A stretch of DNA of 64,000 nt, from assembly GCF_003399645.1 (NCBI RefSeq), contig NZ_NBXD01000018.1, positions 54,455 to 118,454 on the forward strand. Direction: 5' to 3'. The translations under genes were made by a program, and so were the position numbers. The stretch comes from Subtercola boreus (lineage in GTDB: Bacteria > Actinomycetota > Actinomycetes > Actinomycetales > Microbacteriaceae). This document shows, one piece after another, positions 1 through 64,000 of this stretch. Position 1 is the stretch's first letter. Each line of letters starts with the position of its first letter. The notes under the pieces were generated by a model. It was not told the DNA's origin. It worked only from the letters and a program-made list of their open reading frames with translations, and searched no databases.

Positions 1-371
1 ACGCGGACTGGGCGCTCGGCACCCCGACCCGGCCGCGGTTCGACCACGTCGCTGAGACGGTGAACGACCTCGAAGCGACGAAGCAGTACTTCGGCGAACT
101 CGGTTACAGCCTCATGTCGGGGATCCACCAGCCCAGCGACGACCGTGGCTTCGAGATCGCCTTCCTTCGCGACGGCGACACGTCGCTCGAGATCTTCACC
201 TATGAGAAGGTCGAGAAGTCGAAGCGACAGCCGCAGCTCGAGGCACCGGGCTTCCTCGCCGTCGAGTTCGAGGGCGGCATGCCGCCGGGCGCCGAATCCG
301 TGGGTACCCGAGCGGGCCTCGAGATCGTCGCCGACCCCGACGGGTTGCTGCACGCCGTCACGGGGTCGTGA
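1..371 (+). CDS. VOC (glyoxalase-fold) protein, 5' end outside window
   Basis: C-terminal ~122 residues of a vicinal oxygen chelate protein. The frame is open to the window edge, so the real start lies upstream. One complete VOC module is visible: opening strand RFDHVAETVNDL (the His is a possible metal ligand), middle strand FLAVEFE and closing DPDGLLHAV. A GTG at 60 could act as a start but would cut off the first strand, so I reject it. The next gene starts 1 base after the stop, so the two are surely cotranscribed. Substrate unknown; members of the family are lyases, dioxygenases, epimerases or binding proteins. The leading residues ADWALGTPTRP could be a linker from another domain. Confidence 0.75.
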   Translation, partial: ADWALGTPTRPRFDHVAETVNDLEATKQYFGELGYSLMSGIHQPSDDRGFEIAFLRDGDTSLEIFTYEKVEKSKRQPQLEAPGFLAVEFEGGMPPGAESVGTRAGLEIVADPDGLLHAVTGS

Positions 372-372
372 G

Positions 373-1326
373 GTGCGCTGGCAGCTGAACCCCCTGGGCT
401 CCACCGGGCTCACGGTGAGCCCGGTCACGCTCGGTGGCGCTCCGCTCGGCAGCATGCCCGAGAACTTCGGCTACACCGTGGCCGAGAACGATGCCATCGC
501 CTTCGTGAAGACTGTGCTCGACAGCGACATCCGCTCGATCGACACGTCGAACGGCTACTCGGGCGGTCAGAGCGAGGTGCGCATCGGCCGTGCGATCGCC
601 GAGTACGGCGGCCTGCCCGCCGACGTGCTGGTGATGACCAAGGTGGATGCCCGTGATGACGACTACAGCGGCGACCGCATCCGGCGCTCCCTCGAAGAGA
701 GCCGTGAGCGGCTCGGCTTGTCACCGCTGCCCGTGGTGCACCTGCACGATCCGGAGTTCCACGACTTCGAAGCCATGACCGCTCCGGGCGGCGCTGTCGA
801 GGCCCTCGTCGCAGCACGTGAGCGCGGTGAGATCGGGCACCTCGGCCTGGCCGGCGGCACGGTGCACGAGATGGCCCGGTATCTCGACCTCGGCGTCTTC
901 GAACTGCTGCTCGTTCACAACCGGTACACGCTGGTCGACCGAAGCGCCGAAGACCTGATCGAACGGGCATCCGCCCAGGGCATGGCCGTTCTCAATGCGG
1001 CGGTGCTCGGAGGGGGCATTCTGGCCGACACCACCGGCACCAACACCCAGTACGGTTACCGGCCGGCGTCACCGGAGACACTCGACGCGATCCGGCGGAT
1101 GCGCGAGGTCTGTGCGTCGTACGGCACCGACCTGGCGACCGCCGCCATCCGCTTCTCGACGCGGGAGAAGCGCGTGCACTCCACCATCGTCGGCATCAGC
1201 AAACCGGCGCGCATCGAGTCGACCATCACGGCCGCCACCGCCGACCTGCCCGACGACTTCTGGGGCGAGCTCGAAACGCTGCTCCCCTCCCCCGAGAACT
1301 GGCTCGACGCGCCACTCTCCTCCTGA
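373..1326 (+). CDS. aldo/keto reductase
   Basis: NAD(P)H-dependent oxidoreductase of the aldo-keto reductase superfamily, 317 residues, a complete TIM barrel. The catalytic tetrad is readable as Asp57 (SIDTSNGYSGG), Tyr62, Lys90 (MTKVD) and His125 (VVHLHDP). The C-terminal HSTIVGISKP segment matches the cofactor-binding part of the family. It resembles the aldose/fucose dehydrogenase branch, which would suit the beta-glucosidase two genes downstream, but the substrate is inference. The GTG at 373 was chosen because the family N-terminus (LGSTGLTVSPVTLGGAPLG) starts right after it; the longer open frame upstream overlaps the VOC gene and is unlike AKR sequence. Confidence 0.9.
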   Translation: MRWQLNPLGSTGLTVSPVTLGGAPLGSMPENFGYTVAENDAIAFVKTVLDSDIRSIDTSNGYSGGQSEVRIGRAIAEYGGLPADVLVMTKVDARDDDYSGDRIRRSLEESRERLGLSPLPVVHLHDPEFHDFEAMTAPGGAVEALVAARERGEIGHLGLAGGTVHEMARYLDLGVFELLLVHNRYTLVDRSAEDLIERASAQGMAVLNAAVLGGGILADTTGTNTQYGYRPASPETLDAIRRMREVCASYGTDLATAAIRFSTREKRVHSTIVGISKPARIESTITAATADLPDDFWGELETLLPSPENWLDAPLSS

Positions 1327-1368
1327 CCTCCCTTCGTCGCCGTTCCCTACAGAAAACCGAGTACACCC

Positions 1369-1791
1369 ATGCCTCTCGTTCGAATCGACCTGCACGAACC
1401 CCTCCGCGATCTGCGGCCGCAGATGAGTGACGCCATCCACAGCGCGCTTGTCGAGGGGTGGGAGATGCCAGCCGACGATCTGTTCCAGATCTTCCGCCTG
1501 CACGAGCCCGGCGACCTGTTCTACAGCCGCACCTTCCCCGAGGCCGACCGCACCGACATCGTCTTCATCCAGATCCTCGCCTTCACCGGGTACAGCCCCG
1601 AGGTGAAACAGCGCGGTGCCACTCTGGTGGTCGACCGGCTCGAGGCGCTCGGTATCAAGCGGGACAACATCCTGATCGCCCTGAGCGAGAACGGCGACGG
1701 GGACTGGCTCGCGCCTGCTGCGGCAGCTGCTGCCCCCGCCTCGGCGTCGGTACCCACCTCGGAGTCGGTTCTCGCGGAGGCGGCCTCATGA
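1369..1791 (+). CDS. tautomerase family protein
   Basis: Small tautomerase-superfamily protein (140 residues). After Met removal it would begin with Pro, the general base of 4-oxalocrotonate tautomerase relatives (MPLVRIDLHEP). The body, with FYSRTFPEADRTDIVFIQI and GIKRDNILIALSENGDGDW, matches the longer Tautomerase_2-type subgroup. The last ~25 residues (AAAAAAPASASVP and on) are an Ala/Ser/Pro tail outside the fold. It lies 42 bases after the aldo-keto reductase gene and overlaps the beta-glucosidase start by 4 bases (ATGA), so translation is probably coupled. Physiological substrate unknown. Confidence 0.85.
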   Translation: MPLVRIDLHEPLRDLRPQMSDAIHSALVEGWEMPADDLFQIFRLHEPGDLFYSRTFPEADRTDIVFIQILAFTGYSPEVKQRGATLVVDRLEALGIKRDNILIALSENGDGDWLAPAAAAAAPASASVPTSESVLAEAAS

Positions 1792-3170
1792 CGCCCTCAC
1801 GATCCGACTTTCCGCCCTCGTTCGTCTGGGGCACCGCCACGGCCTCGTACCAGATCGAAGGCGCCACCACCGAAGACGGGCGGGGCGCCAGCATCTGGGA
1901 CACCTTCGCCCGGCGGCCCGGCGCCATCGCCGACGGTTCGACCGGGGATGTGGCCGACGACCACTACCACCGCATGGCCGGCGATGTCGCACTCATGGCC
2001 GACCTCGGTGTCGAGGCGTACCGGTTCTCGATCGCGTGGCCGCGCATCCAGCCGCTCGGCAACGGCGAGGTGAACCGCGCCGGCATCGACTTCTACCGCA
2101 GGCTCGCCGACGAGCTGCTGGAGAAGGGCATCACGCCGTGGGCGACCCTCTACCACTGGGATCTGCCCCAGGCGCTCGAAGACGCCGGCGGCTGGTTGGA
2201 GCGCGATACCGCTCACCGGTTCGCCGACTACGCCGGTCTCGTCGCATCCGAGCTCGGCGACGTGGTCTCGAACTGGATCACGCTGAACGAGCCGTGGTGC
2301 TCCGCGTTCCTCGGCTATGCCAGCGGTGAGCACGCGCCGGGCCGGCAGGAGGGTACCCACGCCGCCCGCGCCGCCCACCACCTGCTGCTCGGTCACGCTC
2401 TGGCGCTGCCGAACATCCGGAGCGCGGCACCGGAGGCGAACGTCGGCATCACCCTCAACCTCTATTCAGTGCACGCGGCGAGCGACAGCGAGGCCGACCG
2501 GGATGCTGCACGGCGCATCGACGGACTCGGCAACCGGCTCTTCCTCGACCCGGTGCTCACGGGTGCCTATCCGGATGATGTACTCGACGACCTCGGCGAA
2601 GCAGCCTGGTTCGAGCAGAACGCCACCCCCGATGACCTCGCCGCGATCTCGGCGCCGATCGACTTTCTCGGCATCAACTACTACAGCCGGCACACGGTGC
2701 GTGCAGGTACTGCCGAGACCCTGCCGCCGGGCCTCGCCAGCACGAACCCCGGGAGCGAGTTCGTGCAGTTCATCGAGACCGGCGCCTTGCGCACTCAGAT
2801 GGGTTGGGAGATCCATCCCGACGGCCTCGTCGACGTGCTCGCCATGGCCACCGCCAAGGCACCCGGCCTGCCGCTCTACATCACCGAGAACGGCTCGGCG
2901 TACCCCGACGTCGTGTCGGCAGACGGCACCGTCGACGACCCCGAACGCCTCGACTACCTCCAACGCCACCTCGATGCCTGCCGCGAAGCTCTGGCTGCGG
3001 GGGTACCTCTCGCGGGCTACTTCGCCTGGTCGCTGATCGACAATTTCGAGTGGGCATGGGGGTATTCGCGCCGCTTCGGGCTCGTGCACGTCGACTACGA
3101 CACCCAGGTGCGTACCCCCAAATCGAGCGCCCTCTGGCTCCGCGACATGCTGCGCGCCGAGGTGCGTTAA
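1788..3170 (+). CDS. GH1 beta-glucosidase
   Basis: Family 1 glycoside hydrolase, 460 residues, no signal peptide, so it acts on beta-glucosides in the cytoplasm. It opens with the GH1 N-terminal signature FVWGTATASYQIEGA. Acid/base Glu168 lies in the TLNEPW motif and nucleophile Glu367 in YITENGSA. The aglycone/glycone-site strings SLIDNFEWAWGYSRRFG near the end are also canonical. Length is normal for the family and the protein looks intact. The ATG at 1788 overlaps the stop of the tautomerase gene. The operon VOC - AKR - tautomerase - GH1 suggests release of a sugar or aglycone followed by its redox processing (inference). Confidence 0.95.
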   Translation: MTPSRSDFPPSFVWGTATASYQIEGATTEDGRGASIWDTFARRPGAIADGSTGDVADDHYHRMAGDVALMADLGVEAYRFSIAWPRIQPLGNGEVNRAGIDFYRRLADELLEKGITPWATLYHWDLPQALEDAGGWLERDTAHRFADYAGLVASELGDVVSNWITLNEPWCSAFLGYASGEHAPGRQEGTHAARAAHHLLLGHALALPNIRSAAPEANVGITLNLYSVHAASDSEADRDAARRIDGLGNRLFLDPVLTGAYPDDVLDDLGEAAWFEQNATPDDLAAISAPIDFLGINYYSRHTVRAGTAETLPPGLASTNPGSEFVQFIETGALRTQMGWEIHPDGLVDVLAMATAKAPGLPLYITENGSAYPDVVSADGTVDDPERLDYLQRHLDACREALAAGVPLAGYFAWSLIDNFEWAWGYSRRFGLVHVDYDTQVRTPKSSALWLRDMLRAEVR

Positions 3171-3228
3171 GGGCGCCCGCTGACTGTCGGCGGGAATGTC
3201 GTCACCTGGGAGGCACCGAGCAGCCGCG

Positions 3229-3888
3229 TCATCCGCTCGGTAGGGTCTGCAGGATGTTCGACAGGATGCTGTCGGCCGAGATGGGCGAATCGAAAACGAC
3301 AGACGAGATCGAGACCCAGTAGCCCGTCTCGGTGAAGACGTCGAACACGGGGACCTCGGTGCCGTTCTCGACGTAGCCGCGGTTGCCGGCGGTGCCGCTG
3401 AGTGCGGCGTCGAGGGTTCCGGTGCCCTTGATCTTCGCCTCGTACGTCGCAAGATCGGCCGAGCTGGGGTTGGCGACTCCGACCGAGATCGACGATCCAC
3501 TCGACGCGTTCAGCCAGGAGCAGATCTTTCCGTCGAGCTTCGCGATGGTGGCGAAGCTGTTGTCGCCCGAGACCTCTGCGCCGGCGTCGGCGGTGAAATC
3601 GGGGCTGATGCTGGCGATGGTCGAGTCGGCCACCAGCGAGGAGCAGGCGATGGCGACAGCCGAGCCGGACGCTGCCGGCGAGGCCGTCGGGGACGTGGTC
3701 GGCGACGGGGTGGGCGTCGATGTCGGGTGCGGTGACGCAGACGGAGTCACCGTGACGGTCACCGTCGGGGATGGTGACGACGCTGGTGTCGACGGAGAGC
3801 ATCCGGCCAGTACGGCGAACGACACGGCCACCAACGACGTGGCCGAAGTGATGCGGAACGCCCGAACCGGGCGCCGAAAAGTCTGCAT
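3229..3888 (-). CDS. secreted lipoprotein of unknown function
   Basis: 219-residue predicted lipoprotein. It has a basic N-terminus, a hydrophobic stretch and lipobox LAGC with acylated Cys30. An extended Pro/Thr/Ser linker follows (SPSPTVTVTVTPSASPHP onward), typical of a spacer through the actinobacterial envelope. The globular part (~75-219) has only scattered Cys (IACSS, KICSWL) and no family I recognise. Its length and layout recall small DUF3558-like lipoproteins, but that is a guess. The RBS AGGGGAG sits just upstream of the ATG. Convergent with the GH1 gene. Confidence 0.8.
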   Translation of the reverse strand: MQTFRRPVRAFRITSATSLVAVSFAVLAGCSPSTPASSPSPTVTVTVTPSASPHPTSTPTPSPTTSPTASPAASGSAVAIACSSLVADSTIASISPDFTADAGAEVSGDNSFATIAKLDGKICSWLNASSGSSISVGVANPSSADLATYEAKIKGTGTLDAALSGTAGNRGYVENGTEVPVFDVFTETGYWVSISSVVFDSPISADSILSNILQTLPSG

Positions 3889-4060
3889 TGCTACTCCCCT
3901 GAATCTGTGTGCACATCGTGACAGAGAGGCGGCGCCGCAGACCGGCGATCCCCGGTTCTTACCTCGAAAGGGGGGAGGTCCAGCGGGGGACGCTCGACAG
4001 CACGTGCACGTCTCATGACACGTGCGGCGGGAGGGCCGTGTACGGAGGTGAACGCTCCGC

Positions 4061-4066
4061 TATCCT
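4061..4066 (+). promoter_or_regulatory. -10 hexamer TATCCT
   Basis: TATCCT lies 6 bases before a GTG at 4073. This is the spacing of leaderless actinobacterial promoters. Transcription would begin at about 4073, giving either a leaderless start there or a ~50-base leader for the ATG at 4124. Confidence 0.4.
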
Positions 4067-4123
4067 TTCCCGGTGCCTGCGGCCGTTTTGTCAGGCGGGC
4101 ACGACGAGACGAAGGGGAGCGCG

Positions 4124-4657
4124 ATGAGCAACAGGAAGAGCTTCGAGACGGATGGGCGCACCGTCTCGTTCGCAGACGAGGGGGCGGGCCCGGCCCTCGC
4201 ACTCGTGATCGATCCGACAGCCGATCTCGACCGTCTCGCGACACTCTCGCACCTCGTCTCGGCAGCAGACTTTCGTGTCGTGCGCATCCAGACCGACCAT
4301 GCAGACGATGTCTTCGCGACACTCGACCATCTCGACATCGCCGATGCGTGGATCGGCGGCCACGGCGCAGGCGGAGTCATCGCACGCCGAGCCGCAACCG
4401 CCCATCGTGAACGCGTGAACGGAGTGCTGCTCCTGGGGGTCGAACTGCAGGAGGCAGCGCTGCCCGACGGTATCCCGGTACTGGTCGTGCAGGCGAGCGA
4501 TGACGAGGTCACGCCCCCGGCCAACGGGGAGGCGCTGCGGGTCTCCGCTCCGGGGCTTGTCAGCGTGGTGACGATCGAGGGCGGCGGCCACCATTTTCCC
4601 CAGACGCGGGCCGGCGAGGCAGCGTGGGCGATCGAGGACTACCTCGATTGGGACTGA
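4124..4657 (+). CDS. alpha/beta-hydrolase-fold protein lacking the nucleophile serine
   Basis: 177-residue alpha/beta-hydrolase-like protein, shorter than most enzymes of the fold. The nucleophile elbow, normally G-x-S-x-G, reads G-H-G-A-G (residues 79-83), so Gly replaces the catalytic Ser. The later acid and base positions look kept: Asp in VVQASDDEVTPP and His in EGGGHHFPQ. It is probably a non-catalytic or altered member of the fold. ATG 4124 was chosen because GAAGGGGAG precedes it by a good distance. An in-frame GTG at 4073 with a -10 box 6 bases upstream is a credible leaderless alternative, adding 17 residues. Confidence 0.75.
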   Translation: MSNRKSFETDGRTVSFADEGAGPALALVIDPTADLDRLATLSHLVSAADFRVVRIQTDHADDVFATLDHLDIADAWIGGHGAGGVIARRAATAHRERVNGVLLLGVELQEAALPDGIPVLVVQASDDEVTPPANGEALRVSAPGLVSVVTIEGGGHHFPQTRAGEAAWAIEDYLDWD

Positions 4658-4669
4658 CTGCTCCCTCGC

Positions 4670-4888
4670 TCAGACGCCGGTGCGGTCACGCCTCGGCCGG
4701 CGGAGGCCTGCCACGATCAGCACGATGCCGACTACGGCGACAACGATTCCGATGTACAGCCACATGCGTTCGCCGGTCATCGAACTGCCGGGGATGAGAT
4801 TGGCACCCTGCCCGGCGAACACTGCTCCGACCAGCAGAGCGACCACGCCGACGATCACGAGAGCTGTTCGACCCATTCGGTTGTTCAT
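4670..4888 (-). CDS. small two-helix membrane protein
   Basis: 72-residue protein with two hydrophobic helices (ALVIVGVVALLVGAVFAG and YIGIVVAVVGIVLIVAGL) joined by a short polar loop (LIPGSSMTGERMW) and ending in a basic tail (RRPRRDRTGV). That charge pattern places the C-terminus in the cytoplasm. No family function is known to me. A TAGGTT hexamer 6 bases upstream of the ATG suggests a leaderless transcript. Confidence 0.7.
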   Translation of the reverse strand: MNNRMGRTALVIVGVVALLVGAVFAGQGANLIPGSSMTGERMWLYIGIVVAVVGIVLIVAGLRRPRRDRTGV

Positions 4889-4894
4889 GGTCTC

Positions 4895-4900
4895 AACCTA
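4895..4900 (-). promoter_or_regulatory. -10 hexamer TAGGTT (leaderless type)
   Basis: On the minus strand TAGGTT is followed by 6 bases and then the ATG of the small membrane protein gene. No Shine-Dalgarno sequence fits between. Confidence 0.45.
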
Positions 4901-4944
4901 CCCTCGGCCCGCGATGGGCGCGCATCGACACGGGTGCTCGCCGC

Positions 4945-4950
4945 TAGCGT
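4945..4950 (+). promoter_or_regulatory. -10 hexamer TAGCGT (leaderless type)
   Basis: TAGCGT lies 6 bases before the ATG of the GNAT gene at 4957. It forms a back-to-back promoter pair with the minus-strand hexamer about 45 bases away. Confidence 0.45.
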
Positions 4951-4956
4951 TGTCTC

Positions 4957-5640
4957 ATGCACGTGCTCGACGATCCCATCCGATCTGCCCTCACCTCGAG
5001 GCACGCCCTCCTGGCGACGGCCGACGGAACGGCGCTCCGCTACCCGCCCGACGTCGCACCCTTCGGATCGATGCCGCCTCGCCCGACGTCAGACGACTGG
5101 GCGGCCCTGGCCCGACTGACCACCGACGATGATCCCTCGGCCATGTTCGTACCCGCCGGGTTCGCCGTGCCGTCGGGCTGGGTCACCCACCTGAGCCTTG
5201 GGCTCACGCAGTTGACCGACGACCGAGTGGAGGCGTCTGGGCCGCGCGGCTGGGACATCGTCGATCTGGGCGACGACCAGGTCGAGGAGATGCTCGAGCT
5301 GACCGCGCTGACCCGGCCGGGCCCGTTCCTGCCGCGGACCCTTCTGTTCGGCGGGTATGTCGGCATCCGTCAGCGCGGCACGCTTGTCGCGATGGCCGGG
5401 CGGCGCCTCAGCATGCCGGGCTGGGTCGAGGTCAGCGCCGTCTGCACCCACCCCGACGCTCGCGGCCACGGCTTCGCCCGGCGACTGATCACAGAAGTGG
5501 TGCGCGGCATCCGGGCTGACGGTGACCGGGCCTTTCTCCATGTGGCGCACGGGAACCCGGCCCAGGGCGTCTATGAGGCGATGGGGTTCACCGTGCGTCG
5601 TGACGACCTGAAGGTGGTCGACGTCTCACCTCGGGGCTGA
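4957..5640 (+). CDS. GNAT-family N-acetyltransferase
   Basis: 227-residue acetyltransferase. The C-terminal half carries the GNAT core: strand WVEVSAVCTHPDARGHGFAR, which includes the acetyl-CoA pyrophosphate-binding R-G-x-G-x-A loop, then FLHVAHGNPAQGVYEAMGF, the usual motif B end. The N-terminal ~100 residues are less conserved and fit the FR47-like/GNAT-fold lead-in. Acceptor substrate unknown. A cupin gene starts 12 bases downstream, so the two probably form one transcript. The start is supported by a leaderless-type -10 box. Confidence 0.85.
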   Translation: MHVLDDPIRSALTSRHALLATADGTALRYPPDVAPFGSMPPRPTSDDWAALARLTTDDDPSAMFVPAGFAVPSGWVTHLSLGLTQLTDDRVEASGPRGWDIVDLGDDQVEEMLELTALTRPGPFLPRTLLFGGYVGIRQRGTLVAMAGRRLSMPGWVEVSAVCTHPDARGHGFARRLITEVVRGIRADGDRAFLHVAHGNPAQGVYEAMGFTVRRDDLKVVDVSPRG

Positions 5641-5652
5641 GAGGATCTGGGG

Positions 5653-5994
5653 ATGACAGAACCCGTTGTGCGAAACACCCTGCTCGAGCAGACCCTCCCC
5701 GGGAAGATCACGGGAGCTGTGGCGATGCGCCGGATCACCCTGCAACCGAACGTGGAGGGTGGCCCGCACCATCACAACGGTCCCGTCTTCGGTGTCGTCG
5801 AATCAGGTTCGGTCTTCTTCCGGGTCGACGGCGGCCCTGAAAAGATCCTGCGGGCGGGCGACGTGTTCTACGAGCCTGCTGACGTCGTGATCGACCGGTT
5901 CGATGCCACCGACGAAGGCGTCACGTTTCTTGGCGTCTTCCTCTCGGAACCCGGCGTGGATCCCGAGCTGACCGCCGGCCCGCCACCCGCGTGA
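5653..5994 (+). CDS. cupin-domain protein
   Basis: 113-residue single-domain cupin. Motif 1 is seen as GGPHHHNGPVFGVVESGSVFF and motif 2 as GDVFYEPADVVIDRFDA. The three His of motif 1 can bind a metal. In motif 2 the usual His ligand is not obvious, so the metal site may be incomplete. Such small cupins are sensors, isomerases or dioxygenases, and nothing here decides which. It lies 12 bases behind the GNAT gene. Confidence 0.85.
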   Translation: MTEPVVRNTLLEQTLPGKITGAVAMRRITLQPNVEGGPHHHNGPVFGVVESGSVFFRVDGGPEKILRAGDVFYEPADVVIDRFDATDEGVTFLGVFLSEPGVDPELTAGPPPA

Positions 5995-6093
5995 GCGCGG
6001 GTAGCGGCCGGCTTGTGATCAGGATGTGCCGAACGGGTTGCCCCCGGGCGTTGTCCGCGAAAGACTCGTCAGACCGCTGTCGACAGGAGACAC

Positions 6094-6735
6094 GTGCGTT
6101 CGTCCGTCCCGATCCCCGGCAATCCGTGGCCGCACGACATGGTGCTGAGCGTCGAAGACAACCCGAAGGCGCTCATCGATATGCTCTGGGTGCGCGAAGC
6201 GTGGGGTCTGCAGCCCGACGGTGACGACCTGCCTCCTCTTCTCGCAGACCAATCCGTGCGGGAGCACTCCGAATCCGTCGATGTTTCGAAACGCGCACTG
6301 TGGCAGAGCGCCTGGCCCTCCGTCTGGGCCGCCTGCGTCGACCATGCCGGTCGGGTGAGCACTGAAGACCTCTTCACCCGGCTGCATCAGACGGCGAACG
6401 GGTCGGCAGAGCGGGCGGAACTCCTGAGGGAGCTTCTCGGCCCGGACTGGCGTGACCGCTTCGGCGACGAGGCCTTCGACGAGCGCTACCGAGCGTGGAC
6501 CACTGGAAACTTCGAGGCCCTCTTCCGAGGCCACCGCCGGCCGTTGGACGAAGATCCCGAGCGCGTATCGCTCGCTTCATTGGTTCCCGCCTGGGAGGCG
6601 GGCCTGACCAGAGTCGTGACTGTTCCGTGCGCGGGAACCCACTCTCGAAAGATCGGACCGCACACGCTTCTCGTCACCGCCGAGACCCGGGAGAACCCGG
6701 AGCGGTACGCCGAAGCGCTGGACGGGTTCCGCTAG
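6094..6735 (+). CDS. hypothetical protein
   Basis: 213-residue soluble protein that I do not recognise. It is rich in Trp and acidic residues (HDMVLSVEDNPKALIDMLW, DWRDRFGDEAFDERYRAW), has no signal peptide, membrane helix or catalytic motif, and reads as mostly helical with a C-terminal strand region (RVVTVPCAGTHSRKIGPHTL). GTG start with a clear GACAGGAG ribosome site 5 bases upstream. The preceding 99 bases hold no other gene. Confidence 0.65.
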   Translation: MRSSVPIPGNPWPHDMVLSVEDNPKALIDMLWVREAWGLQPDGDDLPPLLADQSVREHSESVDVSKRALWQSAWPSVWAACVDHAGRVSTEDLFTRLHQTANGSAERAELLRELLGPDWRDRFGDEAFDERYRAWTTGNFEALFRGHRRPLDEDPERVSLASLVPAWEAGLTRVVTVPCAGTHSRKIGPHTLLVTAETRENPERYAEALDGFR

Positions 6736-6747
6736 GTACGCGCCACG

Positions 6748-6781
6748 GCGTCAGACGGTGTCGGGCGTCAGACGGTGTCGG
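6748..6781. repeat. 17-bp perfect tandem duplication
   Basis: The unit GCGTCAGACGGTGTCGG occurs at 6748-6764 and again at 6765-6781. The second copy carries the final codons and TGA of the minus-strand gene ending at 6768, so the duplication adds a second copy of the gene end, including the stop, downstream. Confidence 0.9.
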
Positions 6782-7046
6782 GCGTCCGACCGCTCCGGGC
6801 CAGGATCTGTTCGACGTCGATGCGTCCCAGCAGGTCGTCCCACTGGATCGAACGCGCTTCCTCAGCGACTGCCTCCTCGGCGAAGACCTTGCCGTTCCGG
6901 TGCACCACAACACCTTCGGGAACCATCGTGTTCAGCTCGGCGAGTACGGTGTCGTCTGCCGTCTCAGAGTCGAAATCGGCCCCCATGGTGGCGATGTAAT
7001 CGGCTGACACGGTGTACGCGACGATTCCCACTTCGATCTGGCTCAT
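6768..7046 (-). CDS. hypothetical small acidic protein
   Basis: 92-residue acidic protein without membrane segments. Visible features are an N-terminal strand (IEVGIVAYTVSADYIATMG), VLAELNTMVPEGVVVHRNGKVF in the middle and a helical tail (WDDLLGRIDVEQILARSG). No family recognised. It begins 9 bases beyond the end of the GNAT gene on the same strand. A TAGGCT hexamer 6 bases before the ATG could start its own leaderless transcript. Confidence 0.6.
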   Translation of the reverse strand: MSQIEVGIVAYTVSADYIATMGADFDSETADDTVLAELNTMVPEGVVVHRNGKVFAEEAVAEEARSIQWDDLLGRIDVEQILARSGRTPDTV

Positions 7047-7052
7047 GCATCC

Positions 7053-7058
7053 AGCCTA
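7053..7058 (-). promoter_or_regulatory. possible -10 hexamer TAGGCT
   Basis: Minus-strand TAGGCT, 6 bases from the start codon at 7046. Its TAG is also the stop codon of the upstream GNAT gene. Weak evidence, because readthrough from that gene is equally likely. Confidence 0.3.
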
Positions 7059-7697
7059 CGCCGCCCGTCTCGGCCCGCGAGGGCCGGGAGTGGACCCGGT
7101 GCGCGCGAAGGTCAGCCACTCCTCGTCCAGTACGTAGCCGAGGGCTCTGTTCGCAGCGATGCTTGCAGGGTTGTCGAGCGAGCCACCAGTCCGGAACCAT
7201 ACGTAGCCCTCCTCGACAAGCGCGAGGACAGATGCGGCTTTCACTGCCGTTCCGAGCCCTCTGCCCCGCATCTCCTGCTGCACCACGGTGAAGTCCGTCT
7301 CGACCGCTTTCTCACCGACGTCGACATAGGTCATGCCCACCAGCTGGCCTTCGGGCCGAAAGGCTCCCCAGCCCCGATGCACGATGGTGGGGGTCGCTTG
7401 AGCGGAGTTCAGCCGGTCGTGCGCGGTGGCGACGTCGCCGGGATAGTCGCCAGCGGTCACGGCGTCCAGATCAAGGATCGCCGCGACATCCGATGACCTG
7501 AGCTCTCGTACAGTCACGAGACGTTCCACCCGGCGCATCAGGGCCGCCAGCCGTCCTTCACTGTCGCCTCCGATCGCGAGGCCCGCTCCCCACGACCCGG
7601 CGATGACCGCCCAGCCTGCTGCCTCCAGCTCGACTCGAACGGCGGGATCGGCCCTGACCACCCTGCGTTCCTTCTCCCGAGCAGCAGAGGCTTTCAT
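7056..7697 (-). CDS. GNAT-family N-acetyltransferase
   Basis: 213-residue acetyltransferase. The fold starts at about residue 62 (LVTVRELRSSDVAAILDLDAVTAGDYPGD). Motif A is FTVVQQEMRGRGLGTAVKAA, with Arg-Gly-x-Gly for acetyl-CoA, and motif B is SLDNPASIAANRALGY, as in N-terminal or antibiotic acetyltransferase relatives. Residues 1-60 look like a degenerate extra half-domain. The ATG at 7697 overlaps the stop of the upstream gene by ATGA. The frame is open far further upstream (to 9260), but that part is antisense to the ABC transporter genes and was rejected. Confidence 0.85.
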   Translation of the reverse strand: MKASAAREKERRVVRADPAVRVELEAAGWAVIAGSWGAGLAIGGDSEGRLAALMRRVERLVTVRELRSSDVAAILDLDAVTAGDYPGDVATAHDRLNSAQATPTIVHRGWGAFRPEGQLVGMTYVDVGEKAVETDFTVVQQEMRGRGLGTAVKAASVLALVEEGYVWFRTGGSLDNPASIAANRALGYVLDEEWLTFARTGSTPGPRGPRRAA

Positions 7698-7984
7698 TCG
7701 GACTTTCGCCGGCGCTCCTGCACTCCCGCCTGCGCACCGAATTCGCGCTCGAGGTCGGCGGTCAGGGTGGCGGCCCGCTTGAGTTGAGCGATGCCCTGAA
7801 CCACGAAGACGGGGCCCAGGAGGAGCACGGGCAGCCGGGTGACCTCGAAGCCAGACCTGATGTAGAGCCACGTCGCGAAGAACGCATACAGAACGCCCCC
7901 GATGACAGCGATCCTGGCGAACACCCGGGTTCGGTCGATGGCGATCCGGCGCTGAATCGGACTCTTCGCCGGACTGTTGGTCAC
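7694..7984 (-). CDS. small two-helix membrane protein
   Basis: 96-residue protein with helices at about 23-43 (RIAVIGGVLYAFFATWLYI) and 50-66 (LPVLLLGPVFVVQGIAQL), a basic N-terminus and a basic C-terminal tail (QERRRKSE). Unknown function. GTG start with GGAGGGGG upstream. Its stop overlaps the start of the GNAT gene, so the two form a coupled pair. Confidence 0.65.
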   Translation of the reverse strand: MTNSPAKSPIQRRIAIDRTRVFARIAVIGGVLYAFFATWLYIRSGFEVTRLPVLLLGPVFVVQGIAQLKRAATLTADLEREFGAQAGVQERRRKSE

Positions 7985-8124
7985 GATCCGTACCCCCTCC
8001 GCACTCGACCGATGAAGGGACAGGTCTGCGCTGCCCCAGATGATTCACCACACTATCGCCCAGCTGCACCGGCGCTGTGTTACGCCGGGTGTCCTCGCTC
8101 ACCGGGTGAGCGGATGTCGCGGGG

Positions 8125-8130
8125 TACGTT
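8125..8130 (+). promoter_or_regulatory. -10 hexamer TACGTT (leaderless type)
   Basis: TACGTT followed by 6 bases and the GTG at 8137. It is the only promoter-like signal found ahead of the ABC importer operon in the 152-base divergent gap. Confidence 0.45.
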
Positions 8131-8136
8131 CGAGAA

Positions 8137-9003
8137 GTGACCCGTTCAGCACCCTCTCTCAACGCGCCGCGCAAGCGGCTCTCAGGGTCGGGCGCTTCTG
8201 CGGTCGCCTTCCAGCGGGTGGGCAAGTCCTTCGCGCCACCGGCGGTCAGACGCAACAGGAAGGCCGCGCCATCCGCCGCCCCGGTCGGCCCCGTCGACGT
8301 GCTGCGTGATGTTTCGATCGAGATCGCGGCCGGCGAGGTCGTGGCGATCCTCGGCACGAGCGGATGCGGCAAGTCCACTCTTCTGCGCATCGTCTCGGGC
8401 CTCGAACACGCCACCTCCGGGTCGGTCACCCTCGATGGAACCGCCGTGACAGCCATCGACGCGCGCTGCGCGTTCGCCCTCCAGGAGCCGCGCCTGCTGC
8501 CGTGGCGCACCCTCAGCGCGAATGTGTCGCTGGGCCTTCCGCCGGGCACGCCGGCCGCTGAGGGCCGGGCCCGCGTGCACGAGCTGTTGCGGCTCGTCGG
8601 CCTCGAGCACGCTGCCGAGCAGCGCCCGCACGAAGTCTCGGGCGGTATGGCCCAGCGGGCATCCCTCGCCCGCGCGCTCGCCCGCGACCCCCACGTTCTT
8701 CTGCTCGACGAGCCGTTCGGCGCGCTCGACGCCCTCACCCGCCTGAAGATGCAGGAACTGCTGCTCGACATCCACGCGGCCGCACCCACCACGGTGCTGC
8801 TCGTCACGCACGACGTCGATGAGGCGCTGCAGCTGGCCGATCGCATCATCCTGCTCGGGCGGGAGGACGGGCTTGCGGGCTCGACCGTCGCGCAGGTGTC
8901 GACGCCGCCGGGGACCCGCCCGCGCGACCGCGGATCTGCCGAACTCGCCGAGCTGCGGGCCGAACTGCTGGCCAGTCTGGGCATCGCCCGCCACCAGGCC
9001 TGA
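8137..9003 (+). CDS. ABC importer ATPase, nitrate/sulfonate/taurine type
   Basis: 288-residue ATP-binding subunit of the SsuB/TauB/NrtD class. Walker A GTSGCGKSTLLR, Q-loop LQEPRLLPWRTL, signature VSGGMAQRASLARAL, Walker B VLLLDEPFGALDAL and switch His in VTHDVDEAL are all intact. Signature GGMAQR and the short linker are typical of the sulfonate/nitrate branch. The first ~45 residues are a variable extension. First gene of an importer followed by a binding lipoprotein and a permease; the cargo is probably an organosulfonate or a related small anion (inference from family). Confidence 0.9.
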   Translation: MTRSAPSLNAPRKRLSGSGASAVAFQRVGKSFAPPAVRRNRKAAPSAAPVGPVDVLRDVSIEIAAGEVVAILGTSGCGKSTLLRIVSGLEHATSGSVTLDGTAVTAIDARCAFALQEPRLLPWRTLSANVSLGLPPGTPAAEGRARVHELLRLVGLEHAAEQRPHEVSGGMAQRASLARALARDPHVLLLDEPFGALDALTRLKMQELLLDIHAAAPTTVLLVTHDVDEALQLADRIILLGREDGLAGSTVAQVSTPPGTRPRDRGSAELAELRAELLASLGIARHQA

Positions 9004-9099
9004 CGCTCGCCGCGGCATCCGCGCGCCGCACGCCGACCCACGACCCACGCCGTAGAAACAGCCCACAACACCCCACGCACCGACGAAAGAGACACCCCC

Positions 9100-10152
9100 A
9101 TGAGAAAAACACCCTTCGGCATTGCGGCCCTGGTAGCCGGCGCCACCTCGGTCGCCCTGCTGCTCTCGGGCTGCGTCGCGGGCGAGAGCTCGGGCGCGGC
9201 CGCCGCGCCCGCCAGCGCCGCGCCCTCCGGAACCGTCACCGAGGGCGGCACCCTGAACATCGACTACGCGACCTACAATCCGCTGAGCCTCGTCATCAAG
9301 AACAACGGCTGGCTCGAGCAGGCCCTCAAAGGCCAGAACATCACCGTGAACTGGGTGAAGTCGGCCGGCTCGAACAAGGCCAACCAGGCGCTGCTCTCCG
9401 GCGCGATCGATGTCGGATCGACGGCCGGCTCGGCCGCCCTGCTCGCCAAGGCGAATGGCAGCGGCATCCAGGTCATCGACATCTTCTCCCAGCCCAACTG
9501 GGCCGCGCTCGTGGTGCCGGCGAACTCGGCGATCAAGACGGTTGCCGATCTCAAGGGCAAATCGATCGCGGCGACGAAGGGCACCGATCCGTACTTCTTC
9601 CTGGTGCAGGCCCTCGCCGCGAACGGGCTCTCGCTCGACGACGTCACCGTGCAGAACCTGCAGCACGCCGACGGCTGGGCGGCGTTGCAGAACGGTTCCG
9701 TCGACGCGTGGTCGGGCCTGGACCCCATCCTCTCGAACGCCCTCACCACCGGCGCGACCGAGCTGTACCAGAACGTCGACTTCAACAGCTACGGCTTCCT
9801 GAACGCGAACGAGTCGTTTGTGAAGGCCAAGCCCGATGTTGCCCAGACCGTCGTCAACGCCTACGAGCACGCTCGCGCCTGGGCCATTTCGAACCCCACC
9901 GAGACGGCCGGATACCTGGCGACCGAGGCCGCCATCGACCCGGCCGTGGCCACGACCGTCATCACCGACCGCACCAACCTCGACGTGAGCCCGGTTCCGG
10001 GTGACGCGCAGCTGAGCGTTCTGAAGACCATCGGCCCGATCTTCGTGCAGACCGGAGACGTCGCCAGCCAGGATCTCATCGACACCGCCCTCACCACCAT
10101 TGAGAACCCCACGTTCGCCGAAGCAGCCGACCCGAATGCGATCGGTGAGTGA
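9100..10152 (+). CDS. ABC importer substrate-binding lipoprotein (SsuA/TauA type)
   Basis: 350-residue periplasmic-binding-type protein anchored by a lipid: signal sequence with lipobox LLSGC, Cys25. The mature part has the SsuA/NMT1-like pattern: DYATYNPLSLVIKNNGWLE near the start, AGSNKANQALLSGAIDVGST (binding-cleft loop), VVPANSAIKTVADLKGKSIA, and a hinge segment VDAWSGLDPILSN. It supplies ligand to the ATPase and permease encoded on either side. Its stop overlaps the permease start by 8 bases. Confidence 0.9.
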   Translation: MRKTPFGIAALVAGATSVALLLSGCVAGESSGAAAAPASAAPSGTVTEGGTLNIDYATYNPLSLVIKNNGWLEQALKGQNITVNWVKSAGSNKANQALLSGAIDVGSTAGSAALLAKANGSGIQVIDIFSQPNWAALVVPANSAIKTVADLKGKSIAATKGTDPYFFLVQALAANGLSLDDVTVQNLQHADGWAALQNGSVDAWSGLDPILSNALTTGATELYQNVDFNSYGFLNANESFVKAKPDVAQTVVNAYEHARAWAISNPTETAGYLATEAAIDPAVATTVITDRTNLDVSPVPGDAQLSVLKTIGPIFVQTGDVASQDLIDTALTTIENPTFAEAADPNAIGE

Positions 10153-10938
10153 CCTGACGTCGCTCGCGACGCCCACCCCGCTGGGTTCCAGACGGTGGTT
10201 CAGGATGATCGGGGGCGCCCTTCTGCCTCTGGTCATCCTGCTCGTCTGGCAGGTGCTCTCGACCAGCGGCCAGTACACGATCGCACAGTCCCCCACCCCC
10301 GCAGCCGTCTTCCAGGCGGCGATCGACCTCGCGAACCGTGGCTTGCTCGGCCAGTACATCGCCATTTCGGTGCAGCGCGTCATCATCGGCTTCGTCATCG
10401 GCGCGGCGCTCGGCCTCGTGCTGGGCGCCCTCGTCGGGCTCTCACGAATCTGGGAGGTGCTCTTCGGCCCCACCCTCGGAGCTGTTCGAGCGTTCCCTCG
10501 TTGGCGTGGGTGCCGTTGCTCATCCTGTACCTGAGAATCGGCGAGGAGTCGAAGATCACGCTCATCGCGATCGGCGCCTTCTTCCCGGTGTACACGACCG
10601 TCGCGTCGGCGCTGCGGCACGTCGACCGGCACCTCGTCGAGGCGGGGCGAGCGTTCGGCCTGCGCGGCATCCGTCTGCTGGGCGTCGTGCAGCTGCCGGC
10701 CGTGGTGCCGTCGGTGATCTCGGGGCTGCGCCTCGCTCTTGCCCAGTCGTGGCTGTTCCTCGTGGCGGCCGAGCTCATCGCCTCCTCGATGGGCCTGGGC
10801 TTTCTGCTCAGCGATTCGGGAAACAACGGTCGCACCGACCGCCTGTTCCTCGCGATCATCCTGCTCGCCGTCTTCGGCAAGACGACGGATGCTCTCATCG
10901 GCCTCTTTCAACGCTGGGCACTGAACCGCTGGGCCTAG
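10145..10938 (+). pseudogene. ABC importer permease (SsuC type), frameshifted
   Basis: Inner-membrane permease of the importer, split by a one-base frame change. GTG at 10145 opens the first part, which reads through membrane helices (LPLVILLVWQVLSTS, IGFVIGAALGLVLGALVGL) to GPTLGAVRAFP at about 10497. The remainder is one frame over (PSLAWVPLLILYLRIGEESK and on to NRWA) and includes the EAA loop EAGRAFGLRGIRLLG that contacts the ATPase. Restoring one base in the CCC at 10495-10497 gives a full ~264-residue SsuC-like protein. Either a sequencing undercall of a C run or a real inactivating deletion; if real, the importer is dead. Confidence 0.85.
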
Positions 10939-11819
10939 GCGCGGCGGGCCGCGACCTCGATCCACCACTGAAGCGGTCGGTCCTGCTCGAGCAGCGCGAT
11001 CCTTCCGGCCTTTTCGGCTGCCCCGGCCGCGTCACCGAATCCGGTGGACGGCTCGATGGCGATGATCGAGCTCCCCGCGAACTCCTGGCGGTCCCAGAAC
11101 ACACCGAGGTGGAGCGGAGCTGCGCTCCCCCACCGCATCTGCAGTTCTCCCCCGCTCGCACGGTGCAGCGTCGCGCCGCCCACCGCCCCCATCACCGCGG
11201 TTTCGACGAACACCTTGAGCGAACGACCGGGCGACAGCCCCTGAAGCACCGGGGTGGCTGCGAGCCCGAGGCCGTGCCGCACACCCGGCCGCGGGTACTC
11301 CTCAATGAGATGGTCTTCGTTCGACCCTCTCAGCTGTACCGTGTCGCCGAGGTCGGCCGCGAATTGTGGATGAGCGCTCCAGAGCAGTGGTACCGGCCGC
11401 AGGGCCGTCGTGGTCGCAATGTAGACCAGCCGCAGTCCGTCGGCCGTGGCGGAGATCGTGCGACTGAGCCTGACCGGCAGGGATTGCAGGCGAACGGAGG
11501 TCGTCAGAAGATGCGGCGTCTCCTCCTCGACCATCCACGGCACTCGCCACGCCTCACCGTGGTCGGAGAGTCGGGCTCCGGTTCCGAGCGTGGTTGCCGC
11601 CACCGTGGGGCACGCTTCATCCCAGCCGCCCATGCCCTCCCGAACGAACGGAACGACGCCGCCCTCTGTCTCCCGGGGCGGCCAGGTGTCGGTCGACGGG
11701 GCGAGCCACTCGTGCCTGCCGGCTCCGGCCGCCGCCGAGGTGAGGTTCACGATGCGCGCACCGCGCTCGGTGTCGACGACACAGCTCAGACCCCCGCCGC
11801 CATCGACGCGGTGCGTCAC
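10935..11819 (-). CDS. aldose 1-epimerase-like (mutarotase-fold) protein
   Basis: 294-residue galactose-mutarotase-like protein, expected to interconvert sugar anomers. Visible blocks: RGARIVNLT at the N-terminus, GWDEACPTV, LRLVYIATTTALRPVPLLWSAHPQF (position of a catalytic His in the fold) and IAIEPSTGFGDA near the end, where mutarotases place the catalytic Glu. The sequence is distant from classical GalM. Its start overlaps the stop of the permease gene upstream by 4 bases, making it the last gene of the sugar ABC operon and suggesting that it prepares the imported sugar. The end overlaps the convergent ssuC-like gene by 4 bases. Confidence 0.8.
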   Translation of the reverse strand: MTHRVDGGGGLSCVVDTERGARIVNLTSAAAGAGRHEWLAPSTDTWPPRETEGGVVPFVREGMGGWDEACPTVAATTLGTGARLSDHGEAWRVPWMVEEETPHLLTTSVRLQSLPVRLSRTISATADGLRLVYIATTTALRPVPLLWSAHPQFAADLGDTVQLRGSNEDHLIEEYPRPGVRHGLGLAATPVLQGLSPGRSLKVFVETAVMGAVGGATLHRASGGELQMRWGSAAPLHLGVFWDRQEFAGSSIIAIEPSTGFGDAAGAAEKAGRIALLEQDRPLQWWIEVAARRA

Positions 11820-12856
11820 GCAGGCAGCCCGATGCGGCGCTCACCCGACCGCAGCTGCTGGATGATCACGGCGACGACCAGCAGACCACCCTTGGCCACG
11901 TTCTGCCAGAAGGCGTTCACGTCGAGCAGGGTCATGCCGTTCGTCAGGATGCCGAGCAGTATGACGGCGAGAATCGTGCCCATGATGGTTCCCTTGCCAC
12001 CCTTGAGCGCTGCTCCACCCAGCGCTGCAGCCGTGATCGACTCGAGTTCCAGACCTTCGGAACCGGAGACGGGCTGCCCCGATCCGGTGCGGGCGGTGAT
12101 CAGGATGCCGGCGATCGCCGCGACCGCACCCGTCATCATGTAGACACCCAGAATGTAGCGGTTGATGTTGATGCCCGCCAGCCGGGAGGCGACGTCGTTG
12201 CCGCCGACCGCGTAGATGTTGCGACCGATGCTGGTGTAGCGCAGCACCACGTGCATCAGGACGGCGAGCACGATGAGCACCCAGATGAGCGACGGGATTC
12301 CCACCAGCGTTCCGCGAGCGAGAAAGACGAAGAAGCCGTCGGCGCCGGTGTAGCCCTGCGCCCGCCCGTCGGAGACGAGCTGCGCGACGCCCTTGTAGGC
12401 CGCGAGCGTCGCCAGCGTCGCAATGACCGGGTTCACCCGGCCGAAGACGATGATGCAGCCGTTGACCAGCCCGCAGAGCAGGCCGAGACCGAGGGCGCCG
12501 ACAACACCGAGGAGGGGTCCGGCCACAGTGAAGATCATCGCCGATGTGACGGAGGCGAGCCCGGCAATCGACCCGACCGAGATGTCCAGGGCACCCATGA
12601 TGATCACGACGGTCTGCACGACGGCGAGCAGGCCCGAAACCGCGACGGCGGTTCCGATCACACGCACGTTGTCGATACCGAAGAAGAGGGGGTTCTGCGA
12701 ACCGATGACGGCGACGAGCGCGACGATCGCGATCAGCAGCGAGATGTTCTGCACGCCGATCGTCGTCATGATGCGTCGGCCGAGCGTGGGTCGGGGAGCT
12801 GCCGCGACCTCCTTGGCGAGAGCGGTTTCGGGGCGTTGGGCGGTTGGAGCAGACAC
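11816..12856 (-). CDS. sugar ABC transporter permease (RbsC/AraH family)
   Basis: 346-residue permease with about ten hydrophobic helices. Family landmarks include VVIIMGALDISVGSIAGL, NPVIATLATLAAYKGVAQ, RNIYAVGGNDVASRLAGI, which is the cytoplasmic loop contacting the ATPase, and ITAAALGGAALKGGKGTIMG. It moves a pentose or hexose across the membrane with the ATPase encoded just upstream. GTG start with AAAGGA upstream. A 53-base gap separates it from the ATPase gene, and its stop overlaps the mutarotase gene. Confidence 0.93.
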   Translation of the reverse strand: MSAPTAQRPETALAKEVAAAPRPTLGRRIMTTIGVQNISLLIAIVALVAVIGSQNPLFFGIDNVRVIGTAVAVSGLLAVVQTVVIIMGALDISVGSIAGLASVTSAMIFTVAGPLLGVVGALGLGLLCGLVNGCIIVFGRVNPVIATLATLAAYKGVAQLVSDGRAQGYTGADGFFVFLARGTLVGIPSLIWVLIVLAVLMHVVLRYTSIGRNIYAVGGNDVASRLAGININRYILGVYMMTGAVAAIAGILITARTGSGQPVSGSEGLELESITAAALGGAALKGGKGTIMGTILAVILLGILTNGMTLLDVNAFWQNVAKGGLLVVAVIIQQLRSGERRIGLPA

Positions 12857-12909
12857 CGGGTGGGTCCTTTCGAAAAGGGGATGAAGGTGAAGGGAGCGGC
12901 GTGCGGCTC

Positions 12910-14454
12910 TCAGCGGGCCGCGGGCGCGCGGGTCTCCGTCATGGCCAGGGCGAGGATCGACTCCTCGGTCGCCTCGGTGCAGTCCAGCGTGCCGGTGACG
13001 GTTCCGCCGGCCATGACGTAGATGCGATCGGAGAGCCCGAGTACCTCGGGCAGCTCACTCGACACGACGAGGATGGCGACACCCTGTTGGGCGAGCTGGT
13101 CGATGATCGCGTAGATCTCGGCCTTCGCACCCACATCGACCCCGCGGGTGGGTTCATCGAGCACGAGCAGTGAGGGATTGTGCGCGAGCCAGCGGGCCAG
13201 CACGACCTTCTGCTGGTTGCCACCCGAGAGATTCTTCACGAGTTGCTCGGTGGAGGGCGTGCGGATGCGCAACTGGTCGATGTAGGTGCGGGCGATCGCC
13301 CTCTCGCCCTTCTCGCTCACGAAGATGCCTCGAGCGAGTTTCGGCAGCACCGCGAGCACGATGTTGTCGCGAACGGTGCGCTGCATGATGAGCGCCTCGG
13401 CCTTGCGCTCTTCAGGCGCGAAGCCGATTCCGGCAGCGATCGAATCGGCCGGGCTCCGGAACGAGACGGGGCGGCCCTTCACGAGAACAGTGCCGCTGGT
13501 GACGGGCAGGTCGCCCACGATCGCCTTCATCAGCTCGCTCCGGCCGGCGCCGACCAGGCCAGCGACACCGACGACCTCCCCCGCCCGCACGGTCAGGTCG
13601 ATGTGCGACACGTCGTCGGTACCGACATCCCGAAGCTCGAGTACCGGCTCGCCTGCTGTCTGGCGTTCGCGTGAGAACAGTTGGGAGAGATCCCGGCCCA
13701 CCATCATTCTGACGAGGTCGTTGTGGTCGGTGTCTTCGGTCTTCTTGGTGCCGACCAGCTTGCCGTCGCGCAGCACCGTGATGCGGTCGGCGAGTCGGAA
13801 GATCTCGTTCATGCGGTGCGACACATATCCGACCGCGACACCCTCGTCGCGAAGCGTGGCGATGAGGTCGAACAGAAGTGCCGATTCCTCGTCGCCGAGA
13901 GACGATGTGGGTTCGTCGAAGCAGATCACCCGCGGTTTGTCGATCACCGCGCGCATGATCTCGACCACCTGGCGCTGGGCGGCCGAGAGCCGGCTGCCGA
14001 TGGTCTGGGGCGACACGATGCGATCGAAACCGTAGCGGGCGAGGTCTTTGGCAGCCCGTTTCTCCAGCGCTCGACGGTTGAACAGGAGCCCCTGGCTTCG
14101 GATGGCCCCGACGTAGATGTTCTCGGCCACAGAGACGTGGGGCACGATCTCGGGCTCCTGCGCGATGACGCGAAGGCCGGCGGCACGCGACTGTGATGGC
14201 TCGGAGAAGTCGGTCACCTCGCCCCCGAGGCGCAGCTCACCCGAATCGGGGCGGTAGTCCCCCGTCAGGATCTTCAGCAGGGTCGACTTACCGGCGCCGT
14301 TCTCGCCCATGATCGCCGTGACCTCACCGGCACGCAGTTCGAGGTCGACGCCGGTGAGCGCCACGACCGGACCGAAGTGCTTACCGATCTGCTTCGCGCT
14401 CAGCACCACCTCGTGCGCGCGGCCTGCTCGTTCAGTGCGGATGGAGTCATTCAC
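12910..14454 (-). CDS. sugar ABC transporter ATPase (RbsA/AraG family, two NBDs)
   Basis: 514-residue duplicated ATPase of the CUT2 sugar importer class. The first nucleotide-binding domain has Walker A GENGAGKSTLLK, signature LSAAQRQVVEIM and Walker B VICFDEPTSSL. The second has a degenerate Walker A (GLVGAGRSELMK), signature LSGGNQQKVVLARW and LLVLDEPTRGVDVG; one degenerate site is normal in this class. GTG 14454 is taken as start (VNDSIRTERAG) because GGGAAG precedes it; the open frame reaches 14514, but the added residues do not look conserved. Confidence 0.92.
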   Translation of the reverse strand: MNDSIRTERAGRAHEVVLSAKQIGKHFGPVVALTGVDLELRAGEVTAIMGENGAGKSTLLKILTGDYRPDSGELRLGGEVTDFSEPSQSRAAGLRVIAQEPEIVPHVSVAENIYVGAIRSQGLLFNRRALEKRAAKDLARYGFDRIVSPQTIGSRLSAAQRQVVEIMRAVIDKPRVICFDEPTSSLGDEESALLFDLIATLRDEGVAVGYVSHRMNEIFRLADRITVLRDGKLVGTKKTEDTDHNDLVRMMVGRDLSQLFSRERQTAGEPVLELRDVGTDDVSHIDLTVRAGEVVGVAGLVGAGRSELMKAIVGDLPVTSGTVLVKGRPVSFRSPADSIAAGIGFAPEERKAEALIMQRTVRDNIVLAVLPKLARGIFVSEKGERAIARTYIDQLRIRTPSTEQLVKNLSGGNQQKVVLARWLAHNPSLLVLDEPTRGVDVGAKAEIYAIIDQLAQQGVAILVVSSELPEVLGLSDRIYVMAGGTVTGTLDCTEATEESILALAMTETRAPAAR

Positions 14455-14534
14455 GGTGGACTTCCCGTCGGATGGAGGGTGGGGAGGGAGCAGCCGGGAA
14501 CGACTGCGGTGCACAGTCGTTCCCGGCGATCACG

Positions 14535-15575
14535 CTAGGTGCAGACGACGCCCTCGGCCTGCCAGTTCGACTGGTCGACGATGGCGGTCTTGGCGATCGA
14601 TTTCGCCGGCAACGGGGTTCCGTCACGAACGAGGCCGACCATCGACGTGAGGGCGGCCTTACCGACCTCGACGCCCGAGATGAACAGAGCGGCCTTGTTG
14701 CCGGTCTGCTGACCTGCCGCCCAGTCCTTGCAGGTGAGGTACGCCCCCAGACCCACACCGACGATGCTGGCGGGCGCGACACCCGAGTTCTGCAGCGCGG
14801 TGACGACTCCGGTCTCGTTCTCGTCGTTGCAGCCCCAGACGATCCAGTTCTTGACTCCGGCGTTCGCGGTGATCACGGCGCCCGCCTTGTTCTGGGCGTC
14901 GGTGGCCGAGTTGTCGGTGCCGATGTCGACAATGCTCGGGGCATCGCTGCCCACGGCCTTGGTGAAGGCATCCTTCGCTCCGTCGACGCGCTGCCCGCAC
15001 ACGGACAGGTCCTGCTTGTAGGCGCTCAGAATGCGCGTGTCTGCAGCCGACCACCCAGCAGACTTGTAGAGTTCGGCCGCCTTCGTGCCCACCGCGTTGC
15101 CCATAGCCGTGCCGTCGAACCCGGCAAAGGCCGCTTCGGCGCCGCTGGCGTCTTTGATCACGTCATCGGAGGCCATGATCGGGATGCCCGCTGCGGTAGC
15201 CGCCTGAATCACCTGCGGACCGATCTGCTGGTCGGGCACGACGATGATGATGCCGTCGACCTTCTGGGCGATGACCGAGTCGACCTCACTGATCGCTTTG
15301 TTCGCGTCTGTGCCGAGGTTGACCACCTTGATGTCGACGTCGCCGAGCTCGGCCGCGGCGGCTTTCGCCCCATCCGCCTCATCGACGAAGTACTGCTGGT
15401 CGCCCTGCTTCTGCAGGTAGGCGATGGTGAGCTTGCCGGACTTCGGGCCGGCGGCAGAGGCCGCGGGAGCCGTCTCCTGGCCGGAGGTGCAGGCCGACGT
15501 TCCGAGGATCAGGGCGAGCGAGGCGGCTGCGATGACCGCCCCTCTCGCCGTTCGTCGGGTCAGGAACTTCTTCAT
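14535..15575 (-). CDS. sugar-binding lipoprotein, L-arabinose-binding-protein-like
   Basis: 346-residue solute-binding protein of the type-I periplasmic family with lipobox GTSAC (Cys29). The body reads GKLTIAYLQKQGDQQYFVDE, KVDGIIIVVPDQQIGPQVI, VKNWIVWGCNDENETGVVTA, then SIVGVGLGAY. The order and wording of these blocks follow AraF, the E. coli arabinose-binding protein, more closely than RbsB. L-arabinose or a related pentose is therefore the best ligand guess, without proof. Stop and start overlap the DUF5107 gene by ATGA, so the two are translated together. Confidence 0.9.
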   Translation of the reverse strand: MKKFLTRRTARGAVIAAASLALILGTSACTSGQETAPAASAAGPKSGKLTIAYLQKQGDQQYFVDEADGAKAAAAELGDVDIKVVNLGTDANKAISEVDSVIAQKVDGIIIVVPDQQIGPQVIQAATAAGIPIMASDDVIKDASGAEAAFAGFDGTAMGNAVGTKAAELYKSAGWSAADTRILSAYKQDLSVCGQRVDGAKDAFTKAVGSDAPSIVDIGTDNSATDAQNKAGAVITANAGVKNWIVWGCNDENETGVVTALQNSGVAPASIVGVGLGAYLTCKDWAAGQQTGNKAALFISGVEVGKAALTSMVGLVRDGTPLPAKSIAKTAIVDQSNWQAEGVVCT

Positions 15576-18500
15576 GGTGTGCCCTTTTCTGTGTGGGTTC
15601 CGGCGGGCGTCTTCGCTCGCCGGGGGGTGGGGTGGAGTAAGGCGCGCAGCTGGTCTCGAAGCAGCGCCACCTCACGATCCCTGGCGGCCTGCGGATCGTC
15701 CGTGAACAACAGCATGGTCGGCAGGGAAGTAGCGAAATAATCGATGACAGCTGGCTGGCTGGCGAGCTCGTCGACATGGCGGCGCAGCCCGGCGGTGAGT
15801 GCCTCTGCCTCTGTAGAACGGCCCAGCCTGGTGAACGCCACGATGCTGTACACCGTCTGGTCGCTGAAAGCCCGGGTGCTCATGCTCTGAAAATCACCCG
15901 TGAAGGCGGCCGCCATCGACCAGGCTTCGTCGGCGTCACCGGCGCGGCCCGCCGCTTCGGCGATATCGCCCCGCAACAGGTACAGCCGGGCGGCATTGGC
16001 CAGAAAGTGCCGCGCCTCCCCGAGTCCGGCGGGGGTGTGGATGCTCGACTCGGCCCACCGCGCAGCACGCTCGAGCGCGCCGTCGGCCAGTGACGCTTCG
16101 GCGAGCGCTACCGTTGCGTTCTCCCAGGCCGTGAGCGTCTGGCCCTCGCCGCCCTCCCACGGCTGGAACCGGCGGGAGGCGAGCAGGTCGAGTGCCTCCG
16201 ACGCTCTCCCGGCCCCGGTCAGCAGCTCGGCGAAGGCCACGCTGAGGTCGTCGCGCTCGAGCACCAGTTCGAGCCGGGGTTCGAGAGCGGCGAGACGATC
16301 GGCGTCGGAGACGCCGAGACGTTTGTCGAGCTGGTCGCTCTCGAACCACAGCTTGGCATCGTCGGGAGAGAGTTCCAGGGCTGCGGAGTAACAGGCACGG
16401 GCCGAGTCTGCGTCACCGGAGACGTTGTAGGCGGCGATGGCCAGGTTCCGGTGCACCATCGTCAGTGTTGCCGCCCGTGGCGCCGGGTCAGTGGCCCCGC
16501 ATGGGTGTTCCGTGCGCACGGCGCGCTGCCACCACCGTTCAGCATCATCGTAGCGGCGCTTGTCGTAGTACCAGTTGCCGAGAAGAGCCGCAGCGAGTTC
16601 GTCGTGAGCGTCGGCTTCTGCCGCCTCGCGAAGCACCGACACATCGGCCAGCCGTGAGGCGAGAGTGAATCGACGATCGGCACGCCGCGCAGCGGCTCGG
16701 GCCTCGGCCGCGGCACGCTCGTCACCCTGCGCGGAGAGCAGGGAGGCACGGTGGTAGTGCACGAGGGGCGCCACCTGTACCTGGCCGAGAGCGGTCGAAC
16801 GCGCAGCCTCGGCCGCCTCGGCGAGCGTCTCGAGCGCCCGCCGAGGCGATCCGGCGTCGCGAAACTCGAGGGCGACGTCGAGGAGGGTCGGGGCGTCTGT
16901 CGTGTGCGGCTGCGCGGCGAGCACACGGGTCCACTGGTCGAGCGCGTCGAAGCTCAGCGTGCGTTCGAGCAGCTCCGCCGCTTCGGGCTCGCGGCCCCCG
17001 TCGAGCAGCACGGACGCGAGCAGCGCCGCCGCCTGGAGGTGCTCGGGGTCGAAACGCAGCGCGGCGCGTGCGTTCTCCTCTGCGGCTCGCAGATCACCGG
17101 CCCGTGCCGCCAGCTGCGCGAGCGCAAACCGGGCGGGGGTGCGCCAGGCGGCGTTCCATGCGGCCTTCTCGAAGATCTCCCGGGCCTCGGTCTCACGACC
17201 CTGCAGCACGAGCGCCCGGCCCAGCAGAAAGTGCGCCTCACCCTCCGCAGGGTTGGGCACCCGGGCGGTGAGCCGGGCGATGGCGTTCCTGAGCAGCAAC
17301 TCCGCCTCGGCGAACGAGCCGGCCCAGAGCATCCGCGCGGCCAGCGCCGTGTTGGAGCGCACGTCGAATGGATCGCGGCGAAGAGCCTCCCGCCAGTAGG
17401 GTTCGGGCAGCCGGGTCGCGTGCCGATACTGGTGCAGGTACAGACCTGTGAGAAACAACTCCTCGAGCGTCTCGATTTCGCCCGGCTGCGCCGGTTCCGC
17501 CGCAGAGACGGGCGGGATGGCCCCGTCACCCGACTCGCGCGTGCGGGTGCGCAGCAGTTCCCGACCATCGCGCTCGACCGAGAGCACGACCGACCCCCCG
17601 GGGTGCGCCCCCGGTACCGAAAAAGTGCTGAGGAACGGCGAGCCGGGGTCGAGGTCGACACTGTGGCGCACCAGTTCCTCCCCCGCTGCGTTCACGACGC
17701 GCAGGGTCAACCCGCGCTGCGGTGACGTCACGACGACTCCCAGGCGCATCCGGGTTCGTTCAGCACCGGCTGCGGCTACGCCCTCCTCGGCGAGCCCCTC
17801 CTCGGCGAGTACATCGAGCCGAACGGCCACCTCCCGCGTCGCCTGCTGGACCGGCCCGATCGACCGGATCGGATACCAGTACTGGCTGAAGGTCTTCGTC
17901 TCACCCGGAGCGAGAAAGGAGAAGTCGGGCTGGTTGTCGGTGTACGCACCAGCCATCAGTTCGACGTACGGCCCGTCGCTGTCGGTGAGGTTCGCATCCC
18001 ACGCCTGGCCGAAGGCCTCATTGCCCCACGTCCACTGCTTCTTCCCGGGGGCGAGATGACGGTCGGCCCAGTGTACGAAACCCGCTCCGCGACCGTGGTC
18101 GTAGCCACCGAAGAAGTCGTCGGCCGTGTTCGTCACCATGTACGACGTCGGTACGGGAATGTTGCGGTACCAGTCGAGACGGTCGCCGTCGGGGCGATCC
18201 GGGGTGCGCCTCGCCGGGTAGTCGACCCCGTAATACGAACCGTCGACGGCAGGGAAGGTGGCGATCGCCCGCTTCGCGTGGTCGGCCACGAAGTCGACGT
18301 CGACAGGAAAGAACGATTGGTAGGTGTCATCCACCGCGGCGGCGACGTTGGCCCACCAGAGAAAGGTCTGGGTCTCGGGCGTTCGGTTGTACAACCGCAC
18401 CCGGGCTTCGATGAGCGAGCTGCCCGGTCGCAACCTGATTCCGTGCATCCCCTTCATACGGGAGAACGGGTCGTGGTCGGAGCACCAGACCGTCACAGAA

Positions 18501-18988
18501 CCATCGGCCTCGCGCTCGATCTCGACGTCGGTCGGCAGGAAGGTGGCCGGACGGTGGTGCTGCGGCCAGTTGAACTCGACCCCGCCCGAGATCCAGGGGC
18601 CCGCCAGGCCGACGAGCGCGGGCTTGATGACGTTGTTGCGGTAGAAGAAGTCGTAGCCCGCGACCTTGTCGTACCCGATGTGGATGCGGCCGCCGAGTTC
18701 GGGCAGCACGACAACCCGCAGCCACTCGTTCTCGAGGTGGATGGCCTGCCACTCGTGGGGCGCCTTGGTCTGGCTGATGCGTTCGTGGAAGGGCAGCGGG
18801 TACACCCGGCCGCTCGAACCCTGGTAGACCCTCTGCTCGAGGAACGCAGGGAGCGTGTCAGGCTCGCCCGGCAGGTAGGTGTCGATGACCAACGGCTCCG
18901 ACCAGCAGGCCACACCGTCTTCAGACAGCTCCGCCGGAACCGCGGGGAGATCGATGCGGGAGTCGTCGGTGGCCTCGTCGGTGAGCAT
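15572..18988 (-). CDS. DUF5107 - tetratricopeptide repeat protein
   Basis: Very large cytoplasmic protein (1138 residues), first gene of the sugar operon. Residues ~1-400 are a DUF5107 domain with a mutarotase-like beta-sandwich pattern: ENEWLRVVVLPELGGRIHIG, GGVEFNWPQHHRP, and the WWANVAAAV and GGYDHGRGAGFVHW blocks. Residues ~480-1138 are arrays of Ala-rich tetratricopeptide helices (LLGRALVLQGRETEAREIF, ARCYSAALELSPDDAKLWFE). Family members sit in sugar-catabolic loci. The carbohydrate-binding fold suggests it acts on or senses an oligosaccharide or sugar phosphate, but no reaction is established to my knowledge. TAATCT 6 bases ahead of the ATG supports the start. Confidence 0.85.
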   Translation of the reverse strand: MLTDEATDDSRIDLPAVPAELSEDGVACWSEPLVIDTYLPGEPDTLPAFLEQRVYQGSSGRVYPLPFHERISQTKAPHEWQAIHLENEWLRVVVLPELGGRIHIGYDKVAGYDFFYRNNVIKPALVGLAGPWISGGVEFNWPQHHRPATFLPTDVEIEREADGSVTVWCSDHDPFSRMKGMHGIRLRPGSSLIEARVRLYNRTPETQTFLWWANVAAAVDDTYQSFFPVDVDFVADHAKRAIATFPAVDGSYYGVDYPARRTPDRPDGDRLDWYRNIPVPTSYMVTNTADDFFGGYDHGRGAGFVHWADRHLAPGKKQWTWGNEAFGQAWDANLTDSDGPYVELMAGAYTDNQPDFSFLAPGETKTFSQYWYPIRSIGPVQQATREVAVRLDVLAEEGLAEEGVAAAGAERTRMRLGVVVTSPQRGLTLRVVNAAGEELVRHSVDLDPGSPFLSTFSVPGAHPGGSVVLSVERDGRELLRTRTRESGDGAIPPVSAAEPAQPGEIETLEELFLTGLYLHQYRHATRLPEPYWREALRRDPFDVRSNTALAARMLWAGSFAEAELLLRNAIARLTARVPNPAEGEAHFLLGRALVLQGRETEAREIFEKAAWNAAWRTPARFALAQLAARAGDLRAAEENARAALRFDPEHLQAAALLASVLLDGGREPEAAELLERTLSFDALDQWTRVLAAQPHTTDAPTLLDVALEFRDAGSPRRALETLAEAAEAARSTALGQVQVAPLVHYHRASLLSAQGDERAAAEARAAARRADRRFTLASRLADVSVLREAAEADAHDELAAALLGNWYYDKRRYDDAERWWQRAVRTEHPCGATDPAPRAATLTMVHRNLAIAAYNVSGDADSARACYSAALELSPDDAKLWFESDQLDKRLGVSDADRLAALEPRLELVLERDDLSVAFAELLTGAGRASEALDLLASRRFQPWEGGEGQTLTAWENATVALAEASLADGALERAARWAESSIHTPAGLGEARHFLANAARLYLLRGDIAEAAGRAGDADEAWSMAAAFTGDFQSMSTRAFSDQTVYSIVAFTRLGRSTEAEALTAGLRRHVDELASQPAVIDYFATSLPTMLLFTDDPQAARDREVALLRDQLRALLHPTPRRAKTPAGTHTEKGTP

Positions 18989-18994
18989 GTAGTC

Positions 18995-19000
18995 AGATTA
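18995..19000 (-). promoter_or_regulatory. -10 hexamer TAATCT of the sugar operon (leaderless type)
   Basis: Minus-strand TAATCT, 6 bases before the DUF5107-TPR start codon. It drives the five-gene sugar operon running down to 10935. The direct repeats at 19038-19055 lie about 40-55 bases upstream of it, where an AraC-type activator would contact polymerase. Confidence 0.5.
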
Positions 19001-19037
19001 GGCGGATGTCGACGGCCGCCGATATGCACAATTCCAC

Positions 19038-19055
19038 GACAAAACTAGACAAAAC
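19038..19055. promoter_or_regulatory. direct repeat GACAAAAC x2, probable AraC-type operator
   Basis: GACAAAAC at 19038-19045 and again at 19048-19055, exactly 10 bases apart start to start, i.e. on one face of the helix. They lie in the divergent gap between the sugar operon and its AraC-family regulator. Paired same-direction half-sites are the usual target of AraC proteins, whose two helix-turn-helix units bind successive major grooves. Confidence 0.55.
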
Positions 19056-19080
19056 GCTTATTCGTCACCATCATGGTCGA

Positions 19081-19947
19081 ATGTCGATCGCCGAGGGTTT
19101 TCCGGGCCAGCGCCTCCGCGTGCTTCCGCGGCCGATCATCACCGAGGCGTTGCAGCAACCGGGTACGTCGCACCTGGTGGCCACCGACTGCGGCTATTTT
19201 CCCGAGGCACGGGCGCACGGGATGTCGCGGGCGAGGCCCATCGAGCAGGCCGTCATTCTCATCTGTACGAACGGTCGCGGGTGGTGCCGCGTCGATGACA
19301 CGCAGCATTCGGTCGCAGAGAACCAGGTGGTCGTCATTCCCCCCGGCACCCAGCACGCCTACGGAAGCGATGCGACCGACCCGTGGACGCTGTGGTGGCT
19401 GCACGTCGACGGTCGTGACCTGCCCGAGTTCCTCACCGCCGCTCGCATGACCTCATCGGCACCGGTGCGCACGCTGGCCAACACCTACCGCGTGGTCGAG
19501 CTCGTCGAGGAGGTGTTGCAGCAGATGGAGGGCGACATCTCGACGGCGAGCCTGCTCGCGGCCTCCGGAGCCGCCTGGCATCTGCTCGCCGTGCTCGCCT
19601 CCAGCGCCACGTCGGCACGATCGCGTAACACCGTCGTCGACGAAGCGCGGGACTACCTGCGCAGCCATCTCACCGAGCGTGTGTCGGTCGCGGAGCTGGC
19701 AGCGCGGGCTTCCCTCAGCCCCTCGCATTTCGCGGCTCTCTTCAAAGAACACGTCGGCTTTCCTGTGCTGCAGTACCAGACCCAATTGCGCATGGCGCGG
19801 GCCCGTGAGCTGCTCGACACCACCAGTCTGCCGGTGGCCCGCATCGCGAACGCCGTCGGCTATCGCGATGAGTTCTACTTCTCAAGGCAGTTTCGATCTG
19901 TGCACGGCACGACGGCTCTTCGGTACCGCGCCCAGCACAAGGGCTGA
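19081..19947 (+). CDS. AraC-family transcriptional regulator
   Basis: 288-residue regulator. The N-terminal cupin-like sensor (~30-130) contains AVILICTNGRGWCRVDDTQ and VVIPPGTQHAYGSD, as in AraC arabinose-binding domains. The C-terminal ~100 residues carry two helix-turn-helix units: VSVAELAARASLSPSHFAAL and ARIANAVGYRDEFYFSRQFR, ending with the family signature. Divergent from the sugar ABC/DUF5107 operon, so it very probably controls it in response to the imported sugar. ATG 19081 is preferred; ATGs at 19006 and 19024 would extend it across the operator-like repeats. Confidence 0.9.
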   Translation: MSIAEGFPGQRLRVLPRPIITEALQQPGTSHLVATDCGYFPEARAHGMSRARPIEQAVILICTNGRGWCRVDDTQHSVAENQVVVIPPGTQHAYGSDATDPWTLWWLHVDGRDLPEFLTAARMTSSAPVRTLANTYRVVELVEEVLQQMEGDISTASLLAASGAAWHLLAVLASSATSARSRNTVVDEARDYLRSHLTERVSVAELAARASLSPSHFAALFKEHVGFPVLQYQTQLRMARARELLDTTSLPVARIANAVGYRDEFYFSRQFRSVHGTTALRYRAQHKG

Positions 19948-19988
19948 TCGTCACTCCCCGGCCGCGTTCGAGCCGTCAGAGCGCCGCT

Positions 19989-19994
19989 TAGACT
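19989..19994 (+). promoter_or_regulatory. -10 hexamer TAGACT upstream of fbiC
   Basis: TAGACT followed by 7 bases and then an ATG at 20002. The spacing predicts transcription starting at or next to that ATG, so the short ORF there would be read leaderless ahead of fbiC. Confidence 0.5.
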
Positions 19995-20001
19995 TGTCCC
20001 G

Positions 20002-20028
20002 ATGTTCTCCTCTCCGGTTGACCTGTGA
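20002..20028 (+). CDS. 8-codon leader ORF (MFSSPVDL) coupled to fbiC
   Basis: ATG TTC TCC TCT CCG GTT GAC CTG TGA, starting 7 bases after the TAGACT box. Its stop codon overlaps the GTG start of fbiC in the string GTGA. No Shine-Dalgarno sequence precedes the fbiC GTG, so ribosomes finishing this ORF would be the natural source of initiation there. The peptide has no Trp, His or similar run, so a classic attenuator is unlikely; simple translational coupling is favoured. Confidence 0.45.
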   Translation: MFSSPVDL

Positions 20029-22382
20029 ACACGGGCGATGCCCTCACCGCTGTTCGTTCGGGCGTGTACCCCGACCCGGTGACCGCCGAGGCGCTCCTTC
20101 ACGCGCGAGGCGCCGAACTCGACGAGCTTCTCGCTGTGGCCGGCAGGCTCAGAGACGAGGGCCTGGAACGGGCGGGACGACCCGGGGTCATCACCTACTC
20201 CCGCAAGGTCTTCATCCCACTGACGCACCTCTGCCAGGACAGATGCCACTACTGCGTCTTCGTACAGTCCCCCGGCAGTCTCGCGCGGGCGGGAATCGCG
20301 CCCTACCTCTCGACCGACGACGTGCTGCAGATCGCCCGGCAGGGCGCGGCGATGGGCTGCAAGGAGGCGCTGTTCACGCTCGGTGACCGGCCGGAGAACC
20401 GGTGGCCCACCGCGAGGGACTGGCTTGACGAACACGGCTACGAGTCGACGATCGACTACGTCCGTGACATGGCCGAACGGGTTCTGGTGGAGACAGGACT
20501 GTTGCCGCACCTGAACCCCGGCGTGATGACACCGGCCGAGCTGGCGTCGTTGAAGCGCGTCGCGCCCTCGATGGGGATGATGCTGGAGACGACCGCGACA
20601 CGGCTGTGGTCGGAGAAGGGCGAGGCGCACTTCGGCTCGCCCGACAAGGAGCCGGCCGTTCGGCTCCGGGTGCTCGACGACGCCGGGCGTCTGAAGATCC
20701 CGTTCACCACGGGGGTGCTCGTCGGAATCGGCGAGACGCCCGCCGAGCGGGTCGACGCGATGTTCGCCATCCGGGCCTCCGCGGCCGAGCACGGGCACGT
20801 TCAAGAGACCATCGTGCAGAACTTCCGCGCGAAGGATTCGACCGCCATGAGGGGCGCCGGCGACCTCGCGACCGACGAGTACGTCGCAGCCGTGGCCGTC
20901 ACCCGGCTGGTGCTGGGGGCGGATGCACGGCTGCAGGCACCGCCGAACCTCACCGATTCGGCAGAACTCGAGCTGTTGATCCGCGCCGGGATCGATGACT
21001 GGGGCGGCGTGAGCCCCCTCACCCCCGACCACGTGAACCCCGAACGGCCGTGGCCGGAGATCGACGAACTGGCCCGCCTCACCGCGGCCGGCGGCTACGC
21101 GCTCAGGGAACGACTGACGACCCACCCGCACTACATCCGGGAAGGCGCACCCTGGCTCGACCCCGCTGTGCTGCCGTTCGTTCGAGCCCTGGCCGACAGT
21201 GCCGGGCTCGCTCGCGACGAGGGCACCCCTCTACAACCGGCACGTCTGCAGGGCACGGGTGCAGGCAGTTCAGCGTTCGGGAGGGTGCACGTCACAGTGC
21301 GCTCGACGGTCTCGATGGCACTCGAACGTGCGGAACGCTCGCCGTCCGCCCTCGCTGACGCAGACCTCACGGCGCTCCTGCGTGCGACAGGAGCAGAGCT
21401 TGATGCGCTGGCCACCCTCGCCGACGAGCTCCGGAGCTCCCGGTTCGGCGCCACCGTCAGCTTCGTGATGAACCGGAACCTCGATTCATCGCTCGTCGGG
21501 GACACGGATGCCGGCAGGGGCGGCGGTCGCGCCGGCGGCCTGACGCTCGCCGACCTCGGCGCCCTGGCCTCCGAGGCCGCAGCGCTCGGGGCCACCGAGA
21601 TCTGCATGCAGGGGCTCGCCCGCCCCGAGCTGGGCGCGTCGGCATACCGCGATCTCGTTCGCGCCGTGGTCGACGCCCAGCCGACACTGCACCTGCACGC
21701 CTTCCGGCCGGTCGAACTCGCCGACGGAGCGGCCCGTTCGGGTCTCGCGCTGCCGGAGCACCTCGCCGCCCTGGCGGAGGCGGGGGTCGGCTCCGTACCC
21801 GGAACCGGGGCCCGCATCCTTGATGACCAGGTACGCCAGACGATGACCGGCGGCCGCGACATCCCGGTCGCCGAGTGGCTGGACATCATCACGGCTGCAC
21901 ACCGGGCGGGTCTTCGCTCCACCGCCACCATGATCTACGGGCACATCGAGAGAGCCGACCAGATCGTGGCGCACCTGCGCACCGTCGTTGCAGTGCAGGA
22001 GCAGACCGGCGGGTTCACCGAGTTCATTCCGATGCCGTTCGTTCCCGCCGAGCATCCCGCGATGCCCGCGCACCTCACGGGCCGAACCCCCAACCTCCGT
22101 CGGTCGCGGGCCGTCATCGCGGTCAGCCGGCTGGTGCTCGACGATCACATCGGCCACATCCAGGCCGCCTGGACCAAGCTCGGCCCAGCCGGTGCGCTTA
22201 CGGTGCTGAACGGCGGCGCTGACGACCTCGGCGGTGTGCTTCTGGACGGGTCGCTCAACCCGGCGGCCGGTGCCGAGTCCGGTCGCCAGTTGAGCGCAGA
22301 CGACGTGGCCGGGTACGCCCGGAGGCTCGGTCGAACGGCGTGGCAGCGTTCCACGCTCTACCGACCGATCGAAACGAGGTGA
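20025..22382 (+). CDS. fbiC: FO synthase FbiC (CofG-CofH fusion) with a CofH half lacking its Fe-S cysteines
   Basis: 785-residue two-domain protein of coenzyme F420 biosynthesis. FbiC condenses tyrosine with 5-amino-6-ribitylaminouracil (CofH half) and cyclises the product to the deazaflavin FO (CofG half), each half using a radical-SAM 4Fe-4S cluster. The CofG half (~50-380) is intact: TYSRKVFIPLTHLCQDRCHYC with Cys70, Cys74, Cys77, then MGMMLETTATRLW and ETIVQNFRAK. In the CofH half the expected C-x3-C-x2-C after VSFVMNRNL is replaced by SSLVGDTDAGRGGG (about residues 488-500), with no Cys nearby. Later CofH blocks persist: ATEICMQG, LHLHAFRPVEL, MIYGHIE, GGFTEFIPMPF. The protein may be CofG-only, needing a separate CofH. 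Confidence 0.88.
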   Translation: MNTGDALTAVRSGVYPDPVTAEALLHARGAELDELLAVAGRLRDEGLERAGRPGVITYSRKVFIPLTHLCQDRCHYCVFVQSPGSLARAGIAPYLSTDDVLQIARQGAAMGCKEALFTLGDRPENRWPTARDWLDEHGYESTIDYVRDMAERVLVETGLLPHLNPGVMTPAELASLKRVAPSMGMMLETTATRLWSEKGEAHFGSPDKEPAVRLRVLDDAGRLKIPFTTGVLVGIGETPAERVDAMFAIRASAAEHGHVQETIVQNFRAKDSTAMRGAGDLATDEYVAAVAVTRLVLGADARLQAPPNLTDSAELELLIRAGIDDWGGVSPLTPDHVNPERPWPEIDELARLTAAGGYALRERLTTHPHYIREGAPWLDPAVLPFVRALADSAGLARDEGTPLQPARLQGTGAGSSAFGRVHVTVRSTVSMALERAERSPSALADADLTALLRATGAELDALATLADELRSSRFGATVSFVMNRNLDSSLVGDTDAGRGGGRAGGLTLADLGALASEAAALGATEICMQGLARPELGASAYRDLVRAVVDAQPTLHLHAFRPVELADGAARSGLALPEHLAALAEAGVGSVPGTGARILDDQVRQTMTGGRDIPVAEWLDIITAAHRAGLRSTATMIYGHIERADQIVAHLRTVVAVQEQTGGFTEFIPMPFVPAEHPAMPAHLTGRTPNLRRSRAVIAVSRLVLDDHIGHIQAAWTKLGPAGALTVLNGGADDLGGVLLDGSLNPAAGAESGRQLSADDVAGYARRLGRTAWQRSTLYRPIETR

Positions 22383-23932
22383 CAGAACCCCGCGAGGGCC
22401 CGCCGTCGGCCCTGCCGGCCGGGCCGGCCCCGCTCGTCGACGTGCTCATCGTCGGGGCAGGATTCGCGGGTATCGGCATGGGGCTCCGCCTCGAACGGGA
22501 AGGGCGCCACTCCTTCACCATCATCGAGCGCGCGGGCAGCGTCGGAGGAACCTGGCGCGACAACACCTACCCGGGCGTGGCCTCCGACATCCCCTCGCAC
22601 CTGTATTCGTTCTCGTTCCGACAGAACCCGCGATGGAGTACCCGGTTCGCCGCCGGCCCCGAGATCCGCGCCTACCTCGAACAGTGCGTGCTCAAGGGAG
22701 GCCTTCTTCCCCACCTGCGGCTGAACACGGAACTGCTGCAAGCCGAGTGGAATCAGGATGAGGGCTGCTGGGAGGTGGAGACCACGAACGGTGTCTACGC
22801 CGCACGATCTCTGGTCGCCGCGGCCGGGCGGCTCTCCGAGCCGAAGATCCCCGCCATCCCGGGCCTCGATTCGTTCCCCGGGCCGCTCTTCCACACCAGT
22901 CGCTGGCCCGAGGGAATCGATCTCGAAGGCCTTCGTGTCGGTATCACCGGCACCGGCGCATCCGCCGTTCAGATCATCCCGCAGATCGCCGAGAAAGCTG
23001 CCGGACTCGTGGTCTTCCAGCGGAGCGCACCCTACGTCGTGCCCCGCCTGAACCGCCGCTACAGCGTCAGGGAGAGAGAACTCTTCGAGTCACGACCCGA
23101 CCTCCTGGAGGCATCCCGCGACCAGGCGTTCCGGCAGGCTGAGGCCGGTTTCCCCAGCCGCCTCGGCACGGAGCCCGACCTCAGCGACCAACGCGCACGG
23201 TGGCGCAACCACCTCGACGCGCAGGTGGAGGACCCGGCCCTTCGCCTCGCCCTCACGCCGGACTACGTCTTCGGCTGCAAACGGATCCTCGTCTCCGACG
23301 ACTACTACCCCGCCCTCACCCTGCCCGGTGTCACCCTGGAGACCTCGGCGCTGGTGTCGATAGAGGGACGCCGCGTCGCCGCCCGGAACGGCCGCAGCCA
23401 CGACATCGATGTGCTCATCCTCGCGACCGGATTCCACTCCACCCAGCAGCCGTTCGCCGGGCGTGTCACCGGCCGGGGCCGTGTGCTGCTCGCCGATCAC
23501 TGGTCGAACGGGATGACCGCGTTCGCCTCCACCGTCGTCAGCGGCTTTCCCAACCTCTTCATCATCGACGGCCCGAACGCGAGCCTCGGTCACAATTCGG
23601 CGATCCACATGATCGAGACACAGATCGACTACATCCTCGGTGCCCTCGACCACCTCGCTCGTCACCCCGGCACCGACCTCGACGTGACGGCCGAGGCGGA
23701 GGCCGCCTACTCCCGCTCGGTCGACGAGGCCGCTGCCCGAACCGTCTGGCTGACCGGTGGCTGTCGGAGCTGGTACGTCGACGAGCGGAGCAACCGCCTC
23801 ACCCTGCTCTGGCCGGGTCTCGCAGAATCCTTCCGAACCCAGAACGGGATCTTCGACCCGGCGCCGTTCGACCCGGCCCCGGCGCCCGGCCGCGGCGAAG
23901 CCGACACCACAACCCACACCCCGCACACCTAG
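22379..23932 (+). CDS. flavin-dependent monooxygenase, Baeyer-Villiger type
   Basis: 517-residue class B flavoprotein. The FAD-binding site is VLIVGAGFAGIGMG (G26-x-G28-x-x-G31). The Baeyer-Villiger fingerprint FPGPLFHTSRWP lies at 166-177 and the NADPH Rossmann motif VGITGTGASAVQ at about 186-197; the ILATGF motif also follows. Such enzymes insert oxygen into ketones or oxidise hetero-atoms. GTG 22379 overlaps the fbiC stop (GTGA), so the two are translated together. That is unusual, since this enzyme class uses FAD/NADPH and not F420. Substrate unknown. The last ~15 residues are a Pro/Thr tail. Confidence 0.92.
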   Translation: MTEPREGPPSALPAGPAPLVDVLIVGAGFAGIGMGLRLEREGRHSFTIIERAGSVGGTWRDNTYPGVASDIPSHLYSFSFRQNPRWSTRFAAGPEIRAYLEQCVLKGGLLPHLRLNTELLQAEWNQDEGCWEVETTNGVYAARSLVAAAGRLSEPKIPAIPGLDSFPGPLFHTSRWPEGIDLEGLRVGITGTGASAVQIIPQIAEKAAGLVVFQRSAPYVVPRLNRRYSVRERELFESRPDLLEASRDQAFRQAEAGFPSRLGTEPDLSDQRARWRNHLDAQVEDPALRLALTPDYVFGCKRILVSDDYYPALTLPGVTLETSALVSIEGRRVAARNGRSHDIDVLILATGFHSTQQPFAGRVTGRGRVLLADHWSNGMTAFASTVVSGFPNLFIIDGPNASLGHNSAIHMIETQIDYILGALDHLARHPGTDLDVTAEAEAAYSRSVDEAAARTVWLTGGCRSWYVDERSNRLTLLWPGLAESFRTQNGIFDPAPFDPAPAPGRGEADTTTHTPHT

Positions 23933-24360
23933 GGCGTGAGCAGCCCGTTCTCGTAGGCGTAGACGACGATCTGGGCGCGGCTCTGCAGCCACAGTTTGTT
24001 CAGGATGTTGCGCACATGCGTCTTGGTCGTGGCTTCGCTGATGTACGCCGCACCCGCGATGGCACTGTTGCTCAGCCCCTTGGCCGCGAGCAGGAAGATC
24101 TCCTGCTCGCGCGGCGAGAGCACCGCGATCGCGTCGACGGGCCGTGGACCGACTCCCGCGGGCGCCTCCTCGAACTCCGTGACGAGTCTCATCGTCGCTC
24201 CGGGGTGCACCACGCGGTCGCCCGCGTGCACGGCACGGATGGTCTGGAGCACGAACTCCGGAGTGGCATCCTTCGTCAGGAAGGCGGCGGCACCGTGCTT
24301 CATCGCCTGGAAGACGGCCCTCTCGCGCTGGATCGTGGTCAGGATGATGACCCGCCGGCC
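23929..24360 (-). pseudogene. LuxR/NarL-type response regulator remnant lacking the phospho-acceptor half
   Basis: The frame holds the second half of a receiver domain, from strand RRVIILTTIQRERAVFQAM through GAAAFLTKDATPEFVLQTIR, then an intact LuxR DNA-binding domain (LSPREQEIFLLAAKGLSNSA with ISEATTKTHVRNILNKL). The first half of the receiver, with the acidic pocket and phosphorylated Asp, is absent: the frame runs backwards directly into kinase-derived sequence at about 24340-24375. The best start left is ATG at 24303, giving 124 residues. The DNA-binding domain could still be made, but no phosphorylation control is possible. Ends convergently with the monooxygenase gene, overlapping by 4 bases. 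Confidence 0.8.
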
Positions 24361-25070
24361 GCCGGGTCTGGCGCCTGTGCGTCACCGGTGCTGGTGATCG
24401 ACAGGGCAAGACCCGGCCCCTCCCAACTGAAGGTGATCACGGCCGCGGGATGGGCGCCGCTGTGTCTGAGCGCATTCGTGAGGCTCTCCTGGATGGTGCG
24501 GTAGACCACCACCTGCCGGCTCGGCGTGAGCAGCTCTGGCGTGCCGAATTGCTCGGTCTCGATCGTCATTCCCGCCGCGGCCAGTCGACCCGTGAGCGCG
24601 GGCAGGTCCGCCAGGGTCGGCTGCGGCCTGTTCACGGCCTCATCCCGCAGACCCTCGATCAGTCCACGGAGGTCCAGCAGAGCCGAGCGGGCAGTGTCGG
24701 CGAACTCCCGGAGTGCGGTGTCGGTCGTCTCGGGTTTCGCCTCGCGAAGGAACCGTGCCCCGTCAGCGACCGCGACGGCGAGCTGAATGCCGACCACCAT
24801 CGCGTGGAGCAGCACAACCAGAAGACCGACCCACGTGACAAGGGTTCGAGCGCTCAGAGTGACCAAGAAGGCGACGAGGATGCTCGCGCCGGCGACCGGC
24901 CACGACGTCGCCTCCGGGGGCTCGAGCAACCCGATGAACTGCAACGCCGGCATGGTGAACACGATGGCCAGAGAGACCCAGGGCAGCGTGCTGGCCACGC
25001 CGATCGCGATCGCGTAGGGCGCGAGTCCGACGTAGAACGAGGCACCGTGCATGCGGCCGTCTTCGGCCAC
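24339..25070 (-). pseudogene. NarL-family sensor histidine kinase remnant without H-box
   Basis: 243-residue leftover of a sensor kinase. Four to five hydrophobic helices (YVGLAPYAIAIGVASTLPW, WVGLLVVLLHAMVVGIQLA) run straight into ADGARFLREAKPETTDTAL, the segment that in relatives follows the phosphorylated His. The H-box itself is missing. The ATPase domain starts normally (VVVYRTIQESLTNALRHSGA, N-box) but stops after LSITSTGDAQAPDPA, before the G-box, where it meets response-regulator sequence. Two internal deletions are therefore inferred. GTG start at 25070. Confidence 0.78.
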
Positions 25071-25141
25071 GATCCGCGGGCAGCGTGGGCAGTGGGTAGG
25101 CTGTGGTGCACTGACCGCGGCCGGGGAGGACTGTCAGCCGG

Positions 25142-26404
25142 ATGACCGATGATGACGCTCGCGCCAGCGACGCTGCTGGCGCTACGGAGATGAGCGACGC
25201 ACGTGGGCCCGCCGAGGGCCTCACCGACGGCCCTGCCGCAGGACGTCTCGCACCGGCCGCGCGCTCCCCCCGCAGGCGCCGCCTGCTGATCGCGCTCGGT
25301 GCCCTGGCGGTGGTGGTCGTCATGGGCGCCGGGTTCTGGTTCTGGAGCTCGCTCAGCGAGACCCGCTATGAGGCCGCAGGCTCCGCGCTGCAGTCCCAGC
25401 TCGCAGACGAGTCGGCGGCCGTGCACGCTTACAACGCCCGGCGGGCCGACGTGAACACCCTCGCCGTGCGCGTTCGCTCCATCGTCGACCGCGCGGAGTT
25501 CAGCGCAGACACCAGCGCCCCGGCCGACGCCGTGCGACGCGACCTCGCGGTGCTCGAGCCCCTGGCATCCTCGCCGAACGCACCGGAACCGGCCGCGCTC
25601 CCCCAGCGCGCAGACGCCGGCGGGTACGAGCCTCCGTGGCAGCTCACGTCGGAGGCCGAGACGCTCGAGGATGCCGCCCGGCAGTCCCAGCAGGCCACGG
25701 AACGGTTGGTCGCGTCGACCGGCGCGACCAAGTCGGCCGGTGAGGCAGCCAGCGCATCGGAGGCGGCGTACTTCGAGACGACCGCCCAGAGTGCGGAACA
25801 GGTCATCGCCGCCAACGCGCTCTCAGACCGCTCGGTGCAGGTCGCGCTGCTCGATCTGGTCGAGGAGGCACGGAACCCCGCGATGAGCGCGAGCCGCAAC
25901 GGAGCGTTCCTCGGCTCGGTGTTCGAGGCCGAGTCGCAGGTTCGTTCGTCACAGGGCACGAACCAGGCCGAACAGGATGACCCGGCCTGGGCGGTGCGTC
26001 GGGAGATCGAGGCGTACGCCCGTTCCCTCAGCCGCGGAGTCGCGCTCGAGTTCGTCTGGGCCCCGGAGGTCGACGGATTGGGAGAGGGCTGGCTCTCCGG
26101 AACGGCCGAACCGTACGAAGACCACGGCGGGTACGCGATCATCAGTCTGAACTACTCGATGGAAGACGCCTGGAACGACGGCCTCAACGACACCGACGCC
26201 CGCGCGCTCGTCGCCCACGAGGTGGGCCACACCCAGATCTTCCGCTGCGCCACCCTCTTCGCCGACCCGGCCATCGGCCAGAACCAGGAGATGTGGGCGA
26301 CGGCCTGGTCCATCAGCCTGGGCTATGACGTCGACGGTTCCGGCATCCAGGCCTACGGACGACCCACCGACGCGCAGATCGCCGTCGCTGCCCAGTGTCG
26401 CTGA
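25142..26404 (+). CDS. membrane-anchored protein with HEVGH putative zinc-protease motif
   Basis: 420 residues. A ~45-residue cytoplasmic head ends in RRRR, followed by one transmembrane helix (LLIALGALAVVVVMGAGFWFW, split by charge at both ends), an Ala/Ser-rich helical stalk (~60-260) with coiled-coil character, and a C-terminal globular domain. That domain holds ARALVAHEVGHTQIF (His359, Glu360, His363) and, 20 residues later, Glu383 in QNQEMWATAW, the geometry expected of a gluzincin-type zinc site. GGYAIISLNY forms a plausible edge strand before it. Likely an extracytoplasmic peptidase or an inactive relative; family not recognised. GGAGGA lies 11 bases upstream of the ATG. Confidence 0.7.
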   Translation: MTDDDARASDAAGATEMSDARGPAEGLTDGPAAGRLAPAARSPRRRRLLIALGALAVVVVMGAGFWFWSSLSETRYEAAGSALQSQLADESAAVHAYNARRADVNTLAVRVRSIVDRAEFSADTSAPADAVRRDLAVLEPLASSPNAPEPAALPQRADAGGYEPPWQLTSEAETLEDAARQSQQATERLVASTGATKSAGEAASASEAAYFETTAQSAEQVIAANALSDRSVQVALLDLVEEARNPAMSASRNGAFLGSVFEAESQVRSSQGTNQAEQDDPAWAVRREIEAYARSLSRGVALEFVWAPEVDGLGEGWLSGTAEPYEDHGGYAIISLNYSMEDAWNDGLNDTDARALVAHEVGHTQIFRCATLFADPAIGQNQEMWATAWSISLGYDVDGSGIQAYGRPTDAQIAVAAQCR

Positions 26405-26429
26405 CCCGGATTCGCGAGGATTCGTGAGG

Positions 26430-27269
26430 ATGCACGACAGGGGGCACGCCAACGCGTTCGAGCTCGAGCGAAGCCGGTTGACGGCGATCGCCTCCCGGCT
26501 GCTCGGCGATCGTCACGAGGCAGAAGACGTGGTGCAGCTGACGTGGTTGCGCTTCAGCAACGCGCGTGCCGAGATCGAGAATGTGCCGGGCTGGTTGACG
26601 ACAGTCGCCACGCGGTTGTGCCTGGACAGACTGCGGGCGCGCATCCCGCAGCCGGCGGAGGTACCCGACCGCGCGAGCGAGAGAGACGACCCGGCCGTGG
26701 CCGCCCAGCAGACGGAGGCCGTCGGCCAGGCGCTCCACATCGTGGTCGAGAGGCTGACACCGAACGAGCGCGTCGCCTTCGTTCTCGCCGACAGCTTCGG
26801 GTTCGACTTCGAGAGCATCGGCGAGATTCTCGACCGCAGCGCCGCCGCAGCCCGAAAGCTCGCGTCGCGCGCCAGAGGCAAGGTCGCAGAGAGCGATGAT
26901 GACGGCCCGGTGTCCGACTGGCGGGTCGTCGACGCATTCCTGGCGGCGGCACGGGGCGGCGACCTCGAACGCCTGCTCAGCCTGCTGGCCCCCGAGGCGG
27001 AGGTGAGCGCCGATGCAGCAGCGATTCTCGCCGGAACGCCGACGTCCATTCGAGGCAGGGATGCTGTCGCCACGTTCTTCGACGGCAGTGCCCGAGCCGC
27101 TCTGCCCGCGTTCATCGACGGTCGCCCCGGCGCAGCCTGGTTCCACCGCGGCGAGGCCCGCGTGGCCTTCGACTTCGGCGTCGTCGACGGTCTGGTTCAG
27201 AGCATCGTCTTTCGGGCGGACCCCCGCACGCTGGCCGAGGTCGCGACGCGCCACGGGGGCACGGCCTGA
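26430..27269 (+). CDS. ECF sigma factor with SnoaL-like C-terminal domain
   Basis: 279-residue sigma factor of the SigJ/ECF41-like type. Region 2 is seen in LTAIASRLLGDRHEAEDVVQ and WLRFSNARAEIENVPGWLTT; region 4 in RLTPNERVAFVLADSFGFDFESIGEIL followed by RSAAAARKLASRARG. Residues ~165-279 form a SnoaL-like domain (VVDAFLAAARGGDLERLLSLL, and AWFHRGEARVAFDFG), which in this class replaces an anti-sigma factor and modulates activity internally. The linker lacks the usual WLPEP-like motif, showing RIPQPAEVPD instead. ATG 26430 is placed 9 bases after AGGA. It follows the HEVGH protein gene by 25 bases. Confidence 0.88.
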   Translation: MHDRGHANAFELERSRLTAIASRLLGDRHEAEDVVQLTWLRFSNARAEIENVPGWLTTVATRLCLDRLRARIPQPAEVPDRASERDDPAVAAQQTEAVGQALHIVVERLTPNERVAFVLADSFGFDFESIGEILDRSAAAARKLASRARGKVAESDDDGPVSDWRVVDAFLAAARGGDLERLLSLLAPEAEVSADAAAILAGTPTSIRGRDAVATFFDGSARAALPAFIDGRPGAAWFHRGEARVAFDFGVVDGLVQSIVFRADPRTLAEVATRHGGTA

Positions 27270-27359
27270 CAGACCGATTCAGATTCGGCGTCACATTCGT
27301 GGGCCCCCGATCGTCAGAGAGACAAGGGGCGCCGTTCAGGCACCCAGGAGGAGAACACC

Positions 27360-27599
27360 ATGACGAAGACCATGACCTGCCGCTCGCTGGGCGGGCCCTG
27401 CGACCAACAGCACACAGAAGCGACGGCAGACGAGATCATCAAAGCCCAGGACCGTCACCTCAGAGACGCCGTGAAGGGCGGCGACGTGACGCACAGCGAG
27501 GCCCGCGACGCGATGAAGGGCCGCTGGCGTCATCCGAAGAGGGCCATGGACTGGTATTCGGGTGTCAAACGCGACTTCGCGGCCCTGCCCGAGAGGTGA
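27360..27599 (+). CDS. DUF1059-like small protein
   Basis: 79-residue protein. It starts MTKTMTCRSLGGPCDQQH, the Cys-containing opening typical of DUF1059 proteins, followed by a helical segment (TADEIIKAQDRHLRDAVKGG) and a basic tail with Trp residues. Two Cys (residues 7 and 14) may bind metal. Strong ribosome site AGGAGGAGAA ahead of the ATG. It lies 90 bases downstream of the ECF sigma gene and could be part of its transcript or a target of it; function unknown. Confidence 0.75.
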   Translation: MTKTMTCRSLGGPCDQQHTEATADEIIKAQDRHLRDAVKGGDVTHSEARDAMKGRWRHPKRAMDWYSGVKRDFAALPER

Positions 27600-27628
27600 G
27601 CCGCGGCATACCGCCGCCGACCGCCCCG

Positions 27629-28237
27629 TCAGTAGGGTTGCTGGTCGGCGAGACCGGTGCGCAGCTCGACCGGCAGGTGGCCGAGGTCGTTGTGCGTCAC
27701 GAGTTCGGGCTTGCGCCCGCTTCGATACCGGATGATCGTGAGGGCGCAATTCGCCTGGTTGACGCCGACCCAGCGCCAGCCCGGCGCGCTGAGGGCTTCG
27801 CGCACGAACCAGCCGATCACGAAGTTGTGCGTGATGAGGAGGTCGTGCGTCGTCTCGCGGGAGGGCGTCAGGAATTCGGCGACGGCATCCGCCATCTGGG
27901 CGCGCCCGGCGTCGACCTCCTCCTCCGTGACCGAGTTGAAGAACGGCTCGAACGTCTTCGGCATCTCGGGCGAGTACTCGGTGGGAACGCAGTCGAACAG
28001 GAGCGGCGTGGGCTTCGGGTCGAGCGCGGGGAGCTGCTTCGCCATGATCGCGGCGGTCTCGGCGGCGCGCTGCAACGGGGAGTGCCAGACGTTGTTGAAC
28101 GGCACTCCGCCGAGGCGATCGGCGATCAGGCGTGCCTGGCGCTCGCCCCGGGGCGACAGCGGCCCATCGGCCACGCCGTATTCGGCGTCGACCTGCTCGC
28201 CGTGCCGCACGAGGTAGAGAACGTGGCCCATCGTCAC
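27629..28237 (-). CDS. histidine phosphatase (phosphoglycerate mutase-like)
   Basis: 202-residue histidine phosphatase-superfamily protein. The phosphorylated-His motif is VLYLVRHGEQ at residues ~6-15, then LSPRGERQARLIADRL and VWHSPLQRAAETAAIM; the second catalytic His is in LLITHNFVIGWFVREAL. Substrate unknown; bacterial members dephosphorylate small metabolites. Its start overlaps the stop of the M16 peptidase gene (ATGA), so it is translationally coupled to it. An alternative ATG two codons later (MGHVLYL) is equally possible. Confidence 0.88.
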   Translation of the reverse strand: MTMGHVLYLVRHGEQVDAEYGVADGPLSPRGERQARLIADRLGGVPFNNVWHSPLQRAAETAAIMAKQLPALDPKPTPLLFDCVPTEYSPEMPKTFEPFFNSVTEEEVDAGRAQMADAVAEFLTPSRETTHDLLITHNFVIGWFVREALSAPGWRWVGVNQANCALTIIRYRSGRKPELVTHNDLGHLPVELRTGLADQQPY

Positions 28238-29643
28238 GACTGCACCACCCGGTCGAAGGTGCTGGCCTCGAGGGCGCCGACGGCTGCGATGGAGAGCGAG
28301 CCGGCAATGAGCGAGGCAGCGAGCTGCTGCACGTCGTCGACGGTGACGGCATCGAGGCGACGAAGACCCTCGTCGAGGTCGGCGAATTCACCGGTGGTGA
28401 TCTCGGAGCGGCCGAGCCGCGACATCCGCGTGTCTGAGTCTTCGAGGGAGAGCGCAGCAGATCCGGAGAGCTGGCCCTTGGCACGCGCCAGTTCGCCGAC
28501 TGAGATGCCGTCTCTCGCGAGGAGGTCGAACTCGGCCAGCATCAGCTCGCTGACCTGGGCAGCGTTTTTCGGCGAGCATCCGGCGTACATGCCGAAGAGG
28601 CCTGCGTCGGAGTAGCCCGCCCCATAGGAGTAGACGGAGTAGGCGAGCCCCCGCTTCTCGCGGATCTCCTGGAACAGGCGCGACGACATGCCGCCGCCGA
28701 AGACCGAGTTGAGAACGCTGAGAGTGGTGCGGCGATCGTCTGTCGCCACCAGGCCCGGGTACCCCAGCATGACGACGGCCTGCTCGTTGGGGCGGTTCGT
28801 GATCGACAGGGCCGAGCCGCGGGTCACCGGGGCAGAGCTGCCGAGACGCCGCTCGACGGGGCGGGCGGGCTTCGTGAGCTCCCAGCCGGCGCCATCGACG
28901 GCCGCGATCACCAGCGCGACGAGCTCGTCGTGATCGACCGCTCCGGCCACGGTCACGACGAGGTCGTTCGGCCGGTAGTTCGCGAGGTAGTGCTGCCAGA
29001 CGGCGTCGCGGGTGACAGCGCGAATCGTGTCGTTGGTTCCGCCGATGGGACGGCCGAGCGGATGATCGCCCAGCACGGCCTCGAACAGCCTCTCACCCAC
29101 CACATCGTTCGGGTCGTCGTCGGCCATCGCCAGTTCTTCGAGGATCACGCCGCGCTCGTTCTCGAACTCGGCCGCGTCGAGAACGGAAGAGGTGAACATG
29201 TCGGCAAGGACGCTGACGGCCATCGGGAGGTCTCTGTCCTGCACCTTGGCGTAGTAGCAGGTGTACTCCTTGCCCGTGAGGGCGTTGTGCTCTCCGCCCA
29301 CCTCGTCGAAGGCCACAGCGATGTCGAGCGCGGTGCGACCCGGGGTGCCCTTGAAGAGCAGGTGCTCGAGGAAGTGCGTCGACCCGAAACGGGACGGAAG
29401 GGCAGCAGCGGCCAGGCCGTGCGCTCCTGCACCGTCTCGGACATCGGCTGCGGACACAGCGCCGAGCTCGTCGCGCGAGCCGACCGCGACCCAGAAGCCG
29501 ATCGTCGCGCTGCGCGCACCCGGCACGCGTTCGCTCAGGATGCGGATTCCGCTGGGGAGCACGGAGCGCCGCACGAGGGCATCACCTGAAGCGGTGAGCG
29601 ACAGCTCGGGAAGGTCGAGGGGAAGAGCAACAGCACCGTTCAT
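28234..29643 (-). CDS. M16 family zinc metallopeptidase
   Basis: 469-residue pitrilysin-family processing peptidase. The inverted zinc motif H-x-x-E-H is HFLEH at 90-94, with the distal Glu in ENERGVILEELAM. The second, non-catalytic M16 half follows (GGGMSSRLFQEIREKRGLAYSV). Between the usual VAVGSRDE and the zinc motif there is an insertion of about 25 residues rich in Ala and Gly (AVSAADVRDGAGAHGLAAAA) not normally found there; it stays in frame. In many actinobacteria this gene directly follows pnp; here a quinone reductase gene lies between. A TAGTGT box sits 8 bases before the ATG. Confidence 0.92.
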   Translation of the reverse strand: MNGAVALPLDLPELSLTASGDALVRRSVLPSGIRILSERVPGARSATIGFWVAVGSRDELGAVSAADVRDGAGAHGLAAAALPSRFGSTHFLEHLLFKGTPGRTALDIAVAFDEVGGEHNALTGKEYTCYYAKVQDRDLPMAVSVLADMFTSSVLDAAEFENERGVILEELAMADDDPNDVVGERLFEAVLGDHPLGRPIGGTNDTIRAVTRDAVWQHYLANYRPNDLVVTVAGAVDHDELVALVIAAVDGAGWELTKPARPVERRLGSSAPVTRGSALSITNRPNEQAVVMLGYPGLVATDDRRTTLSVLNSVFGGGMSSRLFQEIREKRGLAYSVYSYGAGYSDAGLFGMYAGCSPKNAAQVSELMLAEFDLLARDGISVGELARAKGQLSGSAALSLEDSDTRMSRLGRSEITTGEFADLDEGLRRLDAVTVDDVQQLAASLIAGSLSIAAVGALEASTFDRVVQS

Positions 29644-29726
29644 CGCATCCCACACTAGTGGATGGCCCCGGCCAGACCCTGTGACCCCGCCCCGCAGACG
29701 GGGGACTCCGCCACGACGGGCTGACG

Positions 29727-30719
29727 TCAGTCGCGGGCATCCGAGACGTCGCGGGCCTTCATGATGCCGAGACTGTGGGCGGGCTTCATTCCGAGCACGA
29801 TCTTGCCCCGGGCGTGGCGCTTCTCGAGATCGTCGAAGGCGTCGCGCACGAACCCGAACGGGTAGTAGCCCGAGATGAGCACCGAGACGCGGCGGTCGGC
29901 TGCGAGGGTTGCGAGCTTGCCGAGCACTTCGGTGTTGTGCGCCTCGCCGTCGGCGTCGGGGCAGATCGCCTTCAGCTCGAGGTCTTTGCGCTGCTCGCTC
30001 GACGTGTAGCGCGAGGGGTCGACGCCGAGCTCCTTCGCGATGCCCTCGCCATCCTGGCCGAAATTGTCGAGGTAGGCGTCGACCCCGTTGGGAGCGAGCT
30101 TCTCGATTCGTTCGACGATCCCGTCGCCATAGACCACCGGCTTGATGCCGAGCTGGCGCAGATAGTCGAAGTTCCGTTCCCCGCAGGTGCCGATGACCGT
30201 GGCGCCCCTGAGCTTCGCGAGCTGGATCTCTATGCTGCCCACTCCCCCGGCGGCCGCCGAGACGACCACGGTGTCGCCCTCGCCGACATGCACCTGCTCG
30301 ACGAGGTCGTGCGCTGCCAGGCCGGCGAGGAACAGCGCCCCGGCGACCTCCCACGGCAGCTGCTTGGGCTTCATCACGAGACTGGTCGCCTTGACGACGA
30401 TGTGGTAGGCGTGGGAAGACATGCGCGCATGGCCCAGCACCTCGGAATTGCGCTTGAACTGCGTGACCCCATTGCCCACAGCAACGACGATGCCGGCGAA
30501 GTCGCTGCCCTGCGTCTGGTTCTTCGACGTCGCGATCTCATCTGCGAACCGTCCCTGCCTGATGTACGCCTCGATGTGGTTGATCCCTGCCGCCAGAACC
30601 TCGACCAGCACCTCGCCCGGGCCGGGTTCGGGCATGCGCACCTCGACGAACTCGAGCACCTCGACTCCACCGAATTCGGAGAACTGGACGGATTTCGTGG
30701 TCATGGCGGTGCGACTCAT
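29727..30719 (-). CDS. zinc-independent quinone/alcohol oxidoreductase (MDR superfamily)
   Basis: 330-residue medium-chain dehydrogenase/reductase of the NADPH:quinone reductase branch. Blocks: PGPGEVLVEVLAAGINHIEAYIRQG, GSDFAGIVVAVG, and nucleotide-binding VVVSAAAGGVGSIEIQLAKL. Zinc-ligand Cys/His sets of classical alcohol dehydrogenases are missing, as is usual for this branch. It probably reduces quinones or enones at NADPH expense. ATG 30719 (MSRTAMTTKS) is chosen because AGAAGG sits 6 bases upstream; another ATG is four codons further. It sits between pnp and the M16 peptidase gene, which are often adjacent elsewhere. Confidence 0.88.
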   Translation of the reverse strand: MSRTAMTTKSVQFSEFGGVEVLEFVEVRMPEPGPGEVLVEVLAAGINHIEAYIRQGRFADEIATSKNQTQGSDFAGIVVAVGNGVTQFKRNSEVLGHARMSSHAYHIVVKATSLVMKPKQLPWEVAGALFLAGLAAHDLVEQVHVGEGDTVVVSAAAGGVGSIEIQLAKLRGATVIGTCGERNFDYLRQLGIKPVVYGDGIVERIEKLAPNGVDAYLDNFGQDGEGIAKELGVDPSRYTSSEQRKDLELKAICPDADGEAHNTEVLGKLATLAADRRVSVLISGYYPFGFVRDAFDDLEKRHARGKIVLGMKPAHSLGIMKARDVSDARD

Positions 30720-30848
30720 GGCAAACCTTCTCTCTGCCCCGATCATCCGCCCGCCTGTGCCCTCGAGGCAAGTGACACGCGGATGTTCGCGAGCCTGTCG
30801 AACGCGTGGTACACGCGGCCGGCTCGGGCGTTCCGCCCGGAGACGACG

Positions 30849-30894
30849 GATGCCCGCCTGCACCACTCGTGATGAGCGTGTGCGGGCGGGCATC
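30849..30894 (-). terminator. stem-loop after pnp
   Basis: Arms GATGCCCGCCTGCAC (30849-30863) and GTGCGGGCGGGCATC (30880-30894) pair over 15 positions with one mismatch or wobble; the loop is 16 bases. It lies ~45 bases past the pnp stop on the minus strand. No T-run follows, so it may act as a 3' stabiliser or a Rho-assisted end rather than a strong intrinsic terminator. Confidence 0.45.
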
Positions 30895-30937
30895 CTGTGC
30901 CGGCGCGAGCCGACGAACTGCTGGGTGTGCGGGGCGG

Positions 30938-33241
30938 TTAGCCTTCGGCAGGCGCCTCGGGGCCGGTGCTGTGCGCAGCCGAACCCTCGGTGTCTGCGGC
31001 CACGGCCACGAGGTTGGCCTCGAGCGAGGCCTCATCGATCACCGGGGCGAGCGACAGCTTTCCGCGGTCGTCGATCTTGGTGATCTCGACCTGGATCTTC
31101 TGGCCGACACCGAGCACGTCTTCGACGTTCTCGACGCGCTTGCCACCGGCGAGCTTGCGAACCTCGCTGATGTGCAGCAGGCCGTCTTTGCCGGGCATGA
31201 GCGACACGAACGCTCCGAACGTCGCGATCTTGACGACGGTTCCGAGGAACCGCTCGCCGACCTCGGGGTTGAGGGGGTTCGCGATGGCGTTGACCGCCAT
31301 GCGCGCCGCCTCGGCCGAGGGGCCGTCGACCGCACCGATGTAGACGGTGCCGTCTTCTTCGATCGAGATGTCGGCTCCGGTGTCGTCCTGGATCTGGTTG
31401 ATCGTCTTGCCCTTCGGGCCGATCAGCTCACCGATCTTGTCGACGGGGATCTGCACCGAGATCACGCGGGGCGCGGTCGGGGCCATCTCGTCGGGGGTGG
31501 AGATCGCGGCGTTCAACACCTCGAGGATGGCGGTACGGGCAGCCTTGGCCTGGCCCAGTGCGCCATCGAGCACCGACGTGGGAATACCGTCGAGCTTGGT
31601 GTCGAGCTGGATGGCCGTGATGAACTCACTCGTGCCGGCGACCTTGAAGTCCATGTCGCCGAGCGCGTCTTCGGCGCCGAGGATGTCGGTGAGGGCCGCG
31701 TAGCGCGTCTCCCCGTCGACCTCGTCGGAGACGAGACCCATAGCGATGCCTGCGACGGGTGCGCGAAGCGGCACACCGGCGTTCAGCAGCGAGAGGGTGG
31801 AGGCGCAGACCGAGCCCATCGAGGTCGACCCGTTCGACCCGAGCGCTTCGGAGACCTGGCGGATGGCGTAGGGGAACTCCTCACGCGAGGGCAGCACCGG
31901 CACGAGGGCGCGCTCGGCGAGGAAGCCGTGCCCGATCTCGCGACGCTTCGGGGTACCCACGCGGCCGGTCTCACCGGTCGAGTAGGGCGGGAAGTTGTAG
32001 TGGTGCATGTAGCGCTTCTTGGTGACGGGGCTCAGCGAGTCGATCTGCTGCTCCATCTTCAGCATGTTCAGCGTGGTGACGCCCAGGATCTGGGTCTCGC
32101 CGCGCTGGAAGATCGCCGAACCGTGCACCCGGGGAATGACCTCGACCTCTGCATCCAGCGGACGGATGTCGGAAAGTCCTCGGCCGTCGATGCGCACGCC
32201 GTCGCGCAGGATGCGACCGCGCACGACCACCTTGGTGACGGCCTTGTAGGCGGCGCTGAACTCGGCGAGCACGACGGCGGGAACGGCGTCTGCTTCGACC
32301 TTTTCGGTGATCGCGGTCTTTACGCGGGCCTTGAGCGCGTCATCCGCGTCCTGGCGCTCGATTTTGTCGGCGATCTGGTAGATGCGGGTGAGCTCGTCGT
32401 ACGCGAGGCCGGCGACGTTGTCGTAGGACTCCTTCGAGTACGGCAGGAACACCGGGTAGTCGACGATGGCCTTGGCGCTCGTCTGGGCGAGAACGGTCTG
32501 TGCACCGACGAGCTGCTTGATGAAGGGCTTGGCGGCTTCGAGGCCCTGGCTGACGACGGCCTCGTCGGGCTTGGTGGCGCCGGCCTGGATGAGGCCCCAC
32601 GCGTGCTCGGTTGCTTCGGCCTCGACCATCATGATCGCGACGTCGTCGTTGCCGTTCTTGTCGGTGACGACACGGCCGGCCACGACGATGTCGAAGACAG
32701 CGTCAGCGAGCTGCGCGGCGGTCGGGAAGGCCACCCACTGCTTGCCGATGAGCGCGAGGCGCACCGCGCCGATCGGGCCCGAGAACGGAACGCCCGAGAT
32801 CTGGCTCGAGGCGGAGGCCGCGTTGATCGCGAGTGCGTCATAGAACTCGCCCGGGGCGATCGACAGCACGGTGATGACGACCTGGACCTCGTTGCGGAGG
32901 CCGGTGACGAACGACGGGCGAAGCGGCCGGTCGATCAGGCGGCAGACCAGGATGGCCTCGGTCGAGGGGCGACCCTCGCGACGGAAGAACGAGCCGGGGA
33001 TCTTGCCGGCGGCGTAGGAACGCTCTTCGACGTCGATGGTGAGCGGGAAGAAGTCGAAGTTGTCCTTCGGGTGCTTCGAGACGCTCGTGGCGCTCAAGAG
33101 CATGGTCTCTTCGTCGAGGTACGCAGCGACGGCACCCTGTGCCTGCTGCGCGAGACGGCCGGTTTCGAATCGGATCGTGCGGGTACCGAACGAACCGTTG
33201 TCGAGAACGGCTTCGGCGAATGTGATCTCTGGACCCTCCAT
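30938..33241 (-). CDS. pnp: polyribonucleotide nucleotidyltransferase (PNPase)
   Basis: 767-residue exoribonuclease that degrades RNA phosphorolytically and works with RNase E in mRNA decay. Order: first RNase PH domain ([20 protein letters not shown]), helical linker, second RNase PH domain (FFRREGRP and [37 protein letters not shown] with active-site Ser/Asp residues [10 protein letters not shown]), KH domain ([25 protein letters not shown]) and S1 domain ([21 protein letters not shown]). Length and order are standard for actinobacteria. AAGGAGAG precedes the ATG, and two hairpins lie in the leader. Confidence 0.98.
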
Positions 33242-33549
33242 ATGGGGTTTCTCTCCTTTTTGTCAGTGGCTGACACGGTGTTCCGCGCCATACCGGCGCG
33301 GAGAACGTCGGTTCCCCGTGTGGGAAGCGATCCTCCTTGGAGCAGGGCATGCGGAGCGCATCGCGCGAACGCATACCTCAGGAGCGAATATACGACTGGC
33401 CAACAGTAGAAATACACCGAGCACCGGCCCGGGATACCACCACCGGTGACCAGCTTCGTACCTGCCTGCTCCGTGTGTAGCTCCCCCAGTCTACGCCGGG
33501 CGGCCCTGGAGGCCTAGCGGCACGCTGTGCGGCCCACTAAACTGAGGCT
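33242..33549. other. 308-base gene-free gap: pnp leader with two hairpins, lysozyme promoter
   Basis: No coding frame here looks real. In the pnp leader (minus strand) are two adjacent perfect stem-loops: 33261-33275 (TGTCAG / CTGACA) and 33282-33302 (TCCGCGCC / GGCGCGGA, 5-base loop), just upstream of the ribosome site. This arrangement recalls the structured pnp leader through which PNPase represses itself in E. coli, but the parallel is inference. The other end holds the TAAACT promoter of the first lysozyme gene. Confidence 0.6.
33538..33543 (+). promoter_or_regulatory. -10 hexamer TAAACT (leaderless type)
   Basis: TAAACT followed by 6 bases and ATG 33550. It fixes the start at the signal peptide and not at the internal ATG 33702, which matters for reading the frameshift in this gene. 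Confidence 0.5.
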
Positions 33550-34871
33550 ATGTCATCTCTTCACAGGATTGTTTCGGCTGTTGCTGCTGTCGCCTTGCTT
33601 CTCTCCGCTGCCCCGTCCGCGTCTGCGTCTGCGTCACGCTTCGCCCGCAGGCGGCTCCGGATGCCCGGGCATCGGCGGCCCCGGGAACGCACGTACTGGG
33701 AATGGACGTGAGCGGCTGGCAGCCGAACGTCGACTGGAAGACGGCCTGGGCCGACGGAGCCCGGTTCGTCTACATCAAGACGACAGAGAGCAACGACTAC
33801 GCCTCGAGCCACTTCTCCCGGCAGTGGTCGGGCGCGACATCCGTCGGCATGGTGCGGGGCGCCTACCACTTCGCGAACCCCTACGAGTCGACCGGGGCTG
33901 TGCAGGCGAACTGGTTCGTCGACCACGGGGGCACCTGGAGTGCCGACGGCCGCACCCTGCCGCCCATGCTCGACATCGAATACGACCCCTACACCGGCTC
34001 CGACGGCACGAACAGCTGCTACGGGCTCAGCCAGCCGGTCATGTCGGCCTGGATAAGGGAGTTCTCCAATACGGTGCAGGCCCGCACCGGTGTAGTGCCG
34101 GCGATCTATTCGACGACCAACTGGTGGAAGCTCTGCACGGGCAACGATCCGTCGTTCGGGTCCAATCCCCTGTTCGTCGCGCGCTGGCCCGAAGACCTTG
34201 CCGACGGCCCCGGCACCCTGCCGGCGGGCTGGGGCGACTTCTCGCTCTGGCAGTACGCCAGCGCCGGCACGTTCCCGGGCGACCAGGACCTCTTCAACGG
34301 CGACTACTCGAAGCTGCACTTCTGGGAGGGCTTCCTCGCGACCGGGTCGCCGAGGTCGTCGATCGCCGGCGGGTTCGTCGACAGCGCCGAATACCGCCTG
34401 CTGCGAATCGACGCCGCCTACCGCGACATTCTCGGCCGCGGTGCGGAGGAGAGCGGGCGCCAGGGCTGGCTGGGGGTGATGCAGAACGGCGGCATCACCA
34501 CCGACGACATCGAGACCACGCTCTACAGCTCCGAGGAGTACTACCTGAAACACGGCGGCACCGACACGTCGTATGCCAGGGCTCTCTACGACACCCTGCT
34601 CGGGCGAGACGGTTCCCAGAGCGACTACGCCTTCTGGGCCGCCCTCGTCGCCCAGCACGGCCGGGCCTGGGTCACAGCGCAGTTCTGGAACTGCACCGAG
34701 ACCATCGGCAAGCGGGTCGGAGCGATGTACGACCGCTACCTCGGCCGCCAGCCGGATGCCGGTGGGCTGGCGGGCTGGGTCACGCTCGGTCTCCGGGTGG
34801 GCGACTCGGGCGTGCGCAGTGGGCTCACGTCGAGCGATGAGTATTTCGCCCGGGCACAATCCGGCCACTGA
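33550..34871 (+). pseudogene. secreted GH25 lysozyme with DUF4214 repeats, frameshifted after signal peptide
   Basis: A signal peptide (MSSLHRIVSAVAAVALLLSA, then PSASASAS) is encoded from 33550. The GH25 muramidase domain lies one frame over and is first met at MDVSGWQPNVDW (33702). Between them the frame-0 text APQAAPDARASAAPGTHVLG is a natural linker, so one base is missing between ~33610 and 33650; adding a C to CCC at 33644-33646 restores one protein. The GH25 body carries DVSGW, FVYIKTTES and the acidic pair LDIEYD. The C-terminus has DUF4214 repeats (AYRDILGRGAEESGRQGWL, MYDRYLGRQPDAGGLAGWV). Near-copy of the next gene. Either a sequencing undercall or a real loss of secretion. Confidence 0.82.
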
Positions 34872-35016
34872 GCGTGCGGGGATTTCTGAGACGCCTCTCA
34901 GCGCGCGGGCTGTCCCGGCGGCGCGATCTGTAGCAGGATGAGCGTCACGGCGTTGTGCGCGGGGGTTGCCGCGGGGTTGCACGCTGGGGGGCATTCGCAA
35001 CAGAGAGCAGTAGCGC

Positions 35017-36549
35017 ATGAGCACGTTCACGTCCTTCATCCGATCGGGTGCGGTGGGTCTCGTCATCGCCACCACCATCGCCCTGGGCGGTGTCGCCCAC
35101 GGGGCAGCCGCTGACACGGCAGACGGGCAGACCCCGTCGATCGACGCGCAGAACGATGCCCGCGACCACGTGCTCGGCGCCACCACCGCAGACGCAGCAT
35201 CCGGAACCACCTCCGATGGCAGCACCCAGGCCCAGGCCGCGGGCGGGCCGAACCCCCGAGTTCTCGGCATGGATGTCAGCGGCTACCAGCCGAACGTCGA
35301 CTGGGGGTCGGCGTACACCAAGGGTGCCCGTTTCGTCTTCATCAAGGCGACGGAGAGCTACAACTCCACGAACAGCTCGTTCACGAGCCAGTGGAAGGGC
35401 GCGACGAACGCCGGGTTCCTCCGCGGCGCCTACCATTTCGCCGACCCCTTCGAGTCGAGCGGCACCAGCCAGGCGAACTGGTTCCTCGGTCACGGCGGCG
35501 CCTGGACCCCAGACGGTAAGACCCTTCCGCCCGTGCTCGACCTAGAGAAGAACACCTATCTGAAGTACGGCGACGTCAGCGTCAACACCTGCTACAACCT
35601 GAGCCCGGCCCAGCTCACGGCGTGGGCGCGCGACTTCTCGAACACGGTGCTGGCACGCACAGGCATCCGGCCGACCATCTACACGAACCCCGACTTCTGG
35701 CAGACCTGCATGGCCGGCAGCACGTCCTTCGGCGCCAACTCGCTCTTTCTCGCACACTGGACCTACGACCTGAACACCGGCCCGGGCGCCCTCCCGGCCT
35801 CCTGGTCGTCGTACTCCTTCTGGCAGTACGCCGATGACCGGGGCAGTCCGGTCTTCCCCGGCGACCAGGACGTCTTCAACGGATCGGCTGCCGCGCTGAC
35901 CGCGTTCGCCCGGCATGCGACGCCCGACGGCAACTACATCACCGCGCTCTACGAGGACTACCTCAAGCGTGCCCCAGCCCCTCAGGAATCGGCGGGCTGG
36001 CAGGACAGGCTCGCCGCGGGTGCTCCGCGAACGGCCGTCGCCGCGGGCTTCGTGAACAGCGACGAGTACCGGTTGCAGCGCATCGATGCGGCCTACCAGA
36101 CCGTGCTCGGGCGCTCCCCCGACGCTCCCGGGCGGCTCAGCTGGCTGAACGCCATGAAGAGCGGTGGCATCACGACCGATGACATCGAGACCTCGCTCTA
36201 CTCCTCGACCGAGTACTTCCAGAACCATGGCAACACGAACAAGTCGTTCGTCGCCTCGCTCTACACGACGCTGCTGCACCGCCAGGGCACCGACGCCGAC
36301 TACACGTTCTGGGCCAACCTGATAGCCCAGAACGGGCGCGCCTGGGTGGTTGCGCAGTACTGGGACGCGCAGGAGACGATCAGCCAGCGCGTGAGCGCGA
36401 TGTACCAGCTGTACCTCGGCCGGGTGCCCGACGCCGCGGGGCTGCAGGGCTGGGTGAACGTGGCCCTGCAGATCGGCGACTCGGGGCTCCGTTCAGGGTT
36501 CACGAGCAGCGGCGAGTACTACGCCCGCAGCCAGACACGGACGTTCTGA
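35017..36549 (+). CDS. secreted GH25 lysozyme with four DUF4214 repeats
   Basis: 510-residue exported muramidase. Signal peptide residues 1-32 (GAVGLVIATTIALGGVAHGA), a low-complexity linker to ~80, then GH25 (RVLGMDVSGYQPNVDW, FIKATESYN, catalytic acidic pair VLDLEKN, SFWQYADD). From ~305 come four repeats of the DUF4214 type, each with Y-x3-LxR-x-P and a Trp: LYEDYLKRAPAPQESAGW, AYQTVLGRSPDAPGRLSW, LYTTLLHRQGTDADYTFW, MYQLYLGRVPDAAGLQGW. Such repeats mediate surface or polymer binding. It cleaves peptidoglycan, of its own or of competing cells. Start ATG 35017 has GAGAGCAG upstream. Confidence 0.92.
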   Translation: MSTFTSFIRSGAVGLVIATTIALGGVAHGAAADTADGQTPSIDAQNDARDHVLGATTADAASGTTSDGSTQAQAAGGPNPRVLGMDVSGYQPNVDWGSAYTKGARFVFIKATESYNSTNSSFTSQWKGATNAGFLRGAYHFADPFESSGTSQANWFLGHGGAWTPDGKTLPPVLDLEKNTYLKYGDVSVNTCYNLSPAQLTAWARDFSNTVLARTGIRPTIYTNPDFWQTCMAGSTSFGANSLFLAHWTYDLNTGPGALPASWSSYSFWQYADDRGSPVFPGDQDVFNGSAAALTAFARHATPDGNYITALYEDYLKRAPAPQESAGWQDRLAAGAPRTAVAAGFVNSDEYRLQRIDAAYQTVLGRSPDAPGRLSWLNAMKSGGITTDDIETSLYSSTEYFQNHGNTNKSFVASLYTTLLHRQGTDADYTFWANLIAQNGRAWVVAQYWDAQETISQRVSAMYQLYLGRVPDAAGLQGWVNVALQIGDSGLRSGFTSSGEYYARSQTRTF

Positions 36550-36551
36550 TC

Positions 36552-37151
36552 TCACGACGCGGGCGGCAGCTCGCTGAGCGACGGCCCGAGCGCGACGAGC
36601 ACCCGGTACGGCCGCTTCTGGTTCAGGATGCTCGCCGGCACCGTGCGGTAGAGCCCCTGTGACGCGAGCGGTTGCAGCGCGGCAGCGGTCTGCTGGTCGA
36701 TCTCGCGGGGCAGGTAGCCGAGGCGGTAGACGTGCGTGCCCACGACGGCGTCGACGGCGACCCGCAGATCGCGGCCCATCCAGGCCGTTGCGCCCGGAAC
36801 CAGAACGGCCGTGACCTCGCTGCCACCGCGCGCGAGGGCTGCGTCGACACTGGTCTGGTGCCGGTGGCCGTCGACGACGGGGAACGTCTCGGTGGTGGGC
36901 AGCGGCACCAGAGTGATTCGGTCGTTCAGCGTCAGCGTGCCCTCGCCGTCGCGCCGCAGTGCGGGGACGAATAACGGCAGCACGAGCGCCAGGGCAGCGG
37001 CGATCGCTGCGATCAGCAGCACGGTGAGGACGATCGGGCTGACGACATCGATGTCGAGCCGCTGGAACAGCGCCGCGACCACAGACAGTCCCAGAACGAG
37101 GCCCGCGAGAAACGGGTCCCAGCGCCAGAGAGGGAGTTTCTTACGCTTCAT
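36552..37151 (-). CDS. two-helix membrane protein with HIRAN-like C-terminal region
   Basis: 199 residues. Basic start (MKRKKLPLWRW), two hydrophobic helices (FLAGLVLGLSVVAALF and VVSPIVLTVLLIAAIAAALA), then a ~120-residue soluble region. The stretch VYRLGYLPREIDQQTAAALQPL resembles the GYLPR core of HIRAN domains, which bind DNA ends or related ligands; the match is short and I would not rely on it. Lies between the second lysozyme and rpsO, just after the rpsO terminator, so it probably has its own promoter. Confidence 0.65.
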   Translation of the reverse strand: MKRKKLPLWRWDPFLAGLVLGLSVVAALFQRLDIDVVSPIVLTVLLIAAIAAALALVLPLFVPALRRDGEGTLTLNDRITLVPLPTTETFPVVDGHRHQTSVDAALARGGSEVTAVLVPGATAWMGRDLRVAVDAVVGTHVYRLGYLPREIDQQTAAALQPLASQGLYRTVPASILNQKRPYRVLVALGPSLSELPPAS

Positions 37152-37169
37152 CGGAAGTCATGGGATGTG

Positions 37170-37205
37170 AAAAATGGGCCGCTCCCCCGCGGGAGAACGG
37201 CCCAT
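37170..37205 (-). terminator. Rho-independent terminator of rpsO
   Basis: Read on the minus strand, perfect outer arms ATGGGCCG / CGGCCCAT (37198-37205 and 37174-37181) enclose a second CTCCC/GGGAG pairing, followed by TTTTT-C. Classic intrinsic terminator 16 bases beyond the rpsO stop codon. Confidence 0.85.
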
Positions 37206-37220
37206 CCGCCAAGATCAGAC

Positions 37221-37490
37221 CTATCGACGAAGGCCCAGGCGCGCGATCAGCGAGCGGTAACGCTCGATGTCGACGCTCTGCAGGTAGCCGAGAAGACGGC
37301 GACGCTGGCCGACCAGCAGCAGCAGGCCACGACGTGAGTGGTGGTCGTGCTTGTGAAACTTGAGGTGCTCCGTGAGGTCGAGGATGCGAGTGGTCAACAT
37401 TGCGACCTGCACTTCGGGAGAACCGGTGTCACCCGGGTGGGTGGCGTACTCGTCGATGATGGCTTTCTTGGCATCTGGCGTTAGCGGCAT
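37221..37490 (-). CDS. rpsO: 30S ribosomal protein S15
   Basis: 89 residues, the standard length. Binds 16S rRNA early in small-subunit assembly. The whole S15 signature is present: [38 protein letters not shown], and [17 protein letters not shown] lies upstream of the ATG. The usual rpsO-pnp neighbourhood is kept, but 3.9 kb with two lysozyme genes and one membrane protein gene lie between the two here. Intrinsic terminator directly downstream. Confidence 0.98.
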
Positions 37491-37580
37491 AGATGACCCC
37501 TTTTCCCTCGTTGCGCGGTGCTCATCACGGGATGTGTGAGCTCTCTTGATCCGCGGCCGTTTGACGGCAACCTTGGGAGT

Positions 37581-37805
37581 TTAGCACCGATCCAGCCGGA
37601 GTGCCTGCCTCGGGCACAGTGCCACGGCATCCCGCGCCGCGGCGAGCAGCGCGACCGGTACCGGAACGTCGGAACGTTCGGCAGCCGGCGACGTGCGTGC
37701 GACCGGGTACCCCCATTCGTCGCGCCCGAGCAGCTCGGGCAGCAGCTCGGTGCAGAGGCCCCGCCCATCGCAGAGGGTCCAGTCGATGTGCAGCGTCTCG
37801 GTCAC
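37581..37805 (-). CDS. small ferredoxin
   Basis: 74-residue single-cluster ferredoxin. Cys12 and Cys18 (TLCDGRGLCTELLP) and Cys64 (VALCPRQALRL) give the three-Cys pattern of actinobacterial 3Fe-4S ferredoxins; a fourth Cys is the last residue (Cys74) and lies outside the motif. Last gene of the redox operon. GTG 37805 overlaps the stop of the NuoF-like gene (GTGA). Expected to exchange electrons with that flavoprotein in the cytoplasm. Confidence 0.85.
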   Translation of the reverse strand: MTETLHIDWTLCDGRGLCTELLPELLGRDEWGYPVARTSPAAERSDVPVPVALLAAARDAVALCPRQALRLDRC

Positions 37806-39094
37806 GGGTTCACCACGCACCTGCCGTGCAGGTGAGCGTCGACATCGTCGGCGAAGGCCGTGAGGGTGCTGAGAACGAAGCGCGCGGTGCCATCGGGGTG
37901 CGAGCACGATCCGCGGCCGGTGACGAGGTCGGCGAGACGTGCGATCTCGGCGGGCAGCGCGGCATCGACCGCTCCCCCGGCGAGCCGGCGCAACACCCCG
38001 GCGAGGGCGGGCAGTCCGTTCACGCAGGGTCCGCACTGGCCCGCGGTCTGCGCGGCGAGGTAGTCGGCGATCAAGGCGGAGGCGGCGAGCCCGCAGCTCG
38101 AAGCAGCGAGTGCCATCAGCACGCCCGCGCCGGGCGCTGCCCCGAACATCCGGAGCCCGTCTTTCGAGAAGGGTGCACCGACGTGCTCCGCGGGCACCCA
38201 ACCGCCGTGATAGCCGCCGACGAGAACCGCACGGAGTTCGCCCGGTCCGGCGCCGGCTGCAGCGAGGAGGTGCACCAGGGCCGTTCCACCCGCGACCTCG
38301 AGTACCTGGGGAGCGGGCACGTCGCCGGTCACCGTCACGAGGCGGGTGCCGGGTTCGTCTGATGTGCCCACCGAACGAAACCAGTCGGCACCGAAACGGG
38401 CGATCAGCGCGAGCTGGGCGAGGGTCTCGACGTTCTGCACCAGGGTCGGACGTTTGCGCACGCCGGACTCGCTGAGGTGCACGACGTGGTCGCGGGGAAC
38501 GCTGACCCCGCGCTCGATCGCGTTCGCCACCGCCGTCGCCTCACCCGCGACGAACGCGTCGGGGGCTGTGACGAGTGTCACGTGGCGGGCATCCGGTCTC
38601 TCGTCGAGGGCCAGGCGGGCGGCGTCGGCCGCACGAGCGGAGACGTAGAGGTGCAGGTCGGGGGCGCCGACGGCGGCCGCTGCGAGAAGCAGCCCGTCGA
38701 TCACCAGGTGGGGCGCGCGGGTCATCAGTGTCATGTCTTTTCGGCTGAGGGGTTCGCCTTCGGAGCCGTTCGCGATGACGATTGGGCGCCGGCCCTTCGC
38801 ACGACCGGAGTGCTCGCGCGTCGAGGCGAGCTTTCGCCAGACGGGGAAGGCGGCGCCTCCCCGGCCGTCCAGGCTCGACAGGCGGAGCTGGTCGATCAGG
38901 GAGTCGGCATTCGCAGTGGGGAGGTCTCCGTAAGCGGCCCGGTGAGCTGCGAGGGTGGTGCTGGCGGCCAGAAAGAGCCGGGCGGTTCCCTCGGGGGCCC
39001 CGACGGCCCCGGAGACGAGGGGGATGCCCGGGGTTCGCGAATCACCAGGAGGCCCGAGGGGCGCACCCCCGGGCGGGCAGTCGGTGAGAGTCAT
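37802..39094 (-). CDS. NuoF-like flavin/iron-sulfur oxidoreductase
   Basis: 430-residue relative of complex I subunit F. FMN/NADH region: SSLDGRGGAAFPVWRKL, then IVIANGSEGEPLSRKDMTLMTRAPHLVIDG. SLBB-like middle: RPTLVQNVETLAQLALIARFG. Iron-sulfur end: AGQCGPCVNGLPAL with GSCSHPDGTARF. Only three Cys stand where NuoF has four (the first is Ala), so the cluster ligation differs. Likely passes electrons between NAD(P)H or ferredoxin and the haem membrane protein encoded next to it. ATG 39094 has GAGAGG upstream and overlaps the stop of the ferric-reductase-like gene. Confidence 0.85.
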   Translation of the reverse strand: MTLTDCPPGGAPLGPPGDSRTPGIPLVSGAVGAPEGTARLFLAASTTLAAHRAAYGDLPTANADSLIDQLRLSSLDGRGGAAFPVWRKLASTREHSGRAKGRRPIVIANGSEGEPLSRKDMTLMTRAPHLVIDGLLLAAAAVGAPDLHLYVSARAADAARLALDERPDARHVTLVTAPDAFVAGEATAVANAIERGVSVPRDHVVHLSESGVRKRPTLVQNVETLAQLALIARFGADWFRSVGTSDEPGTRLVTVTGDVPAPQVLEVAGGTALVHLLAAAGAGPGELRAVLVGGYHGGWVPAEHVGAPFSKDGLRMFGAAPGAGVLMALAASSCGLAASALIADYLAAQTAGQCGPCVNGLPALAGVLRRLAGGAVDAALPAEIARLADLVTGRGSCSHPDGTARFVLSTLTAFADDVDAHLHGRCVVNP

Positions 39095-39690
39095 CGTGGC
39101 TGGACCTCTCGCTGGGAACCGGTGGGCGACGCGGTTCGCGCACCCGAGAATTCGACGAACCGCGTCGAAAGACGCCAGCCGACGGCACCCAGCACCAGCA
39201 GCACGCTGAGCGCGCTGACCCAGAGAAACCACGCACTCGTGCCGTCGGTTCCGTTGCCGATGCCGTGCGCCAGCGCGATCGGCCACGTCGCATAGGCCAG
39301 CCAGTGCACGGTGCGGAATGCCCGGAGCCCGATGCGGTTGCGCAGCAGCGCGGTCACCATCACCGCGATGAGCAGGTCGACCGCGACCGTTCCGAGACCC
39401 TGCCAGAACGGCAGGAAATCGCCGAAGAACGGCACCACGACATCGAGCGGCGTCAGCTGGGCGAACGAGTCGAAGAACAGCGAGACGATGTGGATGACGA
39501 GGAACACACACGCCAGCAGGGAGAGGTTGCGGTGCAGCAGCGTGATGGAGAACCGGGGCACTCCGGGCAAGGGGCGTCCCGAGCGGGTGACGATGCCGAG
39601 CACGACCGAGAGCGTCAGGGCAACCAGGGCGACGACGCCCGTTCCGCGGCCGAAAGCCCAGAGGGCGGCATCGAGCTGTGCGGCATCCAT
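39091..39690 (-). CDS. ferric-reductase-like transmembrane haem protein
   Basis: 199 residues with five hydrophobic helices. Two His pairs suit two b-haems stacked across the membrane: LLHRNLSLLACVFLVIHIVS (His-x13-His) in one helix and VHWLAYATWPIALAHG (His-x12-His) in another, as in the FRE/NOX/YedZ superfamily. No FAD/NADPH tail, so electrons must come from another protein, here plausibly the NuoF-like or ferredoxin products. C-terminus basic and cytoplasmic. Adjacent to apbE with a 1-base overlap. Confidence 0.85.
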   Translation of the reverse strand: MDAAQLDAALWAFGRGTGVVALVALTLSVVLGIVTRSGRPLPGVPRFSITLLHRNLSLLACVFLVIHIVSLFFDSFAQLTPLDVVVPFFGDFLPFWQGLGTVAVDLLIAVMVTALLRNRIGLRAFRTVHWLAYATWPIALAHGIGNGTDGTSAWFLWVSALSVLLVLGAVGWRLSTRFVEFSGARTASPTGSQREVQPR

Positions 39691-40820
39691 CAGCGTGCGG
39701 CCCTGACGTGCACGCTGTTCTCATCGGGCCAGCCGCCGAGGGTCAGCACGCGCCCCGCGCCGCTCACGAGACGGGCCGGCACCCCGCGCCGGGCCAGCCA
39801 CTCGATGCTCGCTCTACCGCGTACGACGGATGCCGTACTGAGCGTGTTCGCCGAGACACAGTCGGTCGCGGCAACGGTCACAGTGCGCCACACCGGGTCG
39901 GCGGGAAGACCGCGGGCGGGGTCGAGAATGTGGTGCACCGTCTGCCCGTGCTGCCGCCAGCGGCGCTTCTGCGTGCTCGAGGTGGCGAGGGCCTGCCCGG
40001 CGGCGAGAGTGACCTGGCAGGAGGGGTCGCCCGGCAGATCCTGCACGGAGATCTGCCAGCCGGTGGGTGGGGGTGAATCGACGCGGGTCGCAGGGGCGGG
40101 GAATGGGCCGGCCGGGCGGTCGATGCGGGGGGCGGTGCCGGCGGTGGCGATGTCGCCGCCGAGGGCCACGAGCGCGCCGCCGCCGAGAGCAGCGACGATG
40201 CGGGCGGCAGCCAGATCGGCGGCGTAGGCCTTCGCGGTGGCGCCCAGGTCGAGCGCCAGATCGGCCGGAACAGTGAGGATGTTCGTCGAACGGTCCGACC
40301 CCGGCGAGACCATCCCGACGCGTCGCCAGCCGGGGATGGATGTCGAGAGCGTGACGACCGACGCCGACGGGGAGGTGGTGGCGACGGGGTCGGGGTCGGT
40401 GTCGGTGTCGGTGTCACCGTCGGCCGCTCCGGATGACCGGCCGCTCGGGAGCGCCTCGAACGTTCTGTCGTACCCGAGCCTGGCCAGAGCGTTTCCGAGG
40501 GTCGGATCGACAGCTCCCTGCGTCAACCGCGCCGCCTCGAGGGCCACGCGCACGAGCGTCGCGAGCAACGGGCTCACCTCGGCGCCACCCGCCAGGCGCG
40601 GCTGCAGGAGCGCGAGTTCCGACGTACCCGTGAAGCGGCTGCACGCGCGTTCGACCTCGTCGAGCACACCGGCGAGTATCGCGGATGCCGCGTCCAGGGA
40701 ACGCGGATCGGTCACGACCACGCGGGCGGTGGTGCTCCACACGGCCCATTCGCGCGCGGCGGCGGGCGGGGCGGCTGCGCCGGCAGCGGCGGCGGGCGGA
40801 GCGGGCGCTTCGAGGGTCAT
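39690..40820 (-). CDS. apbE: FAD:protein FMN transferase
   Basis: 376-residue ApbE: transfers FMN from FAD to a Ser/Thr of extracytoplasmic proteins, using Mg2+. Landmarks: ACSRFTGTSELALL, DLALDLGATAKAYAADLAA, LVALGGDIATAG, HHILDPARGLPADP and the metal-site Asp/Thr near VAATDCVSANTLSTA. No signal peptide or lipobox is visible, only an Ala/Pro-rich first 20 residues, so it may act in the cytoplasm unless exported otherwise. A low-complexity Asp-Thr insert (DGDTDTDTDPDPVA) comes from a 6-bp DNA repeat at 40389-40412. It is unusual that no FMN-binding-domain protein is adjacent. Confidence 0.9.
   Translation of the reverse strand: MTLEAPAPPAAAAGAAAPPAAAREWAVWSTTARVVVTDPRSLDAASAILAGVLDEVERACSRFTGTSELALLQPRLAGGAEVSPLLATLVRVALEAARLTQGAVDPTLGNALARLGYDRTFEALPSGRSSGAADGDTDTDTDPDPVATTSPSASVVTLSTSIPGWRRVGMVSPGSDRSTNILTVPADLALDLGATAKAYAADLAAARIVAALGGGALVALGGDIATAGTAPRIDRPAGPFPAPATRVDSPPPTGWQISVQDLPGDPSCQVTLAAGQALATSSTQKRRWRQHGQTVHHILDPARGLPADPVWRTVTVAATDCVSANTLSTASVVRGRASIEWLARRGVPARLVSGAGRVLTLGGWPDENSVHVRAAR
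40389..40412. repeat. hexanucleotide repeat (GTCGGK)4 inside apbE
   Basis: Four tandem units (GTCGGG once, GTCGGT three times) with related flanks encode the Asp-Thr/Asp-Pro run of ApbE. Unit length is a multiple of three, so copy-number changes keep the frame. Confidence 0.7.
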
Positions 40821-41137
40821 CAGGATCCCGTCGTGGTGGCGTGGGAGGAGCCGCCCGAGCCGGAGGAGACGGAACCCGAACCAGAGGTGCCGGAGGAGGT
40901 GCCGGAGGAGGTCGAGCCGGAGTCGGGGCTCGTCGAGGAAGACGAACCCGTGTCCGTGCTCGAGGTGCCCGTCTCCGTGCTCGAGGTTCCCGTGTCGGAT
41001 GACGCCGCGTCGCTTCCCGTCAGGGGCGTGTTCACCCAGAGGGCCAGGCTCGTCGCTCCGGCCGCGATGACACTGGCCGCACCGAGAGCCACCGTGACCA
41101 GCGCCGCCCGTCGTCTGCCGCTCTCCCGAAGATTCAT
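40820..41137 (-). CDS. short membrane-anchored Ser/Thr-rich protein
   Basis: 105 residues, first gene of the redox operon. Cytoplasmic start MNLRESGRRR, one helix (AALVTVALGAASVIAAGATSLALWV), then ~65 outside residues made almost only of Ser, Thr, Gly and Asp, ending SSHATTTGS. In comparable operons the first gene usually continues into an FMN-binding domain with the ApbE target motif; here the stop comes at the end of the linker. A DAASSDT string loosely resembles the D-x-x-S-G-A-T target but lacks its Gly-Ala. The apbE start follows with a 1-base overlap. Confidence 0.65.
   Translation of the reverse strand: MNLRESGRRRAALVTVALGAASVIAAGATSLALWVNTPLTGSDAASSDTGTSSTETGTSSTDTGSSSSTSPDSGSTSSGTSSGTSGSGSVSSGSGGSSHATTTGS
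40947..40988. repeat. 21-bp tandem repeat x2 in the Ser/Thr-rich gene
   Basis: Near-identical 21-bp units at 40947-40967 and 40968-40988 (two differences) encode the repeated TGTSSTE/D-type segments of the Ser/Thr-rich tail. In-frame length suggests growth by slippage. Confidence 0.75.
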
Positions 41138-41181
41138 GTTCTCAGTATGGAAGGACTGGCTCGACGTGACGCTGGAGGATG

Positions 41182-41571
41182 CTATGAGCCTGCCATGAGC
41201 GTGCCGACCCAGAACCCGAGGGCTGCGAGCGCAACCGAGAGCACGAGCATCCCGAGCCCGTTGGCGAGCGCCGGGCCGTAGCGGCCGACCTGCACGAGCC
41301 GAACGGTCTCGAAGCTCGCGGTGCTGAACGTGGTGTACCCCCCGAGCAGGCCGGTGCCGAGCACGAATCGCCAGTCGGCGCTGAGCAGGGCGCCGAGCGC
41401 CAGGGCGGTCACAAGCCCGAGCAGGAACGAACCAGACACATTGATGACGGTCGTGCCCCAGGGATACGCGGTGCCGAACCGGGCGCGCACCGCGCTGTCG
41501 ACCACGAATCGCACGACGGAACCGACGCCGCCCGACACTGCGACGAGCAGCGCCACGAGCAACGGATTCAC
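41182..41571 (-). CDS. crcB: fluoride channel subunit CrcB/Fluc (canonical)
   Basis: 129 residues, four membrane helices. Exports fluoride as part of a dual-topology dimer. Hallmarks: TTVINVSGSFLLG (pore Asn) and GGYTTFSTASFET (the Phe box lining the pore and the central Na+ site). Paired with a second, diverged copy immediately upstream (4-base overlap), so the channel is probably a heterodimer, as known for actinobacterial and Gram-positive two-gene Flucs. Confidence 0.93.
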   Translation of the reverse strand: MNPLLVALLVAVSGGVGSVVRFVVDSAVRARFGTAYPWGTTVINVSGSFLLGLVTALALGALLSADWRFVLGTGLLGGYTTFSTASFETVRLVQVGRYGPALANGLGMLVLSVALAALGFWVGTLMAGS

Positions 41572-42137
41572 GAGCGCCCCTCCGTTCGGCGGATCGTCGG
41601 CCCGCCACCCGGGACTCTGCGGTACCCGGCCGCACCCGCCGCGATCCCGAGAACAGACGCCACCGCACCGACCACCACCGTGCCGAGCGCGTAGAGCACG
41701 GCGAGGCCCACCTCCCCCGCGTGCAGAAGGGTGACGGTGTCGACCGAGAGCGCGCTGTAGCTGGTGAAGCCGCCGAGCACACCGGTTCCGAGCAGCAGCC
41801 TGAGTACCCGCCTCGACCCGTGATCACCGCCTGCCCGCATCAGCGACTCGAGCAGCAGCCCCAGGAGGAACGCCCCGAGCAGGTTGATGCCGACAGTGAT
41901 GACCGGCAGGCCCTGCCAGGGCATGACCGCCTGCTGCAGCAGGTAGCGGGCCAGCGTGCCGGCGGCCCCGCCGATTCCCACGGCGAGGAGCAACGCCGGC
42001 CGGTGGTGCGCAGGACGGCCGACGGGGCCGCCCGAGTGCGAATCGACGGGGACGTCGTCATCGTCGACCTCGACATCACTGTCGAAGGGCAGCTCCCGCC
42101 GCATCGGCGGCTCGTCGTCTCGGCGCGGATCGGTCAT
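41568..42137 (-). CDS. crcB: fluoride channel subunit CrcB/Fluc (diverged partner)
   Basis: 189 residues: a CrcB core from ~50 to 178 preceded by an acidic cytoplasmic extension (SDVEVDDDDVPVDSH). The core keeps ITVGINLLGAFLLG, including the pore Asn, but the Phe box reads GGFTSYSALSVDT: the two Phe of TTFSTFS are Tyr and Leu, and the following Glu is Asp. This subunit probably has a weakened pore and serves as partner of the canonical one. Start 42137 has a TAGGAT box 7 bases upstream, suggesting a leaderless transcript; no fluoride riboswitch fits in the 39-base gap. Confidence 0.88.
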   Translation of the reverse strand: MTDPRRDDEPPMRRELPFDSDVEVDDDDVPVDSHSGGPVGRPAHHRPALLLAVGIGGAAGTLARYLLQQAVMPWQGLPVITVGINLLGAFLLGLLLESLMRAGGDHGSRRVLRLLLGTGVLGGFTSYSALSVDTVTLLHAGEVGLAVLYALGTVVVGAVASVLGIAAGAAGYRRVPGGGPTIRRTEGRS

Positions 42138-42144
42138 CGTCACA

Positions 42145-42150
42145 ATCCTA
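42145..42150 (-). promoter_or_regulatory. -10 hexamer TAGGAT of the crcB pair (leaderless type)
   Basis: Minus-strand TAGGAT, 7 bases before the ATG at 42137. Faces a second hexamer for the divergent small gene within the same 39-base gap. Confidence 0.5.
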
Positions 42151-42164
42151 CGAGCCCGAGGTTC

Positions 42165-42170
42165 TACACT
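42165..42170 (+). promoter_or_regulatory. -10 hexamer TACACT (leaderless type)
   Basis: TACACT, 6 bases before ATG 42177. No room or sequence for a Shine-Dalgarno site. Confidence 0.5.
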
Positions 42171-42176
42171 CGGGCC

Positions 42177-42419
42177 ATGAGCAATTACGTCTTCGCCGGC
42201 CGGGCCGACATCGAGAAAGCCCTCGACATGCTGGTCAACCTCGACAACGCGCAGTCCAATGCGATCGTCGTGCTCGAGATCGACGCCGAGATCGAGCGGT
42301 TGCAGGGCGAACTCGAGCACTACGACGCCAACCCGGCCTATGTTCCGAGCGACGACGTCATCGAGGTCGTCAGCGGCTACGTCGAGCGTGCCGACGACTG
42401 GAACGCGTCAAGCGAGTAG
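42177..42419 (+). CDS. small helical acidic protein of unknown function
   Basis: 80 residues, acidic, mostly helical (ADIEKALDMLVNLDNAQSNA, EIDAEIERLQGELEHYD). No membrane segment, signal or motif that I can name. The start is fixed by the TACACT promoter box. The frame is open further upstream, antisense to crcB, but that extension is not credible. Confidence 0.65.
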   Translation: MSNYVFAGRADIEKALDMLVNLDNAQSNAIVVLEIDAEIERLQGELEHYDANPAYVPSDDVIEVVSGYVERADDWNASSE

Positions 42420-42424
42420 GGCAC

Positions 42425-42874
42425 TCAGCGCTGGAAGACCAGCAGCGTCGACGTCGCGGTCGCCAGCAGGCGCCCCCGGTCATCCACCAGCGTCGCCTCG
42501 GTGAACGCGGCCCGCCCGCCCATCTTGATGACCCGCCCCTCGGCCGTCACCGGGCCCGTCTCGCTCGTCATGCCCCGCAGGTACGAGACCTTCAGCTCGA
42601 GGGTCGTGTAGGCCTGGTCGGCCGTGAGCAGCGAGTGCACGGCGCAGCCACACGCCGAGTCGAGCAGGGTCGCGGCGTACCCCCCGTGCACCGAACCGAT
42701 CGGATTGTAGACAGCGCCTGTGGGCGTGCCGGTGAAGACGGCTGTGCCCTCCCCCACAGAGACCAGATCGAACTGCATGGTCTGGCCGATGTTCGGCTGC
42801 ACACCGGTGGCGATGAGCGCGTTCAGCTGCTCGATACCGGTGAGGCGCGAGGCCTGGTCGTCCGCTGGCGTCAT
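42425..42874 (-). CDS. PaaI-type hotdog thioesterase
   Basis: 149-residue hotdog-fold acyl-CoA thioesterase of the PaaI/YbgC group. Characteristic GSVHGGYAATLLDSACGCAV lies on the central helix, in the segment with His/Gly that binds CoA; LELKVSYLRGM and GRVIKMGGRAAFTEA form the following strands. Releases CoA from small aryl- or acyl-CoA esters. GAGGAGGG ribosome site upstream. Convergent with the small gene ending at 42419. Confidence 0.9.
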   Translation of the reverse strand: MTPADDQASRLTGIEQLNALIATGVQPNIGQTMQFDLVSVGEGTAVFTGTPTGAVYNPIGSVHGGYAATLLDSACGCAVHSLLTADQAYTTLELKVSYLRGMTSETGPVTAEGRVIKMGGRAAFTEATLVDDRGRLLATATSTLLVFQR

Positions 42875-42996
42875 AATCCCTCCTCGGGGGAATGCGGGTG
42901 AAGGCCCCGACGTTATCGTGAAGCTGAAACAGTACCGAATGCTTTATGCACACCCGACAGCGCCCTCTGCCGGCAACGGAAACGGATTTGTGAACT

Positions 42997-44088
42997 ATGT
43001 CATTGGCCATCGAGCACGAGACAGCCACCGGGACAGTCGGCGCCGAGACACCCACCGACGAGACAGTCACCGCCGCGCCGGGCGCGGACGCCCTCCCGGT
43101 TCTCGACCTCTCCCGCCTCGACCGGGGAGATGCTGAAGCCGAGGCGTTCCGCAACGACCTGCGCAGGGCCACCCACGACTACGGCTTCTTCTACCTCACC
43201 GGCCACGGAATTCCCGGGGAGCTCATCGAGAGGGTGATGCGGGCGTCCCGCGCCTTCTTCGCGCTGCCCGAGGCCGACAAGATGGCCATCGAGAACCTCA
43301 GGAGCCCGCAGTTCCGCGGCTACACCCGCGTCGGGGGTGAACTCACCCAGGGCGTCGTCGACTGGCGTGAACAGATCGACATCGGCGCCGAGCGCGACCA
43401 GGTCGCCCGGGGCGCGGGCGTCGCCGACTACTGGCGGCTCGAGGGCCCGAACCAGTGGCCACAAGCCCTGCCGGAACTCCGCGAGGTGATGACCGAATGG
43501 CGTGACGCCCTCACCGACCTGGGCCTGACCCTGCTGCGCACCTGGGCGGTCTCGCTGGGCGCCCCTCAGGACGCCTTCGACAACGCTTTCGCCGCCTCGC
43601 CCTTTCCGCTCATCAAGATCGTGCGCTACCCCGGCAGAAGCGATCCCGAGCCCCAGCAGGGCGTCGGCGCGCACAAAGACTCGGGCGTGCTGACCCTGCT
43701 CTACGTCGAAGACGGCAAGGCCGGCCTGCAGGTGGAGAAAGACGGCCAGTGGATCGACGCTCCCCCACTTGCCGGCGCGTTCGTCGTGAACATCGGCGAG
43801 TTGCTCGAGGTCGCGACCGACGGCTACCTCAAGGCGACGGTGCACCGCGTGATCTCGCCTCGTCTCGGTGATGACCGTATCTCGATCCCCTTCTTTCTCA
43901 GCCCCTCCCTCGACGCGAAGGTGCCGACGCTTTCGCTTCCCGCCGAGCTGGCACAGGATGCCGCGGGGCTCACCCTCGACCCTGGGAACCCGATCTACGA
44001 CACCTATGGCGAGAACGCGCTGAAGAGCAGACTGCGGGCTCACCCGGACGTCGCGGCGATCCATCACAGCGACATCGTGACCCGCTGA
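42997..44088 (+). CDS. 2-oxoglutarate/Fe(II)-dependent oxygenase, isopenicillin-N-synthase-like
   Basis: 363-residue non-haem iron oxygenase. N-terminal DIOX_N block: RRATHDYGFFYLTGHGIP. Iron ligands His226, Asp228 (GAHKDSG) and His283 (ATVHRVI); the 2-oxoglutarate-binding Arg294 is in the R-x-S motif DRISIPFF. Bacterial relatives hydroxylate or desaturate small molecules; substrate unknown. The MFS gene starts 3 bases after its stop, so product export is conceivable (inference). The first ~30 residues are a Thr/Glu-rich variable tail. Confidence 0.9.
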   Translation: MSLAIEHETATGTVGAETPTDETVTAAPGADALPVLDLSRLDRGDAEAEAFRNDLRRATHDYGFFYLTGHGIPGELIERVMRASRAFFALPEADKMAIENLRSPQFRGYTRVGGELTQGVVDWREQIDIGAERDQVARGAGVADYWRLEGPNQWPQALPELREVMTEWRDALTDLGLTLLRTWAVSLGAPQDAFDNAFAASPFPLIKIVRYPGRSDPEPQQGVGAHKDSGVLTLLYVEDGKAGLQVEKDGQWIDAPPLAGAFVVNIGELLEVATDGYLKATVHRVISPRLGDDRISIPFFLSPSLDAKVPTLSLPAELAQDAAGLTLDPGNPIYDTYGENALKSRLRAHPDVAAIHHSDIVTR

Positions 44089-44090
44089 GC

Positions 44091-45455
44091 GTGGCGCCCG
44101 CAGAACCGTCCACGCCCGAGAAGTCCGGCACGGGCATCCTGAACACTGAGCAACAGCCCCCGCGCAGCCGGTTCGTCGACCTGACCCCGCTTCGGCAGAG
44201 TACCGCGTTCGCCAGGCTGTGGGGCGGCGGGGCCGTCTCGGGCATCGGCGGACAGATGACCATCGTCGCGGTCGGGCTGCACATCTACGACCTCACGAAC
44301 TCGACGTTCGCCGTCTCGCTGGTGGGCGTGATCGCCCTGCTGCCGATGGTGGTCTTCGGGCTCTACGGCGGCCTGCTCGCCGACTCGTTCGACCGGCGGC
44401 TGGTGGCCCTTGTCGCGGCGATCGTGGCGTGGGTCTCGACCGGCACCCTCGCGGCGCTGGCCTGGTTGCGGATCGACCTGGTCTGGCCGTTCTATCTGCT
44501 CGCCACTGTGATCGCTGTGGCGTCGGTCGTCATCGGCTCTACGCGCCAGTCGATCGTTCCCCGGCTGTTGCCGAAGGAACTGCTGCCGGCCGCCTCGGCG
44601 CTCAGCGGCATCAGCATCGGTGCCCAGATCACCATCGGGCCCGCGCTGGCGGGCGTGCTCGTGGCCACCGTCGGCTTCCAGTGGACGTACACCGTCGACG
44701 TCGTGCTCTTCGTGGCGGCATTCTCGGGTATCGTGTCGCTGCCGAGCATCGTTCCGGAGGGTGAGCTGAAAAGGCCGGGGCTCTCGTCACTGGTCGACGG
44801 CATGCGCTTCCTGAAACAGGCTCCGAACGTGCGCATGACCTTCATCCTCGACATCATCGCCATGACCCTCGGGCAACCTCGCGTGCTCTTCCCCGCGGTG
44901 GGCGCCGTGCTGCTCGGCGGCGGGGCGATCACGGTCGGCATCCTGACCGCAGCGGCGGCCATCGGGGCGCTCTTCAGCAGCATCCTGTCGGGGCGGCTCG
45001 GGCATGTGCGCTGGCAGGGGCGAGCGGTGGGGCGGGCGATCACGGTCTACGGGCTGTTCATCGCAGCCTTCGGCGTGATCCTTCTCGTGGCGAGCGGCGG
45101 CGACCTGCACTCGATCGGCGAGTCGATCGGCTCGGCCAACCTGCCGGCGCTCGTTCTGGCGGCGATCATGCTCGCGGGTTCCGGGGCGGCCGACAACGTG
45201 AGTTCGATCTTCCGCAACACGATCTTGCAGGCTGCCGTGCCCGATGGGATGCGCGGCCGCATCCAGGGTGTGTTCATGGTCGTGGTGACCGGCGGCCCAC
45301 GCCTCGGCGATGCCTACATCGGCATCCTGTCGGCCTTCGCGTTCCTCTGGTTTCCACCGCTCATGGGTGGCGTGCTCATCGTCGTTCTGGTGACGGTGAT
45401 CGTGCGGGGCAGTCGCGCCTTCCGCGAGTACGACGCCCTCGCCCCCACCCCCTGA
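44091..45455 (+). CDS. MFS exporter (EntS/DHA3-like)
   Basis: 454-residue major-facilitator transporter with twelve predicted helices. The N-terminal motif LWGGGAVSGIGGQMTIVAVG and the loop-2 text GGLLADSFDRRLVALVAAIV mark the EntS/macrolide-efflux (DHA3) branch. Exports small molecules, in relatives siderophores or macrolides, by proton antiport. GTG start 3 bases after the oxygenase stop; no ribosome site of its own, so translation is coupled. Confidence 0.9.
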   Translation: MAPAEPSTPEKSGTGILNTEQQPPRSRFVDLTPLRQSTAFARLWGGGAVSGIGGQMTIVAVGLHIYDLTNSTFAVSLVGVIALLPMVVFGLYGGLLADSFDRRLVALVAAIVAWVSTGTLAALAWLRIDLVWPFYLLATVIAVASVVIGSTRQSIVPRLLPKELLPAASALSGISIGAQITIGPALAGVLVATVGFQWTYTVDVVLFVAAFSGIVSLPSIVPEGELKRPGLSSLVDGMRFLKQAPNVRMTFILDIIAMTLGQPRVLFPAVGAVLLGGGAITVGILTAAAAIGALFSSILSGRLGHVRWQGRAVGRAITVYGLFIAAFGVILLVASGGDLHSIGESIGSANLPALVLAAIMLAGSGAADNVSSIFRNTILQAAVPDGMRGRIQGVFMVVVTGGPRLGDAYIGILSAFAFLWFPPLMGGVLIVVLVTVIVRGSRAFREYDALAPTP

Positions 45456-45511
45456 CCCGCGCGTCGACCCGCCCGCGCCGACCCGCGCGCCCCGCGAGGG
45501 GCCGCCCACTT

Positions 45512-45555
45512 TGCGCAAAAGCACCCAAACCGAAAGTTTTGGGTGCTTTTGCGCA
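45512..45555. terminator. 18-bp perfect inverted repeat between convergent genes
   Basis: Arms TGCGCAAAAGCACCCAAA (45512-45529) and TTTGGGTGCTTTTGCGCA (45538-45555) are perfect complements around an 8-base loop. Placed between the ends of the MFS (+) and FKBP (-) genes, it can terminate both strands; the TTTT runs are inside the stem, not after it. Base composition is far less GC-rich than its surroundings, so a dispersed repeat element is an alternative. Confidence 0.7.
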
Positions 45556-45578
45556 GAACGCGGTGGTGCGTGGAGGGT

Positions 45579-45950
45579 CTAGCTCACACCCTTGAGGTCG
45601 ATCACGAAGATGAGGGTGCGACCCGAGAGGGCGTGCCCGCCGCCCGCGGGGCCGTAGGCCAGCTCCGGCGGAACGGTGAGCTTGCGGCGACCGCCGACCT
45701 TCATGCCGGGGATGCCCTGCTGCCAGCCCGCGATGAGCTGGCGGAGGGGGAAGTTGATCGAGGTGCCGCGGCTCCAGGAGGAGTCGAACTCATCGCCGGA
45801 CTCGTAGTCGACACCGAGGTAGTGCACGTCGACGGTCGAGCCGGCAGCCGCCTCAGCGCCGTCGCCCTCGACGATGTCGACGATCTCGAGGCCCTCGGGG
45901 GCGGGGCCGTCGGGTGCGTCGAGTTCTGGTTTTGTTGTGAGATCTGTCAT
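45579..45950 (-). CDS. FKBP-type peptidyl-prolyl isomerase
   Basis: 123-residue cytoplasmic FKBP. Binding-site residues are recognisable: VDVHYLGVDYESGDEFDSSW, INFPLRQLIAGWQQGIPGM, RKLTVPPELAYG and LIFVIDL. Accelerates proline isomerisation during folding. Start ATG 45950 (MTDLTTKPELD) is preferred; an ATG 12 bases upstream is possible. Confidence 0.93.
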   Translation of the reverse strand: MTDLTTKPELDAPDGPAPEGLEIVDIVEGDGAEAAAGSTVDVHYLGVDYESGDEFDSSWSRGTSINFPLRQLIAGWQQGIPGMKVGGRRKLTVPPELAYGPAGGGHALSGRTLIFVIDLKGVS

Positions 45951-45981
45951 ACGTCCATCCAACCCGTCGCGGGGCTCTTCG

Positions 45982-48348
45982 TCAAAGCGAGACGAACGTC
46001 AGTCGCTGAGTCGGGCGCGTCATCGCCACGTACAGGGCCGACGCGCCGCGCGGCAGGTCGGTGAGAACGCGATCCGGTTCGACGATCACGACAGAGTCGA
46101 ACTCGAGGCCCTTCGCCTCCTGCGGAGTCATGACGGCCACCTGGCGGGTGAGGCCCGCCGCACCCACTCCGACCTCGCCCGGGAGAGCCGCCGTGAGGGT
46201 GTCGAACGTCGCCCGCAGCGCGTCGGGCAGCACGATCACCCCGATTGTTCCGAGTGAGTCGATGGATCGGTCTGCTTCGACGGCTTCGAGCGTGGCCTGC
46301 TGCAGTGCATCCTGCAGCGCCCGGTCGCCCGGCAGGGCGCGCTCACCCTGCGCCGCCCGGTCGGCCGGGCCGCGGCCTTCGGATGCCCGCACCGTCGTGA
46401 TGGGCCACTCGCTCTCGCGCACCGAGGTCGAACGCGTCACCGGCAGGTCGTGCTGCTCGGCCATCAGCTGGGCGGCGTCGGCGATCTGCGTGGGGGTGCG
46501 GTAGTTCACGGTGAGCTCCTCGAGCCGCCAGCCCTCGCCCTGCTTCGCCCGGCCGACCAGTGGTGCAACCGCCTCGGCCCAGCTGTGCGCGCTCGCCGCG
46601 GCGCTCGCCTGAGCGATGTCGCCGACGATCGTGAACGAGCGGAGCGGCCCGCGGCGCCGGAGCAACCGCCACTGCATGGGCGAGAGCTCCTGCGCCTCGT
46701 CGACCACGATGTGCCCGTAGGTCCACGTGCGGTCAGAAGCGGCGCGCTCGGCGGTGGTTGCGCGGGAGGCCTGCTCGGCGAAGGAGTCGGCCAGGTCTTC
46801 GGCGCGGATGATGCCTTCGACATCCATGTTGCGGATGGCGTTCTCCGCGTTCTCGATGTCACGCTTGCGCTGCTGCTTCGCCTCCCGCTGGACGGACGCG
46901 TTCCGTTCGCTGTGCTCGCCGAGGTGCTCGGCGGCCTCGTCGAGCAGGGGCACGTCGGAGACGGTGAACGGCGCCTCCCGGTCGCGGCGCAGCAGTGCAC
47001 GTCTCGCGGGGCTCCAGTTCGGCGTCAGCTCGGCCAGCCACTGGGGGCGGGCGTAGAGGTCTTGCAGCAGCTTCTGCGGGGTCAGCGGAATCCACGCCGT
47101 GTTCAGCGCGACGCGCACGTCGTAGGCCGAGCGCAGGTCTTCACGCAGCATCCCGTAGTCGTCTTCGTCGACCGTGTTGCCGTGCGAGCGCAGCTGGGCC
47201 GCGAGCGTTCGCGTCAGCTCGGCGAGCGCCGTCTTCACGAACGTCACGCGGGCCTCGTTGTAGGGCTTGCGGCTCTCGTGCGCACGGGCGATGGCGTTCG
47301 CGATCACCGACGGTTCGAGCGTGAGGGCTTCACCGTTCACGTCGAGCTGCTGCGGAGCGTCGGGCACGCGCTGGCGCGAACGGATGGCGCGCTCGACCAG
47401 AGAGGCCATCGAGACGTCGCCCTTCACGACGGCGACCTCGGGCCGGTCTTCGGCTGTCGCGTCGATGCCGGGGTAGAGCTGCCCCACGCTCGCGAGCACG
47501 ACGCCGGTCTCGCCGAGGCTCGGCAGCACCGCCTCGATGTACTGCAGGAAGGCCCGCGACGGGCCAACGACGAGCACTCCGGAGGAACGCAGCCGCTCGC
47601 GGTGCGAGTACAGCAGGTACGCGGCACGGTGTAGCGCCACGGCCGTCTTGCCCGTACCCGGACCGCCCTGCACCACCAGAACGCCCGGAAGCTCGGAACG
47701 GATGATGCGATCCTGTTCGGCCTGGATCGTCGCGACGATGTCGTGCATGCGACCGGTGCGCTCGGCAGAGAGGGAGGCCATCAGGGCCCCCTCGCCCTGC
47801 AGGGTGCTCGCTTCGTCGTCGGTGATGGAGGAGCTGTCGAAGATCTCGTCTTCGATCCTGACGATGCGGCGGCCGCGACTCAGCAGGTGACGGCGCGACC
47901 GGATGCCCATCGGCGTCGCCGCCGTGGCCTGGTAGAAGGGGCCGGCCTGGGGCACGCGCCAGTCGAGCAGAATCGGGCGGAGGTCGTCGTCGCGCAGGCC
48001 GATCCGGCCGATGTAGCGGTAGCGGGGGTCGGCACCAGCGGCACCGTCGGCACCCGCGGCGTCGTCGTCGGCGGCATCGGCGGCGGCGGCATCGGTGGCA
48101 GTGGCGGCGGGCCCGGCCGCCTCGAGCCGGCCGAACGCCAGTCGCTCATCCACTTCGTTGAGCTGCACGATGCGGTCTTCGAAGATGCGGGCGAACGCAT
48201 CCCGCTCGGAACGGCTCTGGTGGTTGCCGCCGACGTCTTGCGCGTGTACGCGCTTCAACTGCTGCTGGGCATCCGCCCTCAACTCGTCGAGACGCGCATA
48301 CAGCGTCGCAACGTAGTCGCGCTCGCGATCAAGTTCGGAAGAAACCAC
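45982..48348 (-). CDS. helR: HelR/HelD-like RNA polymerase-recycling helicase
   Basis: 788-residue UvrD/Rep-like ATPase. N-terminal coiled-coil arm (LDRERDYVATLYARLDELRA), Walker A VVQGGPGTGKTAVALHR (Lys234), Walker B HIVVDEAQELSPMQW, and superfamily-1 motifs such as LTVNYRTPTQIADAA and TPQEAKGLEFDSVVIVEP. Actinobacterial HelR dissociates stalled polymerase and can displace rifamycins, giving tolerance. An acidic Ala/Asp-rich insert (~85-105) is specific to this copy. GTG 48348 is chosen because AGAGGGG precedes it; a GTG nine codons earlier is the alternative. No rifamycin-associated element is visible upstream. Confidence 0.85.
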   Translation of the reverse strand: MVSSELDRERDYVATLYARLDELRADAQQQLKRVHAQDVGGNHQSRSERDAFARIFEDRIVQLNEVDERLAFGRLEAAGPAATATDAAAADAADDDAAGADGAAGADPRYRYIGRIGLRDDDLRPILLDWRVPQAGPFYQATAATPMGIRSRRHLLSRGRRIVRIEDEIFDSSSITDDEASTLQGEGALMASLSAERTGRMHDIVATIQAEQDRIIRSELPGVLVVQGGPGTGKTAVALHRAAYLLYSHRERLRSSGVLVVGPSRAFLQYIEAVLPSLGETGVVLASVGQLYPGIDATAEDRPEVAVVKGDVSMASLVERAIRSRQRVPDAPQQLDVNGEALTLEPSVIANAIARAHESRKPYNEARVTFVKTALAELTRTLAAQLRSHGNTVDEDDYGMLREDLRSAYDVRVALNTAWIPLTPQKLLQDLYARPQWLAELTPNWSPARRALLRRDREAPFTVSDVPLLDEAAEHLGEHSERNASVQREAKQQRKRDIENAENAIRNMDVEGIIRAEDLADSFAEQASRATTAERAASDRTWTYGHIVVDEAQELSPMQWRLLRRRGPLRSFTIVGDIAQASAAASAHSWAEAVAPLVGRAKQGEGWRLEELTVNYRTPTQIADAAQLMAEQHDLPVTRSTSVRESEWPITTVRASEGRGPADRAAQGERALPGDRALQDALQQATLEAVEADRSIDSLGTIGVIVLPDALRATFDTLTAALPGEVGVGAAGLTRQVAVMTPQEAKGLEFDSVVIVEPDRVLTDLPRGASALYVAMTRPTQRLTFVSL

Positions 48349-48386
48349 GTGTGTACCCCTCTGGAATCGCAGCACACAATTGTAGC

Positions 48387-49601
48387 TCAGCCCGAGAGGA
48401 GCGCCGCCCGGTCGGAGGCGACCGCAGCGAGCAGCTCCGCCTCCTGACGCTGGATGCCGATGTGGTCGCGGCCCGTGATGAGCCGTTGCCGGGTGAAGGC
48501 GAGCGCCGTAGCATCACGGATGAACGCCCGCATCACCGCGGTCTTCGGCACCGGCTGGCTGCGGGCCCAGGCCCGGGCCGACCGCCGACCCTGCCCGGTG
48601 GCGAGCATGTCGACCTCGGCCGGTACGAACCAGCCCGCCGCGGCATACTCGGCCAGGCGGGCTCGCGTAGCGCGCACCTCGGCACGGCGCAGAAGCACCA
48701 CCCCCACGATCGCCAGCGCGAACAGCGGCACCTGGATGACCGCGTACGCGGCGAGGAAGCCTTCGATGCCGTCGGCTACGACGGTGGTGCCGTTCCAGAG
48801 GGCGTGCAGGATCATCGCGCAGAGCAGGCCGAGCAGGAAGAGCCCCGCGACCGGCCAGAAACCGCGCCGGCGGGAGGCGAAGCCGAGCGCGATGCCGGTG
48901 CACGACGTGAACATCACGTGGGCGAACGGCCCCATGATGCCGCGGAGGGCGAACGTCACACCGAGCGACACTCCCCCGCCCTCGATCAGCGAAGACCCGA
49001 AGTAGAGGATGTTCTCGGTGAACGCGAACCCGCCCGCCACGGTGGCCGCGTAGACCAGCCCGTCGACCGGGCCGTCGAACGTACGCCGCAGCACGAGGAA
49101 GATCAGCAGCACGCCGAATCCCTTCGCCGACTCCTCGACGAGGGGGGCCTGGATGACCGCACCGAAGACGTCGCTCGGGACGGCCTGGCCATCGCTGGCC
49201 GCGTACACGAGGATCTGGACCCCTGCATCGACCAGCAGAGCGAGCGCCACGGATGCCGCTGCTCCCCAGAGGAAGGCGAACCACAGGGCACCCCGCGGCT
49301 CGGGCTCCCACCGGTCGATCAGCCGCACCACGAGCAGGACGACGGTGAGCGGAATGAGTGCGATGACGCCGCAGACGAGGGCGGCCGTGGGCCCGATCGA
49401 CAGCATCACGTAGCCGAGCACCAGGAGGAAGAGGAAGCTCAGCACGCAGAGGGCGATGGTGCCGATGACGAACGCCGCACTCACCGGCTTTCGCGGGGTG
49501 GGCGCCTTCCAGACGGCACCGGCCGGTGTGACACTCTGGCGCGGGGAGGCAGGCTGGGCAACGGAACCCGGTGGCGGCGTGTCGGAACGGGAGAATGTCA
49601 T
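48387..49601 (-). CDS. PrsW-family intramembrane metalloprotease
   Basis: 404 residues with eight or more membrane helices. PrsW motifs: LVEESAKGFGVLL (Glu156-Glu157), FAFTENILYFGSSL, FAHVMFTSCTGIALG and ILHALWNGTTV, giving the Glu-Glu/His/His zinc set of this abortive-infection-related family. PrsW in Bacillus cleaves an anti-sigma factor; the target here is unknown. GAGGAA ribosome site. It ends 38 bases before the helR start on the same strand. Confidence 0.88.
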   Translation of the reverse strand: MTFSRSDTPPPGSVAQPASPRQSVTPAGAVWKAPTPRKPVSAAFVIGTIALCVLSFLFLLVLGYVMLSIGPTAALVCGVIALIPLTVVLLVVRLIDRWEPEPRGALWFAFLWGAAASVALALLVDAGVQILVYAASDGQAVPSDVFGAVIQAPLVEESAKGFGVLLIFLVLRRTFDGPVDGLVYAATVAGGFAFTENILYFGSSLIEGGGVSLGVTFALRGIMGPFAHVMFTSCTGIALGFASRRRGFWPVAGLFLLGLLCAMILHALWNGTTVVADGIEGFLAAYAVIQVPLFALAIVGVVLLRRAEVRATRARLAEYAAAGWFVPAEVDMLATGQGRRSARAWARSQPVPKTAVMRAFIRDATALAFTRQRLITGRDHIGIQRQEAELLAAVASDRAALLSG

Positions 49602-49671
49602 GATGATTCCTCAGGTGGGCGGCAGGGTCGAGCTTACCGGGCCGCCGCACCCGGCACGAGCAGTTGACCCG

Positions 49672-49677
49672 TAAAAT
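49672..49677 (+). promoter_or_regulatory. -10 hexamer TAAAAT (leaderless type)
   Basis: TAAAAT, 6 bases before ATG 49684, in the divergent gap with the PrsW gene. Confidence 0.5.
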
Positions 49678-49683
49678 CGAGCC

Positions 49684-50217
49684 ATGACCGAGCCTTCGCA
49701 CCCCGCGCAGCCGGAACCGCATCCGGAATCACCGCCACCGGACGAGTCGGTCACCCAGGAACTCGAACGCAACTGGACGGAACTGCTGCAGGAGCTGCGC
49801 GTCATCCAGACCGGCACGCAGATTCTCACCGGATTTCTGCTCACCCTCCCCTTCCAGGCGAAGTTCGCCTCCCTCTCGACGTTCCAGGAGACGCTGTATC
49901 TGTGCCTGGTGGTCGGTGCTGCGCTGGCCACTGCCCTCGCGCTGGCACCGGTGAGCGTGCACCGCCTGCTGTTCCGGCACGGCGCCAAGCCGCAGATCGT
50001 CGACACCGGCAACCGGCTGGCGAAGATCACGCTGGGGGTGGTCGCGATCGTGCTCACCGGCACCGTGACGTTCATCTTCGACGTGGTGCTGGGCGACACC
50101 GCCGCCCTCGTCACCGGCATCGCTGCCCTGCTCGTTCTGGCGTCGCTCTGGATCGTGCTGCCGCTCAGCGTGCGCCCCCGCGTGGCGCCGACCCAGGCCG
50201 CATCCGGACGACCGTGA
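49684..50217 (+). CDS. DUF6328 membrane protein
   Basis: 177 residues. Pro-rich cytoplasmic head, the conserved ELERNWTELLQELRVIQTGTQ segment, and four helices (ILTGFLLTLPFQ, LCLVVGAALATALALAPV, LGVVAIVLTGTVTFIFDVV, TGIAALLVLASLWIVLPL). The RVxQTGxQxLxGFLL block identifies DUF6328, whose function is not established. Its stop overlaps the start of the YihY-type gene. Confidence 0.8.
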   Translation: MTEPSHPAQPEPHPESPPPDESVTQELERNWTELLQELRVIQTGTQILTGFLLTLPFQAKFASLSTFQETLYLCLVVGAALATALALAPVSVHRLLFRHGAKPQIVDTGNRLAKITLGVVAIVLTGTVTFIFDVVLGDTAALVTGIAALLVLASLWIVLPLSVRPRVAPTQAASGRP

Positions 50218-51296
50218 GCGAGGAGCGCGAGGCACTCCATCCACTGGCGGGGTTCGTCAACCCGGGGATCCGGGCGCGCGGTGCGCGCGCGGAGTACCGC
50301 GAGCTCGACCGGCGCGCCATCCTGTACGCGGTTCGGCGCACCTACCACGGCTTCTTTCTGCACCGCGGTATTGATTCGGGGGCGGCGCTGACGTTCTTCT
50401 CGGCGCTCGCCATCTTTCCGTCGGTGCTGGCCGTCGTGTCGATCGTCTCGCTGCTCGACCCCGACGGCGACGTGGTCAAGGTCATCCTCGATGTGATCGA
50501 CGCGTTCGTTCCGAAGTCGACAGTCGACACCACCCGTCTCGCACTCGAGCAGTTCACGAACACGCCGAACCCGGTGATCACGCTCACCGCAGGGCTGGCG
50601 CTGACGATCTGGACGGTGGCGAGTTACGCTACAGCGTTCGGACGCATGGTGAACACCGTCTACGAGATTCAGGAGGGCCGCCGGTTCTTCAAGCTGCGTG
50701 CGCTGATGCTGGTCGAGGCCGTCGCACTGATCGTGCTGTTGTTCGTCATCTCCATCACCGTGATCGTCACGCCCGACGTGGCCCGGGCGATCGCGGCCGC
50801 GCTGGCCTGGCCACCGCTCGCGGCTGAGGTGTGGAATGTGCTGAAGTGGCCGGTTCTGGTCGTGCTGGCGATCTTCACGGTGGTCGTGCTCTACTACGGC
50901 ACCCCGAACATCACCCGGCCGCGCATCCGCTGGCTCTCACTCGGGGCGACCTTCTCCATCGCGGCCTGGGCGCTGACCACCGCCGCCTACTCCATCTACG
51001 TGTCGAGCTTCACCTCGTTCGACCGGTTCTACGGCCTGCTGGGAGGCGCGATCATCACGCTTATCTGGCTCTTCCTCAGCAATCTCGTACTGGTGATCGG
51101 TGTCGAGGTCGACGCCGAACTCACCCGGGCGCGCCAGCTACTGAGGGGGGTGGAGGCCGAGGAGAGCATCCCGGTGCAGATGCGCGACAATCAGCGCAAC
51201 ATCATCCTGGCCCGACGACTCCACCGAGACGTCACCGAAGGCCGCGAGATCAGGGCACGAGCCCGGCAACTCGCAGACCCCGAGTACGACATCTAG
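50214..51296 (+). CDS. YihY/BrkB family membrane protein
   Basis: 360 residues with six hydrophobic helices. Family blocks: DSGAALTFFSALAIFPSVLA, WTVASYATAFGRMVNTVYE, YYGTPNITRPRIRWLSLGA, and SFTSFDRFYGLLGGAIITLI. Members were once annotated as ribonuclease BN; actual role unclear, perhaps lipid or solute transport. GTG 50214 overlaps the DUF6328 stop (GTGA). The C-terminal ~60 residues are cytoplasmic and charged. Ends convergently with aspA, 4-base overlap. Confidence 0.9.
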   Translation: MSEEREALHPLAGFVNPGIRARGARAEYRELDRRAILYAVRRTYHGFFLHRGIDSGAALTFFSALAIFPSVLAVVSIVSLLDPDGDVVKVILDVIDAFVPKSTVDTTRLALEQFTNTPNPVITLTAGLALTIWTVASYATAFGRMVNTVYEIQEGRRFFKLRALMLVEAVALIVLLFVISITVIVTPDVARAIAAALAWPPLAAEVWNVLKWPVLVVLAIFTVVVLYYGTPNITRPRIRWLSLGATFSIAAWALTTAAYSIYVSSFTSFDRFYGLLGGAIITLIWLFLSNLVLVIGVEVDAELTRARQLLRGVEAEESIPVQMRDNQRNIILARRLHRDVTEGREIRARARQLADPEYDI

Positions 51297-52795
51297 TCGA
51301 GATCGCCCTCACCCGGGTTCAGCACGGCCTGGGCGTCGGCACTGATGACCGGGATGGCGCTCGTGATGGTCTCGAGACCGGAGAGCCGGGCCGGTGAGAG
51401 CAGCTTGGTCACGCGCTCGCGCGTCATGAGGTCGGCCTCCACGACGAGGTCGGAGATGTTGCGGCCGGTCAGCAGTGCCGTCTTGGCGAGCGCCGAGGAG
51501 GCGGAGTAGCCGATGTAGGGCGTCAGGGCCGTCACGACACCGACCGAGGTCGAGACCAGCCGGTCGAGGCGCTCGACGTTCGCGGTGATGCCGTCGACGC
51601 AGTTCACCCGCAGGGTGTAGCAGCCCTGCGTGAGCCAGGCGAGGCTCTGCAGCAGCGAATGCGCGATGACCGGCTCGAAGGCGTTGAGCTGCAGCTGGCC
51701 TGCCTCGGCCGCCATGGTGACGGTCACATCGGCACCCGCGATCGAGAAGGCGATCTGGTTGACGACCTCCGGGATGACCGGATTGACCTTGCCCGGCATG
51801 ATGCTCGACCCCGCCTGCCGTGCGGGCAGGTTGATCTCGCCGAACCCGGCCTGCGGCCCGCTGGAGAGCAGCCGGAGGTCGTTGCAGATCTTCGACAGCT
51901 TGATGGCCGAGCGCTTCAGGATGCCCGACAGCTGCATGAACACGCCGGCGTCGCTCGTGGCCTCGATCAGGTCGGGCGCGGTGACATACGCGAACCCGGT
52001 GAGTTCGCGCAGGTGCTGGCGCACGGAGTCGGCATACCGCGGATCGGCCGTGATGCCCGTGCCGATGGCCGTGGCGCCGAGGTTGATCTCCCAGAGCAGG
52101 GGAACCGTCTCGGCGAGGCGTGCATTGTCTTCACCGAGCGTCGTGGCGAAGCCGTGGAACTCCTGGCCGAGGGTCATGGGCACGGCATCCTGCAGTTGGG
52201 TGCGCCCGATCTTCAGCACGTCGTTGAATTCGACACCCTTCTCCCCGAAGCTGCCGCGCAGCAGGTCGTGCTCGACGAGAAGGTCGTTGAGCCCGAAGCA
52301 CAGTGCGAGCTTCACGGCGGTGGGGTACACGTCGTTCGTGCTCTGGCTGCGGTTCACGTCGTCGAGCGGGTGCATCAGGTCGTAGCGCCCCTTCGCTTCG
52401 CCCATCAGCTCGAGGGCCACGTTCGCGAGCACCTCGTTGGCGTTCATGTTCGTGGAGGTTCCCGCGCCGCCCTGGATGACGCCGACCACGAACTGGTCGT
52501 GGAACGCTCCGTTGCGCACGAGCTGGCACGCTTCGTCGATGGAGCGCGCCTTCTCGGCGTCGAGCACGCCGATCTCGGCGTTGGCCCGGGCCGCAGCCTG
52601 CTTCACGATGACCAGAGAGTCGACCAGGTCGGAGTACACCGAGATGGGCCGGCGGCTGATGGGGAAGTTCTCGAGCGCCCGGGCGGTGTGGATGCCCCAG
52701 TAGGCGTCGACGGGAATCTCGACCGCTCCCAGCGAGTCCGTCTCGGTGCGGGTGGCGGGGGTGGGCGTCGTTTCTGGTGTACTGATGTCTGGCAC
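51293..52795 (-). CDS. aspA: aspartate ammonia-lyase
   Basis: 500-residue member of the fumarase/aspartase superfamily: L-aspartate to fumarate plus ammonia. Landmarks: VDAYWGIHTARALENFPIS (substrate-binding Thr/His region, more aspartase- than fumarase-like), GGAGTSTNMNANEVLANVAL, the catalytic-loop signature AGSSIMPGKVNPVIPEVVNQ. The first 25 residues are a Thr/Pro-rich extension. Start GTG 52795 with TAGTGT 7 bases upstream. Confidence 0.93.
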   Translation of the reverse strand: MPDISTPETTPTPATRTETDSLGAVEIPVDAYWGIHTARALENFPISRRPISVYSDLVDSLVIVKQAAARANAEIGVLDAEKARSIDEACQLVRNGAFHDQFVVGVIQGGAGTSTNMNANEVLANVALELMGEAKGRYDLMHPLDDVNRSQSTNDVYPTAVKLALCFGLNDLLVEHDLLRGSFGEKGVEFNDVLKIGRTQLQDAVPMTLGQEFHGFATTLGEDNARLAETVPLLWEINLGATAIGTGITADPRYADSVRQHLRELTGFAYVTAPDLIEATSDAGVFMQLSGILKRSAIKLSKICNDLRLLSSGPQAGFGEINLPARQAGSSIMPGKVNPVIPEVVNQIAFSIAGADVTVTMAAEAGQLQLNAFEPVIAHSLLQSLAWLTQGCYTLRVNCVDGITANVERLDRLVSTSVGVVTALTPYIGYSASSALAKTALLTGRNISDLVVEADLMTRERVTKLLSPARLSGLETITSAIPVISADAQAVLNPGEGDLD

Positions 52796-52802
52796 CCCGA
52801 AG

Positions 52803-52808
52803 ACACTA
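52803..52808 (-). promoter_or_regulatory. -10 hexamer TAGTGT of aspA (leaderless type)
   Basis: Minus-strand TAGTGT, 7 bases before the GTG at 52795. It overlaps the space just before the end of the upstream aldehyde dehydrogenase gene, so aspA may also be read from there. Confidence 0.45.
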
Positions 52809-52815
52809 CTCGAAG

Positions 52816-54213
52816 CTAGGTCAACCTTCTGAGGAATCCACGGATGAACGCATCTTTCTTCCGTGTGAACGGCGGATACACGAGGTTAAACGTGTCGGGC
52901 TTCATGATCTTGCTCAGCACGGCCTTGTCGTGGCTGAACACCGCAACGCTCCGCTCGCCGTGGTACGACCCCGTTCCGCTCTGGCCGACCCCGCCGAAGG
53001 GCAGGTCGGCGACGAGCAGGTGGGCCGCGGGAACGTTGAACGAGACCGCTCCCGAGGAGGTGCGCGTGAGCAGTGCCCGGCGGGCCTTCGCAGAGCTGGT
53101 GAAGGCGTACAGGGCGAGCGGCTTGTCTCCGGCGTTGATGAATCCGATCGCGTCGGCCAGGGATTCCACCGTGACGATCGGCAGCAGCGGCCCGAAGATC
53201 TCCTCGGCCATCACCGCGGAATCACGGCTCACGCTGGAGAGCACGGTCGGGGCGATGTAGCGCGTTCGGGCATTCGTCTGGCCCCCGGTCACCACCGTCT
53301 CGCCATCGAGCAGGCCGGTGAGCCGCTCGAACTGTGCATCGTTGACGATGCGGCCGTAACTGTCGCTCAGCTCGGGGTCGGTGCCGTAGAACTCCTCGAT
53401 CACCTTCACGAGAAGCGGCTCGAGCCGGCGGGCGAGGGCAGGGGTCGTCAGAACGTAGTCGGGTGCCACGCAGGTCTGCCCCGCGTTCATGAACTTGCCC
53501 CAGGCGAGGCGGTGGGCGACCACATCGAGATCCACCGTGTCGTCGATGTAGGCCGGTGATTTGCCGCCGAGCTCGAGGGTCACCGGGGTGAGGTGCTTCG
53601 CGGCGGCCTCGAGCACGATGCGACCCACCCGGCCGTTACCGGTGTAGAAGATGTGGTCGAAACGCTGGGCGAGCAGCTCTGTCGTCTCGGGCACGCCGCC
53701 CTCGACCACCGTGATGGCCCGGTTGTCGAGGTACCGCGGAAAGAGCCGGGCGAAGACGGCCGACGTCGCCGGGGCGAGCTCACTCGGCTTCGCCACCACC
53801 GCGTTGCCCGCGGCGATCGCCCCGATGATCGGAACGAGCAGCAGCTGCACCGGGTAGTTCCACGGGGCGATCACCAGCACCACGCCGAGCGGCTCCTTCA
53901 CCACGGACGCGGTCGCGGGAGCGATCAGCAGCGGTGTGCGCACGCGCTTCGGGCGGAGCCAGCGCCGCAGGTGCGAGATCGTGTAGTCGAGTTCGGCGAT
54001 CACGAACCCGATCTCGGTGAGCTGGGCCTCTGCCGGGTTCTTACGAAGGTCGGCCACAAGGGCCGCCTCGATCTCTGCGGTGCGCTCGATGAGCAGCGCC
54101 CGCAGTGCCTTCAGGGCCCTGATGCGCCAGGCGTACGGCTTCGTGACCCCGGCGTCGAACGACGCCCTCAGGGTGCTGACGATCTCGGGAAGGGATGAAG
54201 CACCGGTGCTCAT
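52816..54213 (-). CDS. aldehyde dehydrogenase (ALDH3-like)
   Basis: 465-residue NAD(P)-dependent aldehyde dehydrogenase. VIAPWNYPVQLLLVPII (cofactor site), ELGGKSPAYID with general base Glu214, and GQTCVAPDYVL with nucleophile Cys248. The short N-terminus and the hydrophobic/basic end (FTRKKDAFIRGFLRRL) are like fatty-aldehyde or coniferyl-aldehyde dehydrogenases of the ALDH3 group. Oxidises an aldehyde to the acid. TACGAT 6 bases before the ATG. Confidence 0.92.
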   Translation of the reverse strand: MSTGASSLPEIVSTLRASFDAGVTKPYAWRIRALKALRALLIERTAEIEAALVADLRKNPAEAQLTEIGFVIAELDYTISHLRRWLRPKRVRTPLLIAPATASVVKEPLGVVLVIAPWNYPVQLLLVPIIGAIAAGNAVVAKPSELAPATSAVFARLFPRYLDNRAITVVEGGVPETTELLAQRFDHIFYTGNGRVGRIVLEAAAKHLTPVTLELGGKSPAYIDDTVDLDVVAHRLAWGKFMNAGQTCVAPDYVLTTPALARRLEPLLVKVIEEFYGTDPELSDSYGRIVNDAQFERLTGLLDGETVVTGGQTNARTRYIAPTVLSSVSRDSAVMAEEIFGPLLPIVTVESLADAIGFINAGDKPLALYAFTSSAKARRALLTRTSSGAVSFNVPAAHLLVADLPFGGVGQSGTGSYHGERSVAVFSHDKAVLSKIMKPDTFNLVYPPFTRKKDAFIRGFLRRLT

Positions 54214-54219
54214 ACCGTC

Positions 54220-54225
54220 ATCGTA
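54220..54225 (-). promoter_or_regulatory. -10 hexamer TACGAT (leaderless type)
   Basis: Minus-strand TACGAT, 6 bases before the ATG at 54213. Confidence 0.45.
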
Positions 54226-54270
54226 GCCTCGCGGCCGGGCCGGCAGGCGGATCCGCCGCCGAACGGAGCC

Positions 54271-55638
54271 TCAGCCGCCGTAGCGCGGTTCGAACCTGAA
54301 GTGCCGGCCGATGCGCTCTGCCGGGGAGTACACAGGCCAGTCCCCCGCGGGTATCCCCCTGCGGGCAAAGGAGAGCCACTGCTGCCGCACCGGGATGCTC
54401 AACGCCTCGAGATCGTCCCACAGCACCCCGCCGAGCATCGGCGACCCCCGCCAGAACTCCTCGTCGGCCCAGAAGAACGGCAGCTCGATGCAGTGGCACG
54501 CCCCCCAGGGGGTGCCCTTCGGCCGCCAGTCGAAACGGTACGTGTAGACCCTGGCACCGCTCTCACTGAGCAGCCGGGCAAGCGCCAGGGCCGGCGCCCC
54601 GAAGACCCGGCGGGTGAGCTCCGCCGAGATCGGCTCGGTGACCGGCCTCAGCACAGCGGATGCCCGTGCTCTCCGCAATGCGGGAACGGCATCCAGAAAC
54701 GGAGAGAAGTCGTCGCGCGCGTACCCGATGAGCACCTCGAGACCCGCCGCGCGGCGCTTCAGCCGGTCGGTGCGCTCGGCAGCCGGAGCGATCGGCCAGA
54801 CCCCGGGCGTCGGCGCATACGGCATGCCCACGGTCAGTCGGTCGCCCGTGAGGCCCACGCTCGCTGCAACCTGTGCTGCGAGCAGCTGTTCGATGCTGGC
54901 CTCGCGCGGGTCGATCTCGCCGAGGGACGCGAGGACATTCGCCCCGAGTTGCGCCGCGATCGCCTCTCTGCCCTTGTTCAGGCCGAGCGGCGGGCTCTGC
55001 AGGATGACGCGGGAGAAGAGCTCGTCGGCCTCGGGTACGGCGAGGAGCTCGACGATGGAGTCGGCGCCCGCGGACTGCCCGAACAGGGTCACCTGTTCGG
55101 GGTCGCCCCCGAAGGCTGCGATGTTGTCGTGCACCCACTGGAGTGCAGCGAGCTGGTCGCGCACCCCGAGGTTCGCCTCGGCCACACCCTCGAGAGGCAC
55201 GTAGCCGAAGACGCCCAATCGATAGTTGATGCCGACCACGATCGCGCTGCCCTCCGAGACGAGCCGGGACGGTTCGTAGATCAGCCCGCCGCCCGAGCCG
55301 TTCACGTACGCGCCGCCGTGGATCCAGACCATGACCGGCAGCGGGTCGCCCGAGCGTTCGGCCGGTGCAGCGATGTTCAGGAACAGGCAGTCCTCGCCCA
55401 TCGGCAGCGCGGGTTTGGGCAGGGCGAGCAGCGCGAGTCCGAACGGCGGTTGAGGGCACATGGGGCCCTCAGCCAGGGCATCGCGCACGCCCTCCCACGG
55501 CGCTTCGGGTTCGGGGTTCGCGAAACGTGCGGCGCGGGCGTACCGTACCCCGCGGAAGCGCGCCTGATCGCCCTCGACCGAGCCCCGCAGCATCCCGCTC
55601 GCGGTCTGCACCTCGACGTGCCGGGGCGATGCCACCAT
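54271..55638 (-). CDS. type-B carboxylesterase
   Basis: 455-residue alpha/beta hydrolase of the carboxylesterase/cholinesterase class. Oxyanion-hole HGGAYVNGSGGG, nucleophile Ser189 in LFGQSAGADS (class pattern GESAG changed to GQSAG), and a C-terminal HCIELPFFW block with the catalytic His. EDCLFLNI is the family's second signature. Cytoplasmic, no signal peptide; hydrolyses carboxylic esters. Its ATG overlaps the stop of the NmrA-like gene by one base. Confidence 0.92.
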   Translation of the reverse strand: MVASPRHVEVQTASGMLRGSVEGDQARFRGVRYARAARFANPEPEAPWEGVRDALAEGPMCPQPPFGLALLALPKPALPMGEDCLFLNIAAPAERSGDPLPVMVWIHGGAYVNGSGGGLIYEPSRLVSEGSAIVVGINYRLGVFGYVPLEGVAEANLGVRDQLAALQWVHDNIAAFGGDPEQVTLFGQSAGADSIVELLAVPEADELFSRVILQSPPLGLNKGREAIAAQLGANVLASLGEIDPREASIEQLLAAQVAASVGLTGDRLTVGMPYAPTPGVWPIAPAAERTDRLKRRAAGLEVLIGYARDDFSPFLDAVPALRRARASAVLRPVTEPISAELTRRVFGAPALALARLLSESGARVYTYRFDWRPKGTPWGACHCIELPFFWADEEFWRGSPMLGGVLWDDLEALSIPVRQQWLSFARRGIPAGDWPVYSPAERIGRHFRFEPRYGG

Positions 55639-56495
55639 CAGCGCCCCGCCAGGACGTCTTCGAGGGTGCGGGGGGCGCGGCCGGTGAGCCGTTCGACGTC
55701 TTCGGTCACGCGTTCGAGTTCGCCGTCGCGCACGCCCGTGTAGGTGCTGACCCAGGCGTCGACCATGAAGGCCGGGGCGCCGTAGTGGGCACGTGAGGCG
55801 TAAGCCTCGTCGACCGTCTCGTTCACGAAGGTGAGCGGCCGGCCCGTCGCGGCAGAGGCGCGGCGGGCGACGTCGGTGAAGGTGAGCGTCTCGGCGCCCG
55901 TGATCTCGTAGACCGCGCCGCGGTGCTCCCCGGGTTCGAGCAGCACGAGGGCGGCGACGTCGGCCACATCGTCCCGGGCCACTGCGGCCATGCGTCCGTC
56001 TCCCGCGGGCCCGCGGATGACGCCGTTCTCGTCGGCCCAGTGCGGCAGGAGGTCGAGGTAGAAGTTGTCCCTGAGGAACGTGTAGTCGACACCGCTGGCC
56101 CGGATGGCCCGCTCGGTCTCGCCGTGGTCGCGGGCGAGGGTGAAGGCGGCGTCTGGCCCGGCGCCCACGAAGGAGGTGTAGACGATGTGCCCGACACCGG
56201 CTTCGACGGCGGACTGCACGAACTGCACGTGCTCGGCGACACGATCATCTGACTCCGCGGCCGAGACCATGAAGAGCACGTCCACACCCTCCAGCGCGGC
56301 GCGAGCGTCGTGCGGATCGCGGTACTCGGTCACCGAGACGGTCACGTCGAGGGAGTCGAAGCTCGGCGCTCGTGTCGCGTCCCGCACGATCATCCGAAAC
56401 CCCCGGCCGCGTGCATCGAGGCGGCTGGCGACCCCGCCGCCGATGTGGCCGGTCGCGCCGGTCACGCCGATGGTGACGGTGGGCGAGTCGGTCAC
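55638..56495 (-). CDS. NmrA-like NAD(P)-dependent reductase
   Basis: 285-residue atypical short-chain dehydrogenase. Cofactor motif VTGATGHIGGGVASRL (G-x-x-G-x-x-G), then GVDVLFMVSAAE and HIVYTSFVGAGPDAAF; HGETERAIRASGVDYTFLR is typical of the NmrA/QOR2 group, which binds NADPH and either reduces quinones or senses redox state. GTG start with GAGGGGAG upstream. Middle of a coupled run of three genes (Gfo/Idh/MocA - NmrA-like - esterase). Confidence 0.9.
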   Translation of the reverse strand: MTDSPTVTIGVTGATGHIGGGVASRLDARGRGFRMIVRDATRAPSFDSLDVTVSVTEYRDPHDARAALEGVDVLFMVSAAESDDRVAEHVQFVQSAVEAGVGHIVYTSFVGAGPDAAFTLARDHGETERAIRASGVDYTFLRDNFYLDLLPHWADENGVIRGPAGDGRMAAVARDDVADVAALVLLEPGEHRGAVYEITGAETLTFTDVARRASAATGRPLTFVNETVDEAYASRAHYGAPAFMVDAWVSTYTGVRDGELERVTEDVERLTGRAPRTLEDVLAGR

Positions 56496-57550
56496 AGGCG
56501 CACTCCCCTCTCGTGCAGCCGTTCGATCAGCCGCAGCACCTCGACCGCATCGGCGGGGTCGACCGGAAGTGCCGAACCCGTCGCGATCGCCTGGCCCAGC
56601 AGGCGGTAGAACGAGGCGTAGTCACCCCGCTCCGGAGCGACCGTGTCGAGCGAACCCTCGGCCCCGTCGATTCCCAGAACGCCCCACGCCGACGCAGGCT
56701 CGACACCGTACCCCTCGTCGGTGGGCAGTGCGCCGGCCTTCAGGGCCGCCTCCTGCCCGTCGAGCCCCCACTTCGTGTAGGCCGTCGAGGGGGTGAGAAC
56801 GCGGAACCGCGGTCGCTTCTGCGCCGCCAGCGAGTTCATGGTGAGGTGACTGGTCACGCCCGAGGCATGGTGCAGCGATACGAATGCGTCGTCGACCGCC
56901 GCAGACGACGGATGCCGCGTCGCCAGTTCGGCGGAGAACGTCGCCACCGGCCCGAACAGCTGTAGTGCCTGATCGATGAGGTGGGTGCCCAGATCGAACA
57001 GGATGCCGCCGCCCTCAGCCTCCGTGGCCTCGGCTTTCCAGGCTCGGGCGCCCCCGGGCTTGAACCATTCGAAGGCCGATTCGAACCGGAAGGCGCCGGC
57101 CAGCGCACCGGTGTCGAGCAATCCCTTCAGGGTGAGGAAGTCGGCGTCCCACCGGCGGTTCTGGAACACGGTGAGCGGCACGCCCGCCGACGTCGCCAGA
57201 GAGACCAGCTCCTCACCCTCGGCGCTGGTCGCGGCGAACGGCTTGTCGACAACGACGCCGAGCCCGGCCCCGATCGCCCGCCGGGCGAGCGGATGGTGTG
57301 TGGCCGGCGGCGTGCCGATCACCACGAGGTCGAGCTCACCGGCCGCGTCGAAGAGCTCGTCGGCATCGGCGACCACGCGGGCGCCCGGATGCAGCCGCCG
57401 AGCCTCGGCCTGGCGCCCGGGGTCCGCGGTCACGATGATCGAGAGGACGAATTGCGGATCGGCGGCGAGGAAGGGAGCGTGGAAGACCCGCCCCGAGAGG
57501 CCGAAGCCCAGAAGTCCCGTACGGAGTGGAGCGTTCGCGGCATAGTTCAT
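56492..57550 (-). CDS. Gfo/Idh/MocA family oxidoreductase
   Basis: 352-residue NAD(P)-dependent sugar or cyclitol dehydrogenase. N-terminal Rossmann: RTGLLGFGLSGRVFHAPFL; VVDKPFAATSAEGEELV carries the E/D-K-P motif with the catalytic Lys. C-terminal substrate domain has DLGTHLIDQALQLFG with a catalytic His. Substrate probably a polyol or sugar. Promoter TAGTGT 6 bases upstream. Its stop overlaps the next gene's GTG. Confidence 0.92.
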   Translation of the reverse strand: MNYAANAPLRTGLLGFGLSGRVFHAPFLAADPQFVLSIIVTADPGRQAEARRLHPGARVVADADELFDAAGELDLVVIGTPPATHHPLARRAIGAGLGVVVDKPFAATSAEGEELVSLATSAGVPLTVFQNRRWDADFLTLKGLLDTGALAGAFRFESAFEWFKPGGARAWKAEATEAEGGGILFDLGTHLIDQALQLFGPVATFSAELATRHPSSAAVDDAFVSLHHASGVTSHLTMNSLAAQKRPRFRVLTPSTAYTKWGLDGQEAALKAGALPTDEGYGVEPASAWGVLGIDGAEGSLDTVAPERGDYASFYRLLGQAIATGSALPVDPADAVEVLRLIERLHERGVRL

Positions 57551-57556
57551 GTAGCA

Positions 57557-57562
57557 ACACTA
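57557..57562 (-). promoter_or_regulatory. -10 hexamer TAGTGT (leaderless type)
   Basis: Minus-strand TAGTGT, 6 bases before the ATG at 57550. Drives the three-gene oxidoreductase-esterase run. Confidence 0.5.
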
Positions 57563-57605
57563 ACGAGATGGGAATACCCAGCTGTCTCTCAGCGTTCTGC
57601 CCACA

Positions 57606-59102
57606 GTGATAGAGCCCGAAACCAGCCCTCCGGGCATCCTGAGCGCCCGCGAGAAACGCCGACTGACGAAGCCGCCCAGCGAACGGGCCATCATCGCGAC
57701 CCTCGCGTTCACCGGCCTCATCGCCGCTTTCATGCAGACCCTGGTGACGCCGATCGTTCCGCAGCTTCCGCAGCTGCTGAACACGACTCCCTCGAACGCC
57801 ACGTGGGTGCTCACCGCCACCCTGCTGGCTGCGGCGATCTCCACGCCGATCAGCGGGCGCCTCGGCGACATGTTCGGAAAGCGACGCATCGTGATCGCGC
57901 TGCTGGCGCTGCTGCTCGCCGGTTCCGTCGTCTCGGCCCTGTCGGACGACATCGTGCCGATGATTCTCGGTCGCGTGCTGCAGGGAACCGGTCTCGGCGT
58001 GATCGCCCTGGGTGTCAGCATCCTGCGCGACGTTCTGCACCCCAAGCGCCTCGGGGGCGCGGTCGCCCTCGTGAGCGCGACGCTCGGCATCGGCGGCGCC
58101 GTCGGCCTGCCGATCTCGGCACTCATCGCCCAGAACTTCGACTGGCACTTTCTCTTCTGGCTCTCCGGCCTGCTCGCTGTCGTCGCGCTGGTGCTCGTCT
58201 ACACGGTGGTGCCCGTGAGCACCCTCCGCAGCGGCGGCTCATTCGACTTCGTGGGAGCGGTGCTGTTCGGAATCGGGCTGGTGGGCATCCTGCTCGCCGT
58301 CTCCAAGGGCGGCGAATGGGGCTGGGGCAGCCCCGTGACCCTCGGGATGCTCGTGGGCGGCGCCCTCGTGCTGCTGCTGTGGGGCGTGTACGAACTCCGC
58401 GCCAGAAACCCCCTCGTCGACCTCCGCATCGCGGCCCGTCGGCCCGTGCTGCTCACCAACCTCGCGTCGATCACCGTCGGATTCGCGTTCTTCGCCAGTG
58501 CGGCCGTGCTTCCCCAGCTGCTCGAAGCACCGACCGACACCGGTGTGGGCCTCGGCCAGACCCTCCTCGTCTCGAGCCTCTGCCTCACCCCCAGCGGGCT
58601 CGTGATGTTCTTTCTCTCCCCCGTCGCCGCCCGGCTCAGCGCGGCCCGCGGCCCCCGCACCAGCCTCATCGTCGGCGGGCTCTTCATCGTGCTCGCCTAT
58701 GCGCTGGCGGTCGGCCTCATGACCGAGGTGTGGCACGCCGTGCTCATCGCCACCGTCACCGGCCTGGGTGTCGGCTTCGCCTACGCCGCCATGCCCACGC
58801 TGATCATGCGCGCGGTGCCGGCGAACGAGACCGCCGCCGCCAACGGGCTCAACTCGGTGATGCGCACGCTCGGGTCAACGGTCGCGGCCGCCGTGCTGGG
58901 CCTCATCCTGGCCTCGAACGCCGTGGTCGTCGACGGTCATGCGATTCCGACCGCGTCGTCGTTCCAGATCTGCTTCATCGTGGCGGCGAGCGTCGCCCTC
59001 ATCGGTGTCGTGCTCGCCCTGCTGATTCCCCGGCACGAGCCGCCGTACGTGACGTCGAGCATTCCGGTCGTGAAGCCCGACGTCGAAAAGGTCGCAGCCT
59101 GA
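57606..59102 (+). CDS. MFS transporter, DHA2-like drug exporter
   Basis: 498 residues, 14-helix pattern. Motif A between helices 2 and 3 reads GRLGDMFGKRRIVIALLALL and motif C-like ATLGIGGAVGLPISAL sits in helix 5, the antiporter signature of DHA2 proton/drug exporters. Neighbouring blocks QTLVTPIVPQLPQLL (helix 1) and NGLNSVMRTLGSTVAAAV are standard. GTG 57606 is the first good start; no clear ribosome site. Divergent from the Gfo/Idh/MocA gene. Its stop codon is part of the 15-bp duplication before the antiporter gene. Confidence 0.9.
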   Translation: MIEPETSPPGILSAREKRRLTKPPSERAIIATLAFTGLIAAFMQTLVTPIVPQLPQLLNTTPSNATWVLTATLLAAAISTPISGRLGDMFGKRRIVIALLALLLAGSVVSALSDDIVPMILGRVLQGTGLGVIALGVSILRDVLHPKRLGGAVALVSATLGIGGAVGLPISALIAQNFDWHFLFWLSGLLAVVALVLVYTVVPVSTLRSGGSFDFVGAVLFGIGLVGILLAVSKGGEWGWGSPVTLGMLVGGALVLLLWGVYELRARNPLVDLRIAARRPVLLTNLASITVGFAFFASAAVLPQLLEAPTDTGVGLGQTLLVSSLCLTPSGLVMFFLSPVAARLSAARGPRTSLIVGGLFIVLAYALAVGLMTEVWHAVLIATVTGLGVGFAYAAMPTLIMRAVPANETAAANGLNSVMRTLGSTVAAAVLGLILASNAVVVDGHAIPTASSFQICFIVAASVALIGVVLALLIPRHEPPYVTSSIPVVKPDVEKVAA

Positions 59103-59129
59103 CCCATGGAGATCTGACCCATGGAGATC
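59100..59129. repeat. 15-bp tandem duplication spanning stop and start codons
   Basis: TGACCCATGGAGATC at 59100-59114 and again at 59115-59129. Each copy holds the MFS stop TGA and the antiporter start ATG-GAG-ATC. The first ATG therefore makes a three-codon ORF (59106-59117, Met-Glu-Ile-stop) 3 bases before the true start. Confidence 0.9.
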
Positions 59130-60845
59130 GGTGAACTGCTGCTGATCCTGGCGGGCTCGCTCGCGGTGAGCGCGTTCGCGCGCTGGCGCGGCTGGCCCGC
59201 TCCGCTGCTGGTGGTGGCGGTCGCTCTCGGGGTGTCGTTCATCCCGGGCGTACCGAGTGTCGAGCTCGACCCGGAGGTGGTGCTGACGGTCATCCTGCCG
59301 CCCCTGCTGTTCTCGGCGGCGCTGGATGTCTCGTTCCAGAACTTCACGCAGAGCCTCCGCCAGATCAGGCGGCTGGGCGTCGGCCTCGTCGTCGTCACCG
59401 CCGTCGCCGTGGGCCTCATCGCCTACTGGTTGGTGCCGGCCCTCACCCTCCCGGGCGCGCTGCTGCTCGGTGCCGTGGTGGCGCCTCCCGACGCCGTCTC
59501 GGCCTCGAGCATCGGCCGTAAGCTCGGCCTGCCACGCCGCGTGATGACGGTGCTCTCGGGCGAGAGCCTGATCAACGATGCCGCCTCCCTGACCCTGTTC
59601 AAGGTGTTCGTCGCCGTGATCGGCGGATCGATGTTCAACGTCGGCGGCGTGCTGTGGATGTTCGTGGTCGCGATCGTCGTCGGTCTCGCCGTCGGGTTGG
59701 TCATCGGCCTCGTCGTGCAGTTCATCCGCACACGGATCACCGACTCGGTGGTCGGCACTACTCTCGGCTTGCTCGTGCCCTTCGCCGCCTACGCCGCGGG
59801 TGAGGCCCTGAACGGATCGGGGGTGCTCGCGGTGGTCGCGGCGGGCCTGTACCTCGGCTACAACTCGCCCAAGACGGGCTACCAGACCCGGCTGCAGGAA
59901 CAGCCGGTGTGGGGGTCGATCGATCTGCTGCTCGAGGGTTTCGTCTTCGCCCTCATCGGCCTGCAGGTGAGCGGCGTGGTGGCGAGCGTCGCACAGAGTC
60001 CGCTCGGATTGTGGCACTCCGTCGCGCTTGCGGCGGTGGTCTTCGTCGTCGTGCTGCTCGTCCGCCCGCTGTTCATCTTCGCCGCCTACTACCGGTCGCG
60101 ATCGAAGCTGCTGTCGATCACGGCCCGCGAGCCGCACCGGTTCTCGCTCAGGCGGTTGCCGGGCATCCGTCGCCTGAAACACCACCCGGGGCCCGAACTC
60201 AGCTGGCAGGAGCTCACCGTGATTTCGTGGACGGGCATGCGCGGGGTCGTCACGCTCGCCTCGGCTGCGGCCGTCCCGACCATGATGGTGTCGGGCGACT
60301 TCGAGGGCCGGGAGACGATCATCCTCGTCGCCTTCGTGGTGACGGTGGGCACCCTGCTTCTGCAGGGGTTGACGCTGCCCTGGGTGATCCGGCGGCTCGG
60401 CGTGATCGACGATGCCCAGCCCGAACGCGATGGCGAGCAGGAGGTTCGCATCTTCGAACTCAGCGTTCGTGAGACCAAGGACTACATCGACCAGCACCGC
60501 GACGAGTGGGCGAAACGATACGGCGATGCCAACCTCGACCGGTCGATCGCCGTTCTCAAACGGCAGTTCGAACGCCAGGTGACGGTGCTGCTCGAGGAGA
60601 ACAATCTCGACCAGCAGGACATCGATGCACCCGACATCGACACGGGAGACGCCGAGAAACCCCGGCTGAGCGGACCGGAGCTGACCGAGCTGCGCCGCGA
60701 GCTGATCGGTTACCGCCGGTCGATCGTGCTGCGACAGCGAAACGCGGGCGAGCTCGATGAGGAGGTCATGCGGAGTGTGCTGCGGGGCCTCGACGCCGAG
60801 GAGCTGGCGCTCGACACCTCGACCGTCACGCGCAACCGCAGCTGA
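59121..60845 (+). CDS. Na+/H+ antiporter, CPA1 family
   Basis: 574 residues: twelve or so membrane helices to ~residue 425, then a ~145-residue cytoplasmic helical tail. Signature helices: LLLGAVVAPPDAVSASSIGR (helix 5, ion-binding Asp), GESLINDAASLTLFKVF (conserved Asn-Asp) and SWTGMRGVVTLASAAAVP (family motif with Arg). Exchanges Na+ or K+ for protons to control pH and salt. The tail (VRETKDYIDQHRDEW, ERQVTVLLEENNLDQ) is coiled-coil-like. ATG 59121 is in the second copy of a 15-bp duplication. Confidence 0.93.
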   Translation: MEIGELLLILAGSLAVSAFARWRGWPAPLLVVAVALGVSFIPGVPSVELDPEVVLTVILPPLLFSAALDVSFQNFTQSLRQIRRLGVGLVVVTAVAVGLIAYWLVPALTLPGALLLGAVVAPPDAVSASSIGRKLGLPRRVMTVLSGESLINDAASLTLFKVFVAVIGGSMFNVGGVLWMFVVAIVVGLAVGLVIGLVVQFIRTRITDSVVGTTLGLLVPFAAYAAGEALNGSGVLAVVAAGLYLGYNSPKTGYQTRLQEQPVWGSIDLLLEGFVFALIGLQVSGVVASVAQSPLGLWHSVALAAVVFVVVLLVRPLFIFAAYYRSRSKLLSITAREPHRFSLRRLPGIRRLKHHPGPELSWQELTVISWTGMRGVVTLASAAAVPTMMVSGDFEGRETIILVAFVVTVGTLLLQGLTLPWVIRRLGVIDDAQPERDGEQEVRIFELSVRETKDYIDQHRDEWAKRYGDANLDRSIAVLKRQFERQVTVLLEENNLDQQDIDAPDIDTGDAEKPRLSGPELTELRRELIGYRRSIVLRQRNAGELDEEVMRSVLRGLDAEELALDTSTVTRNRS

Positions 60846-60871
60846 GGCGCATCGGCCCCGGGGGCGCAGGG

Positions 60872-60877
60872 TATCGT
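60872..60877 (+). promoter_or_regulatory. -10 hexamer TATCGT
   Basis: TATCGT, 8 bases before ATG 60886. Compatible with a leaderless transcript. Confidence 0.4.
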
Positions 60878-60885
60878 GAGTGGCG

Positions 60886-61717
60886 ATGAGTGCTGACGCT
60901 GCGCAGGCGACGGAACCCGGGCGCGGTTCCACGGCAGCCTGGGTGATCGAACACGTTCCGGTGGCCCGGGGGTTCTACGCCGGTAAACGCGCCGCGGGTG
61001 TGGCGGTTCAGGAGCAGACGCTGTCCGCGCCACTCGGCTCGGTGCGTCTTCGACTCTTCAGCCGGGCCGCCGACTCCGTTTCGCTGGTCGTGGTCTTTCC
61101 CGACGAGAAATCGATCGCTGCCCGGGGGCGGAAGAGCGGCGAATGGCTCGCCAGCTCGCTCGCGAAACGACTGCCGCTGACCGCCTGTCTCGTGCACATC
61201 CCCACCACGATGGTCGACGACCGCGAGGCCGCGTACGAAGCCCTGATGCAGGCCATCGCCGAAACCGGTGCGACGAAGGTCGCCGTGCTGGGCGTCGGTA
61301 CCGGGGGTGCGCTCGCCGCGCGCACGGCGATGAAGGCCCGGGATGTCGGCACTCCCCCGCTGGCCCGGAACGTGTTGATCGCCCCTGACTTCCAACTGAT
61401 CGCGGGCCCACCCGCGACCGACGAAGCACTGCACACCTCGCTCGTGGCACGGCTCTCGGAGCTGCCAGCCACACTCCTGCAGCAGTACGGCGAACGCACC
61501 GCCTCGAGGCTCGACCCCTCACAGGATCTCACCGAACGCTGCGCGAATCGGGAGTCGCCGTGCGCGCCATAGACTATCCCCGTCGAAACTGGACTGGACC
61601 GAGTACCCCCGGGCCGTGCGGAGCGCATCGCGGGCGCTCGACGACCTCGTGGCCTTTCTCGAGCGGGGCATCGTGGCCGATGGATTCGACGTAGTGCCCG
61701 CCTGGAACCTGCACTGA
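60886..61717 (+). pseudogene. alpha/beta-hydrolase-like protein, two frameshifts near the 3' end
   Basis: The first frame gives ~226 residues to a TAG at 61570, with an alpha/beta fold pattern: VSLVVVFPDEKS, VAVLGVGTGGALAA (elbow G-V-G-T-G, so Gly replaces the nucleophile Ser) and RNVLIAPDFQLI. The natural C-terminus continues in two other frames: LRESGVAVRAIDYP, then SKLDWTEYPRAVRSASRALD to DVVPAWNLH and TGA at 61717. One base is missing at GAAC (61534-61537) and one at CCCC (61578-61581). Restored, the protein is ~276 residues. Both sites are homopolymer runs, so sequencing undercall is as likely as decay. Confidence 0.78.
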
Positions 61718-61723
61718 AGGAAC

Positions 61724-63712
61724 ATGATGTCCCAGACAAAAGACTCCGCGAACGTCTCCCACCACGTGGTGTCCGATCTCGGCGAGCCCCAACAGAGTAA
61801 AGCGCGCCGGTGGCTCCTGCAGGGCCTCGTCGACCAGTCCGGCAAGCACCAGGGCTCGTACAGCGTGAAGGTGGAGAAGACGCACTCGTGGTGGCGCGTG
61901 ATGTGCCTCACCGGCGTCGACTACTTCTCGACCCTCGGCTACCAGCCGGCCATCGCGGCGCTCGCCGCCGGTCTGCTCTCCCCCTTCGCCACCATCGTGC
62001 TGCTGCTTCTCACGCTCTTCGGCGCGCTGCCGGTCTACCGTCGCGTGGCCCGCGAGAGCTTCAAAGGTGAGGGTTCGATCGCCATGCTCGAACGCCTGTT
62101 GCCCTGGTGGGGCGGCAAGCTGTTCGTCCTGGTGCTGTTGGGCTTCGCCGCCACCGACTTCATGATCACGATTACCCTGTCGGCAGCGGATGCCTCCGCC
62201 CATGCCATCGAGAATCCGTTCGCCCCCTCGTGGTTCCACGGCAACGAGGTCATCATCACCCTTGTTCTCGTCGCGCTGCTGGGAGCGGTCTTCATCCGTG
62301 GCTTCAAAGAGGCGATCGGCATCGCGACGGTGCTCGTGGCCGTCTACCTCGCGCTGAACCTCGTCGTGATCGCGGTCTCGATCATGCACGTGTTCGAGAA
62401 CACGGTGGTCATCACGAACTGGTGGGAGGCGCTGAACGCGCAACACGGCAACCCGCTGGTGATGGTCGGCATAGCGCTCATCGTCTTTCCGAAGCTGGCG
62501 CTCGGCCTTTCGGGCTTCGAGACGGGGGTCGCGGTGATGCCCCAGATCACCGGCAGCCCGACGGACACTCCCGAGAAGCCGACCGGGCGCATCCGGGGCA
62601 CCTGGCGACTGCTGACCACGGCCGCCCTGATCATGAGCACCTTTCTCATCACCTCGAGCTTCGTGACGACGCTGCTGATCCCGCAGGCAGAGTTCCAGCC
62701 CGGCGGCGAGGCCAATGGCCGGGCGTTGGCGTACCTCGCGCACGAGTACCTGGGCAGCGCGTTCGGAACGGCCTATGACATCAGCACCATCGCCATCCTC
62801 TGGTTCGCGGGAGCGTCGGCCATGGCCGGTCTGCTCAACCTGGTGCCGCGCTACCTTCCCCGCTACGGCATGGCGCCGCAGTGGGTTCGTGCCGTCAGAC
62901 CGCTCGTACTCGTCTTCACGGGAATCGCCTTCATCATCACCCTCGCCTTCAAGGCGAACGTGGATGCCCAGGGTGGCGCCTATGCGACGGGTGTACTGGT
63001 GCTCATCACCTCTGCCTCCGTCGCGGTGACTCTTTCGGCACGGCGCCAGCGCCAGAAGAAGCGCACGGTCGGATTCGGCGTGGTGTCGCTGGTGTTCCTC
63101 TACACGACGATCGCGAACGTCTTCGAGCGGCCCGACGGCGTTCGAATCGCCGCGCTGTTCATTCTCGCCATCCTGGTGGTGTCGCTGGTCTCGCGCGTGC
63201 AGCGCTCGTTCCAGCTGCGGGCCACCTCGGTGACACTCGACGAGAGTGCGCTGGAGTTTCTCCGGGCAGATGCGGAACGCAAGGTCATCCATCTCATCGC
63301 GAACGAGCCCGACGACGGCAGCGCGCTGGAGTACCGCATCAAGAACAAGGAGGAGCGGCACGACAGCCACATTCCGAGTTCGGCGAAGATCATCTTCATC
63401 GAGGTCTACCCGGCCGACTCGTCGAACTTCGAGGAAGACCTTCTCGTGCGAGGCGTCACCAAACACGGCTACCGGGTACTCGAAGTGCGGAGCGGCAACG
63501 TGCCGAACACGCTCGCCGTGGTGATGCTGACGATCCGCGACGAGACCGGCGTCGTGCCCGAGATCTACTTCGAGTGGACAGAGGGCAACCCCGTGTCGAA
63601 CATGCTGCGCTTTCTCATCACAGGCAGCGGAGAGGTCGCGCCGGTGACCCGCGAGGTGCTGCGTGAGGCGGAGAAGAACGTCGAACTGCGGCCTGCTGTG
63701 CATGTGAGCTGA
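61724..63712 (+). CDS. APC-superfamily amino-acid permease with cytoplasmic C-terminal domain
   Basis: 662 residues. About twelve membrane helices from ~58 to ~470 ([20 protein letters not shown] is the helix-1 unwound binding region; [20 protein letters not shown] is helix 6-like), then a ~190-residue soluble domain ([40 protein letters not shown]). This layout is a common actinobacterial APC variant of unknown substrate. The second codon is also ATG; AAGGAAC just upstream suits the ATG at 61727 slightly better. Confidence 0.88.
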
Positions 63713-63728
63713 GGGTCTCCAAAACTCT

Positions 63729-63744
63729 CAGAAAGTATTTTCTG
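63729..63744. promoter_or_regulatory. palindrome CAGAAAGTATTTTCTG in AT-rich gap
   Basis: Perfect 6-base arms CAGAAA/TTTCTG around GTAT, in the AT-rich 95-base stretch between the APC gene and the DUF222-like gene. Could be a weak terminator for the former or an operator for the latter. Confidence 0.35.
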
Positions 63745-63807
63745 GATTGGTCTGTTTCGGGGTGTTTTTGCTGAGGTAATGTCAGTGGTTGGTGTTTGAC
63801 TTGAGTC

Positions 63808-64000
63808 ATGAAACCACCCGCCACACCACCCGAAGTCGACACCGCGTCGGCGATTGTGGGATGTGTGGATGCTCTCATCGGGTTGGGCGTACTCGACCCC
63901 GGATCGGGTGCCGGGGCTGCCGCGCCCACCGGGCTTGCCACCGGTGAGTTGATGGCCGGGGTGGTGCAGGTCGAGTACCTGGTGCGGTTGGCGGATTCGT
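63808..64000 (+). CDS. start of DUF222/HNH-endonuclease-like gene, 3' end outside window
   Basis: First 64 residues of a gene cut by the window edge. The text TASAIVGCVDALIGLGVLDPG and LATGELMAGVVQVEYLVRLADS is like the N-terminus of DUF222 (13E12-repeat) proteins that carry a C-terminal HNH nuclease motif and occur in many copies in Microbacteriaceae and Mycobacteriaceae. The AT-rich upstream sequence, unlike the rest of the window, fits such a repeated gene. Identification rests on a short segment only. Confidence 0.5.
   Translation, partial: MKPPATPPEVDTASAIVGCVDALIGLGVLDPGSGAGAAAPTGLATGELMAGVVQVEYLVRLADS

What the first reader, a model, noticed from the sequence alone, without database searches (positions are those of the whole stretch)
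21456..21540. FbiC with no Fe-S cysteines in its CofH half
The N-terminal CofG half keeps Cys70/74/77, but the C-terminal CofH half has SSLVGDTDAGRGGG where the radical-SAM C-x3-C-x2-C should be. The rest of CofH (ATEICMQG, LHLHAFRPVEL, GGFTEFIPMPF) is conserved and the frame is continuous, so this is not a sequencing frameshift. Such a protein could cyclise but not form the tyrosine adduct. Either a separate CofH exists elsewhere, or this protein has a new role, using the second half as a substrate-holding domain.
Basis: partly seen in the sequence, partly recalled or inferred. Interest (0 to 1): 0.72.

Follow-up and report, generated by a model that had tools for sequence, protein, structure and literature searches.

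The report
Oxygen-dependent stand-in for radical CofH
In Subtercola and other actinobacteria, the part of the F420-cofactor enzyme that normally holds an iron-sulfur cluster has lost that site and sits beside a gene predicted to encode a Baeyer-Villiger monooxygenase, which likely replaces the lost radical step with oxygen chemistry.

Summary
In detail: the only CofH found in this genome lacks the radical-SAM cysteines, while CofG keeps its own. It is not a local loss. Of 80 named CofH loci (a capped, similarity-ranked list), 44 lack the cysteines. All 44 have a Baeyer-Villiger-type monooxygenase gene downstream on the same strand; none of the 36 cysteine-bearing loci has one in the flanks held. 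Here the two genes overlap by four bases.

Of those 44 genomes, 42 show no second full CofH-like match, and all 44 keep a CofG with intact cysteines and an F420-type CofD. Cys-less CofHs are split from canonical ones by a single branch and the monooxygenases also group together, but their CofG partners do not (rejected, p about 1e-29). Most simply, the pair replaced radical CofH beside different resident CofGs several times. The Cys-less barrel is under purifying selection and has its own invariant residues.

Best reading: the pair does CofH's job without a cluster. The monooxygenase would make a 4-hydroxybenzyl ester, the barrel would add it to ribityldiaminouracil, and CofG would finish FO. 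Replacement of CofH is well supported; the chemistry is inferred.

The parts
20025..21239 (+). CofG (radical-SAM) half, approximate boundary; GTG start predicted
   Evidence: TIGR03550 472.8 bits over cut-off 213; tree
20232..20255 (+). intact CX3CX2C (Cys70/74/77) of the CofG half
   Evidence: translation
21336..22379 (+). Cys-less CofH domain; predicted intact barrel
21483..21539 (+). DSSLVGDTDAGRGGGRAGG in place of the [4Fe-4S] cluster loop
21705..21707 (+). Arg124 of the domain (numbered from 21336): R in 55 of 55 Cys-less, S in 38 of 39 canonical CofH
21948..21950 (+). Glu205: E in 55 of 55 Cys-less, D in 38 of 39 canonical
22245..22250 (+). Asp304-Gly305: class-specific (D in 52 and G in 54 of 55 Cys-less; E in 38 and 39 of 39 canonical)
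22379..23932 (+). partner gene, 517 aa, Baeyer-Villiger-type FAD/NADPH monooxygenase (predicted); GTG start predicted, overlaps the CofGH stop codon by 4 bases (GTGA)
   Evidence: profile of the group against PDB: steroid monooxygenase 2e-91, phenylacetone monooxygenase about 1e-87; predicted fold like cyclohexanone/phenylacetone monooxygenase
22874..22906 (+). BVMO fingerprint FxGxxxHxxxW (FPGPLFHTSRW)
   Evidence: translation; pattern recalled
23279..23284 (+). Lys301-Arg302 of the monooxygenase, aligned with the KR pair of steroid monooxygenase
   Evidence: alignment; GxKR in 44 of 44 partners
19081..19947 (+). AraC-type regulator upstream (not shown to belong to the system)

Best explanation
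The Cys-less CofH domain and the monooxygenase encoded just downstream likely form a two-protein, predicted oxygen-dependent replacement for radical-SAM CofH that would supply the intact CofG with its substrate for making FO, the core of cofactor F420. Shown: the gene pair and its strict linkage in the loci examined, the lack of a second full CofH-like match in 42 of 44 genomes, the retained CofG and F420 genes, and repeated changes of CofH type beside related CofGs. Inferred: the direction of those changes (pair displacing radical CofH) and that the end product is FO. Inferred and least certain, the chemistry: the monooxygenase would carry out a Baeyer-Villiger oxidation of a tyrosine-derived carbonyl (4-hydroxyphenylpyruvate, or 4-hydroxyphenylacetaldehyde) with migration of the benzyl group, giving a 4-hydroxybenzyl ester that readily loses oxalate or formate to yield a p-quinone methide. 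The Cys-less barrel would hold 5-amino-6-ribitylaminouracil and guide its C5 onto that electrophile, giving the same intermediate that radical CofH makes (my own formula count: diaminouracil C9H16N4O6 + quinone methide C7H6O = C16H22N4O7, the formula I derive for the CofH product), with no net redox change. CofG would then finish FO by its usual radical step.
For: 1) Linkage: 44 of 44 Cys-less loci have the monooxygenase downstream on the same strand (37 within 300 bases, 7 after a gap of 657-1475), 0 of 36 Cys-bearing loci in the flanks held (30 of 36 with at least 3 kb downstream). Among 60 relatives plus the own genome, cognate monooxygenases (over 780 bits) occur in exactly the 15 genomes with Cys-less CofH; other matches reach at most 588. 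2) Replacement: 42 of 44 genomes show no second full CofH-like match; CofG with CX3CX2C in 44 of 44 (38 at the locus, 5 elsewhere, 1 inside a canonical FbiC). 3) Pathway: F420 CofD over cut-off in 44 of 44 genomes and in 3 of 14 controls; own genome has CofC, CofD, CofE over cut-off and an FGD-family protein. 4) Exchange: Cys-less CofH is split from canonical by one branch (100/100; also without loop columns, SH-aLRT 100), cognate monooxygenases from 15 other BVMO-like proteins likewise, but their CofGs need 6 changes on the tree (6 forced) and grouping them is rejected, p-AU 9e-30. Nocardia sp. alder85J (G087) has canonical FbiC plus the pair; N. miyunensis (G095) has the sister CofG, no CofH match beside it, plus the pair. 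5) Constraint: dN/dS 0.15-0.36 for the Cys-less half over 7 pairs; new invariants. 6) The partner is of the steroid/phenylacetone/cyclohexanone monooxygenase type; phenylacetone to benzyl acetate is the recalled precedent for benzyl migration.
Against: No biochemistry: I saw no measurement of FO or F420 in these strains. Retained F420 genes alone do not prove FO synthesis: by Pfam-level matches 7 same-family relatives keep CofD and CofE with no CofG/CofH match at all (G011, G017, G019, G026, G031, G033, G035), and some in other families do too (for example G037, G040, G044, G046, G049, G053). The monooxygenase substrate is unknown. The recurrent neighbours were judged by eye only; one aminotransferase-like cluster occurs near 7 Cys-less and 6 canonical loci, so nothing tyrosine-specific is tied to the pair. 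The fingerprint fails in 5 of 44 (L116, L118, L150, L167, L172), a C-terminal GGCx[SA]W pattern is kept in only 25 of 44, and the monooxygenase of L118 reads in two frames. The fingerprint is also in 13 of 15 other BVMO-like proteins, so it does not mark this group. G087 carries the pair together with a canonical FbiC. The own CofGH lies on another contig than CofC/D/E. Changes on the CofG tree could be losses as well as gains of the pair.
Confidence: 0.7

Rival explanations
1. The pair plus CofG makes a different deazaflavin or another tyrosine/uracil-derived compound, not FO; F420, if present, would be a variant cofactor or come from outside.
For: Substrate of the monooxygenase is unknown; one genome (G087) has the pair in addition to canonical FbiC; several relatives keep CofD/CofE without any FbiC.
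Against: In 42 of 44 genomes it is the only full CofH-like match while F420-type CofD is kept in 44 of 44; repeated exchange beside related CofGs argues for the same product; F420-dependent G6PDH (over cut-off) directly follows the pair in G028.
Confidence: 0.13
2. CofG does both radical steps; the Cys-less CofH is only a substrate scaffold and the monooxygenase plays a side role (for example removing oxygen or re-oxidising a product).
For: CofG cysteines are intact in 44 of 44; the barrel is kept.
Against: The CofGs are not a special group: they interleave with CofGs of canonical FbiCs, so a CofG-specific gain of function would have to arise several times; a scaffold role does not explain a strictly linked monooxygenase.
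Confidence: 0.08
3. The Cys-less half is a decaying relic and the strains live on FO taken from neighbours.
For: At least seven same-family relatives keep CofD and CofE without any FbiC match, so FO salvage is plausible in this family; in two of them ABC-transporter-like genes overlap fbiA (by eye).
Against: One group spanning many families, purifying selection, class-specific invariants, intact CofG, strict partner gene.
Confidence: 0.05
4. The domain still binds a cluster and SAM through other ligands.
For: Fold is closest to the radical-SAM enzyme MqnE; PF04055 still scores 30.7 bits on this half.
Against: The cluster loop is largely deleted and the following QGG is QG[P/A/L/R] in 49 of 55.
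Confidence: 0.02

Closest known systems
FbiC / CofG-CofH (FO synthase)
   Same: CofG half, domain order, F420 gene set and, by inference, the product
   Different: CofH half has no [4Fe-4S] cysteines, scores below the CofH and CofGH curated cut-offs, and is tied to a monooxygenase
MqnE (aminodeoxyfutalosine synthase, PDB 6XI9/6XIG)
   Different: MqnE is a radical-SAM enzyme with its cluster site
Baeyer-Villiger monooxygenases: steroid, phenylacetone and cyclohexanone monooxygenase
   Same: profile matches at 1e-82 to 2e-91 (steroid monooxygenase over most of its length), predicted fold, fingerprint in 39 of 44, GxKR in 44 of 44
   Different: apart from the 15 other BVMO-like proteins compared; genetically bound to Cys-less CofH; substrate unknown
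Oxygen-dependent replacements of radical-SAM steps (recalled: HemF for HemN, AcsF for BchE)
   Same: same idea: an O2-using enzyme takes over a radical-SAM step
   Different: here the old barrel is kept and refitted instead of discarded

Membership tests
Bifunctional FO synthase FbiC/CofGH (NF006687) | score over curated cut-off 1018 | tested here: not met
   1008.1 bits
Bifunctional FO synthase FbiC/CofGH (NF006687) | CofG radical-SAM domain with CX3CX2C | tested here: met
   TIGR03550 472.8 bits over 213; Cys70/74/77
Bifunctional FO synthase FbiC/CofGH (NF006687) | CofH radical-SAM domain with CX3CX2C | tested here: not met
   loop replaced; TIGR03551 344.2 below 374.1
Bifunctional FO synthase FbiC/CofGH (NF006687) | makes FO | not testable with these tools
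   needs biochemistry
Radical-SAM enzyme (CofH half) | fold of the superfamily | tested here: met
Radical-SAM enzyme (CofH half) | cluster-binding cysteines CX3CX2C | tested here: not met
   absent in the window and in the 44 loci classed as Cys-less
Baeyer-Villiger monooxygenase (partner gene) | fingerprint FxGxxxHxxxW (pattern recalled) | tested here: met
   present in the window (translation); 39 of 44 partners in named loci
Baeyer-Villiger monooxygenase (partner gene) | sequence and fold similarity | tested here: met
   (model pLDDT 80)
Baeyer-Villiger monooxygenase (partner gene) | oxygenates a carbonyl with NADPH and O2 | not testable with these tools
   needs enzyme assay
F420 biosynthesis | CofC, CofD, CofE present in the own genome | tested here: met
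   over curated cut-offs TIGR03552 (126.1/105), TIGR01819 (331.7/257.45), TIGR01916 (226.8/180.65)

The most novel reading that the evidence does not exclude
An oxygen- and flavin-dependent, cluster-free first step of FO synthesis: a Baeyer-Villiger monooxygenase turns 4-hydroxyphenylpyruvate into 4-hydroxybenzyl oxalate, and a former radical-SAM barrel, stripped of its cluster and refitted with an anion-binding arginine, cages the resulting quinone methide and couples it to ribityldiaminouracil. This two-gene cassette has repeatedly displaced radical CofH across actinobacteria.
Probability: 0.35. Interest if true: 0.93.

Novelty: new variant of a known kind. Interest (0 to 1): 0.86.

Why it matters
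The 2021 FEMS review says that in all studied F420 producers FO is made by a universal mechanism with two SAM-radical domain enzymes (PMC8498797, passages seen). A natural, repeatedly adopted replacement of one of the two would break that rule. It would show a radical-SAM barrel turned to non-radical chemistry, correct some database entries named 'FO synthase' that lack the catalytic cysteines (Kineococcus and Actinomycetospora relatives), and could offer a less oxygen-sensitive route to F420. It is directly testable in E. coli.

Tried and rejected
A stand-alone CofH in the own genome: searched with the CofH model, none found. An assembly error: rejected, since the change is shared by the 10 same-genus FbiCs and 44 named loci. 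A decaying domain: disfavoured by dN/dS and new invariants; dS is near 0.8-1.1 in several pairs, so the ratios are rough. A single three-gene module with its own CofG: rejected. A recurrent extra gene: an alpha/beta-hydrolase-like gene lies between CofH and the monooxygenase in 6 loci (L089, L109, L114, L117, L134; L118), with shortened hydrolase-like frames in L108 and L111; the one tested (L089) is below the curated cut-offs; not general. A plasmid search (73 records, all under 60% identity) led nowhere. Published reports: no paper describing this appeared in the listings in the open PMC library; preprints and most subscription papers are not held. Of PMC8498797 I saw passages only; of the others only listings.

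Of the 36 Cys-bearing loci, 6 have under 3 kb of DNA downstream (L121, L129, L135, L143, L145, L158), and their whole genomes were not searched for the monooxygenase. The 44 genomes come without completeness values and include metagenome bins. In one search the answer does not name which three controls are over the cut-off. In one search only part of the first-look candidates of many genomes was scored (26 at most). In one search, 94 rows were used (55 Cys-less, 39 canonical) after dropping two duplicates and L135 (no anchor). L118 was dropped from the monooxygenase tree as too short. L028 and L178 were left out of the careful CofG tree. In G052 CofH is cut and was not classed. The 36% CofH-like second match in G075 was not examined. 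Trees are unrooted, so 'one group' means one side of a branch. Gene calls and starts are from my own script, not a standard gene finder, and most neighbour names were judged by eye. L107 and L135 are metagenome bins whose stated taxa are doubtful.

Full report
What is in the window. ORF 20025-22382 (+) encodes 785 residues in one open frame: a CofG domain (TIGR03550, 472.8 bits over its 213 cut-off) and a CofH-like domain (TIGR03551, 344.2 bits, below its 374.1 cut-off). CofG keeps Cys70/74/77. In the CofH half the cluster loop is replaced by DSSLVGDTDAGRGGGRAGG (21483-21539), while ATEICMQG, LHLHAFRPVEL and GGFTEFIPMPF remain.

Not a local oddity. A protein search of 60 relatives found FbiC in 10 of the 11 same-genus genomes; all ten lack the CofH cysteines. 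The same holds for two other genera of the family (G028, G036) and for stand-alone CofH proteins of two other families (G043, G050). Relatives with ordinary cysteines are G021, G051, G054 and G058; G052 is undetermined. The window's genus is Subtercola by inference: a 'same genus' genome (G008) is identical in its CofH half to a named Subtercola boreus contig of the same length.

The partner gene. Clustering the neighbourhoods of 21 loci showed one gene beside every Cys-less CofH and not beside the canonical FbiC of G021. Here it starts at 22379 and overlaps the CofGH stop by four bases (GTGA). The group matches Baeyer-Villiger monooxygenases: steroid monooxygenase at 2e-91 and phenylacetone monooxygenase at about 1e-87 by profile, and cyclohexanone/phenylacetone monooxygenase by predicted fold (model pLDDT 80). 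The window protein has the recalled BVMO fingerprint (FPGPLFHTSRW; translation), though 13 of 15 other BVMO-like proteins of the relatives have it too.

Test of the linkage. A scan of named genomes returned the best 80 CofH loci of a capped list. In 44 the CX3CX2C is missing (41 by pattern, 3 by eye) and in 36 it is present. The monooxygenase is found in 44 of 44 and, in the flanks held, in 0 of 36; 30 of those 36 have at least 3 kb downstream. In all 44 it lies on the same strand downstream of CofH, within 300 bases in 37 and after 657-1475 bases in 7. Among the 44 partners GxKR is found in 44, YPGxx[CS]D in 43, FxGxxxHxxxW in 39 and a C-terminal GGCx[SA]W in 25; the fingerprint exceptions are L116, L118, L150, L167 and L172, and L118 reads in two frames. 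In the 60 relatives and the own genome, the cognate monooxygenase (over 780 bits) occurs in exactly the 15 genomes with Cys-less CofH; the next match scores 588 (which scored only part of the candidates in many genomes).

It stands in for CofH. The own genome has no other CofH. Of the 44 named genomes, 42 show no second full CofH-like match; the exceptions are G087 (Nocardia sp. alder85J, with a complete canonical FbiC as well) and G075 (an extra 36% match that I did not examine). CofG with intact cysteines is present in 44 of 44: 38 at the locus, five elsewhere in the genome, and one inside G087's FbiC. F420-type CofD is over its curated cut-off in 44 of 44 and in 3 of 14 control genomes (the answer does not name the three, but three of the six controls that ring are archaea). 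CofD lies within about 1.5 kb of CofGH in G062, G064, G065 and G077. A cluster of F420-dependent G6PDH-like proteins occurs near 11 Cys-less and 2 canonical loci; in G028 such an enzyme (466 bits, cut-off 420) directly follows the monooxygenase. The own genome has CofC, CofD and CofE over cut-off and an FGD-family protein (286.7 bits to the F420_G6P family, cut-off 210; below the G6PDH equivalog cut-off), on another contig.

How it evolved. The 55 Cys-less CofHs are split from 39 canonical ones by a single branch (100/100), also when the loop columns are left out. The cognate monooxygenases are likewise split from 15 other BVMO-like proteins. Their CofGs are not: the partner label needs six changes on the CofG tree, all six forced by well-supported branches in the careful tree, and holding them together is rejected (p-AU 9e-30). 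CofGs of Gordonia/Williamsia sit with those of canonical Nocardia/Rhodococcus FbiCs, and CofGs of two Kineococcus with those of canonical FbiCs, K. xinjiangensis among them. In Nocardia two stages may be visible: alder85J has the whole FbiC plus the pair, while N. miyunensis has the sister CofG with no CofH match beside it, plus the pair. The tree counts changes, not their direction; the plainest reading is that the pair travels as a cassette and has displaced radical CofH beside resident CofGs several times. I take this as the strongest evidence that the pair feeds CofG.

Mechanism (inferred). According to the review, CofH fragments tyrosine to a p-hydroxybenzyl radical that adds to ribityldiaminouracil and is then oxidised, after which CofG cyclises the product, and in FbiC the intermediate appears to pass by diffusion (PMC8498797, passages). 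Net, CofH adds a 4-hydroxybenzyl cation equivalent. A p-quinone methide would give the same intermediate without radicals. Baeyer-Villiger oxidation of 4-hydroxyphenylpyruvate or 4-hydroxyphenylacetaldehyde with benzyl migration, as phenylacetone monooxygenase does for phenylacetone (recalled), gives a 4-hydroxybenzyl ester, a known kind of quinone-methide source (recalled). The new basic residues (Arg124; Arg, Lys or Gln at 160 in 54 of 55 where canonical has Glu) could hold the leaving carboxylate; their place in the pocket was not measured. I put about 0.7 on 'the pair replaces CofH' and about 0.35 on this exact chemistry.

What speaks against it. No product has been measured. By Pfam-level matches, seven same-family relatives, and some in other families, keep CofD and CofE with no FbiC match, so downstream genes alone do not prove FO synthesis. 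G087 has both systems. The substrate of the monooxygenase is a guess, and no neighbour that I could recognise by eye ties tyrosine handling to the pair.

Novelty. No report of this appeared in the listings of the open PMC library searches; the library holds no preprints. Relatives of the Cys-less protein stand in databases under names such as 'FO synthase' (for example Kineococcus rubinsiae, whose locus L120 is Cys-less).

Noticed in passing
L083 3039-6850; L085 17876-20000: In two relatives that keep CofD and CofE but have no FbiC match (G017, G031), an ABC permease and ATPase (FecCD-like, judged by eye) run directly into fbiA with overlapping genes, and a binding-protein-like gene precedes them in G017: a candidate importer of FO or a related deazaflavin. 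Not seen beside fbiA in G011, which also lacks FbiC.
   Followed up: partly
L089 11696-12352, L109 8140-8997, L114 8116-9015, L117 8017-8766, L134 3398-4150; also L118: An alpha/beta-hydrolase-like gene (below curated cut-offs in L089, the one tested) lies between Cys-less CofH and the monooxygenase in these loci, with shortened hydrolase-like frames in L108 and L111; it may act on an ester made by the monooxygenase.
   Followed up: partly
L181 (G087) and L199 (G095): Nocardia sp. alder85J carries both a complete canonical FbiC and the Cys-less CofH/monooxygenase pair; N. miyunensis has the sister CofG with no CofH match beside it plus the pair: a possible before-and-after of the displacement.
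   Followed up: partly
L081 6440-13032 (own genome, contig C8): F420 gene neighbourhood: FGD-family protein, CofE, CofC, CofD and a second luciferase-like protein, on another contig than CofGH.
   Followed up: yes
proteins P0111 and P0112: CofH-like proteins of 571-577 aa listed with a TetR DNA-binding domain (PF00440) as well as CofH domains.
   Followed up: no
L107 and L135: Contigs labelled Acidobacteriaceae and Melainabacteria carry CofG/CofH genes that group with actinobacterial ones; probably misbinned metagenome contigs.
   Followed up: no
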